Notes under the pieces: model-generated
Told to the model about the DNA's origin: nothing
Database searches by the model: none
What the model saw: only the letters and a program-made list of their open reading frames with translations
In this document: piece by piece, positions 1 to 64,000 of the stretch
Position numbering within the stretch: position 1 is the first letter of the stretch
Layout: each line of letters begins with the position of its first letter
Made by a program: the position numbers and the translations under genes
NCBI RefSeq assembly: GCF_900111195.1
Contig: NZ_FOGL01000003.1
Span: forward strand, 186,001-250,000
DNA from: Gracilibacillus ureilyticus
GTDB lineage: Bacteria > Bacillota > Bacilli > Bacillales > Amphibacillaceae
DNA length: 64,000 bases
Reading direction: 5' to 3'

Positions 1-1
1 A

Positions 2-439
2 GATAATGAGAAAATGATTCGCAGTTTCTCAGCTAACACTGATATCTTAACCATCATTGGTTTAGGTATTTCTAATGCATTGGTTGCCTTATCCGGCGCA
101 CTTATCGCTCAATATGGCGGTTTTACGGATATAGGTATGGGTATTGGTATGATTGTAATTGGTTTAGCATCCGTAATTATTGGGGAAGCACTTTTTGGTA
201 CAAAAACGATTGCAAGGACAACTCTCGCTGTAATTGGTGGTGCAATTGTTTATCGAATTGTCTTAGTTCTGGCTCTTAAAGTTGACTTTTTAGAATCCAG
301 TGACACTAAGTTAATTACGGCGGTAATTGTTATTGCAGCACTTATTACACCTAAAATTATCACAGCAAGAAAAGAATCTGTACGCAAGAAAAAGAAGCGG
401 GCAATGCTAGCCAGAGGAGAGGGGGCTAACAATGCTTAA
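2..439 (+). CDS. ABC transporter permease, C-terminal part (cut by window edge)
   Basis: The reading frame is open to the left edge, so the true start lies outside the window; the first ATG (14) is internal. The visible part has about four hydrophobic segments with Gly-rich stretches (such as GLGISNALVALSGALIAQ) and ends in a basic cytoplasmic tail. This is the pattern of branched-chain/sugar-type (LivH-like) permeases, specifically the TrpY-type permeases of predicted tryptophan/tyrosine importers. The stop overlaps the start of the following ATPase by 8 nt, so the two are translationally coupled; the substrate-binding protein is presumably upstream, out of view. The aromatic amino acid substrate is inferred from family resemblance only. 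Confidence 0.8.
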   Translation, partial: DNEKMIRSFSANTDILTIIGLGISNALVALSGALIAQYGGFTDIGMGIGMIVIGLASVIIGEALFGTKTIARTTLAVIGGAIVYRIVLVLALKVDFLESSDTKLITAVIVIAALITPKIITARKESVRKKKKRAMLARGEGANNA

Positions 440-1226
440 CATGAAAGATATTTCAGTCACATTTAATGAAGGTACATTAGATGAGAAGAAAGCATTGCAA
501 AATGTAAATCTGCATCTCGAGAAAGGTGACTTTGTCACTGTTATAGGTAGTAATGGTGCAGGAAAATCTACTTTAATGAATATGATATCCGGATCTCTTA
601 AGCCTGATATCGGTTCTGTTTCTATTAATAATAAAGATGTAACTATTCTGCCAGAGTATAAGCGGTCACGTTACATCGGTCGTGTGTTCCAGGATCCGAT
701 GGCAGGAACTGCTCCGACAATGACTATTGAGGAAAATTTAGCAATGGCATATGCGAGAAACAAAAAGCGCACATTAAAAATTGGAGTGAGTAAGAAAAGA
801 AAGGCGACTTTTAAGAACCATCTCGAGACACTTCATCTAGGATTAGAAAACCGGTTAAATGCGAAAGTTGGTTTACTATCAGGTGGGGAGCGTCAGGCAT
901 TATCCTTACTAATGGCGACTTTCACGGAACCGAATATTTTGTTATTGGATGAGCATACAGCAGCATTAGACCCTTCAAGAGCAGAACTGATTACTAACTT
1001 AACTGGTGAAGTAGTTAATCAATTTGGCTTAACTACATTGATGGTTACCCATAATATGCAGCAGGCGCTGGACTTAGGTAACCGCCTGATTATGATGGAT
1101 AAAGGGCAAATTATTCTGGAGGTTTCCGGGGAAGAGAAGAAATCTTTAACGATAGAAAAATTGCTTCAGGAATTTCAACGTATTCGTGGACAGCAAATGG
1201 ATAGTGATAGAGCCGTACTCGGTTGA
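432..1226 (+). CDS. ABC transporter ATP-binding protein (TrpZ-like)
   Basis: A 264-residue ABC ATPase that would power the permease just upstream. Walker A is GSNGAGKST (residues about 38-46), the signature is LSGGERQALSL and Walker B is LLLDEHTAALD followed by a switch His (VTHN). The Walker B tail reads DEHTAALD rather than the usual DEPTSALD, as is common in this predicted tryptophan/tyrosine importer group. The start overlaps the permease stop and follows an AGAGGAGAGGGG ribosome site. A strong terminator follows (1234-1266), so it is the last gene of the operon. Confidence 0.85.
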   Translation: MLNMKDISVTFNEGTLDEKKALQNVNLHLEKGDFVTVIGSNGAGKSTLMNMISGSLKPDIGSVSINNKDVTILPEYKRSRYIGRVFQDPMAGTAPTMTIEENLAMAYARNKKRTLKIGVSKKRKATFKNHLETLHLGLENRLNAKVGLLSGGERQALSLLMATFTEPNILLLDEHTAALDPSRAELITNLTGEVVNQFGLTTLMVTHNMQQALDLGNRLIMMDKGQIILEVSGEEKKSLTIEKLLQEFQRIRGQQMDSDRAVLG

Positions 1227-1233
1227 CAGGTGA

Positions 1234-1266
1234 GACAGTTACTTATTCATAGTAACTGTCTTTTAT
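1234..1266 (+). terminator. Rho-independent terminator after the ABC operon
   Basis: Perfect 10-bp stem (GACAGTTACT / AGTAACTGTC) with a 7-nt loop, followed by TTTTAT. Confidence 0.85.
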
Positions 1267-1336
1267 AAAAGGAAAATAGATAAATGAAATAAAAAGATTC
1301 AGAATTTTTCGAATATAATCTAAGGGGATGACAGAA

Positions 1337-2524
1337 GTGAAATATGGCTTTTCAGAAAGAGTAAAATTTATGAAATCATCTGCTGTTCGGGATATTTTAA
1401 AAGTTATTAATCAGGGTAATATCATTTCTTTTGCAGGAGGTTTGCCTGAAGAAAGTTTATTTCCTGTTAAAGCTGTAGACGCAGCATTCCATAAGGCGGT
1501 AACAACAAATAATAAAGCTTTGCAATATGGAGAAACAGAAGGTGTAGCTGCATTGAGAGCTGCTTTAGCTGAAAGAATGAGAAAGAAAGGATTGATTAGA
1601 GATCCTGATAATATTCTTATTACATCCGGAAGTCAGCAAGCAATTGATCTATTTTCCAGAGTAATGTTTAACAAAGGGGATATCATTCTTACAGAGAATC
1701 CAACATACTTAGCAGCACTGCAGGTATTTGAATCATATGAAACAAGAGTAGTTGCAGTTGATTCAGATGATGATGGAATGGTTATCGCTGACTTAGAAGA
1801 AAAAATTACGAGACTAAAACCAAAATGCATTTATGTTGTTCCGACATATTCTAACCCTACCGGGAAAGTATGGTCATTAGATCGCCGGGAAAAATTATTA
1901 GAGCTTGCTAATAAATATCATGTAGTAATCTTTGAAGATGATCCTTATGGAGAACTTCAATTTGATAAGGAAGCAGCTCCTCCGTCTATTGCTTCACTTG
2001 ATGAGAATGGTTTAGTGTTGTATACGAGTACTTTTTCTAAAACTGTTGTGCCTGCAATGAGAATTGGCTGGATTGTCGGTCCGCACCAGATAATCCGCAT
2101 CATGGCACAGGCCAAACAGGCAACAGATTTACACACAAATTCGATTAGTCAGCATGCACTGGTTCATCTTCTGCGAGACTTTGATATTGATGAGCATATT
2201 CAAACAATTAGAGATACGTATTATGAGAGAATGCAGGTAATGAAAGAATTACTAGATACAGTAAATCTGGAAGGACTCGAATATATTGAACCAAAGGGTG
2301 GAATGTTCTTCTGGGTTACTCTTCCTGAAGAGATAAATGCGACAAAATTACTGGATGAAGCAGTGAAAGCAGGAGTTGCATATGTACCAGGTGCACCATT
2401 TTACGTATCGGATGCTGAACAAAACACGATGCGCCTCAATTTTACAAATTCATCACCAGCATTGATAAGAGAGGGAATGGAAAAGTTAGTAAAAGTATTA
2501 GAAAAATCAAGATTACAAGTATAA
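1337..2524 (+). CDS. PLP-dependent class I/II aminotransferase (2-aminoadipate transaminase-like)
   Basis: About 395 residues, fold type I aminotransferase of the MocR-related/LysN group, without the GntR DNA-binding domain. Visible hallmarks are SFAGGLPEESLFP near the N-terminus, the cofactor Asp/Tyr region (VPTYSNPTGKVW, FEDDPYGEL), the Schiff-base lysine in TSTFSKTVVPAMRIGW, and the C-terminal Arg in MRLNFTNSS. It transfers amino groups between amino acids and 2-oxo acids; the substrate cannot be fixed, although aromatic or branched amino acids fit the transporter next door. The ATG at 1328 abuts the AAGGGG ribosome site, so the GTG at 1337 (9-nt spacing) is preferred. Confidence 0.85.
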   Translation: MKYGFSERVKFMKSSAVRDILKVINQGNIISFAGGLPEESLFPVKAVDAAFHKAVTTNNKALQYGETEGVAALRAALAERMRKKGLIRDPDNILITSGSQQAIDLFSRVMFNKGDIILTENPTYLAALQVFESYETRVVAVDSDDDGMVIADLEEKITRLKPKCIYVVPTYSNPTGKVWSLDRREKLLELANKYHVVIFEDDPYGELQFDKEAAPPSIASLDENGLVLYTSTFSKTVVPAMRIGWIVGPHQIIRIMAQAKQATDLHTNSISQHALVHLLRDFDIDEHIQTIRDTYYERMQVMKELLDTVNLEGLEYIEPKGGMFFWVTLPEEINATKLLDEAVKAGVAYVPGAPFYVSDAEQNTMRLNFTNSSPALIREGMEKLVKVLEKSRLQV

Positions 2525-2528
2525 GGGG

Positions 2529-2557
2529 AAACGAAGAGAGATCTCTCTTCGTTTTCT
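2529..2557. terminator. Bidirectional terminator between convergent genes
   Basis: Perfect palindrome with arms AACGAAGAGAG / CTCTCTTCGTT followed by TTTTCTTT on the plus strand. It lies between the aminotransferase stop (2524) and the yueI stop (2558) and can serve both. Confidence 0.8.
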
Positions 2558-2986
2558 TTATCCGCCAAATAGCTTTTGCCAGAAATTTTTCTTCTTAGGT
2601 TCGCTCTCTGCTGGCTGTTCTTCTTTCAGGAAGATATCTTTTTTATCAACAGCATGGTCCATAGTTAAAACAAGACCGTAATCAGTAGTAGATTCACGAT
2701 CTGTAACTGAAGTATAGGATACATTTAAACGGTTAGCGAGCTCGCGGTATGGTTTGAAAAAGCGGAAATTCATATCGCCATTCATCAGCATTTGTGCTGT
2801 TGGGTATTGGTTGATTGCCCGTTCTAGCTCTGACAATCCTTTTGCTCCGCGGACATCTGATTGCTTTAACACAAGAATTACTCTTTCCCGCAGTGAGCCG
2901 AGAAAAGCTCTCCGTTCATCTGGATTGGTTTGCTTTGGACCGTAAATGCCCTCTTGTATATAATCATCTAGTTTATTATTACCCAT
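2558..2986 (-). CDS. yueI: YueI family protein (DUF1694)
   Basis: A 142-residue soluble protein matching the YueI/DUF1694 family of Bacilli by its N-terminus (LDDYIQEGIYG) and by the conserved central stretch with FLGSLRERVILVL and LMNGDMNFRFFKPYRELA. The C-terminus is a short Lys-rich tail ending in NFWQKLFGG. No catalytic motif is visible and the molecular role is unknown. It follows the ectoine operon on the same strand, but a terminator at 3033-3066 separates them, so it is probably transcribed independently. The ribosome site is AAGAGGTGG before the ATG. Confidence 0.75.
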   Translation of the reverse strand: MGNNKLDDYIQEGIYGPKQTNPDERRAFLGSLRERVILVLKQSDVRGAKGLSELERAINQYPTAQMLMNGDMNFRFFKPYRELANRLNVSYTSVTDRESTTDYGLVLTMDHAVDKKDIFLKEEQPAESEPKKKNFWQKLFGG

Positions 2987-3032
2987 TCAAGCCACCTCTT
3001 TTAATATACTCTCTTTTAGTATATGCCAAAAT

Positions 3033-3066
3033 AAAAAACTCCCCAAGAAAAAAGGGAGTTTTTTGG
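3033..3066 (-). terminator. Terminator after the ectoine operon
   Basis: Read on the minus strand: AAAAAACTCCC, a short T-rich loop, then GGGAGTTTTTT. Arms are about 10 bp with a T run on both strands. A second smaller hairpin (AAGGGAT / ATCCCTT) lies at 3089-3109, nearer ectC. Confidence 0.8.
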
Positions 3067-3118
3067 ATAAGAAATGTTATGTCAAACTAAGGGATGGGGG
3101 ATCCCTTAAATTTACTAA

Positions 3119-3505
3119 TTAATCTTCATCTACTGGATATACACCATTTTCATCATGAACTTCATTACCTGTTAAAGGCGGGTTGAACACACAAACCATA
3201 CGCATATCTGTTTTTGCGCGTAATAAATGTTCATCATTTTTATCTAATGCATAAAGCGTGTCCTTTGTAATTGGCCACACTTTGTTATCGCTAAGTGTCA
3301 CTACTTCACCTTCACCTTCAATACAATAAACAGTTTCCAGGTGATTTTTATACCAGATATGTGTTTCAGTACCTGCTTTAATAATAGTATCGTTAACAGA
3401 GTACCCCATACCAACATCTTTGTTAATTAGACGGCGGCTGACCCAGTTACCTCCATCTACGTCATGCTCTGTACCTAAAATATCTTGTAATTTTACTACT
3501 TTCAT
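3119..3505 (-). CDS. ectC: L-ectoine synthase
   Basis: 128 residues, the normal length of EctC, a cupin-fold enzyme that closes N-gamma-acetyl-L-2,4-diaminobutyrate to ectoine in the last step of the pathway. It opens with the typical [20 protein letters not shown], followed by the cupin core with [21 protein letters not shown], which carries the Glu, Tyr and His positions used for metal and substrate binding. It is the last gene of ectABC, 62 nt after ectB, with a GGAGGACATATTTC ribosome site. Ectoine is a compatible solute, so this marks a salt-adapted organism. Confidence 0.97.
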
Positions 3506-3567
3506 GAAATATGTCCTCCTATAGTATGTTTATTATATTAAACTCTAGTTAGATTAGCTGTGTCTAA

Positions 3568-4836
3568 TTAATTAGCAACAGGATCTTTTACTAGATGTTT
3601 TACACTTTCTTCAATAATATCCAAGCCTTTCACCAGATCTTCTTTTGGAATATTAAGTGCAGGGAATAGTTTAAATACTTCATCATTTGGTCCAGCAGTT
3701 TCCATAATCAGGCCTAATTCAAAGCATTTTGCTGCTACGTTTGCAGCTAAGCCTTCTACTTCTGAAGCAATCCCAACCATAAATCCTCGGCCGCGCACTT
3801 CTCCTTTAATTTCCGGATAGTCTGCAACGATTTTTTCAAGTCTGCTGTACATAATTTCAGATTTTTCATGAATTTGTTTCTCAAAAGAATCGTCTTTCCA
3901 ATAATCGAGAGCTGCAGTTGCTGTTACGAATGCATGGTTATTTCCACGGAAAGTACCATTATGCTCGCCTGGCTTCCAGATATCCAGTTCTGGTTTAATT
4001 AATGTTACTGCAAGTGGCAGACCATAGCCGCTTAGTGATTTAGACAGACATACGATATCAGGTTTAATTCCAGCAGCTTCAAAACTGAAGAATGTACCTG
4101 TTCGTCCAATACCTGCCTGAACATCATCAATAATTAGTAAAATACCCCAACGGCGACAGATTTCTTCGATTTTTCGCAGCCATTCGAAGCGAGCAGCATT
4201 TATACCACCTTCACCTTGTACTGTTTCTACAATCATCGCAGCTGGTATAGCTACACCACTTCCGTTATCTTCTAAGAAACGCTCAAGATAAACGAGTGTA
4301 TCATGATCGACATAGTTATCATAGGCCATTGTTACAGTATTTTGCAGTGGAATACCTGCACCTTGACGTTTCATAGAGTTACCTGTAACGGAAAGTGAAC
4401 CAATTGTCATACCATGAAATCCGCCGGTGAAGCTGATTATATCGGTACGTCCAGTTACTTTACGAGCTAGTTTTAGTGCGCTTTCTACAGTATTTGTACC
4501 AGTTGGACCAGGGAACATTACTTTATAATCCAATTCACGAGGGTTTAAAATAACATCCTGGAACTTCTGTAAAAATTCTGCTTTTGCAGTAGAGGCCATA
4601 TCCAGTGAGTGGGTGATTCCATCACTCATGATATAATCTGCAAGCTTCTGTTTCATATGGTCATCATTGTGGCCATAGTTCAGTGCACCTGCTCCAGAAA
4701 AGAAGTCCAAATATTCTTTCCCATTTTCATCCCACATTTTATGTTTCTTTGCTTTCGTGAAAACTGTAGGGAAGTTACGGATATAACTTCTTACTACAGA
4801 CTCGTGCTTATTAATAATATCAATATTTTTAGACAT
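3568..4836 (-). CDS. ectB: Diaminobutyrate--2-oxoglutarate transaminase
   Basis: 422 residues, class III PLP aminotransferase that makes L-2,4-diaminobutyrate from aspartate semialdehyde using glutamate, the entry step of ectoine synthesis. Seen in the sequence: [14 protein letters not shown] near the N-terminus, the PLP phosphate region [26 protein letters not shown], the cofactor Asp in [15 protein letters not shown] and the Schiff-base Lys in [15 protein letters not shown]. The length and motifs are those of EctB rather than of generic acetylornithine aminotransferases. It sits between ectA and ectC on the minus strand; the ribosome site is GGAGG. Confidence 0.97.
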
Positions 4837-4930
4837 TCAATTTCCTCCTAAATATATAGAAATAATAAGAATTATAACCATCGTTAATTTTCTGTTTCTT
4901 ATACGGTAAGTTTCAGAATATTCTGACTTC

Positions 4931-5446
4931 CTAGTGTGCAATAGGGCCAACTATGAACTTTAACTCTTGTTCATGACCTTCACCAGGAAACAAATCTTCT
5001 GTGAAGAATTCAGTTGACTGTATTTCAGTATCGAAATCACGTGCCAATTTTTGAAATAATGATTGTGAAGCACGATTAGATGGTGTGATGGTTGCTTCGA
5101 CGAACGTAACTTCCTGACATGCCTTACTTTCTAAGAGAAAGTGAAGCATTTTAGAAGCAATGCCTTTCCCTCGTTGTGAAGCATCCACTCCCACTTGCCA
5201 AATGAAAATGGCATCTTCGTTTTTCGGAGGGATAAACGCGGTGATAAAACCAACCACTTGGTTATTTTGTTTTGCTACAACACAGGTTTCGTTAAAATAT
5301 TCACTCATCAAAATGTATTTGTAAGAAGAATTTGTATCCAATGTTGATTGGGTTACTAACTCCCACATTGCTGCTCCATCTTCTTTTGAAGGGTGGCTCA
5401 GCGTTATTTTCTGATCTGGAGTTTGTTCAAATTGTTTATTAATCAC
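4931..5446 (-). CDS. ectA: L-2,4-diaminobutyrate acetyltransferase
   Basis: 171-residue GNAT acetyltransferase that transfers acetyl from acetyl-CoA to the gamma-amino group of diaminobutyrate. The acetyl-CoA motif A is VGVDASQRGKGIASKML, with FIWQV before it, and NRASQSLFQKLA matches the conserved EctA C-terminal part. The start is GTG at 5446, which gives good spacing from AAAGGAG; an ATG overlapping it out of frame is followed at once by TGA. It is first in ectABC, and its 5' region holds inverted repeats described separately. Confidence 0.95.
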   Translation of the reverse strand: MINKQFEQTPDQKITLSHPSKEDGAAMWELVTQSTLDTNSSYKYILMSEYFNETCVVAKQNNQVVGFITAFIPPKNEDAIFIWQVGVDASQRGKGIASKMLHFLLESKACQEVTFVEATITPSNRASQSLFQKLARDFDTEIQSTEFFTEDLFPGEGHEQELKFIVGPIAH

Positions 5447-5464
5447 ATTTTACTCCTTTCCATT

Positions 5465-5478
5465 CGGAAAATTTTCCG
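5465..5478. promoter_or_regulatory. 14-bp perfect palindrome in the ectA leader
   Basis: CGGAAAATTTTCCG is self-complementary over 14 bp and lies about 20 nt before the ectA start, just ahead of the ribosome site. It could be an operator or an mRNA hairpin. No known regulator is assigned. Confidence 0.45.
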
Positions 5479-5536
5479 TAACACAAATAGTACATTTTAT
5501 ATGTTATCGGGTTATGGAGATAATCTCAAATCGCTT

Positions 5537-5562
5537 ATACAGTGATTAAACTGTATTAATCA
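5537..5562. promoter_or_regulatory. Overlapping inverted repeats upstream of ectA
   Basis: Two interleaved 7-6-7 inverted repeats: ATACAGT/ACTGTAT (5537-5556) and TGATTAA/TTAATCA (5543-5562). They lie about 90-115 nt before ectA, where an operator could act. I could not place a convincing -35/-10 pair here. Confidence 0.4.
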
Positions 5563-5709
5563 TGGTCTGTTATCCTGAGGTGGATTCATTTAGATTACCT
5601 TTATAAATCCTTCCAAATTGTCATGTATTCTTACAAATGAGCAAAATTTGCTCATAAATTCAATCTAACAATACCCCGCTTTCACAAATTAAAAACTTAC
5701 TTTTAAAAA

Positions 5710-5748
5710 ATAAAAGAAAAAAGAGACCAGCAGAATGGCTGATCTCAA
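5710..5748 (-). terminator. Terminator after catalase
   Basis: On the minus strand, stem GAGATCAGC / GCTGGTCTC with a 6-nt loop, followed by a T run. Confidence 0.85.
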
Positions 5749-5759
5749 ATAGAATTTTA

Positions 5760-7226
5760 TTATTTTTTCAAGTGTGCTGGTACTTCTGTGTTTAATTTCG
5801 CAGCAATTCCTTCTGCTAGTTCCGGGTCTACTTTATAAAAGTTTTCCAACTGACGTTCAATAATTCCCTCACGAGTTACTCCACTCATATGGTCAGCAAA
5901 GTTCTGAATTAGACGCTCACGTTCTTCATCATTCATTACATCGCGGAATAGAGCGCGTGGCTGAGAATAGTGATCATCACTGTCATAAGAAACACTGTCA
6001 GCAAAGCCACTTACTTCAAATGGGCTGATCTTGTTTTCAGGTGTCTCTTTCGGTGTATCTGTAAAACTGTTTGGCTCATAATTTGGAGCACTTCCTCCGT
6101 TACCGTCAAAGCGCATTTGCCCGTCACGCTGGTTATTGTTAACAGGTGACTTTGCCTGGTTGATTGGTAATGCTTCATGGTTTGCACCAATACGGTAGCG
6201 GTGTGCATCAGAATATGCAAATAAACGTCCTTGCAGCATTTTATCCGGAGATGCTTCGATACCAGGTACAAAGTGTGCTGGTGATAAGGCAGCCTGTTCT
6301 ACTTCTGCAAAGTAGTTTTCTGGATTACGGTCCAATACCATACGGCCTACTTCAATTAATGGGTAATCTGCGTGTGGCCATACTTTTGTTACATCAAACG
6401 GATCATAGCGGTATGTTTTTGCATCTTCAAATGGCATGATCTGAACTTTAAGTGTCCAAGAAGGATAGTTACCTTCCGCGATCGCATTAAATAAGTCTTC
6501 GGTATGGTAATCAGGATTTGTTCCAGCGATCTTATCAGCTACTTCCGGATCTAAACCTTGCACCCCTTGATCGGAAATAAAGTGATATTTAACCCATACG
6601 GCTTCTCCGTCTTTATTAACCCATTTAAAGGTATGGCTGCCGTAACCGTTCATATGACGAAGAGTTGCAGGGATACCGCGGTCAGAATGCAAATAAGTAA
6701 TCTGGTGCAGTGATTCTGGTGACAATGACCAGAAATCCCAAACAGCATTTGTGTCTTTTAAGTTAGTTTGCGGGTTCCGTTTTTGAGTATGAATGAAATC
6801 AGGGAACTTAATCGCATCACGAATAAAGAAAATTGGCGTATTGTTACCAACTAAATCATAGTTACCTTCTTCCGTATAGAATTTTACTGCAAATCCCCTT
6901 GGGTCTCTAACTGTATCTGCTGAACCTAATTCTCCGGCAACAGTTGAGAAACGGATGAACATTGGTGTCTTTTTGCCTACTTCAGATAAGAATGCAGCTT
7001 TTGTGTATTTTGATACATCATTTGTCACTTCAAAATATCCGTGTGCACCCGCACCTTTCGCATGAACAACACGCTCTGGTACACGTTCACGGTTAAAATG
7101 TGCCAATTTCTCGAGTAAATGCACATCCTGAATTAATGTCGGTCCTCTATGACCAGCAGTTATAGAATTTTGATTATCGCCTACAGGCGCGCCTGATGCT
7201 GTAGTTAAGTATTTTTTGTCACTCAT
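5760..7226 (-). CDS. katA: Catalase, monofunctional haem type (KatA)
   Basis: 488 residues, clade-3-size catalase breaking down hydrogen peroxide to water and oxygen in the cytoplasm. Motifs present are [17 protein letters not shown] with the distal His, [27 protein letters not shown] (split here as FIRFSTV and [12 protein letters not shown]), the Asn in [11 protein letters not shown], and the proximal Tyr in [13 protein letters not shown]. An upstream in-frame ATG at 7238 directly abuts the AAGGAG ribosome site, so the ATG at 7226 (MSDKKYLTT) is chosen. It has its own promoter (7266-7293) and terminator. Confidence 0.96.
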
Positions 7227-7265
7227 TATAAAGCACATCTCCTTCTTATGAATAATTCATATCTT

Positions 7266-7293
7266 ATTATAATACAAATCTAATGAAAATCAA
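7266..7293 (-). promoter_or_regulatory. katA sigma-A-type promoter
   Basis: Minus strand -35 TTGATT (7288-7293), 16-nt spacer, -10 TATAAT (7266-7271). The -10 lies in a 10-bp palindrome (TATTATAATA, 7265-7274) that includes the ATTATAA half of a PerR box; the other half is poorly matched, so PerR control is only suggested. Confidence 0.65.
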
Positions 7294-7340
7294 TATTTAT
7301 TTAAAATTATTTTAATGTAAAATTATATAAAAAAAGAGAG

Positions 7341-7444
7341 GCAGCTATTTTATCCTTTAATTTATGTAAAGAAGGATAAAGATAGTTGCACTCTAAGGAT
7401 TGGGAAACATCCTAAAAACTTTTGTTGATTGGGGGTAACAAAAG
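7341..7444. other. Cluster of three stem-loops between katA and the Fur-box operon
   Basis: In order: a long imperfect inverted repeat (arms 7341-7357 and 7372-7389), a short hairpin AGGAT/ATCCT (7396-7413), and a perfect 8-bp hairpin CTTTTGTT/AACAAAAG (7419-7444). The two smaller hairpins both carry GATTGGG at the loop. There is no long open reading frame. It may be an untranslated RNA or leader; no known RNA family was recognised. Confidence 0.4.
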
Positions 7445-7503
7445 ATATGTGTAAAGGGAATGTTTCGTGCACATATGATTTTGTGCTATGCGTTTATTAT
7501 AAC

Positions 7504-7522
7504 GATAATGAGAATCATTTTC
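7504..7522 (+). promoter_or_regulatory. Fur box upstream of the ABC ATPase/BASS operon
   Basis: GATAATGAGAATCATTTTC matches the 19-bp Fur consensus (GATAATGATAATCATTATC) at 17 of 19 positions. It lies about 70 nt before the start at 7591 and right after a TATAAC that could be a -10 (7498-7503). Iron-dependent repression of the downstream genes is therefore likely. Confidence 0.8.
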
Positions 7523-7590
7523 AATAGTTTTGTGAGAAAATGTTAAAAAAATCTCTGATTGAGGTGTATACTGAATAGTGAGGTGATCTT

Positions 7591-8367
7591 ATGGTATTAA
7601 ATCTGGAACAAGTCAGTCTTAAGAAAGAAGGAAAATGGATACTTAATCAGATAAATTGGAAAATAAATAAAGGTGAGCACTGGGTGTTGCTCGGCTTAAA
7701 TGGTGCTGGAAAAACAGCATTATTACATATGTTATGTGCTTATTACTTCCCGACTTCAGGAAAAGTAAATGTGGTAGGTAAACAATTTGGACAAGATATA
7801 TTGGGAGAGAAATTGCGACAGCAAATAGGGATCGTCTCATCCACAATTAAAGGAAAAATTTACGGTACAGATTCCGCGTATCAGGTCGTTTTAAGTGGAG
7901 CTTTTGCATCCATCGGTTTGTATGAAGAGCCAACAGATGAAATGAGAGAACAGGCACAGCAAATATTACGGGATCTGGATTGTTTTCATTATGCTAACAG
8001 ATCTTTTCGCTCACTTTCGCAGGGAGAACAACAACGTGTATTGATTGGCAGGGCATTAATGGGTAACCCTCCATTGTTGATTCTGGATGAACCGACTAAT
8101 GGCCTCGACTTTATTGCGAAGGAAAAATTGTTAGAGTCTATTGAACGAATTGCTTCTAATGGAGGTCCGACAATAATATATGTTACACATCATGTCGAAG
8201 AAATTTTACCAGTATTTAATAAAACTCTGCTATTGAGGGAAGGAACTGTTTTTGCGAAAGGAGATAGTAAGGAGATAATTACAAGTACCAACTTATCCGA
8301 TTTCTTTGGAATGAAGGTTGAAGTGAATTGGAGTGAAGAAAGGCCTTCATTAAAAAAAGTGAAGTAA
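7591..8367 (+). CDS. ABC transporter ATP-binding protein, YlmA-like
   Basis: 258 residues with one ABC ATPase domain: Walker A GLNGAGKTALL (about 35-45), signature LSQGEQQRVLIGRAL, Walker B LLILDEPTNGLDF and switch VTHHVEE. It resembles B. subtilis YlmA and the ModF/siderophore-type ATPases. No membrane partner is encoded beside it; the next gene is an unrelated secondary transporter, so either it works with a permease elsewhere or it is a non-transport ATPase. The Fur box at 7504-7522 suggests expression under low iron. The ribosome site is GAGGTG. Confidence 0.8.
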   Translation: MVLNLEQVSLKKEGKWILNQINWKINKGEHWVLLGLNGAGKTALLHMLCAYYFPTSGKVNVVGKQFGQDILGEKLRQQIGIVSSTIKGKIYGTDSAYQVVLSGAFASIGLYEEPTDEMREQAQQILRDLDCFHYANRSFRSLSQGEQQRVLIGRALMGNPPLLILDEPTNGLDFIAKEKLLESIERIASNGGPTIIYVTHHVEEILPVFNKTLLLREGTVFAKGDSKEIITSTNLSDFFGMKVEVNWSEERPSLKKVK

Positions 8368-8392
8368 TAATTATTTTAGGAGAATTACTTAT

Positions 8393-9334
8393 ATGTTAAG
8401 TCAGCTGAATCAGTTATTACAACGAATTATGCCATTTATAGCTCCGACAAGTGTGGTCATCGGTGTTATGTTTGCACCATATCTTGTTAAGTTAGAAGGA
8501 TTAGTTATTTATATATTTGCTTTTATGACTTTTGCAGGTAGTCTAAGTTTGAACTTTGTTGCATTGCACCGGGTAATTGCGCATCCTCTGTCAATTATTA
8601 TCGCGCTGGTTCTTCTTCATTTGGTTATGCCTTTATGGGCATGGATGATTGGGGCTATTACATTTCAAGGAGATATGTTAACAATTACCGGATTTGTGTT
8701 AGCGATGATTATTCCAACAGGTATTACCAGTTTCATTTGGGTTTCTATGAACAATGGGAACGTTGCTCTGACATTGTCCATTATACTGATTGATACTATA
8801 TTGTCTCCATTTATTGTTCCTTTTGCCTTATCACTATTTGTGGGACAGGCAGTGGAACTGGAGGTTTGGGGGATGATGAAAGGGTTACTGATTATGATTG
8901 TAATCCCTTCATTGCTTGGCATGATTCTCCATGAGGTAACCAAAGGGAAAGCCCATGAGAAATGGAGTCCCAGACTTGCGCCTTTTTCCAAATTAACCTT
9001 AGCACTTGTAATTATGATTAACAGTGCAGCTGTCGGTCCGTATTTACAATCGGTTAATCTTAAGTTAGTTCAAATCGCAGTTTGTATGTTTTTCATTGCG
9101 GGAACGGGATACTTCTTAGCATGGTTTATGGCTAAATCCATGAAAAGAGACCAGTCAGATGTTATCTCTTTGACCTTTAGTGGAGGGATGAGAAACATTA
9201 GTGCTGGCGCTGTTATTGCTGTTCAGTACTTCCCTGGACCGGTAGCTGTACCTGTTGTCACCGGGATGCTTTTTCAGCAAATATTAGCATCGTTGTACAG
9301 TAAGTTTTTGCAAAAAAAGTTAAATTTGAATTAG
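8393..9334 (+). CDS. Bile acid:sodium symporter (BASS) family transporter
   Basis: 313 residues with about ten hydrophobic helices, matching the BASS fold: paired unwound-helix regions such as MIIPTGITSFIWVSMNNGN and SLTFSGGMRNISAGAVIA hold the sodium and substrate sites. Bacterial members move organic anions with sodium; the substrate here is unknown. It starts 25 nt after the YlmA-like ATPase behind TTAGGAGAATTAC and is probably cotranscribed, so it would share iron control through the Fur box. Confidence 0.85.
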   Translation: MLSQLNQLLQRIMPFIAPTSVVIGVMFAPYLVKLEGLVIYIFAFMTFAGSLSLNFVALHRVIAHPLSIIIALVLLHLVMPLWAWMIGAITFQGDMLTITGFVLAMIIPTGITSFIWVSMNNGNVALTLSIILIDTILSPFIVPFALSLFVGQAVELEVWGMMKGLLIMIVIPSLLGMILHEVTKGKAHEKWSPRLAPFSKLTLALVIMINSAAVGPYLQSVNLKLVQIAVCMFFIAGTGYFLAWFMAKSMKRDQSDVISLTFSGGMRNISAGAVIAVQYFPGPVAVPVVTGMLFQQILASLYSKFLQKKLNLN

Positions 9335-9393
9335 TCATGAACAGTAGAAACAATAAATAGGATAATAGTAAAAAAGAAAGTAGGTGTTCCAAT

Positions 9394-9741
9394 ATGGTTA
9401 CATGGCTTTCCTTTGTACTATTATCCCTGGCTGCTTTCCGTTTAACAAGATTAATTGTATATGATAAAATTACTGGATTTCTGCGTGCTCCTTTTTTTGA
9501 AAGGGAAGAGAAGATCTTCCCTGATGGAGCAGTAGAAGAGGTTATATCCTATAAAGGCACTGGTCTTAGACGATGGGTTGGTGAATTGCTGAGTTGTCAC
9601 TGGTGTACAGGTATTTGGGTATCCATCATACTTTTTACAGGTCTGCATTTCTTTTCTGCCATTTTTACGCCGATAATTATTATCTTGGCAGTTGCCGCAG
9701 TAGCTGCCATTATAGAAGTATTAATATCATATTTTATCTAG
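9394..9741 (+). CDS. DUF1360 family membrane protein
   Basis: 115 residues: an N-terminal hydrophobic stretch (TWLSFVLLSLAAFRLTRLIVYD), a polar loop, the hallmark cluster ELLSCHWCTGIWVS, and a C-terminal hydrophobic region of one or two helices. The RLTRLIVYDKI and CHWCTGIW motifs define DUF1360, found in B. subtilis YjcA and YngL, some of which are sporulation-associated. The exact role is unknown. It has its own ribosome site (AAGTAGGTG), 60 nt after the BASS gene. Confidence 0.7.
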   Translation: MVTWLSFVLLSLAAFRLTRLIVYDKITGFLRAPFFEREEKIFPDGAVEEVISYKGTGLRRWVGELLSCHWCTGIWVSIILFTGLHFFSAIFTPIIIILAVAAVAAIIEVLISYFI

Positions 9742-9900
9742 TGCGTGCTGTGTCTTTTGTTCTTTTAAAACTGCTGCAGCTGCATGACTTTCTTCTTCTT
9801 CCTTTTCTTTGCCGATTAACAGATACATTATTTGAGTTGTCCATCCTGCTAACTCCTTCTTGTTCAATTGTAATGAGAATAGGTAATGAAAATTCAGCAT
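9727..9900 (-). CDS. Possible small protein (57 residues), uncertain
   Basis: A minus-strand frame whose last 33 residues read like a real protein (MYLLIGKEKEEEESHAAAAV, then VLKEQKTQHALDKI). It overlaps the 3' end of the DUF1360 gene by 15 nt. The ATG at 9900 has no good ribosome site; an internal ATG at 9828 has only a weak one. A different frame here has a better ribosome site (AAGGAG before an ATG) but encodes a very basic 36-residue peptide. I cannot choose between them, and neither may be real. Confidence 0.25.
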   Translation of the reverse strand: MLNFHYLFSLQLNKKELAGWTTQIMYLLIGKEKEEEESHAAAAVLKEQKTQHALDKI

Positions 9901-10012
9901 TACTTGGTTTATCTTATGATATAAGCTAAAAAGCGTTCGGGGATTCTTCCATTATTAAATGCTTTTTTATGTTATAATTGGCGGTAAGATCAAGAAAGGA
10001 TGGAGTAAAGTT

Positions 10013-10171
10013 ATGTGGGTAGTAATAGTGGTATGTATCGCCATCGTCATCGCTGTTTTAGCTTTATCAATTATGACTTTAAATAAAGGTTATGGATATA
10101 AACAAACGGTTGACCCATTACCTGAAGATATAATAAATAAGACAGAAGAGGAGAAAACAAGGGACGAGTAA
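10013..10171 (+). CDS. Small single-helix membrane protein, YtzI-like
   Basis: 52 residues: one N-terminal membrane helix (WVVIVVCIAIVIAVLALSI) followed by a short polar tail with KGYGYKQTVDPLPEDI. The helix plus KGYxYKxTVDPLP pattern resembles B. subtilis YtzI, of unknown function. The ATG at 10013 is chosen because AAAGGATGGAG lies just before it; an upstream in-frame ATG at 9959 lacks a ribosome site. A terminator follows directly. Confidence 0.65.
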   Translation: MWVVIVVCIAIVIAVLALSIMTLNKGYGYKQTVDPLPEDIINKTEEEKTRDE

Positions 10172-10193
10172 AACACATCCCTTGTTTTTTTCT
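10155..10193. terminator. Terminator after the YtzI-like gene
   Basis: 8-bp stem ACAAGGGA / TCCCTTGT followed by seven T residues on the plus strand. It also lies just past the stop of the convergent alcohol dehydrogenase gene. Confidence 0.8.
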
Positions 10194-10201
10194 GGGTGTT
10201 A

Positions 10202-11368
10202 TTAGAGTGATTGCTTGTATATGGAAACAGCATCCTGTCTGTTTAGTTTTTTGAAATTTCCAAATTCCGGCCTTGCTATCACTGTTTTATCGGCCATCTC
10301 TTCAATAGAATCTTCCGTAATGTTATAGTCACTGAGTGTTGATGGAGCACCAATGCTGTTCCAGAAGTCTCTTAGCTTTTCAATTCCTTCTAATCCAATC
10401 TCTTTATCTGATTTGCCCTCTGCATCTACATTAAAGACACGGACTGCCAGTTGTTTAAACCTTGAAACATTCTCATCGATAGAATATTTCATCCAGTTCG
10501 GGAATAAAATAGCCAATCCGCCGCCGTGGGGAATGTCGTGTACAGCAGAAACGGCATGCTCTAAATTGTGTGTAGCCCAATCCCCGTGATAACCCATGTT
10601 GACCATTCCATTTAATGCCATTGTACCGTTATATAATACTGTTGCACGTAATTCTTCATTTTCCAGATCACCGACTAATTTAGGGGCTGTTTCTACCGTT
10701 GTTTGCAGGATTCCTTCAACCATCCGGTCCTGGAGTAATGTATTTTCTTCATGATGAAAATAGTGTTCTAACGCGTGTGACATAATATCCACAATACCGT
10801 AAATTGTTTGATCCTCTGGTACAGTTTTGGTAAAAGCAGGGTCAAGGATGGAGAAAGTCGGAAAAGAGTAGGGGCTGCCCCAGCCGTGCTTTTCTTTTGT
10901 TTCCCAGTTGGTAATAACAGAACCTGCATTCATTTCAGAACCGGTTGCGGCAAGTGTCAGTATAGTTCCAAACGGAAGTGCGCCAGCTGGAGAAGCTTTT
11001 TTAGTGACAATATCCCAAATATCCTCATTTGATTTTGCCCCGACAGCAATCGCTTTGGTACAGTCGATGGTGCTTCCGCCGCCTACTGCAATGATGAAGT
11101 CAATATCTTCATTTTTACAAATTTCAATTCCTTTTCTGGCTGTAGTGACACGGGGGTTTGGTTCTACTCCGCTTAATTCAAAGATTTGTTTATTTGACTC
11201 GTTTAAAATGTTGATTACTTGATTGTATAGTCCGTTTCTTTTAATACTTCCGCCACCATATACAAGCAAAATGTTCTGGCCGTAATTGTCTAATTCCTGT
11301 TTCAGATTGCTCAACTGGCCTTTGCCGAAATATAGTCTTGTGGGATTATGAAATACAAAATTCTGCAT
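10202..11368 (-). CDS. Iron-containing alcohol dehydrogenase (YugJ/YugK, butanol dehydrogenase-like)
   Basis: 388 residues, group III metal-dependent alcohol dehydrogenase that reduces aldehydes to alcohols with NAD(P)H. The dinucleotide-binding part includes [15 protein letters not shown] and [18 protein letters not shown] (about residues 93-110). The metal site residues are in [12 protein letters not shown] and [14 protein letters not shown]. Length and order match the B. subtilis YugJ/YugK pair. It is a single-gene unit, convergent with the YtzI-like gene. The ribosome site is GGAGGTAAC; substrate range is not determined by the sequence. Confidence 0.9.
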
Positions 11369-11587
11369 TTTGTTACCTCCTTAGAGTGATAAAAGAATTT
11401 CTGACTTTTCTTCCATTTTAATATCGCAACAAAGCTAGCTTATGTAAAGTAATTTGTTTTTACTGCTGTCCTTAATAAAAAAGGTACACCTTTTTAATGT
11501 TTAATTGTTGGTGCAAAAGGTATAGAATTGGTAGAATGTTAATAGAGACCTTAAATGGTTAAATATTTCCATGAAGGAGTGGATAGA

Positions 11588-12007
11588 ATGAGTAATGTAT
11601 TATTTACATCGAAAGCAACTGCGAAAGGCGGCCGTGAAGGTCACGTGAAATCAGATGACGGGATTATTGATGTTAATTTAGTCAACCCGGCAGGTGGTGG
11701 GGATGGTAAAGGATCCAACCCTGAGCAATTATTTGCAGCCGGTTATTCAGCTTGCTATGACGGTGCTTTAAATTTAATGGCTTCCAAACAGAACAAAGAG
11801 ATTGATTCTACAATTACGGCAGAGGTAAGCTTGCTGAAGGATGAAGCAGATAATGGTTTTAAAATTGGCGTTGTCTTAAATGTAGAAATCAAAGGAGTTT
11901 CACAGGAAGAAGCAGAAGAATTAGCAAAAGCTGCACACGAATTCTGTCCGTACTCAAAAGCTACAAGAGGCAATATAGATGTAGAGTTAAAAACAAAAGC
12001 AGTTTAA
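11588..12007 (+). CDS. Organic hydroperoxide resistance protein (Ohr/OsmC family)
   Basis: 139 residues; a thiol peroxidase that reduces organic hydroperoxides. The two redox cysteines are visible in GYSACYDGALN and HEFCPYSKATRGN, and the N-terminus SNVLFTSKATAKGGREGHV is typical of Bacillus OhrA/OhrB. The ATG at 11588 follows AAGGAGTGGATAGA and is preferred to an upstream in-frame ATG at 11555. No OhrR gene is adjacent; the MarR protein at 58.6 kb is not of obvious OhrR type. A strong terminator follows. Confidence 0.92.
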   Translation: MSNVLFTSKATAKGGREGHVKSDDGIIDVNLVNPAGGGDGKGSNPEQLFAAGYSACYDGALNLMASKQNKEIDSTITAEVSLLKDEADNGFKIGVVLNVEIKGVSQEEAEELAKAAHEFCPYSKATRGNIDVELKTKAV

Positions 12008-12011
12008 TTGA

Positions 12012-12054
12012 AAAAGAAGACGCATATCCACAAAGATGTGCGTCTTCTTTGTAT
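12012..12054. terminator. Terminator after ohr, shared with a convergent small gene
   Basis: Stem AAAGAAGACGCA / TGTGCGTCTTCTTT with flanking A and T runs on both strands. Confidence 0.85.
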
Positions 12055-12177
12055 TTATTTTACCCGATTTTGAAATAAATCCTGAAATGCGTGAAAGACT
12101 TCAATACCTTGATATACTGTTACAGATAATGCTGTTACGGAGAACATTGCTATCATAGCGATTCGAAACCAGATCAT
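12055..12177 (-). CDS. Small membrane protein, 40 residues, unrecognised
   Basis: An open frame from ATG (12177) to TAA with an excellent ribosome site (AGAGGAGGAATACA). The product is an N-terminal membrane helix (IWFRIAMIAMFSVTALSV) and a short C-terminal tail with YQGIEVFHAFQDLFQNR. It ends against the ohr terminator, as a real convergent gene would. I do not recognise a family. Confidence 0.6.
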   Translation of the reverse strand: MIWFRIAMIAMFSVTALSVTVYQGIEVFHAFQDLFQNRVK

Positions 12178-12199
12178 TGTATTCCTCCTCTCTTTATTC

Positions 12200-12505
12200 C
12201 TATTTAGGAGAGAGGAATGAAACTAAATAATTTGATTGATAAAATCTCGCGGACAGCTTTTGAAAGAGCTTTGGATAGTGATTGTTCAAATTGTGATAAA
12301 AAAATGCTGTAAGAATTAGTACGATAATCGGTATATATATGTCTTTGAATTTGTCAGTGCCATTAGTTGCTGGTTGTATTTCATTATCCTGTATATCTTT
12401 TGCAACAATTAATATTATTGTCTGATCTGCTGGTTTGTTATCAACATAATGTGAAGGGATGTAAACTATAAAAAATACTAGTGCTAGGGCGAGTATTTTT
12501 TTCAT
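12200..12505 (-). CDS. Hypothetical membrane protein, 101 residues
   Basis: Two hydrophobic segments: an N-terminal one (ILALALVFFIVYIPSHYV) that could be a signal anchor, and an internal one (IYIPIIVLILTAFFYHNL). Between them is a polar 45-residue loop that would lie outside the cell, and the C-terminus is basic. The ATG at 12505 follows GGGGGGAC at normal spacing. It is 72 nt downstream of the MFS exporter on the same strand and may be cotranscribed with it. No family recognised. Confidence 0.55.
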   Translation of the reverse strand: MKKILALALVFFIVYIPSHYVDNKPADQTIILIVAKDIQDNEIQPATNGTDKFKDIYIPIIVLILTAFFYHNLNNHYPKLFQKLSARFYQSNYLVSFLSPK

Positions 12506-12577
12506 TTTAATGTCCCCCCGATCCAATTTTATGGAAGTGATGTTTAATTATATACCCGAAAATGATAAAAGTAAATA

Positions 12578-13759
12578 TTATAATACATATTTATTACGGC
12601 TGGCTCCAATACCAAAGATGATCATCACAATGGTCATCATCAGGATAATTAAGATAGAGGAATTCCATTTTCCGGATAAATCAAACAAAAAGCCGATAAA
12701 GATGGGACCTGCTGATGCAAGGAGATACCCGAAAGATTGTGCCATCCCCGAAAGTTCCCCCGCTTGCCGGGCATTCTCTGTCCGCAATCCCAATAAGGCA
12801 AGTGCAAGACTGATACTTGCACCAAGCGCAATGCCGATTAAAGTTACCCAGACAGTTGTTATAATAATGGAAGGATTAAAGAAAAGTCCTGTGTATCCAA
12901 TGAGTGCACATAATCCGAATCCGTAAACTACAGGTTTCTGGTCTTTTAATTTCCCTGCAATAATAGGAGTCAGGAATGTTGCGGGTAAGCTGATTAGCTG
13001 CATATATGCGACAAACCACCCGGCTGTCGCTACATCGTATCCTTTTGCTTTTAATATTTCAGCTAACCATGAAATAGTCACATAAAATAAAAAAGACTGT
13101 AATCCCATAAATAATGTAACTTGCCATGCAATTCCTGAACGTATTAACTTTTTTCCGCTTGGTTCATACAGCTTTACCTCATGCTGTGCAGGTGAGTTTT
13201 TTATTGCAATGAGCCAAATGATAATGCCAATTACTGTAATGATGCTCCAGCTGGCTAATGACAATTTCCATCCAAGGCCATAGTTCACTGTTAACGGTAC
13301 AGATAAACCTGAGCCAAAGGCAGCAAAGATGGACATAGAGGTTGTGTAAAGTCCTGTCATGAGGCCGATTTTAGCTGGAAAGCTTCCTTTAATTAAACTT
13401 GGAAGAATGACATTAATAATTGCAATACCGACACCTGCTAATGTTGTCCCTATGTAAAGAAAAATTATTGGACCAGCAGACCGAATTACTATACCGGAAA
13501 GTAAAATAATTAAACCATATAAAAGTGCTCTCTCATTTCCTGCCCTATTTGCGATTCTTGGGGCTATTGGTGACATAAAAGCGAATGCCAGCAAAGGCAG
13601 GCTGGTAATTAAACCGACATTCCAATTGTCTAAATTAAGCTCATCACGAATAATGCCGATAATTGGCCCGACAGAAGTTATAGCAGGTCTGAGATTGAAA
13701 GCAAGCACAATGATCCCTGTAATGAAAATACTGTACTTCCATTTTTCATTTGTTGGCAT
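12578..13759 (-). CDS. MFS transporter, CynX/NimT family
   Basis: 393 residues with about twelve membrane helices. The N-terminal AFNLRPAITSVGPIIGIIRDE is the signature of the cyanate transporter/2-nitroimidazole exporter (CynX/NimT) subfamily, and the domain-linking loop carries APRIANRAGNERAL. B. subtilis YycB is a relative. Substrate is unknown. The ribosome site is AGGAGC before ATG. No cyanase gene is nearby, so cyanate transport should not be assumed. Confidence 0.85.
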   Translation of the reverse strand: MPTNEKWKYSIFITGIIVLAFNLRPAITSVGPIIGIIRDELNLDNWNVGLITSLPLLAFAFMSPIAPRIANRAGNERALLYGLIILLSGIVIRSAGPIIFLYIGTTLAGVGIAIINVILPSLIKGSFPAKIGLMTGLYTTSMSIFAAFGSGLSVPLTVNYGLGWKLSLASWSIITVIGIIIWLIAIKNSPAQHEVKLYEPSGKKLIRSGIAWQVTLFMGLQSFLFYVTISWLAEILKAKGYDVATAGWFVAYMQLISLPATFLTPIIAGKLKDQKPVVYGFGLCALIGYTGLFFNPSIIITTVWVTLIGIALGASISLALALLGLRTENARQAGELSGMAQSFGYLLASAGPIFIGFLFDLSGKWNSSILIILMMTIVMIIFGIGASRNKYVL

Positions 13760-13943
13760 ATTTTTTGCTCCTTATTTCCTATTTTTGCTTCATCTTATTG
13801 TTTAAGATAATTTATTACCCTATACAATAGAAAATTATGTTAAAATAAGTAAGTGGACAAAAGGATGTCACAATGTTATTAAGAATAACATAATCCAACT
13901 GCAGAAGGAATATTTTAATAATTTTAGTGAGAGAAGGTTAAAG

Positions 13944-14492
13944 ATGGATAATAAGTTTGTTGCTGAATTGTTGTCATGGTTAAAAGCCTTACTAATCGCG
14001 GTAGTCATTGTATTATTATGTCGTCACTTTTTGATTACACCGTCAATTGTTAAAGGAGAATCTATGATGCCTAACCTGGAGGATGGCGACCGTATTATTC
14101 TGAGTAAAATAAGTCAGATTGATCGCTTTGACGAGATTGCTTTTGAAGCTCCTGACTCGGAGGACAACTATGTTAAAAGAGTAATAGGCTTCCCAGGGGA
14201 TACAATTGAAATGAAAGATGATCAGTTAATTATTAATGGTGAACCCCATGAAGAAGAATATCTAAGCGAATATAAAAGTAATTTAGCTGAAGGAGAAAAA
14301 TTAACACCTGACTTTACTTTATATGAACTGACGGGAGAAGAGGTAGTGCCTGAGGGAACATTTTTCGTATTGGGCGATAATCGCCGAGTTAGTAAAGATA
14401 GCAGATCATTTGGTTTTATTTCTGAAGAATCAGTGATTGGTGATGTGAAAATGCGCATTTGGCCATTAGAATCTTTTGGGTTTATCAAGTGA
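13944..14492 (+). CDS. Signal peptidase I (Sip type)
   Basis: 182 residues, the usual size of Bacillus type I signal peptidases, which cleave signal peptides from exported proteins on the outer face of the membrane. There is one N-terminal membrane helix (ALLIAVVIVLLCRHFLI), then box B with the catalytic Ser40 (VKGESMMPNLEDGD), box D with the catalytic Lys78 (NYVKRVIGFPGD) and box E (FVLGDNRRVSKDSRSFG). The single-helix form is of the SipS/SipT type. It is a lone gene between the MFS exporter and the thiamine operon. Confidence 0.95.
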   Translation: MDNKFVAELLSWLKALLIAVVIVLLCRHFLITPSIVKGESMMPNLEDGDRIILSKISQIDRFDEIAFEAPDSEDNYVKRVIGFPGDTIEMKDDQLIINGEPHEEEYLSEYKSNLAEGEKLTPDFTLYELTGEEVVPEGTFFVLGDNRRVSKDSRSFGFISEESVIGDVKMRIWPLESFGFIK

Positions 14493-14539
14493 TTAACTAG
14501 ACAACTTTATAAATAAATATGTAAATTTACATACGCAAT

Positions 14540-14637
14540 ATCCACTAGGGGTGCCATACTAATGGCTGAGATGAGAATGAGGTTCTCGATCCCTTTGAAC
14601 CTGAACTGGTTAATACCAGCGGAGGAAAGTGGAACAG
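14540..14637 (+). ncRNA. TPP riboswitch (THI box)
   Basis: Contains the conserved blocks of the TPP aptamer in order: CACTAGGGGTGCC (14543-14555), GGCTGAGATGAGA (14564-14576), GATCCCTTTGAACCTG (14588-14603), and ACTGGTTAATACCAGCG with GGAGGAAAGTGG (14605-14632). It is followed by an intrinsic terminator and then thiDME, so thiamine pyrophosphate is expected to stop transcription. Confidence 0.97.
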
Positions 14638-14661
14638 GTCGTTATGATATTAATATGTTCA

Positions 14662-14699
14662 TAAAAGCCGTTCCATTATTAATGGGGCGGCTTTTTTTA
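14662..14699 (+). terminator. Expression-platform terminator of the TPP riboswitch
   Basis: About 15-bp stem (AAAAGCCGTTCCATT / AATGGGGCGGCTTTT with two G-U pairs) and a T run, between the aptamer and thiD. Confidence 0.9.
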
Positions 14700-14740
14700 C
14701 CAGAATTTTTTCTTAGACTATTAATAGGGAGAGAGATTAT

Positions 14741-15556
14741 ATGACAATTAAAAGTGCACTTACTATAGCGGGTACGGACCCTTCAGGGGGTGCTGGAATT
14801 CAGGCAGATTTAAAAGCATTTCAGGAGCGGGAAGTATATGGGATGAGTGTGATTACATCGGTTGTTGCTCAAAACACTTTAGGGGTGCAGCAAGTAGAGC
14901 ATTTATCAATTCCATTCATAGAACAACAATTTGATGCAGTGTGGAACGATATCAAACCGGACGCTGTTAAAACGGGCATGATTGCTACGATTGAAATGAT
15001 GGAGCTTATCGCTGGGAAGCTAGAAAACACGGATGTTCCTTATGTGATTGATCCTGTTATGGTAGCTAAGAGCGGGCATTCTTTAATGGAAGAAAAATCT
15101 CGGGAAGTAATTCGTAATATGCTTATCCCTCTTTCAACTGTAGTTACTCCGAATGTTCCGGAAGCAGAGCTTTTGGTGGGATTTACCATTAAGACACTTG
15201 AAGATGCAGAAAAAGCTGCAAAAGTAATTGTCAAAGAGCTTGGGGCAAAGGCGGCTGTTGTGAAAGGTGGTCACCTTGAAGGTGAAGCAAAAGATGTGCT
15301 GTATGATGGAAATGACTATACATACTTGACGTCGGAGAGGTTTCCTACTCATCATACCCATGGGACGGGATGTACCTTTTCAGCAGTCATAACAGCAGAA
15401 TTAGCAAAAGGCAAAACAATTAAGCAGGCTGTAGAAGCTGGCAAAAAATTTATTACAGATGCCATTAAATATTCCCTGAAATTAGGGAATGGAAACGGAC
15501 CGACAAATCATTGGGGACATCGCCTGCAGGGATTGCCAAATCAGGAGGGGAAATAA
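14741..15556 (+). CDS. thiD: Hydroxymethylpyrimidine/phosphomethylpyrimidine kinase
   Basis: 271 residues, ribokinase-fold kinase that phosphorylates HMP twice to HMP-PP for thiamine synthesis. Hallmarks are the N-terminal TIAGTDPSGGAGIQADLKAF, the KTGMIATIEMM segment, DPVMVAKSG, and the anion hole with catalytic Asp region HTHGTGCTFSAVITAELA. This is the canonical ThiD sequence, in contrast to the paralog at 18188-19006. It is first in thiDME under the TPP riboswitch; the next gene begins 2 nt after its stop. Confidence 0.96.
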   Translation: MTIKSALTIAGTDPSGGAGIQADLKAFQEREVYGMSVITSVVAQNTLGVQQVEHLSIPFIEQQFDAVWNDIKPDAVKTGMIATIEMMELIAGKLENTDVPYVIDPVMVAKSGHSLMEEKSREVIRNMLIPLSTVVTPNVPEAELLVGFTIKTLEDAEKAAKVIVKELGAKAAVVKGGHLEGEAKDVLYDGNDYTYLTSERFPTHHTHGTGCTFSAVITAELAKGKTIKQAVEAGKKFITDAIKYSLKLGNGNGPTNHWGHRLQGLPNQEGK

Positions 15557-15557
15557 C

Positions 15558-16358
15558 ATGACGCGTTTTTTAGAAAGAATCAGGACTCAAAAGCCTTTAA
15601 TTCACAATATAACGAATGTAGTTGTCACTAATTTTACTGCTAATGGTCTATATGCAGCAGGTGCCTCGCCAGTAATGGCCAATGCCAAAGAAGAGGTTGA
15701 GGAAATGGCGAGCATAGCAAATGCATTAGTGTTAAATATAGGTACATTATCGTCAGAACAAGTAGAGTCCATGATAATAGCCGGCAAGGCAGCAAATAAA
15801 GCAGGAATTCCTGTTGTCCTCGACCCTGTAGGAGTTGGTGCAACTTCTTTTCGAACGGAATCTGCCAGAACTATTCTGGAGCAGGTAAATGTCAGTGCGA
15901 TCAGGGGGAATGTAGGAGAAATAGCCAATCTGGCGGGGCTGTCTGCTCAAGTAAGAGGTGTCGACTCAATGGGAGAGTTTGACATGGATGAATTACTTTC
16001 AATGGCATATAAAAAAATCCAAGTACCGCTGGCTGTTACAGGAGAATTGGATTTTATTACAGACGGCAAAGAAAAAGCAGTTATATCCAATGGGCACCCT
16101 TTACTTACGAAAGTTACAGGTGCGGGGTGTTTATTATCCTCAGTTGTTGCCGCTTTTTTAGCTGTAGAAAAAGATGTTTTCCATGCAGTTACTGGTGCTG
16201 TTTGTTATTACGGAATTGCAGCAGAAGAAGCTGCTTCAAAAGCGAAGCTGCCTGGGGATTTTCAAATAGAATTGCTGAATCAGCTCTATGCAGTATCAGA
16301 TGATTTAATTGCAGAAAAATCTAGAAGTGTTCTCGGTAAATTAGGAAGTGATCTTTAG
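15558..16358 (+). CDS. thiM: Hydroxyethylthiazole kinase
   Basis: 267 residues; phosphorylates the thiazole alcohol (THZ) during thiazole salvage. Visible motifs are LIHNITNVVVTNFTANG at the substrate site, VVLDPVGVGATSFR, IRGNVGEI and the catalytic region KVTGAGCLLSSVVAAF. The ATG at 15558 after AGGAGGGGAAATAAC is the real start; longer in-frame extensions run back into thiD. With thiD and thiE it forms the salvage route to thiamine phosphate. Confidence 0.96.
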   Translation: MTRFLERIRTQKPLIHNITNVVVTNFTANGLYAAGASPVMANAKEEVEEMASIANALVLNIGTLSSEQVESMIIAGKAANKAGIPVVLDPVGVGATSFRTESARTILEQVNVSAIRGNVGEIANLAGLSAQVRGVDSMGEFDMDELLSMAYKKIQVPLAVTGELDFITDGKEKAVISNGHPLLTKVTGAGCLLSSVVAAFLAVEKDVFHAVTGAVCYYGIAAEEAASKAKLPGDFQIELLNQLYAVSDDLIAEKSRSVLGKLGSDL

Positions 16359-16359
16359 G

Positions 16360-17022
16360 ATGGATAAAGAATTACTTCGTGTCTATTTTATTATGGGAAG
16401 CAATAATACGACAAGAGACCCTTTAACGGTTCTGGAGGAAGCACTGCAAGGAGGGATCACTCTTTTCCAATTTCGTGAAAAAGGGAAAAATGCACTTAAA
16501 GGGAAGGCGAAGCTGGATCTAGCTATTAAGATGAAACGGCTTTGTCATGCATATAATATTCCTTTCATTGTAAACGATGAAGTAGATTTAGCGCTTGAAG
16601 CGAAAGCGGATGGTATTCATATCGGTCAGGATGATGAACCGTTAATTCATGTAAAGAAAAGGTGTCCGGAAAATTGGATTTATGGTGTATCGGCGACAAA
16701 TGAATTAGAAGCACGTCATGCGGTGCAGGATGGAGCAGATTATATTGGCGTTGGCCCTGTATACGGTACAAATACAAAAGAAGATGCGAAGCAGCCGATT
16801 GGGCTGAAAGGAATTGCGGAAATAAGATCAATAGCTGGGGAACTCCCGATTGTAGCCATTGGCGGAATAAAATTGGGTCATGTTTTTAACATAAGAAAAG
16901 CAGGAGCTGATGGTGTGTCAGTTATATCAGGAATCAGTCATGCGGAAAAAGTAAGGCAGACTGCAGAACTTTTTTGTAATTACAGTCATTTTACAGCTTC
17001 TTATTCGAAAAACACAAAGTAA
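16360..17022 (+). CDS. thiE: Thiamine-phosphate synthase
   Basis: 220 residues, TIM-barrel enzyme that couples HMP-PP with thiazole phosphate to make thiamine phosphate. Motifs include VYFIMGSNN, LFQFREKGKNAL, PFIVNDEVDLALEAKADGIHIGQDD and YIGVGPVYGTNTKEDA, followed by VAIGGIK. The ATG at 16360 is 1 nt past the thiM stop, so translation is probably coupled. A GTG at 16348 overlapping thiM is possible but has no ribosome site. Confidence 0.95.
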   Translation: MDKELLRVYFIMGSNNTTRDPLTVLEEALQGGITLFQFREKGKNALKGKAKLDLAIKMKRLCHAYNIPFIVNDEVDLALEAKADGIHIGQDDEPLIHVKKRCPENWIYGVSATNELEARHAVQDGADYIGVGPVYGTNTKEDAKQPIGLKGIAEIRSIAGELPIVAIGGIKLGHVFNIRKAGADGVSVISGISHAEKVRQTAELFCNYSHFTASYSKNTK

Positions 17023-17058
17023 TTCTGCTACACTAGAAGAAAAGGAGGTAAGTGCCTG

Positions 17059-17583
17059 ATGCGTTTAGATGGAAAAAAAGTTATTGCATTGTTAGAAGAA
17101 GATTTTGAAGATTTGGAATTATGGTATCCTATCTTACGCCTTCGTGAAGAAGGAGCACAAGTTGATTTAGTGGCAAAGACTGCAAAACACAAGTATATTG
17201 GTAAATACGGTGTTCCTGCTGAATCGGATTTTTCCTTTACAGAGGTGAATCCGGATGATTATGATGCCATATTGGTTCCTGGAGGATGGGCTCCGGATAA
17301 ACTTCGCAGGTATCGTGAAGTGCTTGATATGGTGCGTGCGATGGACAAGGCAAAGAAACCAATTGGGCAAATATGCCATGCAGGCTGGGTGTTAATATCA
17401 GCGGGTATTTTAAGAGGCAAGAAAGTAACAAGTACACCAGGTATTAAAGATGATATGACAAATGCTGGCTCATTGTGGTTTGATGAGGCTGTTGTAGTTG
17501 ATGGGCATGTTGTTTCAAGCAGAAGGCCGCCTGATTTACCACAATATATGAAATCATTTGCGGACATACTGGCAGAAAATTAA
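17059..17583 (+). CDS. DJ-1/PfpI family protein
   Basis: 174 residues, flavodoxin-like DJ-1/PfpI fold. The nucleophile elbow is GQICHAGWVLISAG, with the cysteine followed by His as in PfpI-type proteases and deglycases, and the conserved acidic residue is in LLEEDFEDLELWYP near the N-terminus. B. subtilis YfkM and YraA are similar in size, and several relatives are general-stress proteins. Probable role is protein or metabolite repair. It begins 36 nt after thiE behind AAGGAGGTAAG and may be partly cotranscribed. Confidence 0.85.
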   Translation: MRLDGKKVIALLEEDFEDLELWYPILRLREEGAQVDLVAKTAKHKYIGKYGVPAESDFSFTEVNPDDYDAILVPGGWAPDKLRRYREVLDMVRAMDKAKKPIGQICHAGWVLISAGILRGKKVTSTPGIKDDMTNAGSLWFDEAVVVDGHVVSSRRPPDLPQYMKSFADILAEN

Positions 17584-17595
17584 AACAATTATATG

Positions 17596-17621
17596 GTCTT
17601 GCGGAAACGCAAGGCTTTTTC
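17596..17621 (+). terminator. Terminator after the PfpI gene
   Basis: Stem GTCTTGCG / CGCAAGGC (one G-U pair), GAAA tetraloop, then five T residues. Confidence 0.8.
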
Positions 17622-17687
17622 TGTTTGTAAGTACAAAAATATGATAAAATCTGGTTAAAGTATGTTTCGTTAAAAAGGAGTACATAT

Positions 17688-18170
17688 ATGGATGTTTTAT
17701 GGTGGATTTTAATTATCTTGGCTTTTGTTTTATCCTTTGTAGGAATTGTTTTCCCAATTATCCCCTCCGTCCTGGTATTGTGGATCGGCTTTATAATGTA
17801 TCAATTTTTACTAGCTTCAGAAAATATCGGCTGGATCTTTTGGACGGCAATGGGTATCCTCACATTGATCCTTATTGTTGCTGATATTATCGCTAACAGC
17901 TACTTTGTCAAGAAGTATGGGGGATCCAAATGGGGAGAGTGGATGGCGGCTGTTGGAGTAATCATCGGTTCGTTTATTATTCCACCTTTTGGTATTATTA
18001 TTGTTCCATTTTTACTTGTCTTTTTAACAGAAATTATTCAGAAAAAAGGTGCGGATGAAGCACTGAAAGCAGCTTTTGGCTCTTTGCTAGGCTTTTTAAG
18101 CGGGACTGTTGCTAAAATAGTGATACAAATTGTCATGATCGTCTGGTTTTTCTTAGCGATAATGTTATAA
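17688..18170 (+). CDS. DUF456 family membrane protein
   Basis: 160 residues with four to five hydrophobic segments, including the duplicated FVGIVFPIIPS and GSFIIPPFGIIIVPF, the Gly/Pro-rich motifs of DUF456, and the loop KKYGGSKWGEW between them. B. subtilis YqgC is a relative. Function unknown. It is 17 nt upstream of the ThiD-like kinase and probably cotranscribed. The ribosome site is AAAAAGGAG. Confidence 0.8.
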   Translation: MDVLWWILIILAFVLSFVGIVFPIIPSVLVLWIGFIMYQFLLASENIGWIFWTAMGILTLILIVADIIANSYFVKKYGGSKWGEWMAAVGVIIGSFIIPPFGIIIVPFLLVFLTEIIQKKGADEALKAAFGSLLGFLSGTVAKIVIQIVMIVWFFLAIML

Positions 18171-18187
18171 CATCGGGGTGTTGACGA

Positions 18188-19006
18188 ATGGAAAGAGTTT
18201 TAACGATTGCAGGAGCGGCTGCCCAGGGTAGTGCAGGTATACAAGCGGACCTGAAGGTATTTCAGGAAAGAAATGTGTATGGGATGACTGCCATAACTGC
18301 AACTGTAGCCAATAATTCAAAAACGGAGCAAGGAATCTTTCTGCGATCCATTGAAGAAATTGAAGCCCAATTTTATGCGGCGGTTGAGATGGTGGGAATT
18401 GATGCAATAAAGACCGGAATGCTTTTCTCTAAAGAGATAATAGTAAGAGTTGTTAAGTTTTTGGAGGAATATCCGCCGCCGTTATTAGTCGTTGATCCTG
18501 TAATGATAGGGAAGATGGGGTCCCAACTTCTGGCAGATGACGCAATTGATAGCCTGATTAAGAAATTAGTACCGAAAGCGACTGTCATAACACCTAACAG
18601 GTTTGAAGCAGCCCGTATGCTGGACGATAAAATCCCAGAAACGAAAGAGGAGTTGGAAACATATGCTATAAGACTGTTTGAATTCGGATGCGGTGCGGTT
18701 TTAGTTAAAGGCGGAGTGGTTGATGGTATGGCGATTGATGTCCTTTATGATGGTGATACAGTAAATTGGTTTACAGCAGAACCGGTGGATACCATTCATA
18801 CAAGTGGAGCGGGCTGCAGTTTCGCTGCATGTTTAACAGCTGAATTAGCAAAAGGGGTTATTCTGAATGATGCAGTTCGAACGAGTAAGGAATTCGTTCA
18901 CCATGCGATTAAGCATAGTCTGGCTTTTGGTAAAAAAGTTGGTTCTGTTCATCACGGAGCATATCGGGAATTTACACATGATATTCATATCAATAAAAAA
19001 GAGTGA
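18188..19006 (+). CDS. ThiD/PdxK-family kinase, divergent paralog
   Basis: 272 residues, same ribokinase fold as ThiD. It keeps GIQADLKVFQERNVYGMTA, DAIKTGMLFS, DPVMIGKMG and an anion hole SGAGCSFAACLTAELAKG. The GAGC form (rather than GTGC) is that of PdxK-type pyridoxine/pyridoxal kinases of Bacilli, which also phosphorylate HMP. The N-terminal substrate loop is unusual: AGAAAQGSAGIQAD replaces the near-universal AG[ST]DxSGGAGIQAD, so the acidic residue is missing. Likely a vitamin B6 or HMP kinase, but substrate choice is open. It lies beyond the TPP-controlled operon. Confidence 0.75.
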   Translation: MERVLTIAGAAAQGSAGIQADLKVFQERNVYGMTAITATVANNSKTEQGIFLRSIEEIEAQFYAAVEMVGIDAIKTGMLFSKEIIVRVVKFLEEYPPPLLVVDPVMIGKMGSQLLADDAIDSLIKKLVPKATVITPNRFEAARMLDDKIPETKEELETYAIRLFEFGCGAVLVKGGVVDGMAIDVLYDGDTVNWFTAEPVDTIHTSGAGCSFAACLTAELAKGVILNDAVRTSKEFVHHAIKHSLAFGKKVGSVHHGAYREFTHDIHINKKE

Positions 19007-19070
19007 CATTGCGAAGAATGTCACTAAAGTAAAGATAGAACAAATAAGATAGATAAACTTAAATTTTAGT

Positions 19071-19105
19071 AATGAAAAGGTAGCTGTTATGCTATCTTTT
19101 TCATT
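19071..19105 (+). terminator. Terminator after the ThiD-like kinase
   Basis: Long stem AATGAAAAGGTAGC / GCTATCTTTTTCATT with a 6-nt loop. Another hairpin, GTGACATT/AATGTCAC, overlaps the stop codon (19004-19025). The rest of the gap to 19327 is AT-rich with nothing else I can name. Confidence 0.65.
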
Positions 19106-19327
19106 GCGTTAAAATGTTAAGTTTCATAACATGATATGTTATATTAAATATCATATAGAAAACCTTTAAGAAAATCAAGTGAAAATGAAACATTTCATTA
19201 ATATTAACCGTATAGCTTATCAGAGGACCAACCATCTGTTACGATAAATAAAGCTTCCTGGACTTTAGAATTGCGTTTTATTTATTAGGATAGAGATTAA
19301 ATATATTGTTAAAAGGGGTGTGTATAA

Positions 19328-19762
19328 ATGAAACGGACAGTCGAAATTGTATTAACTTTTATAGGTAGTTTCGTTTATTTTATTGGTGCGGTATTTGGCG
19401 GTTCATTCATCGCTTTGGAAGGAAATCAGGAACTAATTAACGAAATGATTTCTCAAACGACACAAGACTTACCAGCATCGCAAGTACAGCAAATTGAAGT
19501 ATTTTATTCTTTCATTGGTGTAGTTGGCTGGATTGTGCTAATCGGTTCAGTTCTTTGTATAATAATCGGGATAGTAGCGATGTTTATGCTTAGAGGGAAT
19601 AAAATGCCGAAGCCAGCAGGGATTATTTTAATTACTGTAGGAACTATTTCTATATTAGTAACATTTGGTGCAGGTTTTTTTGCAGGTGTTTTTTACATTA
19701 TTGCAGGAATCATGGGTATTGTCAGAAAAGAAATTCCTCAGTCGACTATTGAGCAGTACTAA
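19328..19762 (+). CDS. DUF4064 family membrane protein
   Basis: 144 residues with four predicted membrane helices: an N-terminal one (VLTFIGSFVYFIGAVFGGSFI), a pair around residues 60-90, and a C-terminal Gly-rich one (FGAGFFAGVFYIIAGIMGIV). The start MKRTVEIVLTFIG and overall plan match DUF4064, small proteins of Bacilli with no known role. Its own terminator lies immediately after the stop. The ribosome site is AAAGGGGTG. Confidence 0.7.
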   Translation: MKRTVEIVLTFIGSFVYFIGAVFGGSFIALEGNQELINEMISQTTQDLPASQVQQIEVFYSFIGVVGWIVLIGSVLCIIIGIVAMFMLRGNKMPKPAGIILITVGTISILVTFGAGFFAGVFYIIAGIMGIVRKEIPQSTIEQY

Positions 19763-19790
19763 AAAATCGAGCGAAATGCTCGATTTTTTC
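19761..19790. terminator. Terminator between convergent DUF4064 and DUF4349 genes
   Basis: 12-bp stem AAAAAATCGAGC / GCTCGATTTTTT with a GAAAT loop; it works on either strand. Confidence 0.85.
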
Positions 19791-19824
19791 GTAAATCATT
19801 TATTTTCTGCTTTTCATACGAAAG

Positions 19825-20742
19825 TCAATGGTCTCTTTTCGTTCTCCTCATTTTCCTTGTGAACCAAACAATAATGGCTGAAATTATGCCTAGCAGAAAT
19901 ATGATCGGGGCATTACCTGCCAGAAATACAAATATCGCTGATGCGGCTGAGATTAAAATATTAATATTTTGCTTAAACTGATCTGCTGCTTTCTCCCAAG
20001 TATTAATCGTTTCCTTTTGAACGGAAGGCAGTTCTGCATATTCCTCGGATATATATATTTCAATCGTTGCATAGGATGACTGGTTTTCTAAATAATTTAT
20101 TTTTCCGGTTAACTGCTCAATTTCCTCTTGTACTGCAGCTAGGTCAGCTGAAATTGTTAGTAGATCCTCCGTTTTCTCTGCATTTTCCATAAACGAGAGT
20201 AAACGTTGCTCGACAACTTTCTTTGACTTCAGTCTTGCGTTTAAATCAACATATTGTTCTGTAACATCCTTCCCTCTGACTGATTTTTCAGTTACCTCCA
20301 AATCCCCTTTTTCGAAAATTGTGAGAAAGGATTGAAAACTGGATGAAGGGATCCTAACTATATATGTTCCGTTTCGGTCATTTTCAGATTCATTTCCATA
20401 GGTTTCGGATGTGACAATATAGCCATCCGCTTTATTCGTTTCCTCTTCTATAAGTGCTGTGGTTTCTGAATAACTAGATGTTTCTAACTGTAAAGTTGCA
20501 TGATAAACAATTTTCCTTTCACTTATGCTTGACTGATCATCTTCCTCCTGTGAAGTGTCTGTATATTCTGTTGTTATCTCGTTATCGGAAGTTCCTTCTC
20601 CTAAAGTATTATCTGCTGATTCCTCATTTGCTGCTTTGCTGTCTGTTGCTTCACTGGTGGAATCCTCTGTATCTTGATATGAACAAGCTCCTAATCCGGC
20701 AATGAAGATACATAATATAATAAGATATCTTTTTTTATTCAT
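19825..20742 (-). CDS. DUF4349 domain lipoprotein
   Basis: 305 residues. The N-terminal signal peptide ends in a lipobox (FIAGLGAC, Cys20), so it is anchored to the outer face of the membrane. A low-complexity Ser/Thr/Asp/Glu linker (about 22-70) follows. The DUF4349 core then begins with YHATLQLETSSYSETTALIE and contains a coiled-coil stretch around residues 170-220 (ISADLAAVQEEIEQLTGKIN). A membrane helix (ILISAASAIFVFLAG) and a basic tail close the protein. Family role unknown. The ribosome site is AAGGAGGGGGAG. Confidence 0.8.
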   Translation of the reverse strand: MNKKRYLIILCIFIAGLGACSYQDTEDSTSEATDSKAANEESADNTLGEGTSDNEITTEYTDTSQEEDDQSSISERKIVYHATLQLETSSYSETTALIEEETNKADGYIVTSETYGNESENDRNGTYIVRIPSSSFQSFLTIFEKGDLEVTEKSVRGKDVTEQYVDLNARLKSKKVVEQRLLSFMENAEKTEDLLTISADLAAVQEEIEQLTGKINYLENQSSYATIEIYISEEYAELPSVQKETINTWEKAADQFKQNINILISAASAIFVFLAGNAPIIFLLGIISAIIVWFTRKMRRTKRDH

Positions 20743-20918
20743 GACACTCCCCCTCCTTTTTGATTCATTAGACGTTAGTAAAGAGTTAATGTTACAAAAT
20801 GGGAGATTTATATTTATTCATTTAATCGTATATTCACCATCTTACGCTTATCTACAGGGTTAAAAAGTAGGGAAATTAGCTTTCTTGAAAAAATATTTAA
20901 AAAATTTATGTATTTCTA

Positions 20919-20953
20919 TTGAATTAATATACTGAATAGTGCATAATAATACA
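20919..20953 (+). promoter_or_regulatory. argG promoter overlapped by two ARG-box-like sites
   Basis: -35 TTGAAT (20919-20924), 17-nt spacer, -10 CATAAT (20942-20947). Two 14-bp sites of the ArgR/AhrC pattern TGAAT-N4-ATTCA overlap it: TGAATTAATATACT (20920-20933) and TGCATAATAATACA (20940-20953), each 8 of 10 fixed positions and exactly 20 bp apart. Arginine-dependent repression by ArgR/AhrC is the likely meaning. Confidence 0.65.
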
Positions 20954-21013
20954 TAATTAATTATTACAAAATGAACCATCCAATAGATAATAGACTTAAG
21001 GAGAGATTTATTA

Positions 21014-22273
21014 ATGAGTAAAGAAAAAGTAGTTCTAGCATACTCCGGGGGACTTGATACGTCCGTAGCAATTAAATGGTTACAAGATGAATACAATTAC
21101 GATGTGATAGCTGTAGGTTTAGATGTAGGGGAAGGTAAGGATTTAGAATTTGTTAAAAATAAAGCAATTGATGTTGGCGCGATTAAATCATATTCTGTTG
21201 ATGCCAAACAATTATTTGCGGAAGACTTTGTGTTACCTGCACTTCAGGCAAATGTAATGTATGAAAAGAAATATCCGCTCGTGTCTGCACTTTCACGTCC
21301 ATTAATTGCAAAAGTGTTAGTAGATATTGCAGAAAAAGAAGGAGCAGTTGCAGTAGCTCACGGCTGTACTGGAAAAGGTAATGATCAGGTGCGTTTTGAT
21401 GTAGCATTTACTTCATTAAATCCGGATCTTAAAATTGTTGCACCAGTGCGTGAATGGAAAATGACAAGAGATGAAGAAATTAAATATGCAGAAAAGAATG
21501 GTATTCCAATTCCGATAGATCTAGACAGTCCTTACAGTGTAGATCAGAACCTTTGGGGCCGTGCAAATGAATGTGGGATTTTGGAAGACCCTTGGGCTGA
21601 AGCACCGAAAGATGCTTTTGAATTAACAGTAGATCCTGTTGATGCTCCTGATGATCCTGAAGTAATTGAAATTGAGTTCAAACAAGGAAAGCCTGTTGCG
21701 ATTAATGGAGAAAAATACCCATTGCACGAATTAATTCTTGAATTAAACGAGATTGCAGGTAAGCATGGTGTCGGAAGAATTGACCATGTTGAAAACCGTC
21801 TGGTTGGTATTAAATCCCGTGAAATATATGAGGCACCTGCAGCGATTACCCTAATTAAAGCACACCAGGAAATTGAGTCACTTACTTTGCCAAGGGAAGT
21901 AACGAAATTCAAACCTGTAGTGGAACAGCAATTAGAGCAGGCAATTTATGATGGATTATGGTTTACACAATTAACTGATGCATTAAAAGCATTTATTACT
22001 GAAACGCAGAAATATGTAAATGGTGTGGCTAAAGTTCAATTATACAAAGGGCAGGCGTTTGTGGTTGGGCGTAAGTCTGACAATTCACTTTATGACTTTA
22101 ATCTTGCAACATATAACAAAGGTGATGAGTTTGATCATGAAGCAGCTCTTGGTTTTATCAAACTTTGGGGATTGCCAACTAAAGTTCACTCAACAGTGAA
22201 TAATGTCCATGCTGATAAAGCGAAAATTATGGAGAAAACAAAAATTGATATGAAGGAATCAGTGAAACAATGA
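21014..22273 (+). CDS. argG: Argininosuccinate synthase
   Basis: 419 residues; joins citrulline and aspartate using ATP in the penultimate step of arginine synthesis. The N-type ATP pyrophosphatase loop is [15 protein letters not shown] (residues 9-23), and [14 protein letters not shown] and the citrulline/aspartate-site region [12 protein letters not shown] follow. It is slightly longer than the typical 400 residues because of its C-terminal tail. The stop overlaps the argH start (ATGA). The ribosome site is AAGGAGAG. Confidence 0.97.
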
Positions 22274-23694
22274 AATTATGGGGCGGACGGTTTACAAAAC
22301 CAACAAATGAACTAGTAGATGAATATACAGCATCCATCAGCTTCGACCAAAAATTAGCACAATATGATATCCAGGGCAGTCTGGCACATGTGGAAATGCT
22401 TGCGAAATGTGAGATCATACCAAGAGAAGATGCTGAGACAATTAAAAAGGGACTAAAGGTTGTCGCAGAAAAAATAGCAGCTGGTGAAGCGGAGCTTACT
22501 GAAGCAAACGAAGATATTCATATGAATGTTGAAAAACTTCTAATTGATGAGGTAGGAGCTGTTGGTGGTAAATTACACACAGGACGAAGCAGAAATGATC
22601 AAGTTGCATTAGATATGCGACTGTATTTAAGAGATTCCATCGTTACATTAGTGGAACTTTTGACAAAATTACAGGAAGCACTGATGGAACAGGCTAATCA
22701 GAATCTTGATACCATTTTACCTGGATACACACATCTGCAGAGAGCACAGCCAGTGTTGTTCGCCCATCACATGATGGCATATGTATCAATGTTCGAACGT
22801 GATACAGAGCGTCTGAAGGACAGCTTTAAACGTGTCAACCGATCTCCGCTTGGGGCAGGTGCTCTGGCGGGTACCACCTTCCCGATAGACCGTCATTTTG
22901 TTGCAGAGCAATTGAATTTTGATGGAGTCGTGGAAAATAGCTTAGATGCAGTAAGCGATCGTGACTTTGTGGTGGAGTTTTTAGCAAATGCTTCGTTAAC
23001 TATTATGCACATGTCAAGACTAAGTGAAGAGCTTGTTCAATGGTCAAGTGCCGAATTTAACTTTGTGGAGCTAGATGATGCTTTTTGTACCGGCAGCAGT
23101 ATGATGCCGCAGAAAAAGAATCCAGATGTCGCAGAACTTGTTCGCGGTAAGTCGGGCAGAGTTTACGGACACTTAATCGGTATGCTGACAACACTTAAAG
23201 GCCTTCCGATTGCATACAATAAAGATATGCAGGAAGACAAGGAAGGTATGTTTGATACAGTAGAAACATTAAAAGGGGCGTTAGCATTATTTGCCCCAAT
23301 GATATCTACTATGGAAGTGAAGAAAGATAACATGTATGCGGCTGTTGCAGAAGATTTTTCGAATGCAACTGACTTGGCCGACTACCTTGTTAACAAGGAT
23401 TTACCTTTCCGTGAAGCCCATGCTGTTGTAGGGCAGGTAGTGCTTCATTGTATTAATAAGAATAAGTATTTATTAGATTTAACGTTAGAAGAATTTAAAA
23501 ATTTCTCAGAACTAATTGAAGATGATATTTATCATGTACTTTCACCGGAAACAGTAGTGAATGCAAGAGATGTGGCTGGCGGAACAGCGAAAAACCGGGT
23601 AGAAGAGCAAATTGAATTAGCAAGCAGCAGACTGGATATAAGCAAGAAATGGATAAAAGAATTTGCTGAAAAAGTAAATGTGTTAACAAAATAA
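22270..23694 (+). CDS. argH: Argininosuccinate lyase
   Basis: 474 residues, fumarase/aspartase superfamily enzyme that splits argininosuccinate into arginine and fumarate. The family signature with the catalytic Ser loop is [12 protein letters not shown], and other conserved blocks are [35 protein letters not shown] and [12 protein letters not shown] (His base). It overlaps argG by 4 nt and closes the argGH unit; a terminator follows. Confidence 0.97.
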
Positions 23695-23704
23695 GAAAGT
23701 AAAT

Positions 23705-23743
23705 AAACTAAGTCTCTGCCTCCCGCTAGAGGCTTAGTTTTTC
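23705..23743 (+). terminator. Terminator after argGH
   Basis: Interrupted stem AAACTAAG-CTCT / AGAG-CTTAGTTT followed by TT-rich sequence. It separates argGH from carAB-argF. Confidence 0.75.
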
Positions 23744-23810
23744 TACAAAGAAAATATTACTCCTGAAAAAAGTAACTTTTTTAGAATGAGTTGGAGTGTT
23801 TTTTTATCAA

Positions 23811-23849
23811 TATAATGCATAAATATAAATAATATAGTATAATTATAGA
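23811..23849 (+). promoter_or_regulatory. carA promoter region with two weaker ARG-box-like sites
   Basis: TATAAT at 23811-23816 is a likely -10, although no good -35 is seen. Overlapping or just downstream are TGCATAAATATAAA (23816-23829, 7 of 10 fixed positions) and AGTATAATTATAGA (23836-23849, 6 of 10), again 20 bp apart, as before argG. Confidence 0.45.
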
Positions 23850-23925
23850 AAATAAAGTGGAAATCACAATAAATCCACATATATAAATACAGGAAACATT
23901 CTCGGTCTGACAAGGAGGAGAAAGA

Positions 23926-25020
23926 ATGCAACAATCAAAAGGCTATCTTGTTTTAAATACAGGAGATATATTGGAAGGAAACTGGCTAGGAACACCAAAT
24001 AAAATGGAAGGTGAACTAGTTTTTAATACAGCAATGACAGGATATCAGGAGGTTATGACAGATCCGTCGTATGCAGGGCAGATTGTAACAATGACATACC
24101 CGCTGATTGGGAATTACGGCTGGAACGAAATTGACTATGAAAGTGTGAAACCTTCATTAGCCGGCTTTATTGTATCAACACCAAGTGAAAACCCGGAACA
24201 TTATGAATCAAAAAATACATTAATAGAAATGCTTGAAAAATATGAGATTCCTGCACTTTCAGGGGTAGATACCCGTGCGTTAACAAGAATCATCCGTGAA
24301 TATGGCGAGGTATACGGTAAGATAACGACAGATCCTGCTGATAAGCCTGTTCATACATTTGTCAATCCAGACATCGTCTCAACTGTTTCTGTAAAAGAAA
24401 AAATTGTTTATAAAACGAGTGATCCAGCTAATACACCTACACCGCATGTAGTTGTTATGGATTTCGGATATAAGCATTCGATTGCTCATTCATTATTAGA
24501 TCTGGGCTGTGATGTAACTGTAGTTCCATATAATACGAGTTACCTTGAAATCCAGGCATTAAACCCTGATGGTGTTTTATTATCAAACGGACCGGGAGAC
24601 CCAAAAGCACTGGCTGGTCATTCTGAAAATATTAAACACATTTCTGAAAACTTTCCAACAATGGGTATTTGTCTTGGACATCAATTAATTGCATTAGCAC
24701 ATGGTGCCACGACAAAACGTCTGCCATATGGACATCGTGGGAGTAACCATCCGGTTAAAGACTTACAAACAGGGAAAGTAATGATTACCTCGCAAAACCA
24801 CGGATATGTAGTAGACTATGACTCTGTTAACATGAAAAACTGGTATGTTTCTCATGTGAATGTCAATGACAAATCTGTTGAAGGTTTGAAACATAAAACG
24901 AAACCATTAATGTCTGTGCAGTTTCACCCTGAAGCGCATCCGGGCCCAATTGATACACATCAGATATTCGTAGATTTTATTCAGCAGTTTATTACCAAGG
25001 GAGAGAAACAGCATGCCTAA
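23926..25020 (+). CDS. carA: Carbamoyl-phosphate synthase small subunit, arginine type
   Basis: 364 residues; hydrolyses glutamine and passes ammonia to the large subunit. The N-terminal half is the CarA-specific domain (VFNTAMTGYQEVMTDPSYAG), and the C-terminal half is a class I glutamine amidotransferase with Cys in MGICLGHQLIALAHG and His/Glu in VQFHPEAHPGP. Linkage to argF, and separation from any pyrimidine genes, marks the arginine-specific enzyme. The ribosome site is AAGGAGGAG; it overlaps carB by 8 nt. Confidence 0.96.
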   Translation: MQQSKGYLVLNTGDILEGNWLGTPNKMEGELVFNTAMTGYQEVMTDPSYAGQIVTMTYPLIGNYGWNEIDYESVKPSLAGFIVSTPSENPEHYESKNTLIEMLEKYEIPALSGVDTRALTRIIREYGEVYGKITTDPADKPVHTFVNPDIVSTVSVKEKIVYKTSDPANTPTPHVVVMDFGYKHSIAHSLLDLGCDVTVVPYNTSYLEIQALNPDGVLLSNGPGDPKALAGHSENIKHISENFPTMGICLGHQLIALAHGATTKRLPYGHRGSNHPVKDLQTGKVMITSQNHGYVVDYDSVNMKNWYVSHVNVNDKSVEGLKHKTKPLMSVQFHPEAHPGPIDTHQIFVDFIQQFITKGEKQHA

Positions 25021-28000
25021 GTTAGATCACATAAAAAAAGTACTCGTCATCGGCTCCGGACCAATTGTGATTGGTCAGGCAGCCGAATTTGACTATGCCG
25101 GAACGCAAGCATGTCTTGCACTTAAAGAAGAAGGGGTAGAAGTAATTCTTGTAAATAACAATCCCGCAACCATCATGACAGACGAAAATATTGCAGACAA
25201 AGTTTACTTAGAACCATTAACCTGTGAATCGATTACTAAAATTATTGAAAAAGAACGTCCTGATGGAATTTTACCAACACTAGGCGGGCAGACAGGATTA
25301 AATATGGCAGTTCTTTTAGATGAAGCGGGCGTTTTGGAAAAATACAGTGTCACACTTCTGGGAACTCCTCTTGAGACAATTCAAAAAGGGGAAGACCGTG
25401 AAATATTTAAATCAATGATGAAGGATATTAATGAACCAGTTGCGGAAAGTTTATCAACTTCTTCTGTGGAAGATGCTGTCGACTTCGCGACTAAAGTGGG
25501 ATATCCAATGATTGTTCGGCCTGCCTATACATTAGGCGGCGCAGGTGGCGGTATAGCTGACAATGAAACAGAACTGCGCCGGATTGTAAAAAACGGACTT
25601 CATTACAGCCCGATAAATCAGGTTCTTATTGAACAGAGTGTAAAAGGCTGGAAGGAGATAGAATATGAAGTAATGCGGGATTCGAATGATACCTGTATTA
25701 TCGTTTGTAATATGGAGAACTTTGATCCTGTTGGTGTACACACAGGTGACAGTATTGTAGTAGCACCGTCTCAAACATTAACAGACCGCCAGTATCAAAT
25801 GCTTCGCACTTCTTCGGTTAAAGTTATCCGTGAATTAGGAGTTATCGGCGGCTGCAACATACAGTTTGCATTAAATCCGGACAATGATGATTATATTATT
25901 ATTGAGGTAAACCCACGTGTCAGCCGTTCAAGTGCATTAGCATCAAAAGCGACAGGATATCCAATTGCAAGGATTGCTGCGAAAACAGCACTTGGCTATC
26001 ATTTGGATGAAGTCATCAACCCGATTACAGGGGATACGTATGCAAGCTTCGAACCGGCAATTGATTATATTGCTGCCAAAATTCCACGGTGGCCATTCGA
26101 CAAATTTACCCAGGCTGATCGTTTGCTAGGTACGCAAATGAAAGCGACAGGTGAAGTTATGGCGCTTGCACGTAACTTTCCTTCCGCGATTAATAAAGCA
26201 ATACGGTCATTGGAGATTGGTTTAGACTCTCTCCATTTACCAGCAGCTGAGAGATTAACGGAGGAAGAACTGCACCTGGCATTAGATAAGGCGACAGACG
26301 AACGGCTATTTATCGTGGCAGAAGCATTACGGCGAGGAATGACCGTAGACCAGATCCACGAAATTACTCAAATAAATAATTATTTCTTATATGAATTGGA
26401 AGCAATGATTAAGAGCGAAAACAATATTGCCTCAAAAGACTGGGAGAAGATTGACGTACAAGACTTAAAGGCAGCAAAAGGATTCGGAATTTCTGATATT
26501 ACATTAGCAAAACTTCTAAAAGTTGATGTAAGTGACATCCAGCAAAAACTGAAGGAGCATCAGCTGGCACCGTCCTATAAGATGGTGGATACATGTGCAG
26601 CTGAATTCTCTGCAGAAACACCATACTTCTATAGTTCATGGAATGAATGGGATGAAGTGGAAGCATTAAGTGGCAATAAGCGGATGATTGTTCTAGGATC
26701 AGGTCCTATACGTATTGGTCAGGGAGTAGAGTTTGACTATTGCTCTGTTCATGCCGCGAAATCCCTGCAGGGTCAAGGGATTGATGCAGTTGTAATCAAT
26801 AACAATCCAGAAACAGTAAGTACAGATTTTAACACTGCCGATCACTTATATTTTGAACCTTTGACTGTGGAAGACGTGCTTCATGTGGTGGAGAAAGAAG
26901 GAGCTGAAGGAGTATTAGTCCAATTTGGCGGTCAGACAGCGATTAATTTGGCTGATGGTTTGCAAAAGGCAGGAGTGAAGATTGCTGGTACCGCGTTAGA
27001 GTCAATTGAAGCAGTGGAAGATCGGGATTTGTTCTATCAGTTATTGCAAAAACTTAATATTCCTCATATTCCTGGCGACACTGTTATGGCAGTTGAGGAT
27101 GCGAAAGCTGTTGCCGAGAAAATTGGTTATCCCGTTTTATTACGCCCATCTTATGTAATTGGCGGACAGGGAATGGTTATTCTCCACAATGAGAAACAGC
27201 TTGTAGAATATTTATCGGATTTACAGGTGAAAGCTCATGATAATCGTATCTTCCCACTATTGATAGACCGGTATATTGAGGGATACGAAGTGGAGATTGA
27301 CGCCATCTGTGATGGAGAAGATGTTTTAATTCCGGGAATATTTGAGCATGTGGAAAAGGCTGGTGTTCACTCCGGTGACAGTATCGCGATTTTCCCTGCA
27401 CCCGGTTTAACAAACGAACATAAACAGACAATTGAAACATATGCACAACTGATTTCCAAAGCACTAAACGTAAAAGGAATCATGAATATTCAATTTGTAT
27501 TAAGTGAAGACCGTCAAACAGTATATGTGTTGGAAGTGAACCCGCGTGCTTCAAGGACTGTGCCAATAGCAAGTAAGGTAACAGGTGTGCAGATGGTTGA
27601 TCTGGCAACACGCGTTCAAATGGGTGAAGCTTTAAAAGATCAGGGATGGAAGCTGGGACTGCATAAAGAGGTACCATATTATGCTGTGAAAATGCCCGTA
27701 TTTTCAACGAATAAATTACCTGGTGTTGATCCGGTCCTGGGACCTGAAATGAAATCAACAGGTGAAGCTATCGGTATTGGGACAACAGTAGATCAGGCGA
27801 TGGCTAAAGCATTTGGCTGGAAAGAGAATAACCTGAAAGCTCTTCGTTCGAGTGATACGATATTCTTGTCCTTAATCAAGGTGGACGAAAAGCTTGTTGA
27901 AGTTTTAAAGTCAACAGAAGCCAAAATTGTTACTGATTCAAGAACAAGTGACTTACTAATAAATGCTAATATTGAGGTTCATGATGTTATCAGTGTCGCT

Positions 28001-28249
28001 CAGGCAGAAGAAAATTGTATGAATGAGCAGTACGCATTTATTGCGGATACAAACCGTACAGGGGAAAAGGATGAGCATGTTTCTTTAAGAGAAGCTGGCT
28101 TGAAGTCTGATACGTTATGCTTTACATCCAATGAGACATTAATTGCCTACCTGAATGCAACTAAGCAGGAACAGGAATTTCCTGCGTCCATTCAGACATA
28201 CCGACGTGACCAGAATATAGAAAATGTAAAGGAGCGTGTCAAAGGGTGA
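25013..28249 (+). CDS. carB: Carbamoyl-phosphate synthase large subunit, arginine type
   Basis: 1078 residues. Two homologous ATP-grasp halves: the first opens with [20 protein letters not shown] and contains [12 protein letters not shown], the second with [19 protein letters not shown] (about residue 555) and [12 protein letters not shown] middle oligomerisation domain and a C-terminal regulatory domain (from about residue 940) complete it. The C-terminal domain is where arginine-type and pyrimidine-type enzymes differ. It overlaps both carA and argF, so the three are one operon. It makes carbamoyl phosphate from bicarbonate, ammonia and two ATP. Confidence 0.96.
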
Positions 28250-29184
28250 GTTTTAAAGAAAAATTAAAAGGTAAAGATTTACTTACATTAGCGGATTATT
28301 CTAAAGCAGAGATCGCATATATACTGGAACTGGCAGATCAAATTAAACAGAAAAGAAAGAATGGTGAAGTTTATCAGCCATTAAAAGGTAAAACATTAGG
28401 CATGATCTTTGAAAAATCATCCACTCGTACACGTGTTTCTTTTGAAGCTGGTATATACCAGCTTGGCGGGACAGGGTTGTTTTTAAGCTCTAATGATATT
28501 CAAATAGGACGTGGAGAGCCTATCTCTGATACGGCAAAAGTACTGTCAGGTTACCTTGATGGAATTATGATTCGTACTTTTTCCCAAAAGGATGTGGAGG
28601 ATTTAGCAGAGAATGCTACGATTCCTGTTATTAATGGTTTAACAGACGATTATCATCCGTGCCAGGTATTAGCTGATTTACAAACAATTAAAGAAGCAAA
28701 AGGCAAGCTGGAAGGGTTAAAGCTCGCTTATATCGGGGATGGTAATAATATGGCCCATTCATTAATGATCGGATGTGCAAAAATGGGTCTGGATGTTGCT
28801 GTTGCAGCACCTGAATCTTATCAGCCGAAACCAGAGATAACTGAACTTGCACAATCTTTTGCTGAAGGAACAGAAGTATTAGTTACAGAAGATCCAGTCG
28901 AAGCAGTAAAAAATGCAGATATTATTTATTCTGATGTATGGGCAAGTATGGGACAGGAAGCAGAACAAAAAGCACGGGAAAAAGCATTTGCTGCAACATA
29001 TCAGGTGAATACAGAGCTGTTTACCCATGCCAAGGACGACGCCATTTTTATGCATTGTCTACCTGCGCACAGAGGAGAAGAAGTAACATCTGAAATTATT
29101 GATGGACCACAATCTGTTGTATTCCAGGAAGCGGAAAACAGATTGCATGCACAAAAAGCATTAATGGTTGCATTAATGGGATAA
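28246..29184 (+). CDS. argF: Ornithine carbamoyltransferase
   Basis: 312 residues; transfers carbamoyl from carbamoyl phosphate to ornithine, giving citrulline. The carbamoyl phosphate loop is [12 protein letters not shown] (residues 56-67), with [12 protein letters not shown], and the ornithine-site residues are in [10 protein letters not shown] and [13 protein letters not shown]. The start overlaps the carB stop. The biosynthetic (argF) rather than catabolic (arcB) role is inferred from its operon. A terminator follows. Confidence 0.96.
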
Positions 29185-29189
29185 TTGGG

Positions 29190-29224
29190 AAAGCTGGCCT
29201 CATTAAATAGAGGCTGGCTTTTTC
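29190..29224 (+). terminator. Terminator after carAB-argF
   Basis: 12-bp stem AAAGCTGGCCTC / GAGGCTGGCTTT with two wobble pairs and a T run. Confidence 0.85.
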
Positions 29225-29355
29225 ATGTTTATTGTGAATTAGTAATCGATAAATGGTTCTCAAAACAATTTGCAGTTCATATTTCATTATTGCTATAATA
29301 AAGATTAATTGTGCAGAGGTTTTGCACAATAGAATCGTAAAGGATTGGTTACGAA

Positions 29356-30267
29356 ATGGATAAACAACTTATTTTGGAAGAATTACAACGGCTGATCAAT
29401 AGTGACCTTGTTCTCGTTGATGAATTATTAAAAAATCACACTTACACTAAACTCGGTGGGAAAGCCGATTTTTTTGTGACACCGACAACAATAAATGAAG
29501 TACAACAGGTTGTGCGTTATGCAAAAAACCGGAATGTTCCTTTTACATTACTGGGAAATGGATCAAATGTCATTGTTAGAGATGGCGGAATCCGTGGAAT
29601 TGTATTAAGCTTAAAAAAGTTTAATGAAATTAGAAGAGAAGGAACAAAGGTAATAGCAGAAAGTGGTGCAAGAATAATAGATGCCTCACGTTTTGCGCTG
29701 AAAGAGATGCTGACAGGATTGGAATTTGCATGTGGGATTCCCGGAACAGTAGGGGGTGCGCTTTATATGAATGCAGGTGCCTATGGTGGTGAAATAAAAG
29801 ACTGTTTGGAGTATGCGTTAGTGGTAGACCGGAATGGAGAAGTACTTCAAATTGCAGCAGAGGAGTTTGACTTAGCTTACCGGACGAGTAATATTGCAGA
29901 AAAAGGTTATATCGTGCTGGAAGCAGCTTTTCAGTTGGAAAAGGGAGACTATCATGCCATTAAAGCCGTTATGGATGACTTAACATTTAAGCGGGAATCT
30001 AAGCAGCCATTGGAATATCCGTCATGCGGCAGTGTGTTTAAGCGTCCGCCTGGTTATTTTGCAGGAAAATTAATTCAGGATAGTGAATTGCAAGGTAAAG
30101 GTGTTGGTGGAGCAGAAGTATCCACAAAGCATGCCGGTTTTATTGTGAATAAAGAAAATGCTACAGCTTCGGAATATATTGCTGTTATAGAAATGGTTCA
30201 GAAAACTGTCAAAGAAAAATTCGGCATAGAACTGGAGCGGGAAGTAAGAATTCTTGGTGAGGATTAA
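29356..30267 (+). CDS. murB: UDP-N-acetylenolpyruvoylglucosamine reductase
   Basis: 303 residues, FAD enzyme that reduces UDP-GlcNAc-enolpyruvate to UDP-MurNAc in cell-wall precursor synthesis. The FAD domain carries [17 protein letters not shown] and [21 protein letters not shown], and the catalytic Ser lies in [14 protein letters not shown] Glu of the [11 protein letters not shown] stretch at the C-terminus is the usual third catalytic residue. This is the type IIb (Gram-positive, Tyr-loop-lacking) form. It is a lone gene with its own terminator. Confidence 0.95.
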
Positions 30268-30297
30268 TTATTTAACTGTTGGAAATAGACTATAAAT

Positions 30298-30345
30298 AAA
30301 ACCGTCATTCATCAAATTTTGGTGAAATGACGGTTTATGTTTTTT
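30298..30345 (+). terminator. Terminator after murB
   Basis: Stem AAACCGTCATT / AATGACGGTTT, extended inward by TCA/TGA pairing, followed by ATGTTTTTT. The remainder of the gap to 30562 is AT-rich with no gene that I can see. Confidence 0.8.
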
Positions 30346-30562
30346 GAATGGGTAAAATTATGCTATTATTGTTTTTTAGAGATTAACTGTTTAAAGGCCC
30401 GTCTTTATCCTTACTAATTATTAATGTTATACTAATTCAAATAATTTCTAACAAAACAGCTAATAATATGGTTATTCATTTAGAAAAAAATTATTACCTT
30501 GTTACTTTGTTGCGTCCGTTAGTAATCATTCGTTATTTTCTATAGGAAAGGGAGAATTTGTA

Positions 30563-32698
30563 GTGACAGTTGGTAGAAATGATCCGTGTCCATGTGGTAG
30601 TGGGAAAAAATACAAGAAATGTTGTATGAATAAGGATCAAGTTGTAGAACTGGAAATGTTTATAGAGGAAAAGTTTTATAAGCAAAAAGAAGCATTAGTA
30701 GGGAAATTAAATGAATTTTTGCTTGCATATTTAACCATGAATATTTATGCTCCGCTTGAAGCAGAATTCAATCGGAGAACCGGACATATTTTTGAGAAAA
30801 ACAGTAAAGGCTTCTTTCTGTTTTGGTTACACTTCTTTTACCGTTATGATAACGGCCTTCGGGGAATAGAATGGTTCCTGGCTGAAGAAGGAAATCGGTT
30901 AACGAGTGAAGAAAGAAAAATGACCGAGCGTTGGGCTAAGATGAAACCACAGCTGCTGCAAGTGGTTGACCAGACTGAGAAAATAGTGACTGTTATTGAT
31001 TGTTATACGAAGCAGTCATTTCAGCTGCCTAAATCTAAAGGTAATATACAGGATGTCCTGCCATGGGTGAGCACGATTGGTTTATTGGAACAAGTGAATG
31101 ATTCTCATTATTTTAACGGGATCAGGGCCCTTGTAAGTCCGAAAGCCTTAACGAAAGTAAAACAATTGATAGAGAATCTGACGGCAGAAAATAAGATGGA
31201 TTACGAGCAGGTGATGGTGGAGTATTATCCGGAGATACTCGCTGCATTCCACTCCAATGATTTGGAAAAAAACCATAACGATAAAGAAGTAACTTTGTAT
31301 CATTATAAGTATGATTTGCTTGATAAACTTTCGGTAGAGAATTATTTCGAGAATGACCCTGATTTTGTAGTGGAACAATCCAAAACAGATAAAAAAAGAT
31401 TTATATGGCTGAGTGACACGAGCGTATATACTGATAACCAAGTGAATGGTGAAGTGGTTGTTGCGAGAGTAAATGCAACGATAGAAATAAAGGAAGACAC
31501 TCTTTCTTACTCAAGCTATGATTCAGATATAACGGAGAAATTTCTTCATAAATTGAATACAGTTGAAGAATCTGTCAAATTGCTCGATCAGAGGAATGAG
31601 AAGAAAATATTGCCGGATAATTTTGAAATGCAGCAATTAGTTGCAAATCCAGGCAAAGGGGTTCCTGATTATTTCAGTGTATATGCACAGACAATGATCT
31701 TAATAAAACCAGATGAACCGCTTCCGGAATATAATAACCAATCATTAAGAGAGTTAGCACAGAATGATAAGGATACAGCAGAAAACTGGTTTAGAAACAT
31801 GGAATATGAAGTGAACAATGTTGTAGAAGAGCATTTTGGCAATGTAGATATCAGCCCTGATTTCAACACACCTAGAAAAGAACTTGGCTTACCGCTTTCA
31901 CCTTTCGTAACTGGCGGGAGTGAGAGAGTCTCCCGCATGATAAGGGTAGACATGCCTTCATCCCAAAATGAGAGAATATCTTTGAAAAAGGATTCGCCAG
32001 CATATGATATTTTAGGTTTTACCGACAGAATGGTTACCGCTTTTTATGCGGAGGACATTATCGCATTTTATGAAGATAAAACAGCCGGCAAAGCAAAAGC
32101 TACAGAACGGAAATACCGGAATACAATTAGAGATATTATTGATGTATTAGAGATTCGGGGAGTTACCAGCTGGGAGCAGTGTGACCTGAAGTTCTTTGAA
32201 AGATTGATTACAGAAGATATTGTGAGAATGTACACGTATATAACGAAATCTTATATAAAAGCCATACTGGCTACAATCAAATCACTTGCTAAATGGCTTG
32301 CAGAACATAAAAAAGTAATGCTTGAAAAAGAAATTGACCAGCTTGTCAAACAGTATGAACCAACAATGATTAAAATTGCCCAATTATGGGAGTCAGAGAC
32401 TATTTTCCAGATTCCTGAAGAGACTTTTAGTAAAGAGATACTAATGGAGAAATTAGCTGAATTAGATAAAAATATTACAACACTGAAAAAAGGCCGGTAC
32501 AAAGTGTTAGAGGTTGAAGGACAAGGGGTCAGTGTGGTTAATATGGACGATAATCTAGAAGAGAAGTTTTCTTTAAATGAAAGTTCTATACCATTGGTAG
32601 AAGAAGGAATGGTGTTTGTCACTTACATTGGTAAAAAAGAAACTGAGAATAAATGGGAAAGTGTTTACCTGGAGGCTTTATATTACCATGTAGACTGA
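30563..32698 (+). CDS. Large SEC-C zinc-motif protein with recombinase-like core-binding region; function unknown
   Basis: 711 residues. The N-terminus is a SEC-C zinc motif, GRNDPCPCGSGKKYKKCC (C9, C11, C20, C21), unusual in being at the start rather than the end. Residues about 25-470 match nothing I recognise. Residues about 480-590 have the helical pattern of a tyrosine-recombinase SAM-like core-binding domain (ATERKYRNTIRDIIDVLEIR ... IKSLAKWLAEH), but no catalytic Arg/His/Tyr domain follows. The C-terminal 100 residues look beta-rich. SEC-C motifs otherwise occur in SecA and bind zinc and sometimes ribosomes. It stands alone between terminators; the ribosome site is AAAGGGAG. Confidence 0.8.
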   Translation: MTVGRNDPCPCGSGKKYKKCCMNKDQVVELEMFIEEKFYKQKEALVGKLNEFLLAYLTMNIYAPLEAEFNRRTGHIFEKNSKGFFLFWLHFFYRYDNGLRGIEWFLAEEGNRLTSEERKMTERWAKMKPQLLQVVDQTEKIVTVIDCYTKQSFQLPKSKGNIQDVLPWVSTIGLLEQVNDSHYFNGIRALVSPKALTKVKQLIENLTAENKMDYEQVMVEYYPEILAAFHSNDLEKNHNDKEVTLYHYKYDLLDKLSVENYFENDPDFVVEQSKTDKKRFIWLSDTSVYTDNQVNGEVVVARVNATIEIKEDTLSYSSYDSDITEKFLHKLNTVEESVKLLDQRNEKKILPDNFEMQQLVANPGKGVPDYFSVYAQTMILIKPDEPLPEYNNQSLRELAQNDKDTAENWFRNMEYEVNNVVEEHFGNVDISPDFNTPRKELGLPLSPFVTGGSERVSRMIRVDMPSSQNERISLKKDSPAYDILGFTDRMVTAFYAEDIIAFYEDKTAGKAKATERKYRNTIRDIIDVLEIRGVTSWEQCDLKFFERLITEDIVRMYTYITKSYIKAILATIKSLAKWLAEHKKVMLEKEIDQLVKQYEPTMIKIAQLWESETIFQIPEETFSKEILMEKLAELDKNITTLKKGRYKVLEVEGQGVSVVNMDDNLEEKFSLNESSIPLVEEGMVFVTYIGKKETENKWESVYLEALYYHVD

Positions 32699-32717
32699 TA
32701 TGCTTAATCAAAATAGT

Positions 32718-32768
32718 AACCGAACAGTGAGCGAATTTTTATTATTCCTCATAGTTCGGTTTTTTTAT
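32718..32768 (+). terminator. Terminator after the SEC-C gene
   Basis: Stem AACCGAAC / GTTCGGTT with additional inner pairing (GTGAG/CTCAT) and seven T residues. Confidence 0.75.
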
Positions 32769-32849
32769 TTTCGTAAAATAATGTAACTTTCCTTGTGATA
32801 CAATCGACATATAGAGTAGGTTAGAAAAATTGTAAGAGGAGGAAAAATT

Positions 32850-35096
32850 GTGCATAAAAAGGTAATCGCTTTAATTACTGCGGGGATCAGTATATCTGTT
32901 CTTGCAACGTTCTCACCGGCTGATATTTCTGCTGAAGAACAACAAAGTGACAAAGTTATGGAAGAAACGGGAGGGGAAATACAGTCAATTGACCAGCAAG
33001 AAGCTCTGCAAATAGCCGAGGAGTTTTTTGGGGTAAATTTAGCTAATGCTGAATTCTATTATGATCAAAATTGGTATCGTAATAATTTGCCTGTATGGAG
33101 TATCAGCTATGAAAAGGAAACTGCAGGAAAAGGTCTGGAATATTTTTATATTACAATTGATGCAGTTAATGGGGACATAGTTAATACAGGCTATGACGTG
33201 AATTCGGGTGAAGGTCCTTCTGTTTATCCGCCTGAAATTAGTTGGGAAGATGGAAAGGTCACGGCAGGTAAAATAGTAGATAAGTATTTTTCAAACTGGA
33301 AAGATATGATGAAACCTGACTCCTCAACTGAACCTCATAAGCCTGCTTTAAGTGACCAGGCAGTTTACACCTACCGGTATAACCGGGTAATCGATGGAGT
33401 AGAACTGCCGAACAATCATGTCGAGGTTAATGTAAGTGGCAACAATGAACTGATTTCTTTTAACAGCACGTGGGATTACCATATTGAATTAGAATCGAAC
33501 CCTGTAAAGTATACAAAGCAAGAGGCACTTTCACACTTTCAGCAAAAGCTGCCTGTTGATATTCAATACAGTTCATTAAATAGATATTACCGGCCGGCAA
33601 ATGATGGATCAGGGGAAATGATATTAGAGTATGCATTGAATGAAAATTACCCATATCTGGATGCTTTCACAGGTGAATGGATTAACAGGCGTGGTGAGAC
33701 AACGAGCCAGGCAGAGGAAATTAATCAAGAGTCAATCGTGAAAAAGCCGCTTGAGCCTAATCGCATGATTCAAAGTATTATGACAGAAGATGAAGCAGAA
33801 AAATTCGCAAGGGATGTTGTGAATATACCTGATGATATGGTTGTTGAAAATATTCAATATTTTCAGAACGAAAGCCAGCCGGTTACCTGGGGATTAACGT
33901 TCAGCCAAGCCAATGAAGGTGGAAATAATCCTGATGTTAAACGTATAGATTTAAGGATAAATGCAACAACGGGTGAAATTTATAACTATTATGCTGGTGG
34001 AATGCAGACTATCGAAGAGATGAATTCGGAAGAGGTAAATATATCTTATGAAGAGGCGAAAAACAGAGCAGAGGAAATTGTAAAAAAATTTGCACCGGAG
34101 AAAGCACACAAAGTTTACTTAGAAAATATAGAAAATGGTTACAGGGAAGAGGCTGGGATTTATCATTTCATGTTCCAGCGAAAAGAGAATGGAATACCTG
34201 TTAAAGGGGATGCGATAGAAGTAAGAATTTCATCTTCTGATGGCACCCTGCTTGACTTTTATCAAAGCTGGCAAAATAATGTGACATTTCCTTCGTTAGA
34301 AAATGTTATTTCAAAAGAATCAGCATTTGAACGTTTTCTGGAAAGATATGAAGTTGATCTAGGCTGGAAAATGATCCAGTCAGAATTTAAGGAAGAGGAA
34401 GAAGAACATTACCGAAAGGTCTATTATCTAAATGATTTAAATGTCTTTGATCAGGCTGTATATTTAAATGCGAAAACAGGAAAATGGCACTCCCGTTTAA
34501 CTGATGAAATTGTAACAGTGAATCCGGAAGCAAACGATATCACTGGATTGCCTGAAGAAGAGGCCTTGAAACTAATGATTGCTTACGGAGCCCTAACGGT
34601 AGACGAGAATGGAGATGTGCATCCGGAAAAGACTGTCACAAGAGGTGAAATGGTTAAAATGCTCATGTTAGCAAATAATCCGGATCCTGTATACTATTAC
34701 GATATGGGTGCAGAATATGCCAACTCTGAAGGGAGTTTCGATGATGTGAGTGCAGGCAATGAGTATTTCTCCTATGTAGAAGAAGCCATTCGCCAGGGAT
34801 TTCTGGATAAGGACGATGAGAATTTCAAACCTAATCAACTTGTGACAAGACTGGAATTAGCTGAGTTACTAGTTCATGCATTAGAGTACGACAAGATAGC
34901 TAACTATGGTGAAATGTTCCAGCATCCTTATGAGGATATTACCACAAAAGAACAATCCGGCTATGTAGCTATTGTACATTACCTTGATATTATGCCAACC
35001 GAAAGTAACAAGTTTTTACCTGATCAGCATGTTAGTCGTGCCGAGGCTGCCCAGATCTTTTATCAATATTTAACCGTAAGAGGAACATTGGATTAA
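32850..35096 (+). CDS. Secreted SLH-domain protein with YcdB/PepSY-like repeats
   Basis: 748 residues, GTG start after AAGAGGAGG. A signal peptide (KKVIALITAGISISVLATFSPADISA) is followed by two to three YcdB/YcdC-type repeats of about 200 residues, each with a helix (SIDQQEALQIAEEFF; SYEEAKNRAEEIVKKF) and strands ending in a TGE/NGDI turn, as in PepSY domains. From about residue 565 there are three S-layer homology domains: TVDENGDVHPEKTVTRGEM, FDDV...DKDDENFKPNQLVTRLEL and YEDI...LPDQHVSRAEA. The SLH part would bind pyruvylated wall polymer. PepSY-type repeats often inhibit proteases, so a protease-modulating role is possible but unproven. Confidence 0.8.
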   Translation: MHKKVIALITAGISISVLATFSPADISAEEQQSDKVMEETGGEIQSIDQQEALQIAEEFFGVNLANAEFYYDQNWYRNNLPVWSISYEKETAGKGLEYFYITIDAVNGDIVNTGYDVNSGEGPSVYPPEISWEDGKVTAGKIVDKYFSNWKDMMKPDSSTEPHKPALSDQAVYTYRYNRVIDGVELPNNHVEVNVSGNNELISFNSTWDYHIELESNPVKYTKQEALSHFQQKLPVDIQYSSLNRYYRPANDGSGEMILEYALNENYPYLDAFTGEWINRRGETTSQAEEINQESIVKKPLEPNRMIQSIMTEDEAEKFARDVVNIPDDMVVENIQYFQNESQPVTWGLTFSQANEGGNNPDVKRIDLRINATTGEIYNYYAGGMQTIEEMNSEEVNISYEEAKNRAEEIVKKFAPEKAHKVYLENIENGYREEAGIYHFMFQRKENGIPVKGDAIEVRISSSDGTLLDFYQSWQNNVTFPSLENVISKESAFERFLERYEVDLGWKMIQSEFKEEEEEHYRKVYYLNDLNVFDQAVYLNAKTGKWHSRLTDEIVTVNPEANDITGLPEEEALKLMIAYGALTVDENGDVHPEKTVTRGEMVKMLMLANNPDPVYYYDMGAEYANSEGSFDDVSAGNEYFSYVEEAIRQGFLDKDDENFKPNQLVTRLELAELLVHALEYDKIANYGEMFQHPYEDITTKEQSGYVAIVHYLDIMPTESNKFLPDQHVSRAEAAQIFYQYLTVRGTLD

Positions 35097-35104
35097 TTCA
35101 TTCG

Positions 35105-35143
35105 AACTGCTGCCTGGAAAATTACCAGGTGGCAGTTTTTTTA
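35105..35143 (+). terminator. Terminator after the SLH gene
   Basis: 13-bp stem AACTGCTGCCTGG / CCAGGTGGCAGTT (two wobble pairs), then a T run. Confidence 0.85.
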
Positions 35144-35172
35144 TGGAATTATTTGCGAGTTTTCTGAAAAAT

Positions 35173-35243
35173 TACTTTATCTGTCGTAGTAAATGTGATA
35201 AAATGAGATTACTACGACAGATAAAGTATGTCAGTCGTAGTAA
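35173..35243 (+). promoter_or_regulatory. PadR operator: perfect 20-bp inverted repeat plus a third half-site around an extended -10
   Basis: TACTTTATCTGTCGTAGTAA (35173-35192) is repeated as its exact reverse complement at 35209-35228. The 16-nt spacer holds an extended -10, TGATAAAAT (35196-35204). A further copy of GTCGTAGTAA lies at 35234-35243. The arrangement would block polymerase when occupied, which fits autoregulation by the PadR protein just downstream. Confidence 0.75.
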
Positions 35244-35287
35244 TGAATGGGATCAACAGCTGTCTACAATGGAAGGGGGACCAGCTT

Positions 35288-35620
35288 TTGATAAGCAGTG
35301 ATGTTATAAGAGGATACAATGATACGATTATTCTTTATTTATTGCTGGAAAAAGAGTCTTACGGCTATGAAATTTCAAAAGAAATCAAAGAATTATCAGA
35401 AGAAAAGTATGTCATCAAGGAAACCACTCTGTACTCTGCATTTAATCGACTGATGAAAAATGGCTATATTGAATCTTTTCATAAAGAACAAACTTACGGA
35501 AAAAAGCGCACATATTATAAGATTACGGAATCTGGTTTGTTATATTATCAGGAAAAGTGCCGGGAATGGGAGTTAACGAAAGAAGTGATTAATCGATTTA
35601 TAAAGGAGGAGTTTCTGTAA
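35288..35620 (+). CDS. PadR-family transcriptional regulator
   Basis: About 110 residues, short PadR (subfamily 1) winged helix: VIRGYNDTIILYLLLEKESYGYEISKEI, then ETTLYSAFNRLMKNGYIES as the recognition region and YYKITESGLLYYQEK as the wing. The TTG at 35288 gives the family-typical start (M-ISSDVIRGYND) with GGAAGGGGG at good spacing; an ATG at 35228 would add 20 residues coded by the operator itself and is not believed. It controls and is coupled to the HAAS membrane gene that begins next to its stop. Confidence 0.9.
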   Translation: MISSDVIRGYNDTIILYLLLEKESYGYEISKEIKELSEEKYVIKETTLYSAFNRLMKNGYIESFHKEQTYGKKRTYYKITESGLLYYQEKCREWELTKEVINRFIKEEFL

Positions 35621-36604
35621 ATGAATACAATTATCAGTTATCTGGATAATATGTTTGCATCATTACCACAGACAGTACAGATGCGGCAATTAAGGGATGA
35701 ACTATTGGCTAACATGGAAGATAAATACCATGAATTAAAAAGGAAGGGTAAATCAGAAAATGAGGCTATCGGGATTGTAATTTCGGAGTTTGGCAATATT
35801 GATGAAATTATCGATGAGTTTGGAATTTCCTATCCTGATGAAAGAACAGAAAAATCTTTATTAACGGAGACAGAGGCTGAAGATTATCTTCATACAACAA
35901 GAAAAACAAGCAAATTGATAGGAATGGGCACAGTCTTGTGTATTATGGGTGCTGCGATCCTTGTTCTGATTACCGGCTTGATGGAAAGTGGTTTTCTTAC
36001 CGGATTAAGTATGGGAACAGGTGTGATTATCGGGTTAATACCGCTATTATTATTTGTCGCAGTTGCTGTTGGTTTGTTTATTTATGCAGGAATGAAGCTG
36101 GAAAAATATAAATATATAAGTCTGGGCGGAAATTTTGAATTATCCATTGACTTAAAGAACCAGATTGACAGGGAACAAAGCGAATATCAGCCAGCATATA
36201 TGAAAGCGATGATAAGTGGGGTGGCAATGATTATCCTCTCACCAGCTGTGCTTTTTGCAATGATTGCATTTAATGGAACGTTAGCTAACTATGGTGTGTT
36301 TCTCATGCTGCTAATGGTTTCACTGGCTGTATATTTGTTTGTATATGCCGGTTCCGTTTATGATTCATATAATAAGTTATTAAAGAACAAAAAACAAAAA
36401 GCTGCAGGGGAGCAGGACAGTGAAGAGGATCGTATAATTGGTGCAGTTGCAGTGATTATTTGGCCTTTAGCTGTTATTATTTTCCTGATAAGCGGTTTAG
36501 TATATGAACAATGGCACATTAACTGGATCGTGTTCCCTATTACAGGACTGTTATTTGCTATGTTTAGCGGTGCTTATTCCATTCTTGTAAGAAAAAATGA
36601 TTAA
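35621..36604 (+). CDS. HAAS-domain membrane protein (PadR partner)
   Basis: 327 residues. The N-terminal 70 residues form a HAAS signalling-type helical domain (MRQLRDELLANMEDKYHELK ... AIGIVISEFGNIDEIIDEFG), followed by about six membrane helices in pairs (TVLCIMGAAILVLITGL, LIPLLLFVAVAVGLFIYAG, and others). The PadR-HAAS pairing is widespread in Firmicutes; the HAAS protein is thought to sense or antagonise the membrane state under PadR control. It starts 1 nt after the padR stop. No enzyme motif is visible. Confidence 0.8.
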   Translation: MNTIISYLDNMFASLPQTVQMRQLRDELLANMEDKYHELKRKGKSENEAIGIVISEFGNIDEIIDEFGISYPDERTEKSLLTETEAEDYLHTTRKTSKLIGMGTVLCIMGAAILVLITGLMESGFLTGLSMGTGVIIGLIPLLLFVAVAVGLFIYAGMKLEKYKYISLGGNFELSIDLKNQIDREQSEYQPAYMKAMISGVAMIILSPAVLFAMIAFNGTLANYGVFLMLLMVSLAVYLFVYAGSVYDSYNKLLKNKKQKAAGEQDSEEDRIIGAVAVIIWPLAVIIFLISGLVYEQWHINWIVFPITGLLFAMFSGAYSILVRKND

Positions 36605-36667
36605 AACTCTTTCTTTGCAATTTTCACTTTCTTTCTATATACTATAAACAATTCAATACGTACATGA

Positions 36668-36812
36668 TTCCTTTGGGGCAGGGTGAAATTCCCGACCGAC
36701 GGTGAGAAAGCATAACTGCTTTTAAGTCCGTGACCCGGAACATTTGAAAAAATGTGAAGGTGGATTTGGTGAGAATCCAAAGCCGACAGTGAAAGTCTGG
36801 ATGGGAAAAGGA
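36668..36812 (+). ncRNA. FMN riboswitch (RFN element)
   Basis: The conserved RFN blocks appear in order: GGGGCAGGGTGAAATTCCCG (36675-36694), ACCGACGGT (36695-36703), AGTCCGTGACCC (36725-36736), GGTGGATTTGGTGAGAATCC (36759-36778) and AAAGCCGACAGTGAAAGTCT (36779-36798), then GGATGGGAAAAGG. FMN binding is expected to favour the terminator before ribD. Confidence 0.97.
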
Positions 36813-36934
36813 AATGGTAAGGCTATGTTTATTTTTCATGGGGAAAATCAGCACTCGGTATTATGGTGTGCTCTTATTCTGCTATGGAAATTCATATGCT
36901 AAAATCAAGTTCTTTACTATGCGAAATATTATTT

Positions 36935-36966
36935 GCCCTAGGTATTTTATCCTAGGGCTTTTTTCT
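36935..36966 (+). terminator. Expression-platform terminator of the FMN riboswitch
   Basis: Perfect 8-bp stem GCCCTAGG / CCTAGGGC followed by TTTTTTC, just upstream of ribD. Confidence 0.9.
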
Positions 36967-36980
36967 TTAAAAAGGTGTGG

Positions 36981-38075
36981 ATGATTATGAGAACAAATGA
37001 AGAATGGATGGACCTTGCGTTAAACCTTGCGGAGGCAACCATTGGCCAAACGAGCCCGAATCCTTCTGTTGGGGCAGTAGTAGTCAAAAATGGGGAATTG
37101 CTTGGAGTTGGTACACATATACGGGCAGGCGGACCACATGCTGAAGTTCATGCAATAGCCCAGGCAGGTGATGAGGCTGAAGGTGCCGATATTTACGTTA
37201 CATTGGAACCCTGCGCCCATTATGGCAAGACTCCACCGTGTGCCGAATTAATAGTGGAAAAAAGAATCAAAAGAGTGTTTATTGCATGTCTTGACCCTAA
37301 TCCGAAGGTCGCCGGAAAAGGTGTAGCTATTCTTAAATCAGCCGGAATTGAAGTAGAAACCGGCATTCAGGAAGAGCGGGCATTAAAAATCAACGAGCAC
37401 TTTTTCCATTTCATGTTGACCAACCGCCCTTTTATCACACTGAAAGCAGCAATGACCCTTGATGGGAAGACAGCAACATCCACAGGTGATAGTAAATGGA
37501 TTACATCAGCAGAAGCAAGAAATGATGTTCATAAAGAAAGGCATCGTCATGATGCGATATTGGTTGGAAGAAATACGGTGGAATACGATAATCCAAACTT
37601 AACAACCCGATTGCCCCAAGGCGGAAAAAATCCAGTGCGGATTATTTTAGATACTAATCTCTCCCTGCAGAGCCATTATGCTGTTTTTAATAACGAAGCA
37701 CCGACATGGGTTGTTTGCGGAAAAAATGCGGATAAAGAATTATTCAATAAAACCTGCCCGCATGTAAAAGTGCTGCAAATGATAACAAAAAATATTGTCC
37801 TTTCTGATTTAATGGAATGGCTGGCAGAGGAAAATATTCAGTCACTTTATGTAGAAGGTGGCGGAACGATTCACCAGGCATTTATTAAAGAAAAAATCTT
37901 CGATGAATGTCATTGGTATATTGCACCCAAACTATTAGGAGGACAAGATGCACGTTCTGTAGTCGGAGGCAAGTCACCATTACTAATGAAAGATGCAGAG
38001 AATATAGAATTTTCAACATTTAAGCAAATTGGGCCAGATTTAAAAATCATCGCAACAAGAAGGGTGGAACCATAA
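36981..38075 (+). CDS. ribD: Bifunctional riboflavin deaminase/reductase
   Basis: About 364 residues. The N-terminal cytidine-deaminase-like domain has the zinc ligands in GGPHAEVHAI and LEPCAHYGKTPPCAEL, and the C-terminal reductase domain has KAAMTLDGKTATSTGDSKWI and LYVEGGGTIHQAF. It carries out the second and third steps from GTP to riboflavin. The ATG at 36981 or 36987 could be the start (weak AAAGG ribosome site). It is first in ribD-ribE-ribBA-ribH, and its stop overlaps the ribE start by 1 nt. Confidence 0.96.
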   Translation: MIMRTNEEWMDLALNLAEATIGQTSPNPSVGAVVVKNGELLGVGTHIRAGGPHAEVHAIAQAGDEAEGADIYVTLEPCAHYGKTPPCAELIVEKRIKRVFIACLDPNPKVAGKGVAILKSAGIEVETGIQEERALKINEHFFHFMLTNRPFITLKAAMTLDGKTATSTGDSKWITSAEARNDVHKERHRHDAILVGRNTVEYDNPNLTTRLPQGGKNPVRIILDTNLSLQSHYAVFNNEAPTWVVCGKNADKELFNKTCPHVKVLQMITKNIVLSDLMEWLAEENIQSLYVEGGGTIHQAFIKEKIFDECHWYIAPKLLGGQDARSVVGGKSPLLMKDAENIEFSTFKQIGPDLKIIATRRVEP

Positions 38076-38710
38076 TGTTTACCGGAATTGTGGAGGAGAA
38101 AGGCAAAATAGAATCAATTAAACAGTCTAATATGGCTCTGAAACTAAAGATTTTGGGCAAAAAAATGACAGAGGACGTAGCAATAGGGGATAGTATTTCT
38201 GTCAATGGTGTTTGTTTAACGGTAACCGACTTTGATTCCGACTGGTTCACTGTTGATGTCATACCGGAAACATTTCGAAGTTCTTCTTTAGCCAGACTAA
38301 GGTCCCAATCTGTAGTGAATTTAGAGCGAGCGATGCATGCAAATGGCAGATTTGGCGGCCACTTTGTTTCAGGCCATGTTGATGCAGTCGGAACTATTGA
38401 ACGAACATGGACAGAAGATAATGCCAAATACTACTATATCAAAGTTCCTGAAACGAGGTATATTACTATGAAAGGATCTATCAGCGTCGATGGTACTTCT
38501 CTGACGGTTTTTGGCGTGGATGATCATGGTTTTACCATTTCGTTGATACCGGAGACACAAAAGGCAACTGTCTTGGGGGAGAAAGACCGAGGAGATATTG
38601 TAAATGTAGAATATGATATGTTAGCAAAATATATGGAAAGACTGCTGCAGACTTCTGAGAAACTGCCATCAGGATTAACAGAAGATAAATTAAAGCAGTA
38701 CGGTTTTTAG
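38075..38710 (+). CDS. ribE: Riboflavin synthase (alpha subunit)
   Basis: 211 residues; dismutates two molecules of 6,7-dimethyl-8-ribityllumazine to riboflavin. It consists of two homologous barrels, the first starting [15 protein letters not shown] with [12 protein letters not shown] and the second with [13 protein letters not shown] and [12 protein letters not shown]. Length and domain duplication are normal. Confidence 0.96.
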
Positions 38711-38721
38711 GAGGTGCGGTT

Positions 38722-39942
38722 ATGAAACATACAGTCGAGGAAGCAATTACGGCATTAAAAAATGGAGAAATCATTATTGTAGTTGATGATGAAGACCGAG
38801 AAAATGAGGGTGATTTTGTCGCCTTAGCTGATAAGGTCACACCAGAAGTAATAAATTTCATGGCAAAAGAAGGCAGGGGTCTGATTTGTGTTCCGATGTC
38901 CCGCAACTATGCAGAACGTTTCCAGCTGGGAGCAATGGTAGCACAAAATACAGACGACCACGGAACAAACTTTACGGTAAGCATTGATTACCATACAACA
39001 CATACCGGTATAAGCGCACAGGAAAGAGCATTAACGATAGAGAAACTTGTGGATGATGAAACAACTGCTTTTGAATTCAAACGCCCTGGCCATGTTTTCC
39101 CTTTAGTAGCTAAAAATGCCGGTGTATTGGAGCGCACAGGCCATACAGAGGCTGCGATTGATTTAGCTCGTCTGGCGGGGGCTAAGCCTGTTTCCGTTAT
39201 ATGTGAAATTATGAATGAAGACGGCACAATGGCACGGCGTCCTGATTTAGAAAAAATAGCAGAAACACATGATATGCCAATGATTACAATTGGTGAATTA
39301 GTGCAATATCGCAAACGTTATGACCAGCTTATCGTGAAAGAAACAGAGATCAATATGCCAACTGCTTATGGAGATTTTAAACTGGTTGCCTATACAGAAA
39401 AGTATACAGGTAAAGAGCATGTTGCTTTGTATAAAGGCGATCTAAAGCCAGAAGAACCGACACTCGTCCGTGTGCATTCAGAGTGTTTAACTGGTGATGT
39501 CTTTGGTTCCCAACGTTGTGATTGCGGACCTCAGCTTGAAAAGGCGTTACAGGAAATTGAAAAGGCAGGAAAAGGTGTTCTTGTATATATGCGCCAGGAA
39601 GGCAGGGGCATTGGTCTTATCAACAAAATGAAAGCATATAAGCTTCAGGAAGAAGGCTATGACACGGTTGAAGCGAATCATCAGCTGGGATTCCCTGATG
39701 ATTTAAGGGATTATGCAGTTAGTGTTCAGATCTTAAGAGATTTAGGTGTAGGGAAAATTGATCTGTTAACAAATAATCCACGTAAATTATCCAGTATGGA
39801 AGAGTACGGCCTTGAGCTTGTTGGGAGGAAAGAAATTGAGATACCTGCCAACAGAAATAATGAAAAATATTTACAAACAAAAGTAGAGAAATTAGATCAT
39901 TTATTACAGTTGAAACATAATCGAGATGGGGGAGGAATTTAA
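38722..39942 (+). CDS. ribBA: 3,4-dihydroxy-2-butanone-4-phosphate synthase / GTP cyclohydrolase II
   Basis: 406-residue fusion. The N-terminal half is DHBP synthase ([20 protein letters not shown], with the acidic metal loop, and [12 protein letters not shown]). The C-terminal half from about residue 205 is GTP cyclohydrolase II with the zinc cysteines in [20 protein letters not shown] and the catalytic [10 protein letters not shown]. It supplies both precursors of the pathway. The ribosome site is GGAGGTGCGG. Confidence 0.96.
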
Positions 39943-39943
39943 G

Positions 39944-40411
39944 ATGGGTAAAACATTTGAAGGCAATTTAGTAGGTACAGGGTTAAAGGTAGGAATTGTT
40001 GTAGGAAGATTTAATGAGTTTATTACAGGTAAATTATTAAGTGGTGCAGAAGACGCTTTTCGACGCCACGGGTTAGCAGAAAATGATGTGGATATCGCAT
40101 GGGTACCAGGAGCATTCGAAATTCCATTAGTTGCAAAGAAAATGGCGGAGTCAGGAAAATATGATGCAGTTGTTACACTAGGGACGGTAATCAGAGGCTC
40201 TACCCCTCACTTTGACTTTGTTAGCAATGAAGTATCAAAAGGTGTTGCAAGTGTATCGATGGATGCAGGTATTCCGGTAATATTTGGTGTATTAACAACA
40301 GATACCATTGAACAGGCAATTGAACGCGCAGGAACAAAAGCTGGTAATAAAGGGGCAGAGGCAGCAGTTTCTGCTATTGAAATGGCGAACTTATTAAGAG
40401 AAATAGGATAA
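39944..40411 (+). CDS. ribH: 6,7-dimethyl-8-ribityllumazine synthase
   Basis: 155 residues; condenses the ribBA and ribD products into lumazine and normally forms a 60-mer shell around riboflavin synthase. Motifs are [48 protein letters not shown] and [17 protein letters not shown]. The ATG at 39944 (MGKTFEG) follows GGGGGAGG; an in-frame ATG at 39926 overlaps ribBA and is unlikely. Confidence 0.96.
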
Positions 40412-40421
40412 AGAAAAAAAG

Positions 40422-40920
40422 CGTGGGACATAACGACCATGTCCATCACAAAACATGTATATTAGAAAAAAATTACTGCACATAATATGGATACTGTGTA
40501 ATAAAGTGGTATAACGTTATGTGCTATACTGCCGCTCCGTCCAGCCACTTCGCTTTTATCCCAAGGCATAAGTGCGTATGAAGAATTAATTTATCTTCTT
40601 TTACTTAAAAAATTAAAAATTCTCATGAACAATTCATGCTTTAAATGTTCATGAGAATTTTTATATGTTACTACATTCTTCCCTTTCTTACAATTCTTAC
40701 AACCATTGTAGAGTATTATTCCAGCGTAGGCCGATTGCGGAGACTCCTATGGGAACAGGACGAGCTGAAGATCCACTTGGTGAAGTGGGTTTCTTCACCA
40801 AGTTAGCTGAAGCCGTCCCCATGGAAAGCGAAGCAATCGGACGGAGTGGCAGCATTGCACACTAAATAATTCAAGTATTTAGTATGATTGCACATAATAT
40901 GCTTTTATCCCAGACCCTTT
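40422..40920. repeat. Composite intergenic palindromic repeat block
   Basis: No real gene between ribH and the glutathione peroxidase gene (750 nt). Two related units are seen: 40422-40562 and 40725-40912. They share GCTTTTATCCCA as a direct repeat (40551 and 40901), GCACATAATATG (about 40480 and 40890) and an inverted CTGCC[GA]CTCCGTCC (40528-40541, complement near 40842-40855). The second holds the GGAGACTCCTATGGGAACAG ... AGCTGAAG ... GGAAAGCGAAGC pattern familiar from many Bacillaceae intergenic regions. A REP- or MITE-like dispersed element is likely. Confidence 0.65.
40612..40664. terminator. Strong bidirectional hairpin inside the repeat block
   Basis: Arms AAAAATTCTCATGAAC / GTTCATGAGAATTTTT form about 16 bp around a 15-nt loop, with A and T flanks. 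It probably ends the rib transcript. Confidence 0.75.
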
Positions 40921-41120
40921 TTCTCCTTTTAATGAACTTTTAGAATCAAGTGGTTTTGAACTTTTTCACTGTATGAGATAATGTCATGCTTTCCTGCTTC
41001 ATTTGTTTAATTATCTCGGTCATATTTCCTTAATTTCTTCATCCTGTAGGAAGAAGTCGAGAATTGTCCAGCCAATTTACGGAAGTGATAATGAGATAAT
41101 GATTATGAAGAACAGGAGGT

Positions 41121-41158
41121 AACACAAAAAAAAGACGCAGTATAAAAACTCCGTCATT
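41121..41158 (-). terminator. Terminator after glutathione peroxidase
   Basis: Minus-strand stem GACGGAGT / ACTGCGTC (7 of 8 pairs) and an eight-T run. Confidence 0.7.
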
Positions 41159-41162
41159 TTGC

Positions 41163-41642
41163 TTATTTATATAGCAAATTTTTAATATCTTCTTCAATAT
41201 CTTTTGGTGCTGTCTTCGGTGCGTAACGTTTAATTACATTCCCTTGTTCATCAATAAGAAATTTTGTAAAGTTCCATTTCACTTGATCTGAAATGATACC
41301 AGGTGCTGCTTTAGTTAATTGTTTAAACAACGGATGGGCATCCTTCCCTCGAACATCAATTTTAGCAAACATCGGAAATGTCACCCCATAGTTTAGCCGG
41401 CAGAATTCTTCTGCTTCCACGCTGGATCCCGGTTCCTGATTCATAAATTGGTTGCTTGGAAAACCAAGAATTTGTAATCCGTCCCCACTATATTTTTCAT
41501 ATAGCTCCTGAAGACCATCAAATTGAGGGGTGAACCCGCACTTGCTTGCAGTATTAACAACAATCATTGCTTTAGCCCGATAATCATCAAGCTTCTTTTC
41601 TTCTCCCTTGACCGTATCAATTGTAATATCAAATATAGACAT
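41163..41642 (-). CDS. Glutathione peroxidase family protein (thiol peroxidase, BsaA-like)
   Basis: 159 residues, thioredoxin fold. The catalytic Cys35 is in NTASKCGFTPQFDGL, the Gln and the resolving region in GFPSNQFMNQEPGS, and the Trp/Asn in KWNFTKFLID. This is the cysteine (not selenocysteine) type, which in Bacilli uses thioredoxin or bacillithiol rather than glutathione. It reduces peroxides in the cytoplasm. The upstream ribosome site is AAAGGGAGG. Confidence 0.92.
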   Translation of the reverse strand: MSIFDITIDTVKGEEKKLDDYRAKAMIVVNTASKCGFTPQFDGLQELYEKYSGDGLQILGFPSNQFMNQEPGSSVEAEEFCRLNYGVTFPMFAKIDVRGKDAHPLFKQLTKAAPGIISDQVKWNFTKFLIDEQGNVIKRYAPKTAPKDIEEDIKNLLYK

Positions 41643-41756
41643 ATAAATACCTCCCTTTGAGAAAAGGTTAGCATAATCCGATAAGAAAGGATCGTATTTT
41701 GCTCAACAACTGCTAGTGGCAGCGGGCAAGTCACCAGGCAATAGATTTTTTCCATT

Positions 41757-41790
41757 AAAAAAAGGCATGTCCTGTAACATGCCTTCTGAT
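41757..41790 (-). terminator. Terminator after trhO
   Basis: Minus-strand stem AAGGCATG / CATGCCTT with an 8-nt loop, then a T run. Confidence 0.85.
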
Positions 41791-42768
41791 TTATGCTTGA
41801 GTAACTCCGTCTTCTTCTGCAATGCGAGCAAGACGTGTTTGGATTTCTTCTTCTGTTAATTCATGTTCTTTAATATATAAGTTGCGAGGATGAACACGGC
41901 ATTCGTGAGAACAGCCACGCATATATTTGTGCTCATTCTCTTCTGAGCAAAGCATTTGTCTGTTACACTCGGGGTTTGCACAATTTGCATAACGTTCACA
42001 AGGCTTCCCATCGAAGTAATCCTTCCCGACAACGACATGCTCTTTTTTGTTAACAGGAACAGAAATACGTTCATCAAAAACGTACAATTGCCCGTCCCAT
42101 AACTCTCCTTGTACTTCCGGATCTTTACCGTAAGTAACAATACCGCCATGGAGCTGGCCGACATCCTCAAAGCCTTTCTCTTTCATCCATCCGCCGAATT
42201 TTTCACAGCGAATCCCGCCTGTACAATACATTAAGACTTTTTTACCTTCTAGTTGTTCGCGGTTTTCTTCAATCCATTCAGGCAGTTCGCGGAAATTATC
42301 GATGTCCGGATTGATCGCACCACGGAAATGACCAAGTTCATATTCATAGTCATTTCTTGTATCTAAAATAACCGTATTTTCATCTCTCATTGCTTCATAA
42401 AATTCTTTAGGACTCAAGAAGTCAGCGTTCTTCTCGCGAGGGTCTACATTTTCCTCACCTAAACGCAGTGTCACAAGTTCAGGACGGTGACGACAGTGCA
42501 TCTTTTTGAATGCATGTCCATCTGCTTCATCAATTTTGAATACCATGTCGCTGAATCTTGGGTCATTGTGCATTGTTTCCATATACTTGTTTGTTTGTTC
42601 CACTGTTCCGGAAACTGTACCGTTAATACCTTCTTCTGCTACAAGGATACGTCCTTTTAAGCCTAGCTCTTTACAAAAACTTAAGTGTTCCTGAGCATAT
42701 GTTTCCGGATCGTTGACTGTGACAAACTTGTAATACAATAATACCTGATACTTTTCATTTGTTTCCAT
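41791..42768 (-). CDS. trhO: tRNA uridine(34) hydroxylase, rhodanese-like
   Basis: 325 residues, TrhO (YceA/YbfQ type), which hydroxylates U34 of certain tRNAs with oxygen. The N-terminal acylphosphatase-like domain has [18 protein letters not shown], the central rhodanese domain has the active-site loop [15 protein letters not shown], and the C-terminal region is rich in paired cysteines ([29 protein letters not shown]), a probable metal site. The ATG at 42768 follows AGGTGG; a TTG at 42786 precedes the ribosome site and is rejected. Confidence 0.93.
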
Positions 42769-43067
42769 TTTTCTACCACCTATCAATTCATATTTGCAAG
42801 ATATAAATGTTTTAGGTTGGTTTTATTCTTTTATATTCTTGCAAGCATTTATTTTATCATGTTTTTATTTACTTCTCAATCTATTTTGAACAACCTTATG
42901 TTAGAAAATTCATATATAATCATTCGAATTTCTGTTGATATATACAAATTTCAAGTTACCATGGGAACCTTCTCAAGACGTATGCTCTCGTTACTATACG
43001 AACTTTTTATTTTGGGAAGTTCTATTTAGCTAAGGATAAATTTACATGTATACAAACGAATGTTCTG

Positions 43068-43091
43068 TGGTATACTTAGAACAGGTGTTCT
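43068..43091 (+). promoter_or_regulatory. SOS promoter: extended -10 followed by a LexA box
   Basis: TGGTATACT (43068-43076) is an extended -10. Next to it is AGAACAGGTGTTCT (43078-43091), which has the Bacillus LexA/DinR pattern GAAC-N4-GTTC with both arms perfect. It lies 21 nt before the start of the Y-family polymerase gene. Confidence 0.75.
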
Positions 43092-43111
43092 TGTTTGAGG
43101 AGGGTGTAACA

Positions 43112-44365
43112 TTGGATTATTCAGTATATCCCAGACATAATGTCCTTTGTATCGATATGCGGTCATTTTATGCAAGTGTCGAGTGTGTAGATAGAGGAAT
43201 AGATCCGATGAAGGCGATGCTTGCAGTAGTTGGAGATCCGAATCGGTCAGGCAGTATTGTGTTAGCAGCCTCACCAGCTTTGAAGAAAACTTACCGTGTC
43301 AGTAATGTCAGCCGTTTTTTTGAATTACCGGATGACCCTGACATTATTATTGCACCAGCACGGATGGGAATGTATTTAAAAGTCAGTCTTGCCATCACTA
43401 AGATGATAAAAACCATTGTTCCAAAAGAAGCGATTCACGTATATTCTGTAGATGAATTATGGGTAACACTTGATGGAACAGAAAGATTATATGGATCTCC
43501 CGTTGAAGCTGCTGAAATGATCCAGCAAAGAATATTGGACCAGTTTGGCATCCCTTGTGCAATAGGGATTGGAGAGAATAAATTTTTAGCAAAAGTCGTA
43601 ATGGATATTCATGCCAAAAAAGCGACAAGTGGAATAGCGGAATGCCGTTATGAAGATATTGAGAAATTGTTATGGCCGATCGAAATAGGGAAAATATGGG
43701 GGGTAGGGAGCCGGTTGAGAAAACATTTAAATCGAATGGGAATATTCTCGTTAGGCCAGCTTGCTAATCACCCGCTGGAGCAATTAAAAAAACGGTTTGG
43801 AGTAATTGGAGAACAGTTATACTGGCACGCATGGGGAATTGACTTAAGTCCAGTAGAAGGGGATTTCACCAAAGCAGAACAAAAAGGATACGGGCATGGG
43901 ATCACCTTGTTAAGAGACTATAAAGGAGCAGAAATTCCGACAGTGTTGCTGGAATTATGTGAAGAAGCATGCAGGCGAGCACGGAAAGACGAAATGTATG
44001 GCCGGACAATTCATCTGTCGATTGGTTATTCCAAAGAGGTAGGAGGAGGGTTTAGCCGTTCCATGTCCATTGATGCACCGACAAATATAACAATGGCGAT
44101 GCATCAGGTTTGTATGCAACTGTTTCATACATTTTATGATGGGTACAGTGAAATAAGGCGTGCATCTGTATCATTAACGAATTTAAGTCGAGATGCCGGC
44201 ATCCAATTATCGTTATTTGAAGACCAGCGTAAAAGTAATATCGGCTATGTAATGGATGCGATTCGTGATAAATACGGCTCGACAGCAATCTTACGGGCAA
44301 GCAGTTATACAGAGCAAGGAATCACATTAGAACGGAGTAAAAAGATAGGTGGGCATTATGCATAA
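43112..44365 (+). CDS. Y-family DNA polymerase, UvrX/YqjW-like
   Basis: About 417 residues, DinB/UmuC superfamily translesion polymerase. Seen: the first catalytic acid in VLCIDMRSFYASVECV, the second pair in HVYSVDELWVTL, the helix-hairpin-helix IWGVGSRLRKHLNRMGI, and the little-finger region toward the C-terminus. The plan matches UvrX of SP-beta and YqjW of B. subtilis rather than the housekeeping DinB. The TTG at 43112 follows GAGGAGGG; an ATG at 43046 would place the LexA box inside the gene and has no ribosome site. It forms an operon with the YolD-like gene. Confidence 0.9.
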   Translation: MDYSVYPRHNVLCIDMRSFYASVECVDRGIDPMKAMLAVVGDPNRSGSIVLAASPALKKTYRVSNVSRFFELPDDPDIIIAPARMGMYLKVSLAITKMIKTIVPKEAIHVYSVDELWVTLDGTERLYGSPVEAAEMIQQRILDQFGIPCAIGIGENKFLAKVVMDIHAKKATSGIAECRYEDIEKLLWPIEIGKIWGVGSRLRKHLNRMGIFSLGQLANHPLEQLKKRFGVIGEQLYWHAWGIDLSPVEGDFTKAEQKGYGHGITLLRDYKGAEIPTVLLELCEEACRRARKDEMYGRTIHLSIGYSKEVGGGFSRSMSIDAPTNITMAMHQVCMQLFHTFYDGYSEIRRASVSLTNLSRDAGIQLSLFEDQRKSNIGYVMDAIRDKYGSTAILRASSYTEQGITLERSKKIGGHYA

Positions 44366-44684
44366 TGATAGAGGAAGCATTAAATGGGCATCCCTGATGC
44401 TGCCCGAGCATGTAAAGATATTAAGAGACATGTGGCAGGAAGACGAAACAGAAGCAAAGAAAGAGATTGATGAACAGCAATTGGAGGAAAATGCACAAAT
44501 CCTTGCCGAATCTTTTTTCTTAAAGAAAAAAGTGGCAATTACCTACTATAATCAAAATCACTATAAAACTGACCATGTTGCCATCATTCGTATTGATCGT
44601 TATAATCAAACCATTCGCGTCGAGAACGCGGACTTAGAACGTATTACCATTCCGTTAGAAAATATTTGGACAGTAGAAAGTTAG
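44358..44684 (+). CDS. YolD-like family protein
   Basis: 108 residues. MHNDRGSIKWASLMLPEHVKI at the N-terminus is the YolD hallmark, and the C-terminal part (KVAITYYNQNHYKTDHVAII ... IPLENIWTVES) is the rest of the domain. YolD proteins are nearly always encoded next to UvrX/YqjW-type polymerases and are thought to act with them in SOS mutagenesis. It overlaps the polymerase gene by 8 nt, with AGGTGGG as ribosome site. Confidence 0.88.
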   Translation: MHNDRGSIKWASLMLPEHVKILRDMWQEDETEAKKEIDEQQLEENAQILAESFFLKKKVAITYYNQNHYKTDHVAIIRIDRYNQTIRVENADLERITIPLENIWTVES

Positions 44685-44685
44685 C

Positions 44686-44720
44686 AGGGAAGCGCCATTC
44701 TTATAATGACGCTCCCTTTA
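44686..44720. terminator. Bidirectional terminator between convergent genes
   Basis: Stem AGGGAAGCGCCATT / AATGACGCTCCCT with small interruptions, between the YolD-like gene and the oxidoreductase. Confidence 0.7.
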
Positions 44721-45590
44721 TCAATTTTGTTCAAACCATTTAATCAAAGCCTGTGTTCCGCTATCCTCTTCACCATTTTCTGCTAATTCCTCATATAATT
44801 TTAAAGACAGTTCAAGCCCCGGGGTAGTTAAGCCCATATTTTTAGCAGACTGGAGAGCGACCTTCATGTCTTTAATAAAATGTTTAATATAAAACCCTGG
44901 TGCATAATCTTTTTTAATCATCCGTGGAGCTAAATTACTTAGTGACCAGCTTCCGGCAGCGCCAGAAGAAATACTTTCCAATACACGAGCTGGATCTAAA
45001 CCTGCCTTTTTGGCATACATGAGGGCTTCCGAAACACCGAGCATATTAGATGCAATCGTTATTTGATTTGCCATTTTTGTATGTTGCCCTGCACCAGCAG
45101 GACCTTGGTGGATAATATTTTCGCCCATACACTTTAAAATAGGAAGCATTTCCTGAAAGTCATCATTTGTCCCGCCAACCATGATCGAAAGCTTTCCGCT
45201 TTTTGCCCCAATGTCGCCGCCAGATACAGGGGCGTCCAGTGCCCGAAGTTGTCTTTCCTTTGCTGATTGATGGATCCTTTCTGCCAGTAGCGGATCAGAA
45301 GTTGTCATATCAATTAGAAAACTTCCAGGTCTGGCATTTTCAATAACTCCATCCGTATCGAGAAAAACCTGCTCGACATCACTTGGATAACCAACAATCG
45401 TAATAATTACTTCCGATTTCTTCGCTAATTGAGCAATACTTTCTTCCCAAATAGCGCCATGGTTTAACAGGTTATCAGCTTTTTCCTTTGTTCTCGTATG
45501 GACATGAACCTCATAACCGTGATTGATTAAGTTTTGTGCCATACTGCTGCCCATTACCCCTGTGCCAATAAATCCAATCGTTTTTGACAT
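44721..45590 (-). CDS. NAD(P)-dependent beta-hydroxyacid dehydrogenase (3-hydroxyisobutyrate dehydrogenase family, YkwC-like)
   Basis: 289 residues. The Rossmann motif is IGFIGTGVMGSSMAQNLI, the substrate loop is DAPVSGGDIGAKSGKLSIMVGG, and the catalytic Lys lies in GAGQHTKMANQ (the Lys of the family's GxGxxxKxxxN). B. subtilis YkwC is the closest named relative; some members reduce succinate semialdehyde or glyoxylate. The ATG at 45590 follows AAAGGAGTG; a GTG two codons upstream is less likely. Confidence 0.88.
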   Translation of the reverse strand: MSKTIGFIGTGVMGSSMAQNLINHGYEVHVHTRTKEKADNLLNHGAIWEESIAQLAKKSEVIITIVGYPSDVEQVFLDTDGVIENARPGSFLIDMTTSDPLLAERIHQSAKERQLRALDAPVSGGDIGAKSGKLSIMVGGTNDDFQEMLPILKCMGENIIHQGPAGAGQHTKMANQITIASNMLGVSEALMYAKKAGLDPARVLESISSGAAGSWSLSNLAPRMIKKDYAPGFYIKHFIKDMKVALQSAKNMGLTTPGLELSLKLYEELAENGEEDSGTQALIKWFEQN

Positions 45591-45694
45591 ACACAATCAC
45601 TCCTTTTAACTTACTTTAGCAAAAATAAAGAAGGGTGTCATTTTGTTTTAATTCTACCTAAATGGGAATAGAGTTGAAAAAGGAGGAAGACAAA

Positions 45695-46045
45695 ATGGAC
45701 CAAGAGATAATTGATCGATGCAGAAATATTCTTACAGAGAGAAAAGAGGAAATCATCCAAAAAAATGAGGAATCAGCACTAGCTCTTGATGAGGAAGTTG
45801 GGGAACTTACCACTTTTAATAACCATCCGGCAGATTTAGGAACAGAATTATATGAACGAGAACGAGATTTTACATTGGAAAGCTACAGGGAGCAGGAGTT
45901 AGAAGAAATAAACCGGGCATTAGAGGCAATGGATGAAGGGACATATCATTTATGTGTAGAATGTGGAAAGCAGATCGAGGAAGAACGGCTGCTGGCGGTA
46001 CCGACAACAAGGTATTGTATTCAACATGCAGAAAGACGGAATTAG
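45695..46045 (+). CDS. TraR/DksA-type zinc-finger protein, YteA family
   Basis: 116 residues. A long N-terminal helical part with acidic patches (HPADLGTELYERERDFTLES) is followed by a zinc finger CVECGKQ...RYCIQH in which the fourth ligand is His. This is the YteA/YocK/YlyA-type DksA relative of Bacilli, some members of which are expressed in sporulation or stress. They probably bind RNA polymerase, but that is inferred from DksA. The ATG at 45695 follows AAAGGAGGAAGAC. Confidence 0.82.
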   Translation: MDQEIIDRCRNILTERKEEIIQKNEESALALDEEVGELTTFNNHPADLGTELYERERDFTLESYREQELEEINRALEAMDEGTYHLCVECGKQIEEERLLAVPTTRYCIQHAERRN

Positions 46046-46069
46046 AGAGATGGAGATACAGGGGAGATT

Positions 46070-46126
46070 ATTAAAAGAAGGGATGATTCCATAAGTCAAC
46101 AGTCGACTGTGGAATCGTCTCTTTTA
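46070..46126 (+). terminator. Terminator after the DksA-like gene
   Basis: Long interrupted stem built from GGATGATTCCA / TGGAATCGTCTC with AAAAGA/TCTTTT at the base; the loop itself contains CAGTCGACTG. Confidence 0.75.
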
Positions 46127-46199
46127 TGGTTGAAAGGCTTATCGGGTTCGAATAACAAATTACCATTTTCCCTAAATTAGGAAAATAGAAAAAGTTAAA

Positions 46200-46250
46200 A
46201 TTACCCCTATCAAATTAAGTCTGATTCAGACAAAGTTCGATAGGGGTAAA
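46200..46250 (-). terminator. Terminator after htrB
   Basis: Minus-strand stem TTACCCCTATC / GATAGGGGTAA with an inner TCTGA/TCAGA hairpin, followed by TTTTAA. Confidence 0.75.
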
Positions 46251-46271
46251 AGCTTACTCACTCACTTGATA

Positions 46272-47519
46272 TTAGATTCCACTCTGCTCACTAAGTGTTA
46301 ATGTTGTCGTTTGTTCTTCTCCGTCACGATAGAATGTAACCGTCACTTCATCGCCGATATTTGTCTGGCGATACAGATATGACTTAAGGGCAAGCATTGA
46401 CTCAATCTCTTGATCATTTATTTTGGTTACAACATCATAGCGTTGCAGTCCGGCAACTTCAGCAGGAGAACCAACTTCCACATCCGCAATAACAATGCCG
46501 TTTTCAACTGATTCATCTAATCTCAATGTTTCTTGTTTGTGTCTTGCTGGAACAGTTTCCAAATCTACTGCACTAATTCCGATAAATGGGCGCTGGACTT
46601 CCTCACCTGTTTCTAATTGTTCAATAATTGGTTTAGCGTCATCGATCGGAATAGCAAAGCCAATTCCTTCAACAGCTTCCAAAGCTATTTTCATTGAGTT
46701 AATTCCGATAACTTCGCCTTTGGCATTAATTAACGCACCACCACTGTTACCAGGATTAATAGCTGCATCTGTCTGAATAACTTCTGTAGTCCAGTCAGGC
46801 ATACCGTCACTATTTAAATCTACATCAACTGCGCGATCAAGCCCGCTGATGATTCCTCTTGTAACAGATCCTGCGAATTCTGTACCCAATGGATTACCGA
46901 TCGCGATAGCAGTATCTCCAACAGTCAGGTTTTCGGAAGTTCCTAAATTTGCAACAGTTGTTATTTGCTCACTGGAGATGCGCAGTACAGCTAAATCGGT
47001 TAAAGCATCTGTCCCTAATACCTGTGCCTGGACATGCTCGCCATTTGTTAAGACAACCTCTACTTCCTGCGCTCCTTCTACAACGTGATTGTTTGTAACG
47101 ACGTAAGCATAGTCTCCTTCTTTTTTGTAAACCACCCCAGATCCTGTTCCGGCAGCGTCAGAAGACTCCTCCCATAAATTCACTTGCTGTATATTTGAAA
47201 TACCAACTACTGCATCTGATACATTGCTAATTGCCTCACTTAAAGAATTCGCTTCATCATTCACAACATTTGTTGTTGGAATTACTTCGTCGCTCGATTG
47301 AGCAACGTCCTGTGAAGTTTCTTCAGTAACTTGTTCAGTCCCTGCCGTTTGGCTATCCTCATCTAATACGGATAAGAAGATCCCCCCACTAAATAAAGCG
47401 ACAACTAATCCGCCGGCAACCCCGCTTAACAGCATACCGCCGAGATGTTTATCTTTCTTCTCCTTGTTCTTTTGTTCATTGGAATTGTTGTATGATTGCA
47501 TATCTCTTTCTTCATTCAT
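46272..47519 (-). CDS. htrB: HtrA-like membrane serine protease, CssRS-linked (HtrB type)
   Basis: 415 residues. A short cytoplasmic N-terminus, one membrane helix (GMLLSGVAGGLVVALFSGGIF, about residues 28-48) and a Ser/Thr/Glu-rich linker are followed by a trypsin-like domain with the triad in VVTNNHVVEGA (His), ALTDLAVLRI (Asp) and INPGNSGGALIN (Ser), and one PDZ domain (from about residue 320). It degrades or chaperones misfolded exported proteins. Its divergent position next to cssRS copies the B. subtilis htrB (yvtA)-cssRS arrangement, which is the basis for the name. Confidence 0.9.
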   Translation of the reverse strand: MNEERDMQSYNNSNEQKNKEKKDKHLGGMLLSGVAGGLVVALFSGGIFLSVLDEDSQTAGTEQVTEETSQDVAQSSDEVIPTTNVVNDEANSLSEAISNVSDAVVGISNIQQVNLWEESSDAAGTGSGVVYKKEGDYAYVVTNNHVVEGAQEVEVVLTNGEHVQAQVLGTDALTDLAVLRISSEQITTVANLGTSENLTVGDTAIAIGNPLGTEFAGSVTRGIISGLDRAVDVDLNSDGMPDWTTEVIQTDAAINPGNSGGALINAKGEVIGINSMKIALEAVEGIGFAIPIDDAKPIIEQLETGEEVQRPFIGISAVDLETVPARHKQETLRLDESVENGIVIADVEVGSPAEVAGLQRYDVVTKINDQEIESMLALKSYLYRQTNIGDEVTVTFYRDGEEQTTTLTLSEQSGI

Positions 47520-47709
47520 TTATGTCCCCATCCTTTCGGTTGTTTATATTTCTGATCTACTTATATTGTAGTCATTACTTACGGAACAATAATGGGATAA
47601 TTGTAGAAAAATTGTGTAAGATTGCATACCTTTCATTCTCTGCTTAATTTTTTTCTGGAATTATGCGAAAATAAGAATAAATGCAACAATGAAAGGTGGC
47701 ATTCTATAG
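47520..47709. promoter_or_regulatory. Divergent promoter region htrB / cssRS
   Basis: 190 nt between the two start codons. On the minus strand, TTGTTC and TATAAG (spacing 18) could form the htrB promoter. I could not identify a clear CssR-binding repeat by eye. Confidence 0.4.
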
Positions 47710-48402
47710 ATGAATCAGCATATTTACTTAGTAGAAGATGATCCGAATATTCGTAATATTGTACAGGCATATTTGAAAAAGGAAGGATACCAGGTAACAC
47801 TAACTGAAAGAGCGGAAGAAGCTTGGGACAATGCACAGAGCCAGCAGCCGGATATGTGGATTTTAGATATCATGTTACCAGGTATGGATGGTTATGAATT
47901 ATGCAAAAAAATCAGGCAGGTAAGTGAAGTGCCGATAATCATTATTTCAGCGAAAGATGAGGAAGTGGACAAGATACTGGGCCTGGAACTTGGAAGTGAT
48001 GATTATTTAACTAAACCCTTCAGTCCGAGGGAACTGGTTGCACGGGTAAAGCGACTCTTTAAAAGGGCGGAGGCACAGCCGGTCATGAGTAAAACGAAAC
48101 AGGATGTGCTGGAGATCGACCAGTTAAAAATGGATCAGGCGGCGAGGCAGGTCTTTTGGAAAGATGAAGAGATTGATGTTACTACAAAAGAATTTGATAT
48201 GCTGGAGATTTTCGCAAAACAGCCGAACCGTGCATTTTCAAGGGAAGAATTACTTACTATTATTTGGGGGGATGATTATTTCGGAAGTGACCGTGCGGTT
48301 GATGATTTAGTTAAACGACTGCGGAAAAAGCTTGATGGGCTTCCAGTGGAAACGGTTTGGGGATACGGCTATCGGCTTCATATTGATGAGGAGAAATCAT
48401 GA
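47710..48402 (+). CDS. cssR: Two-component response regulator CssR (secretion stress)
   Basis: 230 residues, OmpR/PhoB family. The receiver domain has the acid pair D10-D11, the phospho-acceptor D53 (WILDIMLPGMDG), and Lys in LTKPFSPREL. The winged helix has VTTKEFDMLEIFA and DDYFGSDRAVDDLVKRLRKKL with VETVWGYGYR at the end. The DYFGxDRxVDDLVxRLR stretch and divergent htrB match B. subtilis CssR, which activates htrA and htrB when misfolded secreted proteins accumulate. Confidence 0.88.
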   Translation: MNQHIYLVEDDPNIRNIVQAYLKKEGYQVTLTERAEEAWDNAQSQQPDMWILDIMLPGMDGYELCKKIRQVSEVPIIIISAKDEEVDKILGLELGSDDYLTKPFSPRELVARVKRLFKRAEAQPVMSKTKQDVLEIDQLKMDQAARQVFWKDEEIDVTTKEFDMLEIFAKQPNRAFSREELLTIIWGDDYFGSDRAVDDLVKRLRKKLDGLPVETVWGYGYRLHIDEEKS

Positions 48403-49736
48403 AATTACAGTATCAACTAACAATAGCTTTTACAACATTACTCGTCATTATTATGATGATCTCAGGAGTAACTATTTACTCACAGATGCTGCAAATGTTA
48501 ATCAAAGATGAACAAAGGCAATTGGAAGATAAAGGAGAACTAATAGTAAATTTTATTTTATCCGAAAATCTGAATGATACGTATAATGCAAAAAGGTTAC
48601 TGGAAATGCTAAAGGCATACAATTTGCAAGTTTTTGCGTATGACGAGAACACAGACCAGATAATATTTACTTCCATCGACATCCAAACATTGGAAAGCTG
48701 GGTGGAACGGTATGATATGAATGCCACTAACCAGCCGTTATGGCAAGCTGGTGATGAGAAGTATGTAGTTTCTATTCTTCCTATATATTCGGGATTTTCC
48801 ACACAGCATCTCGTGCTTTTAACTCCGCTCGATGACTTGCAGGAGGTACGGGAGAGCCTTATAGGCAGGTTAATGCTAATTTTCTTTATCGGCATTGCTG
48901 TTGCAGTGCTGCTAAGTCATTATTTAACAACAAAACTTGTTACACCACTTACTAAATTAAGACATCAGTTAAAGAAAATTGAGCGAAGGAAATTTGATGA
49001 AATGGAAGAAATTAAAGCAACTGGTGAAATAAAAGAGGTGGAGCAAAGTGTTGTGGAAATGGCGAATGAATTAAATAGTTTTATACAATCACAGCGCCAG
49101 TTTTTTCAAAATGCAAGCCACGAATTAAAAACACCATTAATGACCATTCAGGGGTATGCAGAAGGAATTCGGGATGGTATTTTCGAAGGCGAAGATGCAG
49201 ACAGAGGATTAAATGTAATGGTGGAAGAAATTAAGCGATTGAAGAAAATCATTAATGAAATTATTTTACTGGCTAAACTGGACAGTGAAGCGAATATATA
49301 TGAAGAAGAAAAAATTGAACTAAAAGAATTCCTTGATCAGGTAATGGCGAGAGCAATTCCAATTGCTAATGAAAAAGGAGTAGAAATTGAATTAAACAGA
49401 CTGGAAAATCATACGCTAACATTTGATTATGAAAAAATGCTTCAAGCCGTAATGAATATTGTGGCAAATGCTATTAGACACTCACGAACTAAGGTGGAGA
49501 TTTCTGTTTATGAGAAGAATAAACAGGTATATATAGAAATAAAGGATGATGGGGAAGGTATTGAGGAAGAACTCCTAACGAAATTATTTCACAGGTTTGT
49601 TAAGGGTAACAGTGGAGAAACAGGGTTAGGTTTAGCAATAGCGCGTGCCATTGTAGAGCGGTCTGGCGGAACCATTACAGCTAACAATCATGATGATGGC
49701 GGGGCAGTTTTTTGTTTGAAATTTGTTAAAAAATGA
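48399..49736 (+). CDS. cssS: Sensor histidine kinase CssS (secretion stress)
   Basis: 445 residues: a membrane helix at 5-27, an extracytoplasmic sensor of about 130 residues, a second helix around 160-180 (LMLIFFIGIAVAVLLSHYL), HAMP, and a HisKA domain with His in NASHELKTPLMTIQGYAEG. The HATPase domain has N box VMNIVANAIRHS, G1 KDDGEGI and G2 GETGLGLAIA. The start overlaps cssR by 4 nt. The role as sensor of misfolded exported protein is inferred from the CssRS-HtrB gene neighbourhood. Confidence 0.88.
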   Translation: MKLQYQLTIAFTTLLVIIMMISGVTIYSQMLQMLIKDEQRQLEDKGELIVNFILSENLNDTYNAKRLLEMLKAYNLQVFAYDENTDQIIFTSIDIQTLESWVERYDMNATNQPLWQAGDEKYVVSILPIYSGFSTQHLVLLTPLDDLQEVRESLIGRLMLIFFIGIAVAVLLSHYLTTKLVTPLTKLRHQLKKIERRKFDEMEEIKATGEIKEVEQSVVEMANELNSFIQSQRQFFQNASHELKTPLMTIQGYAEGIRDGIFEGEDADRGLNVMVEEIKRLKKIINEIILLAKLDSEANIYEEEKIELKEFLDQVMARAIPIANEKGVEIELNRLENHTLTFDYEKMLQAVMNIVANAIRHSRTKVEISVYEKNKQVYIEIKDDGEGIEEELLTKLFHRFVKGNSGETGLGLAIARAIVERSGGTITANNHDDGGAVFCLKFVKK

Positions 49737-49765
49737 GAAAAAACTGTAGTATTAATGAACATTTG

Positions 49766-49774
49766 TGATATAAT
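49766..49774 (+). promoter_or_regulatory. typA extended -10 promoter
   Basis: TGATATAAT matches the extended -10 consensus exactly; the -35 is weak. It lies about 50 nt before the typA start. Confidence 0.55.
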
Positions 49775-49824
49775 CAATAAGTTGTTAAACAGTACGTCTT
49801 TAAAATTAAGGAGAGAAAATACAC

Positions 49825-51654
49825 ATGACGCAATTGAGAGAAGACATCCGCAATATTGCGATTATTGCCCACGTTGACCACGGTAAAACGACACTAGTTG
49901 ACCAGTTACTTCATCAATCAGGGACATTCCGTGAAAATGAACAAGTTGATGAACGAGCTATGGATTCAAATGATATTGAGAAAGAACGCGGTATTACAAT
50001 TTTAGCGAAGAATACAGCGATTAACTATAAAGATAAGCATATTAATATTCTCGACACACCAGGGCACGCTGACTTTGGTGGAGAAGTTGAACGTATCATG
50101 AAAATGGTAGATGGGGTACTTTTAGTAGTTGATGCATATGAAGGATGTATGCCTCAGACACGGTTTGTATTGAAAAAAGCATTAGAACAAAAACTGCATC
50201 CTGTTGTTGTTTTGAATAAAATTGATCGGCCGAATGCACGACCAGGAGAAGTTATTGATGAAGTGCTCGATTTATTTATCGAATTAGGTGCAGATGATGA
50301 CCAGTTAGAATTCCCGGTTGTTTATGCTTCTGCGTTAAATGGTACATCAAGCTATGAACCGGAAACCCAAGAGGAAACAATGGAACCGATCTTCGAAACG
50401 ATTATCGAACATATTCCTGCACCTGTTGATAATCAAGAAGAGCCGTTGCAATTTCAAGTCACATTACTTGATTACAATGACTATTTAGGACGTATTGGTG
50501 TTGGACGTGTTTTCAGAGGAACAATTAAAGTAGGTCAGCAAGTCTCTTTAATGAAAACCGACGGGTCTGTTAAAAATTTCCGTGTTTCTAAATTATTCGG
50601 TTTTATTGGATTGAAACGTGTGGAAATTCAAGAGGCAAAAGCAGGTGACATTATTGCTGTTGCCGGTATGGAGGACATTAACGTTGGTGAAACAGTCTGT
50701 CCGACAGAACACCAGGAAGCTTTACCGATTTTACGTATTGATGAACCGACACTTCAAATGACATTTGTTGTAAACAACAGTCCATTTGCCGGAAGAGAAG
50801 GAAAGCATATTACATCACGTAAAATTGAAGAGCGTTTGCTATCTCAATTAGAGACAGATGTAAGTTTACGTGTTGATCCAACTTCTTCACCAGATGCATG
50901 GATTGTTTCTGGTCGTGGAGAGCTTCACCTTTCTATTTTAGTTGAAAACATGCGCCGTGAAGGATATGAGATTCAATTATCCAAACCGGAAGTAATCATA
51001 AAAGAAATTGATGGTGTGAAATGTGAACCTGTTGAACGCGTTCAGATTGATGTGCCTGAAGATTACACAGGTCCTGTTATGGAATCACTTGGTGCTCGTA
51101 AAGGTGAAATGATTGATATGGTGAATCACGGAAATGGCCAGGTAAGAATGGAGTTCAAGGTTCCTTCCCGGGGATTAATTGGATATGCGACAGAATTTAT
51201 GACACAAACAAGAGGGTATGGCATCATTAACCATACATTTGAAGAATATGCACCATTTGCAAAAGGACAAGTTGGCGGTAGACGAGAAGGTGTTCTTGTT
51301 TCACTGGAGAATGGGAAAGCTTCCACATATGGAATTATGAACTTAGAAGATCGCGGGATCATTTTCGTCGATCCAGGTACTGAAGTATATGCCGGAATGA
51401 TTGTTGGCGAGCATAACCGTGAAAATGATTTAACGGTTAATATTACGAAAGAAAAACACCTAACAAACGTAAGGTCAGCAAACAAGGACCAGACATCTAC
51501 TATTCGTAAAACGCGCAAAATGTCACTGGAAGAAGCGATCCAATATTTAAATGAAGATGAATATTGTGAGGTAACGCCGGAATCCATCCGTTTGCGTAAG
51601 AAAATCCTTAACAAAAATGAACGTGAAAAAGCAGCTAAGAAGAAACCAAATTAA
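49825..51654 (+). CDS. typA: Ribosome-associated GTPase TypA/BipA
   Basis: 609 residues, EF-G-like translational GTPase involved in 50S subunit biogenesis and stress growth. G1 is [15 protein letters not shown], the switch I region is [19 protein letters not shown]3 is [13 protein letters not shown]4 is [11 protein letters not shown] and G5 is YASALNG. Domains II, III and V follow, and the BipA-specific C-terminal domain contains [10 protein letters not shown]-like [16 protein letters not shown]. The ribosome site is AAGGAGAG. A terminator follows. Confidence 0.97.
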
Positions 51655-51665
51655 TATTTACATTT

Positions 51666-51706
51666 TAAAAACCAGCGGATACTCACACATACCGCTGGTT
51701 TTTTCT
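51666..51706 (+). terminator. Terminator after typA
   Basis: Stem AAAACCAGCGG / CCGCTGGTTTT followed by TT-rich sequence. Confidence 0.85.
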
Positions 51707-51770
51707 ATCATATTCAAGGGTATTTCTTTAGTATCAGAATGAAAGAAAATAGTCGAAATGAGGAATGTAA

Positions 51771-52049
51771 ATGCGATTTTGGCGACGTTTAAAATTCATC
51801 TTTAAATTTCATAAATCAATTCCTTTCTTCAAAGAATTTTTCTTTTCAAAAGATGTAACAATATCGAAAAAATTAGCATCCGTTTTATTGATTGCGGCAT
51901 ATGCTATCTTCCCGTTTGATGCTATTCCGGATTTCCTGCTGTTTTTTGGTATTCTTGATGATATTATGTTAGCAACAATTATTTTGCAACAGATCGTAAA
52001 AATGGCTCCACCGTCCATTAAAGATAAATATGATATCAATATAAAATAA
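51771..52049 (+). CDS. DUF1232 (YkvA-like) small membrane protein
   Basis: 92 residues; a basic N-terminus followed by the DUF1232 core, LASVLLIAAYAIFPFDAIPDFL, with the conserved P-x-D-x-I-P-D motif, and a second hydrophobic segment with GILDDIMLATIILQQI. Family role unknown. It is followed 20 nt later by the DUF3951 gene, probably in one transcript. The ATG at 51771 has a moderate ribosome site (GAGGAATG). Confidence 0.75.
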   Translation: MRFWRRLKFIFKFHKSIPFFKEFFFSKDVTISKKLASVLLIAAYAIFPFDAIPDFLLFFGILDDIMLATIILQQIVKMAPPSIKDKYDINIK

Positions 52050-52069
52050 TGGAAAAGGAGATTTAAGTT

Positions 52070-52267
52070 ATGTTCATTTTAACACTCGGCTTTTCTCTTG
52101 CGGTTATTATATTAGTGTTAACGGGTGCTTATAAAGTGTTTGTTCAAAAGAAAAATGTCACACCATTCTATACACCTTTTGAAGAAATAACAGGACAAAC
52201 AGAGATTGAATTTCATGAAGAACAGGAAGTAATCGCAGAAGATGAGGATCAAGGGGTTAAGAAATAA
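52070..52267 (+). CDS. DUF3951-like small membrane protein
   Basis: 65 residues; one N-terminal membrane helix (FILTLGFSLAVIILVLTGAYKVF) and a cytoplasmic acidic tail with FYTPFEEITGQTEIEFHEE. The YTPFxxITGQTxxEFHE stretch is characteristic of the DUF3951 group in Bacilli. Function unknown. The ribosome site is AAAAGGAG. The next gene begins 21 nt after it. Confidence 0.65.
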   Translation: MFILTLGFSLAVIILVLTGAYKVFVQKKNVTPFYTPFEEITGQTEIEFHEEQEVIAEDEDQGVKK

Positions 52268-52288
52268 AGCATTAAGGGGAAAATTATT

Positions 52289-52744
52289 TTGAAAATCCGA
52301 AGACTAGAGCATAATGAAGAGATCCCGTTTGAACTGCTTCTACTGGCAGACCCATCAAAAGATAATGTAATGAATTATGTCCAGCAGGGAGATTGTTATA
52401 TTACAGAAGCCGATGATCAAATAATTGGTATCTATGTTTTATCAGCAGCTAAACAGGGATCAGTGGAACTGATGAATATTGCAGTTAAAGAAGAAATGCA
52501 AGGAAGAGGAATTGGAAAACGATTAGTATTCGATGCTATTAAGAGGGCGAGAAATCAAGGATACAGAAAAATAGAAGTGGGAACAGGAAATTCCAGTATC
52601 ATGCAACTATATTTCTATCAGAAGGTTGGTTTTCGTATCACAGGCATTGAAAAAGACTTTTTCCTGAGAAATTATGAAGAAGACATCTTTGAAAATGGGA
52701 TTCAATGTACTGACATGATACGGTTATCGAAAGAATTGAAATAG
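52289..52744 (+). CDS. GNAT-family N-acetyltransferase
   Basis: 151 residues, single GNAT domain. The acetyl-CoA loop is QGRGIGKRLVFDAIKRAR (Q/RxxGxG/A motif), preceded by MNIAVKEEM. A TTG start at 52289 after AAGGGGAAA is the only good choice. Acceptor substrate is unknown; YjdJ/YvbK-type small-molecule acetyltransferases of Bacilli are similar in size. It is probably in the same transcript as the two small membrane genes before it. Confidence 0.8.
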   Translation: MKIRRLEHNEEIPFELLLLADPSKDNVMNYVQQGDCYITEADDQIIGIYVLSAAKQGSVELMNIAVKEEMQGRGIGKRLVFDAIKRARNQGYRKIEVGTGNSSIMQLYFYQKVGFRITGIEKDFFLRNYEEDIFENGIQCTDMIRLSKELK

Positions 52745-52815
52745 ATGTGTGTGTTTGAAAATTTAAGCATTAATAAAGTGTTTGTCGAATTGATAAAAAA
52801 TAGTAAGGGTGAATA

Positions 52816-53460
52816 ATGATGATACGAATCGGCTGTCTTCATGCCCATCATTCCAATATTGAGTACATAGAGGGCGAGTTAACTCCATACAACGTCAAAA
52901 TGGTTCATTTTGTCGATCCAGGATTAATGTATCATATGGATTCCGGTCCGAATGTTCATATAGCAGAAAAAGTGGAACAGCAACTGAATTGGATAGAATC
53001 CTGTCAGGTAGATGCAATATTAATTACCTGTACAAATTATATAGCATTATTAGATGAGACAGACTACGAAACAGCAACCCCAATTATTAAAATAGATGAA
53101 CCATTTTTTGAGCAGATTTGTAAAAATTCTGAACCACAAACATTACTTTTTAGTAATCCTGCAACGGTTAGCGGCACAATGAACAGACTTTTCCAATATG
53201 CGGATAAATGGAGCAGAACAGTTAAGGTTGAGGCACGGTTAATCGAAAATAGTTTTCAATTCATTATGAATGGAGAAAAGGATGCTTATAATCATGCGAT
53301 TGTGAGCTATCTGGAGAAATACAGTGACAGTGAGCATATTTCTGTTGCCCAATTATCCATGGTAAATGGTGCCCGAAAATCCGGAAAAGATGTTTTTCAC
53401 CCGCTGGATGCATTGATAAAACATGTTGTTCAGCATTTTGAGTTAGACAAACAAGCATAG
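52816..53460 (+). CDS. Asp/Glu racemase superfamily-like protein, function unknown
   Basis: 214 residues. The pattern VDAILITCTNYIALL (Cys72 followed by Thr-Asn) matches the first active-site Cys block of the Asp/Glu/hydantoin racemase fold. The second block, expected near ISVAQLSMVNGARK, has Ala-Gln instead of the Gly-Cys/Gly-Cys-Thr form, so the two-base racemase chemistry is doubtful. The N-terminus IRIGCLHAHHSNIEYIE is His-rich and unusual. It could be a lyase, isomerase or inactive relative. It has a modest AAGGGTG ribosome site and stands alone. Confidence 0.55.
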   Translation: MMIRIGCLHAHHSNIEYIEGELTPYNVKMVHFVDPGLMYHMDSGPNVHIAEKVEQQLNWIESCQVDAILITCTNYIALLDETDYETATPIIKIDEPFFEQICKNSEPQTLLFSNPATVSGTMNRLFQYADKWSRTVKVEARLIENSFQFIMNGEKDAYNHAIVSYLEKYSDSEHISVAQLSMVNGARKSGKDVFHPLDALIKHVVQHFELDKQA

Positions 53461-53553
53461 AAAGTCTTCCTTCCCATGCTTGCATATCTGAATTTATATT
53501 TTAAAAAAGGGGTAATCTCTTTACGAATTCTAACAAGAAAAGTTTCAAATAAT

Positions 53554-53754
53554 TTAGATTTCACGCCGCATCGTTTTCAGGACATCAATTTGTGTAGCGC
53601 GTCCTGCCGGTTTCAATCCGGAGAGAATGGTAACAATTAAACATATTACTGTTGATATAACAACAAGTGACAATGGTATCGAAGAATACTGAAATCTTTC
53701 CGGAAGCTCTTCACCAAGTGCACCACTAATAATTCTAATATACTGATGAATCAA
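53554..53754 (-). pseudogene. Remnant of an FtsX-type ABC transporter permease (C-terminal end)
   Basis: A minus-strand frame of about 66 codons whose end, VVISTVICLIVTILSGLKPA then GRATQIDVLKTMRREI, is the standard C-terminus of FtsX/MacB-family permeases (last membrane helix, then P-A-x-R-A-x-x-x-x-x-x-x-L-x-x-x). The rest of a 380-to-800-residue protein is missing: a stop lies in frame just upstream and no ATPase gene is near. It is best read as a decayed gene fragment between 53.46 and 53.85 kb. Confidence 0.7.
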
Positions 53755-53857
53755 ATAGCAAAACTACTTCATCTTTTTTTGAAAGTTAATAATACACTTA
53801 TGGTAAAATATAATAGATTTATAAATTTTATAGAAAAACAGAAAGGGTATGACGACT

Positions 53858-55033
53858 GTGCGTATCCGGCTTTTAATTAGTTGCTTGATTGTTTTACTGA
53901 TCACAGGCTGTTCAAATGAAGTGCCTAATGAAGCTGATCATCAGCTAAAGCAAATTAATGGGGATGAGAAAAATGAAACGGGCAATTTAATCGAATCACT
54001 TACACAGGAAATACATTCTATTCACATTGCTGCAGTAGGGGACCTGTTGATTCATGACAGAGTGTATAATGAAGCAAAAACAGATAAAGGATACAATTTT
54101 TTGCCAATGTTGGAAGAAGTTCAGCAATATTTAGAGGAACCGGCGATCACTATAGCCAATCAGGAAACAATAACAGGGGGATCAGCTATAGGTTTGTCAA
54201 GTTACCCTAAGTTTAACAGCCCGTTGGAATTAGCGGATAATTTAAAAGACGCAGGGATAGATGTTTTAACACTGGCAAATAACCATACATTAGATCGTGG
54301 GGAAGTTGCGATTCAAAATGCGATAAGTTATTATGAAAAGATCGGAATGGAATATACAGGGAGTTATAAGAGTAAGGAAGATAAAGAACGAATACGGGTA
54401 ATTGAAACGGATGAGCAGATATCTGTTGCATTTTTAAGTTACACTTATGGAACGAATGGAATGGAGATTCCAGAAGGAAAGGACTACTTGGTTAACATCA
54501 TTGATCGTCAGCAAATTAAAAAAGATGTCACTAAAGCTAGGACACTTGCAGATATTGTTATTACAAGTTATCACTTTGGAGATGAGTATGAACGATATCC
54601 GAATAATGCCCAGAAAGACTTAGCTCAATTTTCTGCAGATATAGGCGTAGATGTCGTCATTGGCCACCATCCCCATGTATTGCAACCAATTGAATGGATA
54701 GAGGGGAATAATGGTGACCGTACATTAGTTGCATATTCATTAGGCAATTTCCTATCTGGGCAGGATCAACTTTATCGTCGTATTGGCGGCATTTTTCAAT
54801 TTGAAATAGAAAAAACGGTGAAAGGTAATGAGGAATTTGTTCAAGTGCTTCATCCTTCATTTCTTCCAACGTTTGTTAACTATGACTTACTGGATGGCAG
54901 GATGAAGAATTTCTCTGTGATTCCGCTTAGTGAAAGATCAGACAGCAAATTGGCCGGAGAAGACGAACTTTTCAATGAAATAGAAGATCACTTGACTATA
55001 TGGTTACCAGAATTAGAAGTTATAAAAAAGTAG
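53858..55033 (+). CDS. CapA family lipoprotein (poly-gamma-glutamate capsule protein-like)
   Basis: About 391 residues. The N-terminal signal ends in a lipobox (LLITGC), so it is a membrane-anchored lipoprotein. The CapA metallophosphatase-like domain follows: IAAVGDLLIHDRV, TIANQETITGG, DVLTLANNHTLDRG and VDVVIGHHPHVLQPIEW, with metal-binding Asp, Asn and His in the usual order. CapA/PgsA proteins take part in polyglutamate export, but lone copies without pgsBC, as here, are common and of unknown role. GTG at 53858 is preferred because the ATG at 53849 touches AAAGGG. Confidence 0.85.
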   Translation: MRIRLLISCLIVLLITGCSNEVPNEADHQLKQINGDEKNETGNLIESLTQEIHSIHIAAVGDLLIHDRVYNEAKTDKGYNFLPMLEEVQQYLEEPAITIANQETITGGSAIGLSSYPKFNSPLELADNLKDAGIDVLTLANNHTLDRGEVAIQNAISYYEKIGMEYTGSYKSKEDKERIRVIETDEQISVAFLSYTYGTNGMEIPEGKDYLVNIIDRQQIKKDVTKARTLADIVITSYHFGDEYERYPNNAQKDLAQFSADIGVDVVIGHHPHVLQPIEWIEGNNGDRTLVAYSLGNFLSGQDQLYRRIGGIFQFEIEKTVKGNEEFVQVLHPSFLPTFVNYDLLDGRMKNFSVIPLSERSDSKLAGEDELFNEIEDHLTIWLPELEVIKK

Positions 55034-55049
55034 AGGAGAAATTCATTAT

Positions 55050-55862
55050 ATGGAATGGAAAAACATTTACCGGGGAATGATTATGGGAGCTAGTGATGTA
55101 GTACCAGGGGTGAGTGGGGGAACAATTGCTGTTGTATTGGGCATATATGACCGTTTAATCGAAGCAATTAACGGATTGTTCAGTAAAGACTTTAAAAAGC
55201 ACTTACTATTTTTGATCCCTTTAGGAGTAGGGATTTTAACAGCAGTGTTTCTACTAGCGGGATTGATTGAATGGCTGTTTGAACACCATCCAGGACCAAC
55301 CCAATTTGCTTTTCTCGGCTTAATCATTGGTGTTTTGCCTTTTTTATTTAATCAATCTGAGGCGAAGAAGAATTTCAAGGTAAATCATTATGTATTTATA
55401 CTGATTGGTATGGCGATCGTTGGTTCGATGGTATTCTTCCAGAGTGGTGAACCAGAACCAGTTACGGATTTCACTTCAATGACTTATTTATGGATTTTAG
55501 GTTCAGGCTTCATTGCGAGTGCTGCAATGATTTTACCGGGAATCAGCGGATCGTTTTTGCTTTATGTAATTGGATCCTATACCACGATTATCAGTGCAAT
55601 TAAGGATCTGAATATTACTGTGATCTTGACAGCAGGTGTAGGAATATTACTGGGAATATTATTAATGAGCAAGCTGATCCATTACTTGTTAAAGCATTTT
55701 CCATTAGTAACTTATGCTTTTGTAATTGGTATGGTAATTGGATCTGTTTTCGTGATTTTCCCTGGTTGGCCAGCAAACGTAACAGAAACAGTTGTCAGTA
55801 TTATAACATTCGCTGGTGGATTGCTTTTTGCCTATTTTCTTGGCAGAATTGAATACCGTTAA
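55050..55862 (+). CDS. DUF368 family membrane protein
   Basis: 270 residues with about eight membrane helices. Two repeated P-G-V/I-S-G-G/S loops, SDVVPGVSGGTIAVVLGIYD near the N-terminus and ILPGISGSFLLYVIGSYT in the middle, are the family signature. DUF368 proteins have been linked to recycling of the polyprenyl-phosphate carrier across the membrane, along with DedA proteins; that role is taken from the family. It starts 17 nt after the CapA-like gene and is probably cotranscribed. The ribosome site is AGAGGAG. Confidence 0.85.
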   Translation: MEWKNIYRGMIMGASDVVPGVSGGTIAVVLGIYDRLIEAINGLFSKDFKKHLLFLIPLGVGILTAVFLLAGLIEWLFEHHPGPTQFAFLGLIIGVLPFLFNQSEAKKNFKVNHYVFILIGMAIVGSMVFFQSGEPEPVTDFTSMTYLWILGSGFIASAAMILPGISGSFLLYVIGSYTTIISAIKDLNITVILTAGVGILLGILLMSKLIHYLLKHFPLVTYAFVIGMVIGSVFVIFPGWPANVTETVVSIITFAGGLLFAYFLGRIEYR

Positions 55863-55950
55863 AACAGAAAATTTGCTAATTGTACAAAACAGTGATAGAT
55901 TTTTATCAAAAGTCTCACTTTATCAAAACGGTAAAAAGGGGTATGAATAG

Positions 55951-56271
55951 ATGGAAGCAATTAAAACGGAAGAACAATTTAATGAAATTATCCAATCAGA
56001 TAAACCGGTTATTATTAAATTCTTTGCAGATTGGTGCCCTGATTGTAAACGGATGGACATGTTCATTGGTGACATTTTAGAACAATACAATGAATACAAC
56101 TGGTATGAAGTAAATAGTGATGAAATCGAAGGTCTAGCACAAAAGTTTGAGGTGATGGGTATCCCAAGCTTGTTAATCTTCCAAAATGGAGAAAAGATTG
56201 CCCATCGCCACAGTGCCTATACAAAAACACCAGACGACGTATTAGAATTTCTTCAACAACAATTAGGTTAA
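55951..56271 (+). CDS. Thioredoxin-like protein (YtpP-like)
   Basis: 106 residues, thioredoxin fold with the active site FFADWCPDCKRMD (CPDC rather than the CGPC of TrxA) and the cis-Pro in MGIPSLLIFQNG. B. subtilis YtpP is the nearest named relative by size. The CPDC site suggests a specialised disulfide or bacillithiol-linked substrate. Its ribosome site (AAAAGGGG) and an immediate downstream terminator mark a single gene. Confidence 0.85.
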   Translation: MEAIKTEEQFNEIIQSDKPVIIKFFADWCPDCKRMDMFIGDILEQYNEYNWYEVNSDEIEGLAQKFEVMGIPSLLIFQNGEKIAHRHSAYTKTPDDVLEFLQQQLG

Positions 56272-56274
56272 TGA

Positions 56275-56306
56275 AAAAGGCTGTCTCATCTGAGGCAGCC
56301 TTTTCT
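56275..56306 (+). terminator. Terminator after the thioredoxin gene
   Basis: Stem AAAGGCTGTCTC / GAGGCAGCCTTT (one wobble pair), tight loop, then TT-rich sequence. Confidence 0.85.
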
Positions 56307-56401
56307 GATTAATAAGACTCTCCATCTATTGCAGATATTAGTGCTGTTATTAAGGGAACCTTTTGGACATGTAAAACGTATAAAGAAAAGGAGGGGAAGT
56401 T

Positions 56402-57094
56402 TTGGATACATTACAATTTCAAGATGTTTGTGTAAACATTGGAGAGAACACGATTCTGAAGGATGTCAGCTTCTCGCTGGGAAAAGGGTATATTGTTGCA
56501 TTAATCGGACATAATGGCGCAGGGAAATCGACGATAATGAAGACAATAATGGGCTGGCAGGAAAAGAGGGATGGCTCCATATCGATTAATAGCATCAATC
56601 AGGATGAATCTTTCCTTGCATATAAAAAGCAGATTGCATACATACCGGAAGAACCTTTTTTATTATCGGAATTAACTGCAATGCAGCACTTTCAATTATA
56701 TGGGCAAAGTTATGGATTGGATGAACAGGAATTAATGGAGAAGGTCGAACATCTGACAAAATTGTTTGAGATTAACGATAAGTTAAACGAATATCCTGAA
56801 TCATTGTCCAAAGGGATGAGACAGAAGGTACAAACAATTTGTGCATTGTTGCCGGAAGTTGCTTTACTGTTAATTGATGAACCATTTATGGGTTTGGATA
56901 TCCATGCAGCAAATGATTTAGAAAGGTTAATAAAGAATAAGGCAAATAGCGGGACAAGCATATTACTTACCTCCCATCAGCTGGAAAGAGTGGAGGATCT
57001 TGCTGACAAGTATTTAATGCTCCATAAAGGGGAACTTATCGAACATGGTGATATGAAAAGCTTTGAAAAGTTAACGAGGAGGACAACCGAATGA
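56402..57094 (+). CDS. ABC transporter ATP-binding protein (EcsA/YthP-like)
   Basis: 230 residues, TTG start after AAGGAGGGG. Walker A is IGHNGAGKSTIM, the signature is LSKGMRQKVQTICALL, Walker B is LLLIDEPFMGLD and the switch His is in TSHQLERVED. The LSKGMRQK signature is that of EcsA/YthP-type exporters. The stop overlaps the start of the membrane partner by 4 nt. What it moves is unknown; EcsAB of B. subtilis influences secretion and membrane proteolysis. Confidence 0.85.
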   Translation: MDTLQFQDVCVNIGENTILKDVSFSLGKGYIVALIGHNGAGKSTIMKTIMGWQEKRDGSISINSINQDESFLAYKKQIAYIPEEPFLLSELTAMQHFQLYGQSYGLDEQELMEKVEHLTKLFEINDKLNEYPESLSKGMRQKVQTICALLPEVALLLIDEPFMGLDIHAANDLERLIKNKANSGTSILLTSHQLERVEDLADKYLMLHKGELIEHGDMKSFEKLTRRTTE

Positions 57095-58488
57095 GAAGAA
57101 CCTGGGAGCTTGTTCGGTTTATCCGTAAAAACAGAAGGAAAAAGAAGAAAAAACTATATAAGCTAGCATTTGGTGTCGCCATTGATCGAACCATTTCCAT
57201 TTATCTCAGTTTTTTTATCTTTATTGGATTATTTATCATTTATGACGAGCTTAAACAATTACAACCGTGGTTTTTGGAAATGGAAACTACCCTTGGACAA
57301 TATATACATATTTTTATTGCCGGACTTTTCCTTCGGGCGATCATTCTTTCTTTTTATCATCCCGGAATATTGTTTACAAGTGCAGAATTCAAAATGATAA
57401 CATTGCCATATTTGAAAAAACATGTATGGCTGATCACTTTTATCGAAACAATTATTAAAAATACCGTCATATTTATATTAATCTTGTTTTCTTTAATATT
57501 ATTTACACCCATTACGGAAATATTTCTTTTGAAATGGATCGGCTTAGCAATGGTTGTTACGATACTATTAATTTTGCCACAATGGTATTTATTTCAGTTA
57601 AACCCATGGAGGAGGGTTTTTGCCTACATTATTGCAATGTTATTTGTCCTTGCAATTCGCTTCTTGTTCTGGTCAGTTTCCTGGTATTTTATTATCGGTA
57701 CGATTGTATTGCTCATCCTTATTAATTGTTTGTTATGGCAAAAACATTTATCGGTGGTTGACTGGATGCGCGTCATACAGGAAAGTGATACAAAAGTCTG
57801 GAATATGTTTTTTGTTAATCAGATGAGTAAAATGGGTATTAAACAAGAGAATAAACCTTTATTGCAACAATTATTCCGTTCAGAAAAAAGGAAAAGGCCT
57901 TTTCCCTACCAGCATGATACGATAATATACAGGAAATTGTGGAAAGTAAGTCTTGCTGAAGAAAAGGAACATTTCATTCAGGCAATAACAGTTATAATTC
58001 TTTGCCTGGTAGTATTGAGTTTTCAAAATATTTGGCTTCATGGATTTTCCATGATTATATCGGTATTTGGCTTCAATAAGATTACCGCAAGTTACTTTAA
58101 TGCTGGTTTCAAACAAAAGATAGTACATAGCCTGCCGTGGGATATGGATGTAATGAAACGCGCATTTCTATATAGAATGTACCCAATTTTAGGCTTGGTA
58201 AGTACAGTTGCTGCTGGTTTATTAATTTTTCACGGAGGTTTCTCTGTAACCGTAATGGTTCAACTTGTGCAGTATTTAATTACAATATATGTATTATTAC
58301 ATTTAGAACTAGAGATATCTATTAATAAATTGGATCAAAGGCAGTACCATACTCCCTGCCATAACTGGTTAATTGGAATGGTAAGCTATGTAATGATTTT
58401 GTTGAGTTTTTTTATACCTTTAGCGTCAATTTATGCATTGTTTTTACTCATTTATTATTTCCATATATGGAAAAAGAAAAAAATGTAA
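57091..58488 (+). CDS. ABC transporter membrane protein (EcsB/YthQ-like)
   Basis: 465 residues with about ten membrane helices arranged in pairs, separated by a central cytoplasmic loop of about 85 residues (around 215-300) that contains LLQQLFRSEKRKRPFPYQHD. The N-terminus is very basic (RFIRKNRRKKKKK). It is longer than EcsB (about 410), but the helix layout and coupling to an EcsA-like ATPase make it the permease half. No extracellular binding protein is encoded nearby, which fits an exporter. Confidence 0.75.
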   Translation: MRRTWELVRFIRKNRRKKKKKLYKLAFGVAIDRTISIYLSFFIFIGLFIIYDELKQLQPWFLEMETTLGQYIHIFIAGLFLRAIILSFYHPGILFTSAEFKMITLPYLKKHVWLITFIETIIKNTVIFILILFSLILFTPITEIFLLKWIGLAMVVTILLILPQWYLFQLNPWRRVFAYIIAMLFVLAIRFLFWSVSWYFIIGTIVLLILINCLLWQKHLSVVDWMRVIQESDTKVWNMFFVNQMSKMGIKQENKPLLQQLFRSEKRKRPFPYQHDTIIYRKLWKVSLAEEKEHFIQAITVIILCLVVLSFQNIWLHGFSMIISVFGFNKITASYFNAGFKQKIVHSLPWDMDVMKRAFLYRMYPILGLVSTVAAGLLIFHGGFSVTVMVQLVQYLITIYVLLHLELEISINKLDQRQYHTPCHNWLIGMVSYVMILLSFFIPLASIYALFLLIYYFHIWKKKKM

Positions 58489-58497
58489 AAACTTTGA

Positions 58498-58526
58498 TTG
58501 ACGTGATAATTTAGATTCCCTATAAT
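58498..58526 (+). promoter_or_regulatory. Strong sigma-A promoter for the MarR-family gene
   Basis: -35 TTGACG (58498-58503), 17-nt spacer, -10 TATAAT (58521-58526), about 35 nt before the start. Confidence 0.8.
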
Positions 58527-58561
58527 ACGTGCATAGAGATAAAGTGGAGAGGATGAAAGGG

Positions 58562-59038
58562 ATGAACGATCGAGCGTTATACTCAAAGAAAAAACAAGAC
58601 CCTTCGCTTAAATTGTTTGTTGTTTTATCAAAAGCTTATCGAGCGGTTGCTGATCAAGTGGCAGATGATATTAGAAGTTACGGGCTAAATACAACAGATT
58701 TTGGTGTATTAGAATTGTTATACCATCAAGGAGAACAGCCATTACAGAAAATTGGCAATAAAATTTTATTAGCAAGTGGCAGCATTACATATGTTGTTGA
58801 TAAACTGGAGAAAAAAGGCTATGTAAAAAGAACACCATATGATAAAGATCGACGGATAACTTTCGCTTCGATAACTGAAGAGGGTGAAAAGCTCTTAAAT
58901 GAAATATTCCCTGAACACTGGAAGCAAATTGAAGCAATTACTGCTGGCTTATCTGAAGAGGAAAAGAAGTCGGCGATAGAATTATTGAAAAAGTTAGGGT
59001 TGCATGCCAATGAATTGTCACGAAAAAATAATGTTTAA
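58562..59038 (+). CDS. MarR-family transcriptional regulator (MhqR-like)
   Basis: 158 residues. A winged helix with TDFGVLELLYHQGEQPLQKI, recognition helix ASGSITYVVDKLEKKGYV and wing DKDRRITFASITEEG, between long dimerisation helices. LLASGSITYVVDKLEKK and the overall length resemble B. subtilis MhqR (YkvE), a quinone-sensing repressor. Only one or no Cys is seen near the N-terminus, so OhrR-type peroxide sensing is unlikely. The ATG at 58562 follows GGAGAGG; earlier in-frame starts lack spacing. Its targets may be elsewhere. Confidence 0.82.
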   Translation: MNDRALYSKKKQDPSLKLFVVLSKAYRAVADQVADDIRSYGLNTTDFGVLELLYHQGEQPLQKIGNKILLASGSITYVVDKLEKKGYVKRTPYDKDRRITFASITEEGEKLLNEIFPEHWKQIEAITAGLSEEEKKSAIELLKKLGLHANELSRKNNV

Positions 59039-59094
59039 AAAATAATGGATATGGGTATATCTTAGTAGGTATAACGCCGCTAGGAGGGACACCG

Positions 59095-59331
59095 ATGAAT
59101 CAGCGAGAAGTACAGGTATATATAAGCAGTAATTGTAAAGAATGTGATGATCTACTTCATTTTTTAGATAAAAAAAATGTTAAATATATATCAAAAAACA
59201 CGTCTAGAAACAAATCATATTTAAAAGAAATACAGGAAGAGAATGTATATGTGACACCTGTCGTTAAGGCATATGGCAACTGGATTTTAGGTTTTCAGGA
59301 AGATCAGTTATCTGATGTTTTAGGATTATAA
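59095..59331 (+). CDS. Glutaredoxin-like protein
   Basis: 78 residues, short thioredoxin-fold protein with a CKEC active site (YISSNCKECDDLLHFL) and a cis-Pro in VYVTPVVKAYG. It resembles the small glutaredoxin/NrdH-like proteins of Bacilli, some of which act as bacilliredoxins; the CxxC form here differs from the YphP-type CGC. The start follows TAGGAGGGAC. Located after the MarR gene with a 56-nt gap, so cotranscription is possible. Confidence 0.8.
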   Translation: MNQREVQVYISSNCKECDDLLHFLDKKNVKYISKNTSRNKSYLKEIQEENVYVTPVVKAYGNWILGFQEDQLSDVLGL

Positions 59332-59404
59332 ACCAGCACAACCTTCTCTTTTTATGCATAGCCTATAGTAGTATACCATGTGCATAGAAATGGAGGGGTT
59401 ATGT

Positions 59405-59728
59405 ATGCAAGACTGGAGACCGCATTCAAGGCAACCTTATCAATATCCGAACATGCAACAGCCATATCCACAGCAAAGTGTTCCGATGACGCCATTTCAG
59501 TATTATCAAAAGCCTAATTTGCCGTTACCTCATTATCAGCAGAATCAAACAATGACACCACCTTTTGGTAAACAGGCGAATTCATTCATCAGCTATTTTC
59601 AGACAAAAGACGGTGAAATGGATTTTGATAAAGTTTTTCAGACAGTTAATCAATTAGCATCGACATATCAGCAAGTATCACCACTGTTTAAAAATGTGAG
59701 CAATATTGTAAAGTCATTCAAAGCATAA
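59405..59728 (+). CDS. YppG-like protein
   Basis: 107 residues. The N-terminal half is rich in Pro, Gln and Tyr (PHSRQPYQYPNMQQPYPQQS) and of low complexity. The C-terminal half is a conserved helical YppG domain (FISYFQTKDGEMDFDKVFQT ... NIVKSFKA). YppG-family proteins are restricted to Bacilli and may be spore-coat related; function is not established. The ATG at 59405 follows GGAGGGG. Confidence 0.75.
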   Translation: MQDWRPHSRQPYQYPNMQQPYPQQSVPMTPFQYYQKPNLPLPHYQQNQTMTPPFGKQANSFISYFQTKDGEMDFDKVFQTVNQLASTYQQVSPLFKNVSNIVKSFKA

Positions 59729-59826
59729 AATGTCAGTTGTTCATCCTTGTCTTTACGGACAGGGATATTTCTATGGAGTAAGCAATATACGATAAGGGTA
59801 CACTTTTAGAAAAAGGAGGCGATACA

Positions 59827-60555
59827 ATGCCCGGATGCCTTGTAATACATGGATTCACTGGTGGTCCATATGAAGTATTGCCATTAGCGGAGCATTTAGA
59901 AGATGCTACAGACTGGGAGATAGTTACACCAAAACTACCAGGGCATGGCCTGGGATCTGGCCGTGAATTAGATTTATCAACTGTAACGCACAAGGACTGG
60001 ATAAATAAATGTGAAGAAGAATTCCAGCAATTGCAGAAAAGGCATGACCGGATTTATATTATTGGGTTCTCAATGGGTGGAATGATTTCTGCCTATTTAG
60101 CAGCAAAATATGGCTGTGAGAAACTGGTTCTCCTCTCTACATCCCGGAGATACATAAGCATACCGCGGATGACCCTTGATTTGCTTAGTTTCGGCCAGAA
60201 AGCTGTAAGAAGAAAATTGAAAACAGATCCACTCTTCCAGCATTATATGGGGAAATACGGATCAGTTCCAGTAAGAGCAACAATGGAATTTTTGAAATGT
60301 ATGAAATTTACTAAGCCATACTTAAAGGAAATAAATTGTCCAGTTTTTATCGCCCAAGGAATCCAGGATGGAATGGTCCCATTTAAAGCTGTCCATTATT
60401 TAGATAAAGAAATCCCTGTCGATGCGCAAATTATCTATTTTCATGATTCAAAACATTTAATATGTTTAGGAGAAGACAAAGATATAGTAATTAATGCAGT
60501 GTATCAATTTTTGACAGGTTCTGCTAATAAAAAAGCCTTAGCTGGAAATGGCTAA
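59827..60555 (+). CDS. Carboxylesterase (alpha/beta hydrolase, Est30-like)
   Basis: 242 residues, alpha/beta hydrolase. The oxyanion region is VIHGFTGGPYE, the nucleophile elbow GFSMGGMIS (Ser about 95), the acid Asp in QGIQDGMVP, and the His in HDSKHLICLGEDKD. The size and the HGFTGGPxE/GxSMGG pattern match the thermophile/Bacillus Est30-type carboxylesterase. It would hydrolyse short-chain esters in the cytoplasm. It overlaps the convergent exporter gene by 4 nt, and its last codons form part of that gene's terminator. Confidence 0.87.
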   Translation: MPGCLVIHGFTGGPYEVLPLAEHLEDATDWEIVTPKLPGHGLGSGRELDLSTVTHKDWINKCEEEFQQLQKRHDRIYIIGFSMGGMISAYLAAKYGCEKLVLLSTSRRYISIPRMTLDLLSFGQKAVRRKLKTDPLFQHYMGKYGSVPVRATMEFLKCMKFTKPYLKEINCPVFIAQGIQDGMVPFKAVHYLDKEIPVDAQIIYFHDSKHLICLGEDKDIVINAVYQFLTGSANKKALAGNG

Positions 60556-60560
60556 GGCGT
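60529..60560 (-). terminator. Terminator of the DMT gene, inside the esterase 3' end
   Basis: Minus-strand stem GCCTTAGC / GCTAAGGC with an 8-nt loop and TTTTTTATT. It lies in the coding end of the opposite gene. Confidence 0.75.
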
Positions 60561-61454
60561 AATGGTTACCTTCATTTTTCTTTTTCTCCTTGTACTGGCG
60601 ATAAAAAGCAGCAATCCGGAGATTACAATCATTCCCCCGAGCCATTGCGACCATGAGACATGTTCACCAAGTATAAAATATGCGAGAATTGCCGCGCCGA
60701 CAGGTTCAAAAACAATCCCCATTGAAATGATGGAAGTGCTAACCCATTTTAATGCCCAGTTGAGCAGATTAAGCCCAAAAATAGTAGGGATTATTGCGAT
60801 GAAAATAAAGATGATCCATTCATCCCCGTTATAGCCAATAAATGAATTTCCAACAATGATATTGTAGATAATTAAAGTGATACTGCCGCTTAAGTACGCG
60901 ACACACGTATATGTGGTCATCGATAATTTCTTTCTTGCACCTTGTCCCAGCAGGAAGTAGACTGTAATGAACAGAGCTCCTAGCAGTGCAAGGAAATCTC
61001 CGTAAAGTGCTTTACTGGAAAGTTGGAAGTCTCCCCAGGCAATAATCATGCTTCCAAATATCGTAATAAGCATGCTGATGACAGTCCCTGAAGAGAATCT
61101 CTCTTTGAAAAATAAATATGTGCCGATAAATGCAAATATTGGCTGTAATGTGACGATAACAACTGAACTGGCGACAGATGTATAATTTAATGATTCAAAC
61201 CAAACAATAAAATGAATGGCTAAGCAGACGCCTGCAATGGCAGTGGTAATCCAGTCTTGACGCTTAAGGTTTTGGAGCTCCGCTCTTTTTATAAAAACAA
61301 ATGGAAGCATAAGAATTGCTGCAAAAAGTAAACGGTAATTAGCAATAATTGCAGCAGGGACATTAGAAGCTAGTTTCACAAGTATTGCAGCAGATGATAC
61401 TGCGATAACGCCGATAACAATAGCTAAATACGGATAAAGTCGATTACTTTTCAC
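60552..61454 (-). CDS. DMT-family transporter (EamA domains)
   Basis: About 300 residues with ten membrane helices as two EamA repeats. The first has VIAVSSAAILVKLASNVPAA and ANYRLLFAAILMLPF, the second has ALKWVSTSIISMGIVFEPVG and ILGEHVSWSQWLGGMIVISG. Probable exporter of amino acids or metabolites; substrate unknown. The GTG at 61454 is 5 nt after GGTG and is chosen over the TTG at 61469, which precedes that site. Confidence 0.85.
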   Translation of the reverse strand: MKSNRLYPYLAIVIGVIAVSSAAILVKLASNVPAAIIANYRLLFAAILMLPFVFIKRAELQNLKRQDWITTAIAGVCLAIHFIVWFESLNYTSVASSVVIVTLQPIFAFIGTYLFFKERFSSGTVISMLITIFGSMIIAWGDFQLSSKALYGDFLALLGALFITVYFLLGQGARKKLSMTTYTCVAYLSGSITLIIYNIIVGNSFIGYNGDEWIIFIFIAIIPTIFGLNLLNWALKWVSTSIISMGIVFEPVGAAILAYFILGEHVSWSQWLGGMIVISGLLLFIASTRRKRKMKVTITP

Positions 61455-61593
61455 TTTTTCACCTACCAAAACTAAACTGATTTATTGTTAGTATACAGTA
61501 TTTATAAGAATTTAAAAAAAATTAGCATGTAAACTTTATTAATATTTGAAAATGAGGAAAATTTTATATAGAATTAAACAGAAGAGTGTGTTA

Positions 61594-61664
61594 TGATATA
61601 ATAATCCATTGATTGGTCATTTATAAGCCTCTTCCGGATGAATGTGGAGGAAGGCTTTTTTCAT
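61594..61664 (+). ncRNA. cshA leader with its own early terminator (attenuator or small RNA)
   Basis: An extended -10, TGATATAAT (61594-61602), is followed about 30 nt later by a hairpin AAGCCTCTTCC / GGAGGAAGGCTT ending in six T residues (61630-61664). A transcript starting here would stop after about 55 nt unless the terminator is bypassed. Another hairpin (AATTGTG/CACAATT) lies near 61685-61705, and the leader continues to cshA at 61990 without a second clear promoter. I do not recognise an RNA family. Confidence 0.55.
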
Positions 61665-61989
61665 TGCAACATCCCATAAATAATAATTGTGTTATTCACA
61701 CAATTACTTTCACAAATTCGCCACACAGTGAAAACTTCTGTTAGATAACATGGCTTGTCGGCAAGTATTAGCAGTAAGCCTTAGTTCCGTTATACTATCT
61801 TCCAATTAATATATACTTTTTGATAGTGTAGAGATTACTGATAAATCAGGATGATTAGGATAATTTATATCTTCCTTTAAAAACCTTTATATTTTCCGAT
61901 AGGATCAATGAAAAATTGGGTAAACTAACTATAAAATGAAAAAATGATAATAGATGAGATTTTCAGAAAAAAAGGAGTAGAACATAATA

Positions 61990-63462
61990 GTGACAAATTT
62001 TAATGAATTAGGTATTTCAGCATCAATTATGAAAGCATTAGAGAAAATGGGATTTGAAGAGGCGACACCTATTCAGGCTCAAACAATCCCGTTAGGTATT
62101 CAGGGCAAGGACGTTATCGGACAAGCACAAACAGGGACTGGGAAAACTGCTGCATTCGGTATTCCAATGCTTGAACAGATTGATAATAATGACCGTAAAA
62201 TCCAAGGTTTAGTTGTTGCACCAACTCGGGAGCTTGCTATTCAAGTATCAGAAGAGTTGCACAAATTAGGGAAAATTAAGGGTGTAAAAACTTTACCTGT
62301 TTATGGCGGACAGCATATGGAACGTCAAATCAGGGCATTAAAAGACCGCCCGCATATTGTTGTAGCAACACCTGGACGTTTACTTGATCATTTGCGTCGT
62401 CGTACAATTCGTGTAGATGATGTGAAAATTGCTGTCCTTGATGAAGCTGATGAAATGTTAAACATGGGATTTATTGATGATATCCGTGACATTTTAAAGG
62501 CAATTCCGGATGAACGACAAACATTATTATTCTCTGCAACCATGCCTAAGGAAATACGTAATATTGCAGCTACATTAATGAAAGACCCGGAAGAAGTAAA
62601 AGTAAAATCTAAAGAAATGACTGTATCAAATATTGATCAGTATTTTATTGAAGTGCATGAAAAACAGAAATTCGATACATTAACCAACTTATTAGATGTT
62701 CATGTACCTGAACTTGCAATTATTTTCGGACGTACGAAGAAGCGTGTTGATGAGTTAACCGAAGGTTTGCAGGCGCGCGGCTTCAGAGCTGAAGGTATTC
62801 ATGGGGATTTAACGCAAGGAAAGCGTACATCTGTATTGAATAAATTTAAATTCGGCCGAATCGAAATTTTAGTTGCAACAGATGTAGCTGCCCGTGGATT
62901 AGATATTTCTGGGGTAACACATGTGTACAATTTCGATATTCCGCAGGATCCGGAAAGTTATGTACACCGGATTGGACGTACAGGCCGTGCTGGTAAAATG
63001 GGAGAAGCTATTTCATTCATTACACCAAGAGAGACACCACATTTACACTTAATTGAAAAAACAACCAAAAGTAAAATGAAGAGAATGACTCCACCTAGCT
63101 TTGATGAAGCTAAACGTGGACAACAGCAATTGACTGTACAAAAATTAGTTAGAACAATTGAGAAGAAAGAATTGGCTGATTATCGTGAGACAGCTAATGA
63201 ATTACTGGAAGAATATGATTCTGTAACGATCGTATCTGCAGCGTTAAAGATGTTAACGAAAGAACGACGTCAGACTCCGGTTACGTTAAGTTCTGTACAG
63301 CCTGTTAGTGTTAAACAGGCAATGAAGAACAAGAGCGGCGGAAAGAAAAACTTCCGAAATGATAACAAACGCGGTGGATTTAACGGACGCAAAGGGAAAC
63401 AAGGCGGACGCAACCGTAAATTCCAAAACAAACGATCAAACAATAATAAACAAGGACGTTAA
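61990..63462 (+). CDS. cshA: DEAD-box ATP-dependent RNA helicase CshA
   Basis: 490 residues, GTG start. Q motif [10 protein letters not shown], motif [13 protein letters not shown], Ia [38 protein letters not shown] and [12 protein letters not shown] are all present. The C-terminal region after about residue 430 is rich in Lys, Arg, Asn and Gly ([20 protein letters not shown]), a probable RNA-binding tail. In Bacilli CshA works with the RNA degradosome and in cold-shock and ribosome assembly. The long leader with a terminator may control it. The ribosome site AAAGGAG is about 12 nt from the GTG. Confidence 0.95.
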
Positions 63463-63490
63463 AAAAAACCGGGATCCCCGGTTTTTTTTA
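63463..63490. terminator. Bidirectional terminator after cshA
   Basis: Stem AAACCGGG / CCCGGTTT with a short loop, with A and T runs on either side. It sits between cshA and a convergent membrane gene. Confidence 0.85.
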
Positions 63491-63925
63491 TATTATAATT
63501 ATTCCGATAATAGATATTATTGGAATTGCATAAATAGTTGCAAGGCCAATGAAAATAGTTGTCCTAATCAGGTTTTTCTCTGTGCTGGATATTTTCTCCC
63601 TTGGTACCTCCTGGTTAACTGACCAAATCTGGGCTATAGCGAAAATCATGACACCAATAATTATAATGAAGGCAATTAATTTAGAAGCAAATGTAACAGT
63701 GCTGTCTTCCATCGTCGCAAAACCTAAAACGATAAGGAGAATAGGTATTGCTTCTACGAGTGCCACGAAGATAAAATACTTCGATTGGTCCTTCTGAACA
63801 CTTTGTAAATCAAAGTTATTTTGCTCAATTCTTTGTATGATTTTTCTCATCAGATGTTTGAAATTAACTAATATTCCTATTCCTGCAATGATTCCTGCAA
63901 TAGTAAAAGCTAATACTGGTAACAT
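63488..63925 (-). CDS. Small polytopic membrane protein resembling a rotary-ATPase c subunit
   Basis: 145 residues with four membrane helices. The first pair recalls F/V-type ATPase proteolipid subunits: a Gly-rich helix (LAFTIAGIIAGIGILVNF), a polar loop with QSVQKDQSKY, and a second helix with a buried acid (FVALVEAIPILLIVLGFA). The second pair is less conserved (GVMIFAIAQIWSV; GLATIYAIPIISIIGIIII) and lacks an obvious acid. No other ATPase gene is seen. The likeness is by eye only; it may be an unrelated membrane protein. The ribosome site is AGGGGGT. Confidence 0.6.
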   Translation of the reverse strand: MLPVLAFTIAGIIAGIGILVNFKHLMRKIIQRIEQNNFDLQSVQKDQSKYFIFVALVEAIPILLIVLGFATMEDSTVTFASKLIAFIIIIGVMIFAIAQIWSVNQEVPREKISSTEKNLIRTTIFIGLATIYAIPIISIIGIIII

Positions 63926-63943
63926 AATAAACCCCCTGAATGA

Positions 63944-64000
63944 TTAAATGAGTGAGGAAAGAATCCCTAATAAAACTAAAACTACAAAAATGATGGTGAT
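63944..64000 (-). CDS. C-terminal end of another membrane protein (cut by window edge)
   Basis: The last 18 codons of a minus-strand frame open to the right edge, reading ITIIFVVLVLLGILSSLI then stop. It ends 18 nt before the start of the c-subunit-like gene, with that gene's ribosome site between, so the two are probably one operon. Nothing further can be said. Confidence 0.5.
   Translation of the reverse strand: MTIIFVVLVLLGILSSLI

Follow-up and report, generated by a model that had tools for sequence, protein, structure and literature searches.

A SEC-C protein of Gracilibacillus ureilyticus with a predicted core-binding domain of tyrosine-recombinase type

Introduction

A 64,000-nucleotide stretch of the Gracilibacillus ureilyticus genome (hereafter the window) encodes a 711-aa protein that begins with a SEC-C metal motif and, far downstream, contains a region resembling the core-binding (CB) domain with which tyrosine recombinases hold DNA. 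An earlier interpretation based on the letters of the window alone (the sequence-only reading) proposed a zinc- and nucleic-acid-binding protein without a recombinase catalytic domain, possibly derived from a recombinase. This raises the questions of whether the resemblance to recombinases is genuine, whether the protein as a whole descends from a recombinase, and what a CB domain might do outside such an enzyme. The features discussed below are collected in Table 1.

Table 1. Features of the SEC-C gene and its surroundings, in window coordinates.
Feature	Position	Strand	Basis
Terminator-like hairpin 3′ of upstream murB-like gene, then T run	30299..30336	+	-19.6 kcal/mol, z -5.6
Ribosome-binding site AGGAAAGGGAG, 8 nt 5′ of GTG	30544..30554	+	read by eye
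Whole gene, 711 aa, GTG start	30563..32698	+	start position agrees with relatives in alignment
SEC-C metal motif, residues 5-23	30575..30631	+	PF02810, 39.8 bits
Scaffold part 1, residues 24-235: helices and five-stranded part (129-185)	30632..31267	+	model; common to wider Firmicutes family
Scaffold part 2, residues 236-352: alpha/beta part	31268..31618	+	model
Scaffold part 3, residues 371-446: aligns with Xre/MbcA/ParS C-terminal domain of wider family, ends DFNTxRKELGLP	31673..31900	+	alignment
Predicted CB domain, residues 484-583	32012..32311	+	profile comparison with controls, domain model, structure matches
C-terminal helix and OB-like barrel, residues 588-711	32324..32695	+	structure match; absent from ~600-aa relatives
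Terminator-like hairpin 3′ of SEC-C gene, then T run	32718..32761	+	-18.5 kcal/mol, z -7.4

Results

The SEC-C gene is intact and probably transcribed alone

The gene was read from the letters of the window as a single open frame with a GTG start, and its ribosome-binding site is strong. Terminator-like hairpins close both the upstream gene, judged by eye to be murB-like, and the SEC-C gene itself, so the latter is probably transcribed as a single-gene unit; a consensus pattern scan restricted to loops of 3-8 listed neither hairpin. Genus mate G184, whose murB-like gene is the most similar (85% identity), carries a SEC-C gene at the same site. Between these two SEC-C genes dN was 0.253 and dS 1.49 over the whole gene, and 0.18 and 1.85 over residues 476-600. 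The gene is thus intact and under purifying selection, and dN/dS ruled out a pseudogene. The dN to G184 was 0.089 for the murB-like neighbour and 0.226 for the other neighbour. The 748-aa neighbour encoded at 32850-35096 looks PepSY- and SLH-like by eye; among the 16 other genomes of the genus it was found at full length in G184 only (66% identity), where it and the SEC-C gene occupy the same site.

The N-terminal SEC-C motif is complete and invariant

SEC-C (PF02810, residues 5-23) was the only Pfam family above its cut-off in the 711-aa protein (E = 4e-10, 39.8 bits against a cut-off of 20.4). Its four cysteines (C9, C11, C20 and C21) are invariant in all 38 aligned rows, own row counted, which bears out the complete CxC...CC motif read earlier, a putative zinc site. 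Two other SEC-C matches were seen in the same genome, in an 855-aa frame that is SecA by size and in a 399-aa open frame (G000:C32:113010-113066). Rv0613c, a mycobacterial SEC-C protein of 855 aa, has TPR-like parts and is reported to act in surface exposure of HBHA (PMC6032435).

The invariant cysteines of SEC-C, and its standing as the sole Pfam match above a cut-off, would suit a chaperone or adaptor linked to the Sec system or the ribosome. In such a protein SEC-C would do the work of SecA's metal-binding tail, with the CB fold as a helical surface for binding protein and not DNA. As far as the accessible text of a review goes, the SecA tail binds SecB, a domain almost identical to it occurs in E. 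coli YecA, and unreviewed work suggests that YecA is a chaperone (PMC8076867), all of which fits such a role. The SEC-C motif is what the 711-aa protein has in common with YecA, YchJ and the C-terminal metal-binding domain of SecA, but the matches span little beyond it, and the motif is N-terminal here. NCBIfam matches to SecA-tail-like, YecA- and YchJ-type families stayed within residues 2-46 and far below the cut-offs, PDB matches to SecA and YchJ stayed within residues 1-22, and no likeness to the three proteins past the motif was found in NCBIfam or among PDB sequences. Together with the heads and the motif-less relatives described below, this makes a Sec-linked adaptor an unlikely reading, though one to be taken seriously.

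Residues 484-583 resemble the core-binding domain of tyrosine recombinases

The sequence-only reading had placed the helix pattern of a XerC/D-type CB domain at about residues 480-590. The predicted models agree with it: they contain four helices (496-507, 512-532, 542-556 and 562-581), and the domain modelled alone reached a pLDDT of 95.4. In the VIA list of structure matches, the CB model was closest to 3nrw (Z 11.8, 2.2 Å over 100 residues), then to 3lys (Z 9.2), the first two being N-terminal domains of recombinases, the recombinase-like SroF (9.1 and 8.7), 2kiw (8.3) and XerA (7.9), with entries for Cre (3c28, which we take to be Cre) and its derivative Tre at 7.3-6.3, on a scale where helical bundles easily reach middling Z and where five mostly helical models that lacked a clear match typically had a best Z of about 14. 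Rows 1-7 and 9-17 of the list are recombinases or SroF, and one Bcl-xL entry (Z 7.2) is interleaved among the matches.

Such Z values could also arise from a convergent four-helix bundle unrelated to recombinases. Convergence would also fit the Foldseek search with the CB model, in which the top match, again 3nrw, had a probability of 0.99 and an E value of 0.73 and no match reached E ≤ 0.001, and the PDB sequence search with the CB alignment, in which the HMMER matches were not recombinases (best E = 0.045, to a pyocin). The profile comparison speaks against it: the family profile of residues 480-600 matched a set of 33 recombinase CB domains with probability 95.5 and E = 1.4e-8 over residues 508-586, and each half of that set was matched separately (6.3e-7 and 2.1e-8). 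As controls, 100 column shuffles of the profile gave no value reaching 1e-3 (minimum 0.0033), reversed columns gave 0.09, and four other segments gave 0.16-0.31 against the recombinase set. Pfam points in the same direction. The 711-aa protein alone yielded sub-threshold matches to Phage_int_SAM_4 (E = 0.02) and Phage_int_SAM_1 (PF02899; E = 0.12, 13.1 bits against a cut-off of 22.3), the latter family was found at E ≤ 1 in 23 of the 38 rows (best 7.4e-6), and two of ten relatives scanned singly exceeded its cut-off (L014, 26.6 bits; L092, 24.3 bits). Because of the Pfam matches, the controlled profile comparison and the helices of the models, the resemblance is more than chance, and convergence is very improbable. 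By profile homology and predicted four-helix fold the region groups with recombinase CB domains, the Foldseek E value being non-significant when taken alone, and we predict with high confidence that residues 484-583 form a four-helix CB domain of tyrosine-recombinase type.

The catalytic half of a recombinase was sought as well. Nothing in the family matched a profile of the recombinase catalytic domain, as the sequence-only reading had anticipated, and the simple HxxR...Y pattern is absent from the 711-aa protein; a catalytic domain with RKHRH and a tyrosine nucleophile, the mark of a tyrosine recombinase, was therefore not found. An NCBIfam match to an IS110 transposase at residues 554-644 was weak (E = 0.21). 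No confident match of the whole protein to a known enzyme emerged either, again in line with the earlier expectation. Whole-model Foldseek matches to RNase R, Dis3L2 and eIF2-alpha, and those in the viral library, were rejected on TM-scores of mostly 0.05-0.25 and rmsd of mostly 12 Å or more. PPR repeats at residues 326-365 (PDB sequence, E down to 7.5e-5) were likewise rejected, since no stretch passed alone and nothing else supported them.

The putative DNA-binding surface differs in part from that of recombinases

The recombinase signature G-x-S-x2-T-x3-Y-x3-L is common to the family at positions 509, 511, 514, 518 and 522, which also counts against convergence; the 711-aa protein departs from it with A at 511 and I at 522. 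CB domains of recombinases bind DNA with their basic helices B and D. A basic residue stands at position 573 in 37 of 38 family rows and 31 of 33 recombinases, and at 577 in 33 of 38 and 18 of 33, respectively. Other hallmark positions differ: basic residues occur at position 508 in 1/38 family rows as against 29/33 recombinases, at 567 in 2/38 as against 31/33, and at 568 in 0/38 as against 20/33. Conversely, the family has basic residues that are rare in recombinases at positions 510, 516, 517, 526 and 566 (526 is I in the 711-aa protein). Positive and negative charges in the CB domain nearly balance, the median net charge being +1 (from -10 to +7). With the signature and 573 kept, 508, 567 and 568 lost, other basic positions present and the charge near zero, the putative DNA binding by the CB head is judged likely. 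Since two of the most conserved basic positions are missing, a protein-binding role is possible, and this partial loss is a point in favor of the Sec-linked adaptor. In recombinases, CB domains bind the recombination site, according to the accessible text of PMC8138268.

Residues 1-493 belong to a wider Firmicutes scaffold family with a different head

Across the phylum, a profile of residues 26-448 matched in 24 of 299 genomes (own counted), many of the matches being partial. A wider alignment was assembled from 13 of these 24 loci (L174-L197), L036 (first 570 residues of the frame) and L147, the remaining loci being near-copies, partial, or having a different longest frame. These 15 proteins matched residues 1-493 with a profile E of 2.5e-35 over 370 aligned columns. 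Members such as L185, L194, L189 and L036 have the same order of SEC-C, helices, barrel and MbcA/ParS-like segment as the 711-aa protein and share an N-x2-R-K-x-L-G-L-like end with it. Among ten of them scanned singly, SEC-C was over the cut-off in six and Xre_MbcA_ParS_C in three. In the 711-aa protein itself, Pfam gave no match to that domain (PF09722) at E ≤ 10, and PF09722 was not among the 25 of 38 families listed by Pfam for the 38 rows. Scaffold part 2, whose structure matches were weak (Z 8.2 and below), is mostly a gap in the wider family, with a match in L036 (E = 7.7e-7); L036 additionally carries a PRiA4_ORF3 domain.

The C-terminal end differs. Instead of a CB domain, seven of the ten scanned proteins gave a C-terminal HTH-type or DUF6398 match (E ≤ 0.01; one over the cut-off), no Phage_int_SAM match was found in any of the ten, and the CB profile did not match the wider alignment (E = 0.077). 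As residues 1-493 align with the wider family and the CB profile does not, the scaffold is common to both and the head differs; and as HTH-type or DUF6398 matches fill the same C-terminal slot, that slot looks like one for a DNA-reading head, the HTH-type heads of most of the wider family speaking against a Sec-linked adaptor. Judged from these alignments, it would be wrong to regard the entire 711-aa protein as a broken recombinase. The possible derivation from a recombinase that had been proposed fits the C-terminal head only. We infer, rather than observe, the direction of the swap, that is, which head is older.

A C-terminal barrel is optional, and reduced forms exist

The close family falls into two length classes: proteins of ~600 aa end soon past the CB domain, and those of ~710 aa add a helix and an OB-like barrel. 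The barrel model matched LEF-3 (Z 8.6 over 69 residues). It is present in 16 of 41 tree rows, with at least five changes on the tree, three of them forced by well-supported branches, and no lost barrel was found downstream of short forms in 14 loci. A likeness of the C-terminal barrel to the first one in the wider family (E = 9.4e-5) suggests an internal repeat; comparing the two barrels within the own family alone gave a probability of 2.3 and E = 0.02.

Shorter architectures came to light when 12 places were opened among the 54 genomes of the order with a CB-profile match: nine small proteins in eight genomes, three forms of 476-493 aa and one fragment. The 476-493 aa forms are without the alpha/beta and MbcA-like parts; the sequence of one of them (L218) starts identically to L030. 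The small proteins, 281-341 aa long (loci L210, L211, L212, L213, L214, L215, L216 and L221, with two in L210), consist of a CB-like domain and barrel and match residues 476-711 at E = 8e-30. The CxCGS...CC pattern is present in five of the nine; the other four keep the CB-like domain and barrel without it, which argues against the Sec-linked adaptor. A profile of the small proteins found no match to recombinases (E = 0.039), and no Pfam family exceeded its cut-off in the eight that were scanned.

The gene is patchy and has no neighbour common to most loci

Full-length relatives were found in 11 of 120 genomes of the taxonomic family and in 6 of 17 genomes of the genus, own counted in both, with a remnant in a seventh genome of the genus. 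The CB profile matched at E ≤ 1e-4 in 54 of 299 genomes of the order, in 33 of them at E ≤ 1.2e-28, the rest being mostly shorter frames. Named tree rows, among the matches listed, are Bacillaceae or Anoxybacillaceae. Alignment A1 was made without L026 and L032 (taken to equal L086 and L087) and without L027 and L029 (which match as L028 does), equality being judged other than residue by residue; L004 and L089 are identical. The three relatives at L027-L029 (Geobacillus, Parageobacillus; 438, 731 and 444 aa) are clustered at one place. In G094 the SEC-C gene lies elsewhere, and the murB-side sites of G094, G102 and G003 are without it. The remnant (G102:C4:418613-418876; L094, L169) covers residues 528-615 with one stop and sits between the same neighbours as the intact G094 copy, as after a recent loss. 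Two frames beside ordinary genes in G094 (L168:8701-8997 and L170:4171-4626) consist of tandem repeats (KDNSERFLCF..., EMKDKKCENPSKVSLIR...) that look like DNA-level repeats.

Patchiness, fast divergence (62% identity to G184 against 85% for the murB-like gene) and the three wider-family proteins reaching the Xre_MbcA_ParS_C cut-off would all suit a defence or antitoxin-type protein, its MbcA/ParS-like segment binding a toxin or sensor and its gene being under conflict-driven turnover. Yet the other neighbour is equally fast (65%), a RES domain is absent from the own genome and present in only 1 of 17 genus genomes, and the six PADLOC hits are all confined to residues 2-46, none falling outside the SEC-C region. 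The six own-genus rows also group together on the tree, with weak support (65/21). A comparison of gene neighbourhoods, which the sequence-only reading had recommended, covered 31 loci: neighbours are stable within the Sediminibacillus/Virgibacillus, Metabacillus and Alkalicoccobacillus rows, but no neighbour is common to most loci, and no conserved operon appeared. Neighbours recurring in more than one genus belong to closely related genera (Sediminibacillus/Virgibacillus, Metabacillus and a MAG neighbour, Geobacillus/Parageobacillus, Fredinandcohnia/B. timonensis), and the other recurrent clusters have N-termini that resemble those of broad families (ABC ATPases, transporters, small regulators). 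Residues 230-711 matched nothing in phages, and the one plasmid record that matched did so in the SEC-C part only, on which grounds mobile-element cargo was rejected. A defence or antitoxin role is quite improbable.

Discussion

The reading that we favor, at a probability of about 0.45, is that the 711-aa protein is a non-catalytic, DNA-binding regulator or adaptor, encoded by a single-gene unit, that uses a captured recombinase CB domain. With the CB half present and the cutting half missing, the protein's task is probably to bind DNA or a partner and not to rearrange DNA. Like its counterparts in recombinases, the CB domain would grip a DNA site, here with no cut made. A partner would dock on the scaffold and SEC-C motif, and the optional OB-like barrel may add nucleic-acid or protein contacts. 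The searches described above yielded no DNA site, operon or partner.

The CB domains of tyrosine recombinases (3nrw, 3lys, 2kiw, XerA, Cre) share the four-helix fold, the signature and the basic positions 573 and 577 with the predicted domain, whereas here the basic positions 508 and 567 are lost, no catalytic domain was found, and the domain sits behind a scaffold rather than at the front of an enzyme. The closest working model is a recombinase-like repressor of the kind of SPbeta MrpR, although here only the CB half is present and the scaffold is a different one. SroF, a repressor of phage phi3T, belongs in the same comparison through its matches to the CB model. To our knowledge, neither MrpR nor SroF has SEC-C or this scaffold, and both are phage repressors, unlike the 711-aa protein with its phage-unmatched residues 230-711. 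In the accessible text of the report on it, MrpR has a recombinase fold, binds DNA, represses SPbeta and has no recombinase activity, much as is proposed for the CB head here; it retains a degenerate catalytic domain (PMC10516654), whereas none was found in the 711-aa protein.

More speculatively, and rather doubtfully as a whole, the family may represent a modular SEC-C scaffold with an exchangeable DNA-reading head, in which the HTH-type head was replaced by a recombinase CB domain in one Firmicutes order. This would have given a class of proteins that carry metal, do not cut, and mark or regulate DNA sites of the recombination type, along with a stand-alone, pared-down version (a SEC-C trace, CB and barrel). 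Among open-licence papers, no link of SEC-C with a recombinase or integrase SAM domain was found, the one co-mention being in separate table rows.

Pfam detects little of the family described here or of its two related architectures. If the favored reading is true, a recombinase core-binding domain would be at work away from any recombinase and joined to a SecA-type metal motif. Occupying the position that an HTH-type domain holds in relatives, it would also offer a testable case of DNA-binding heads being swapped on a scaffold.
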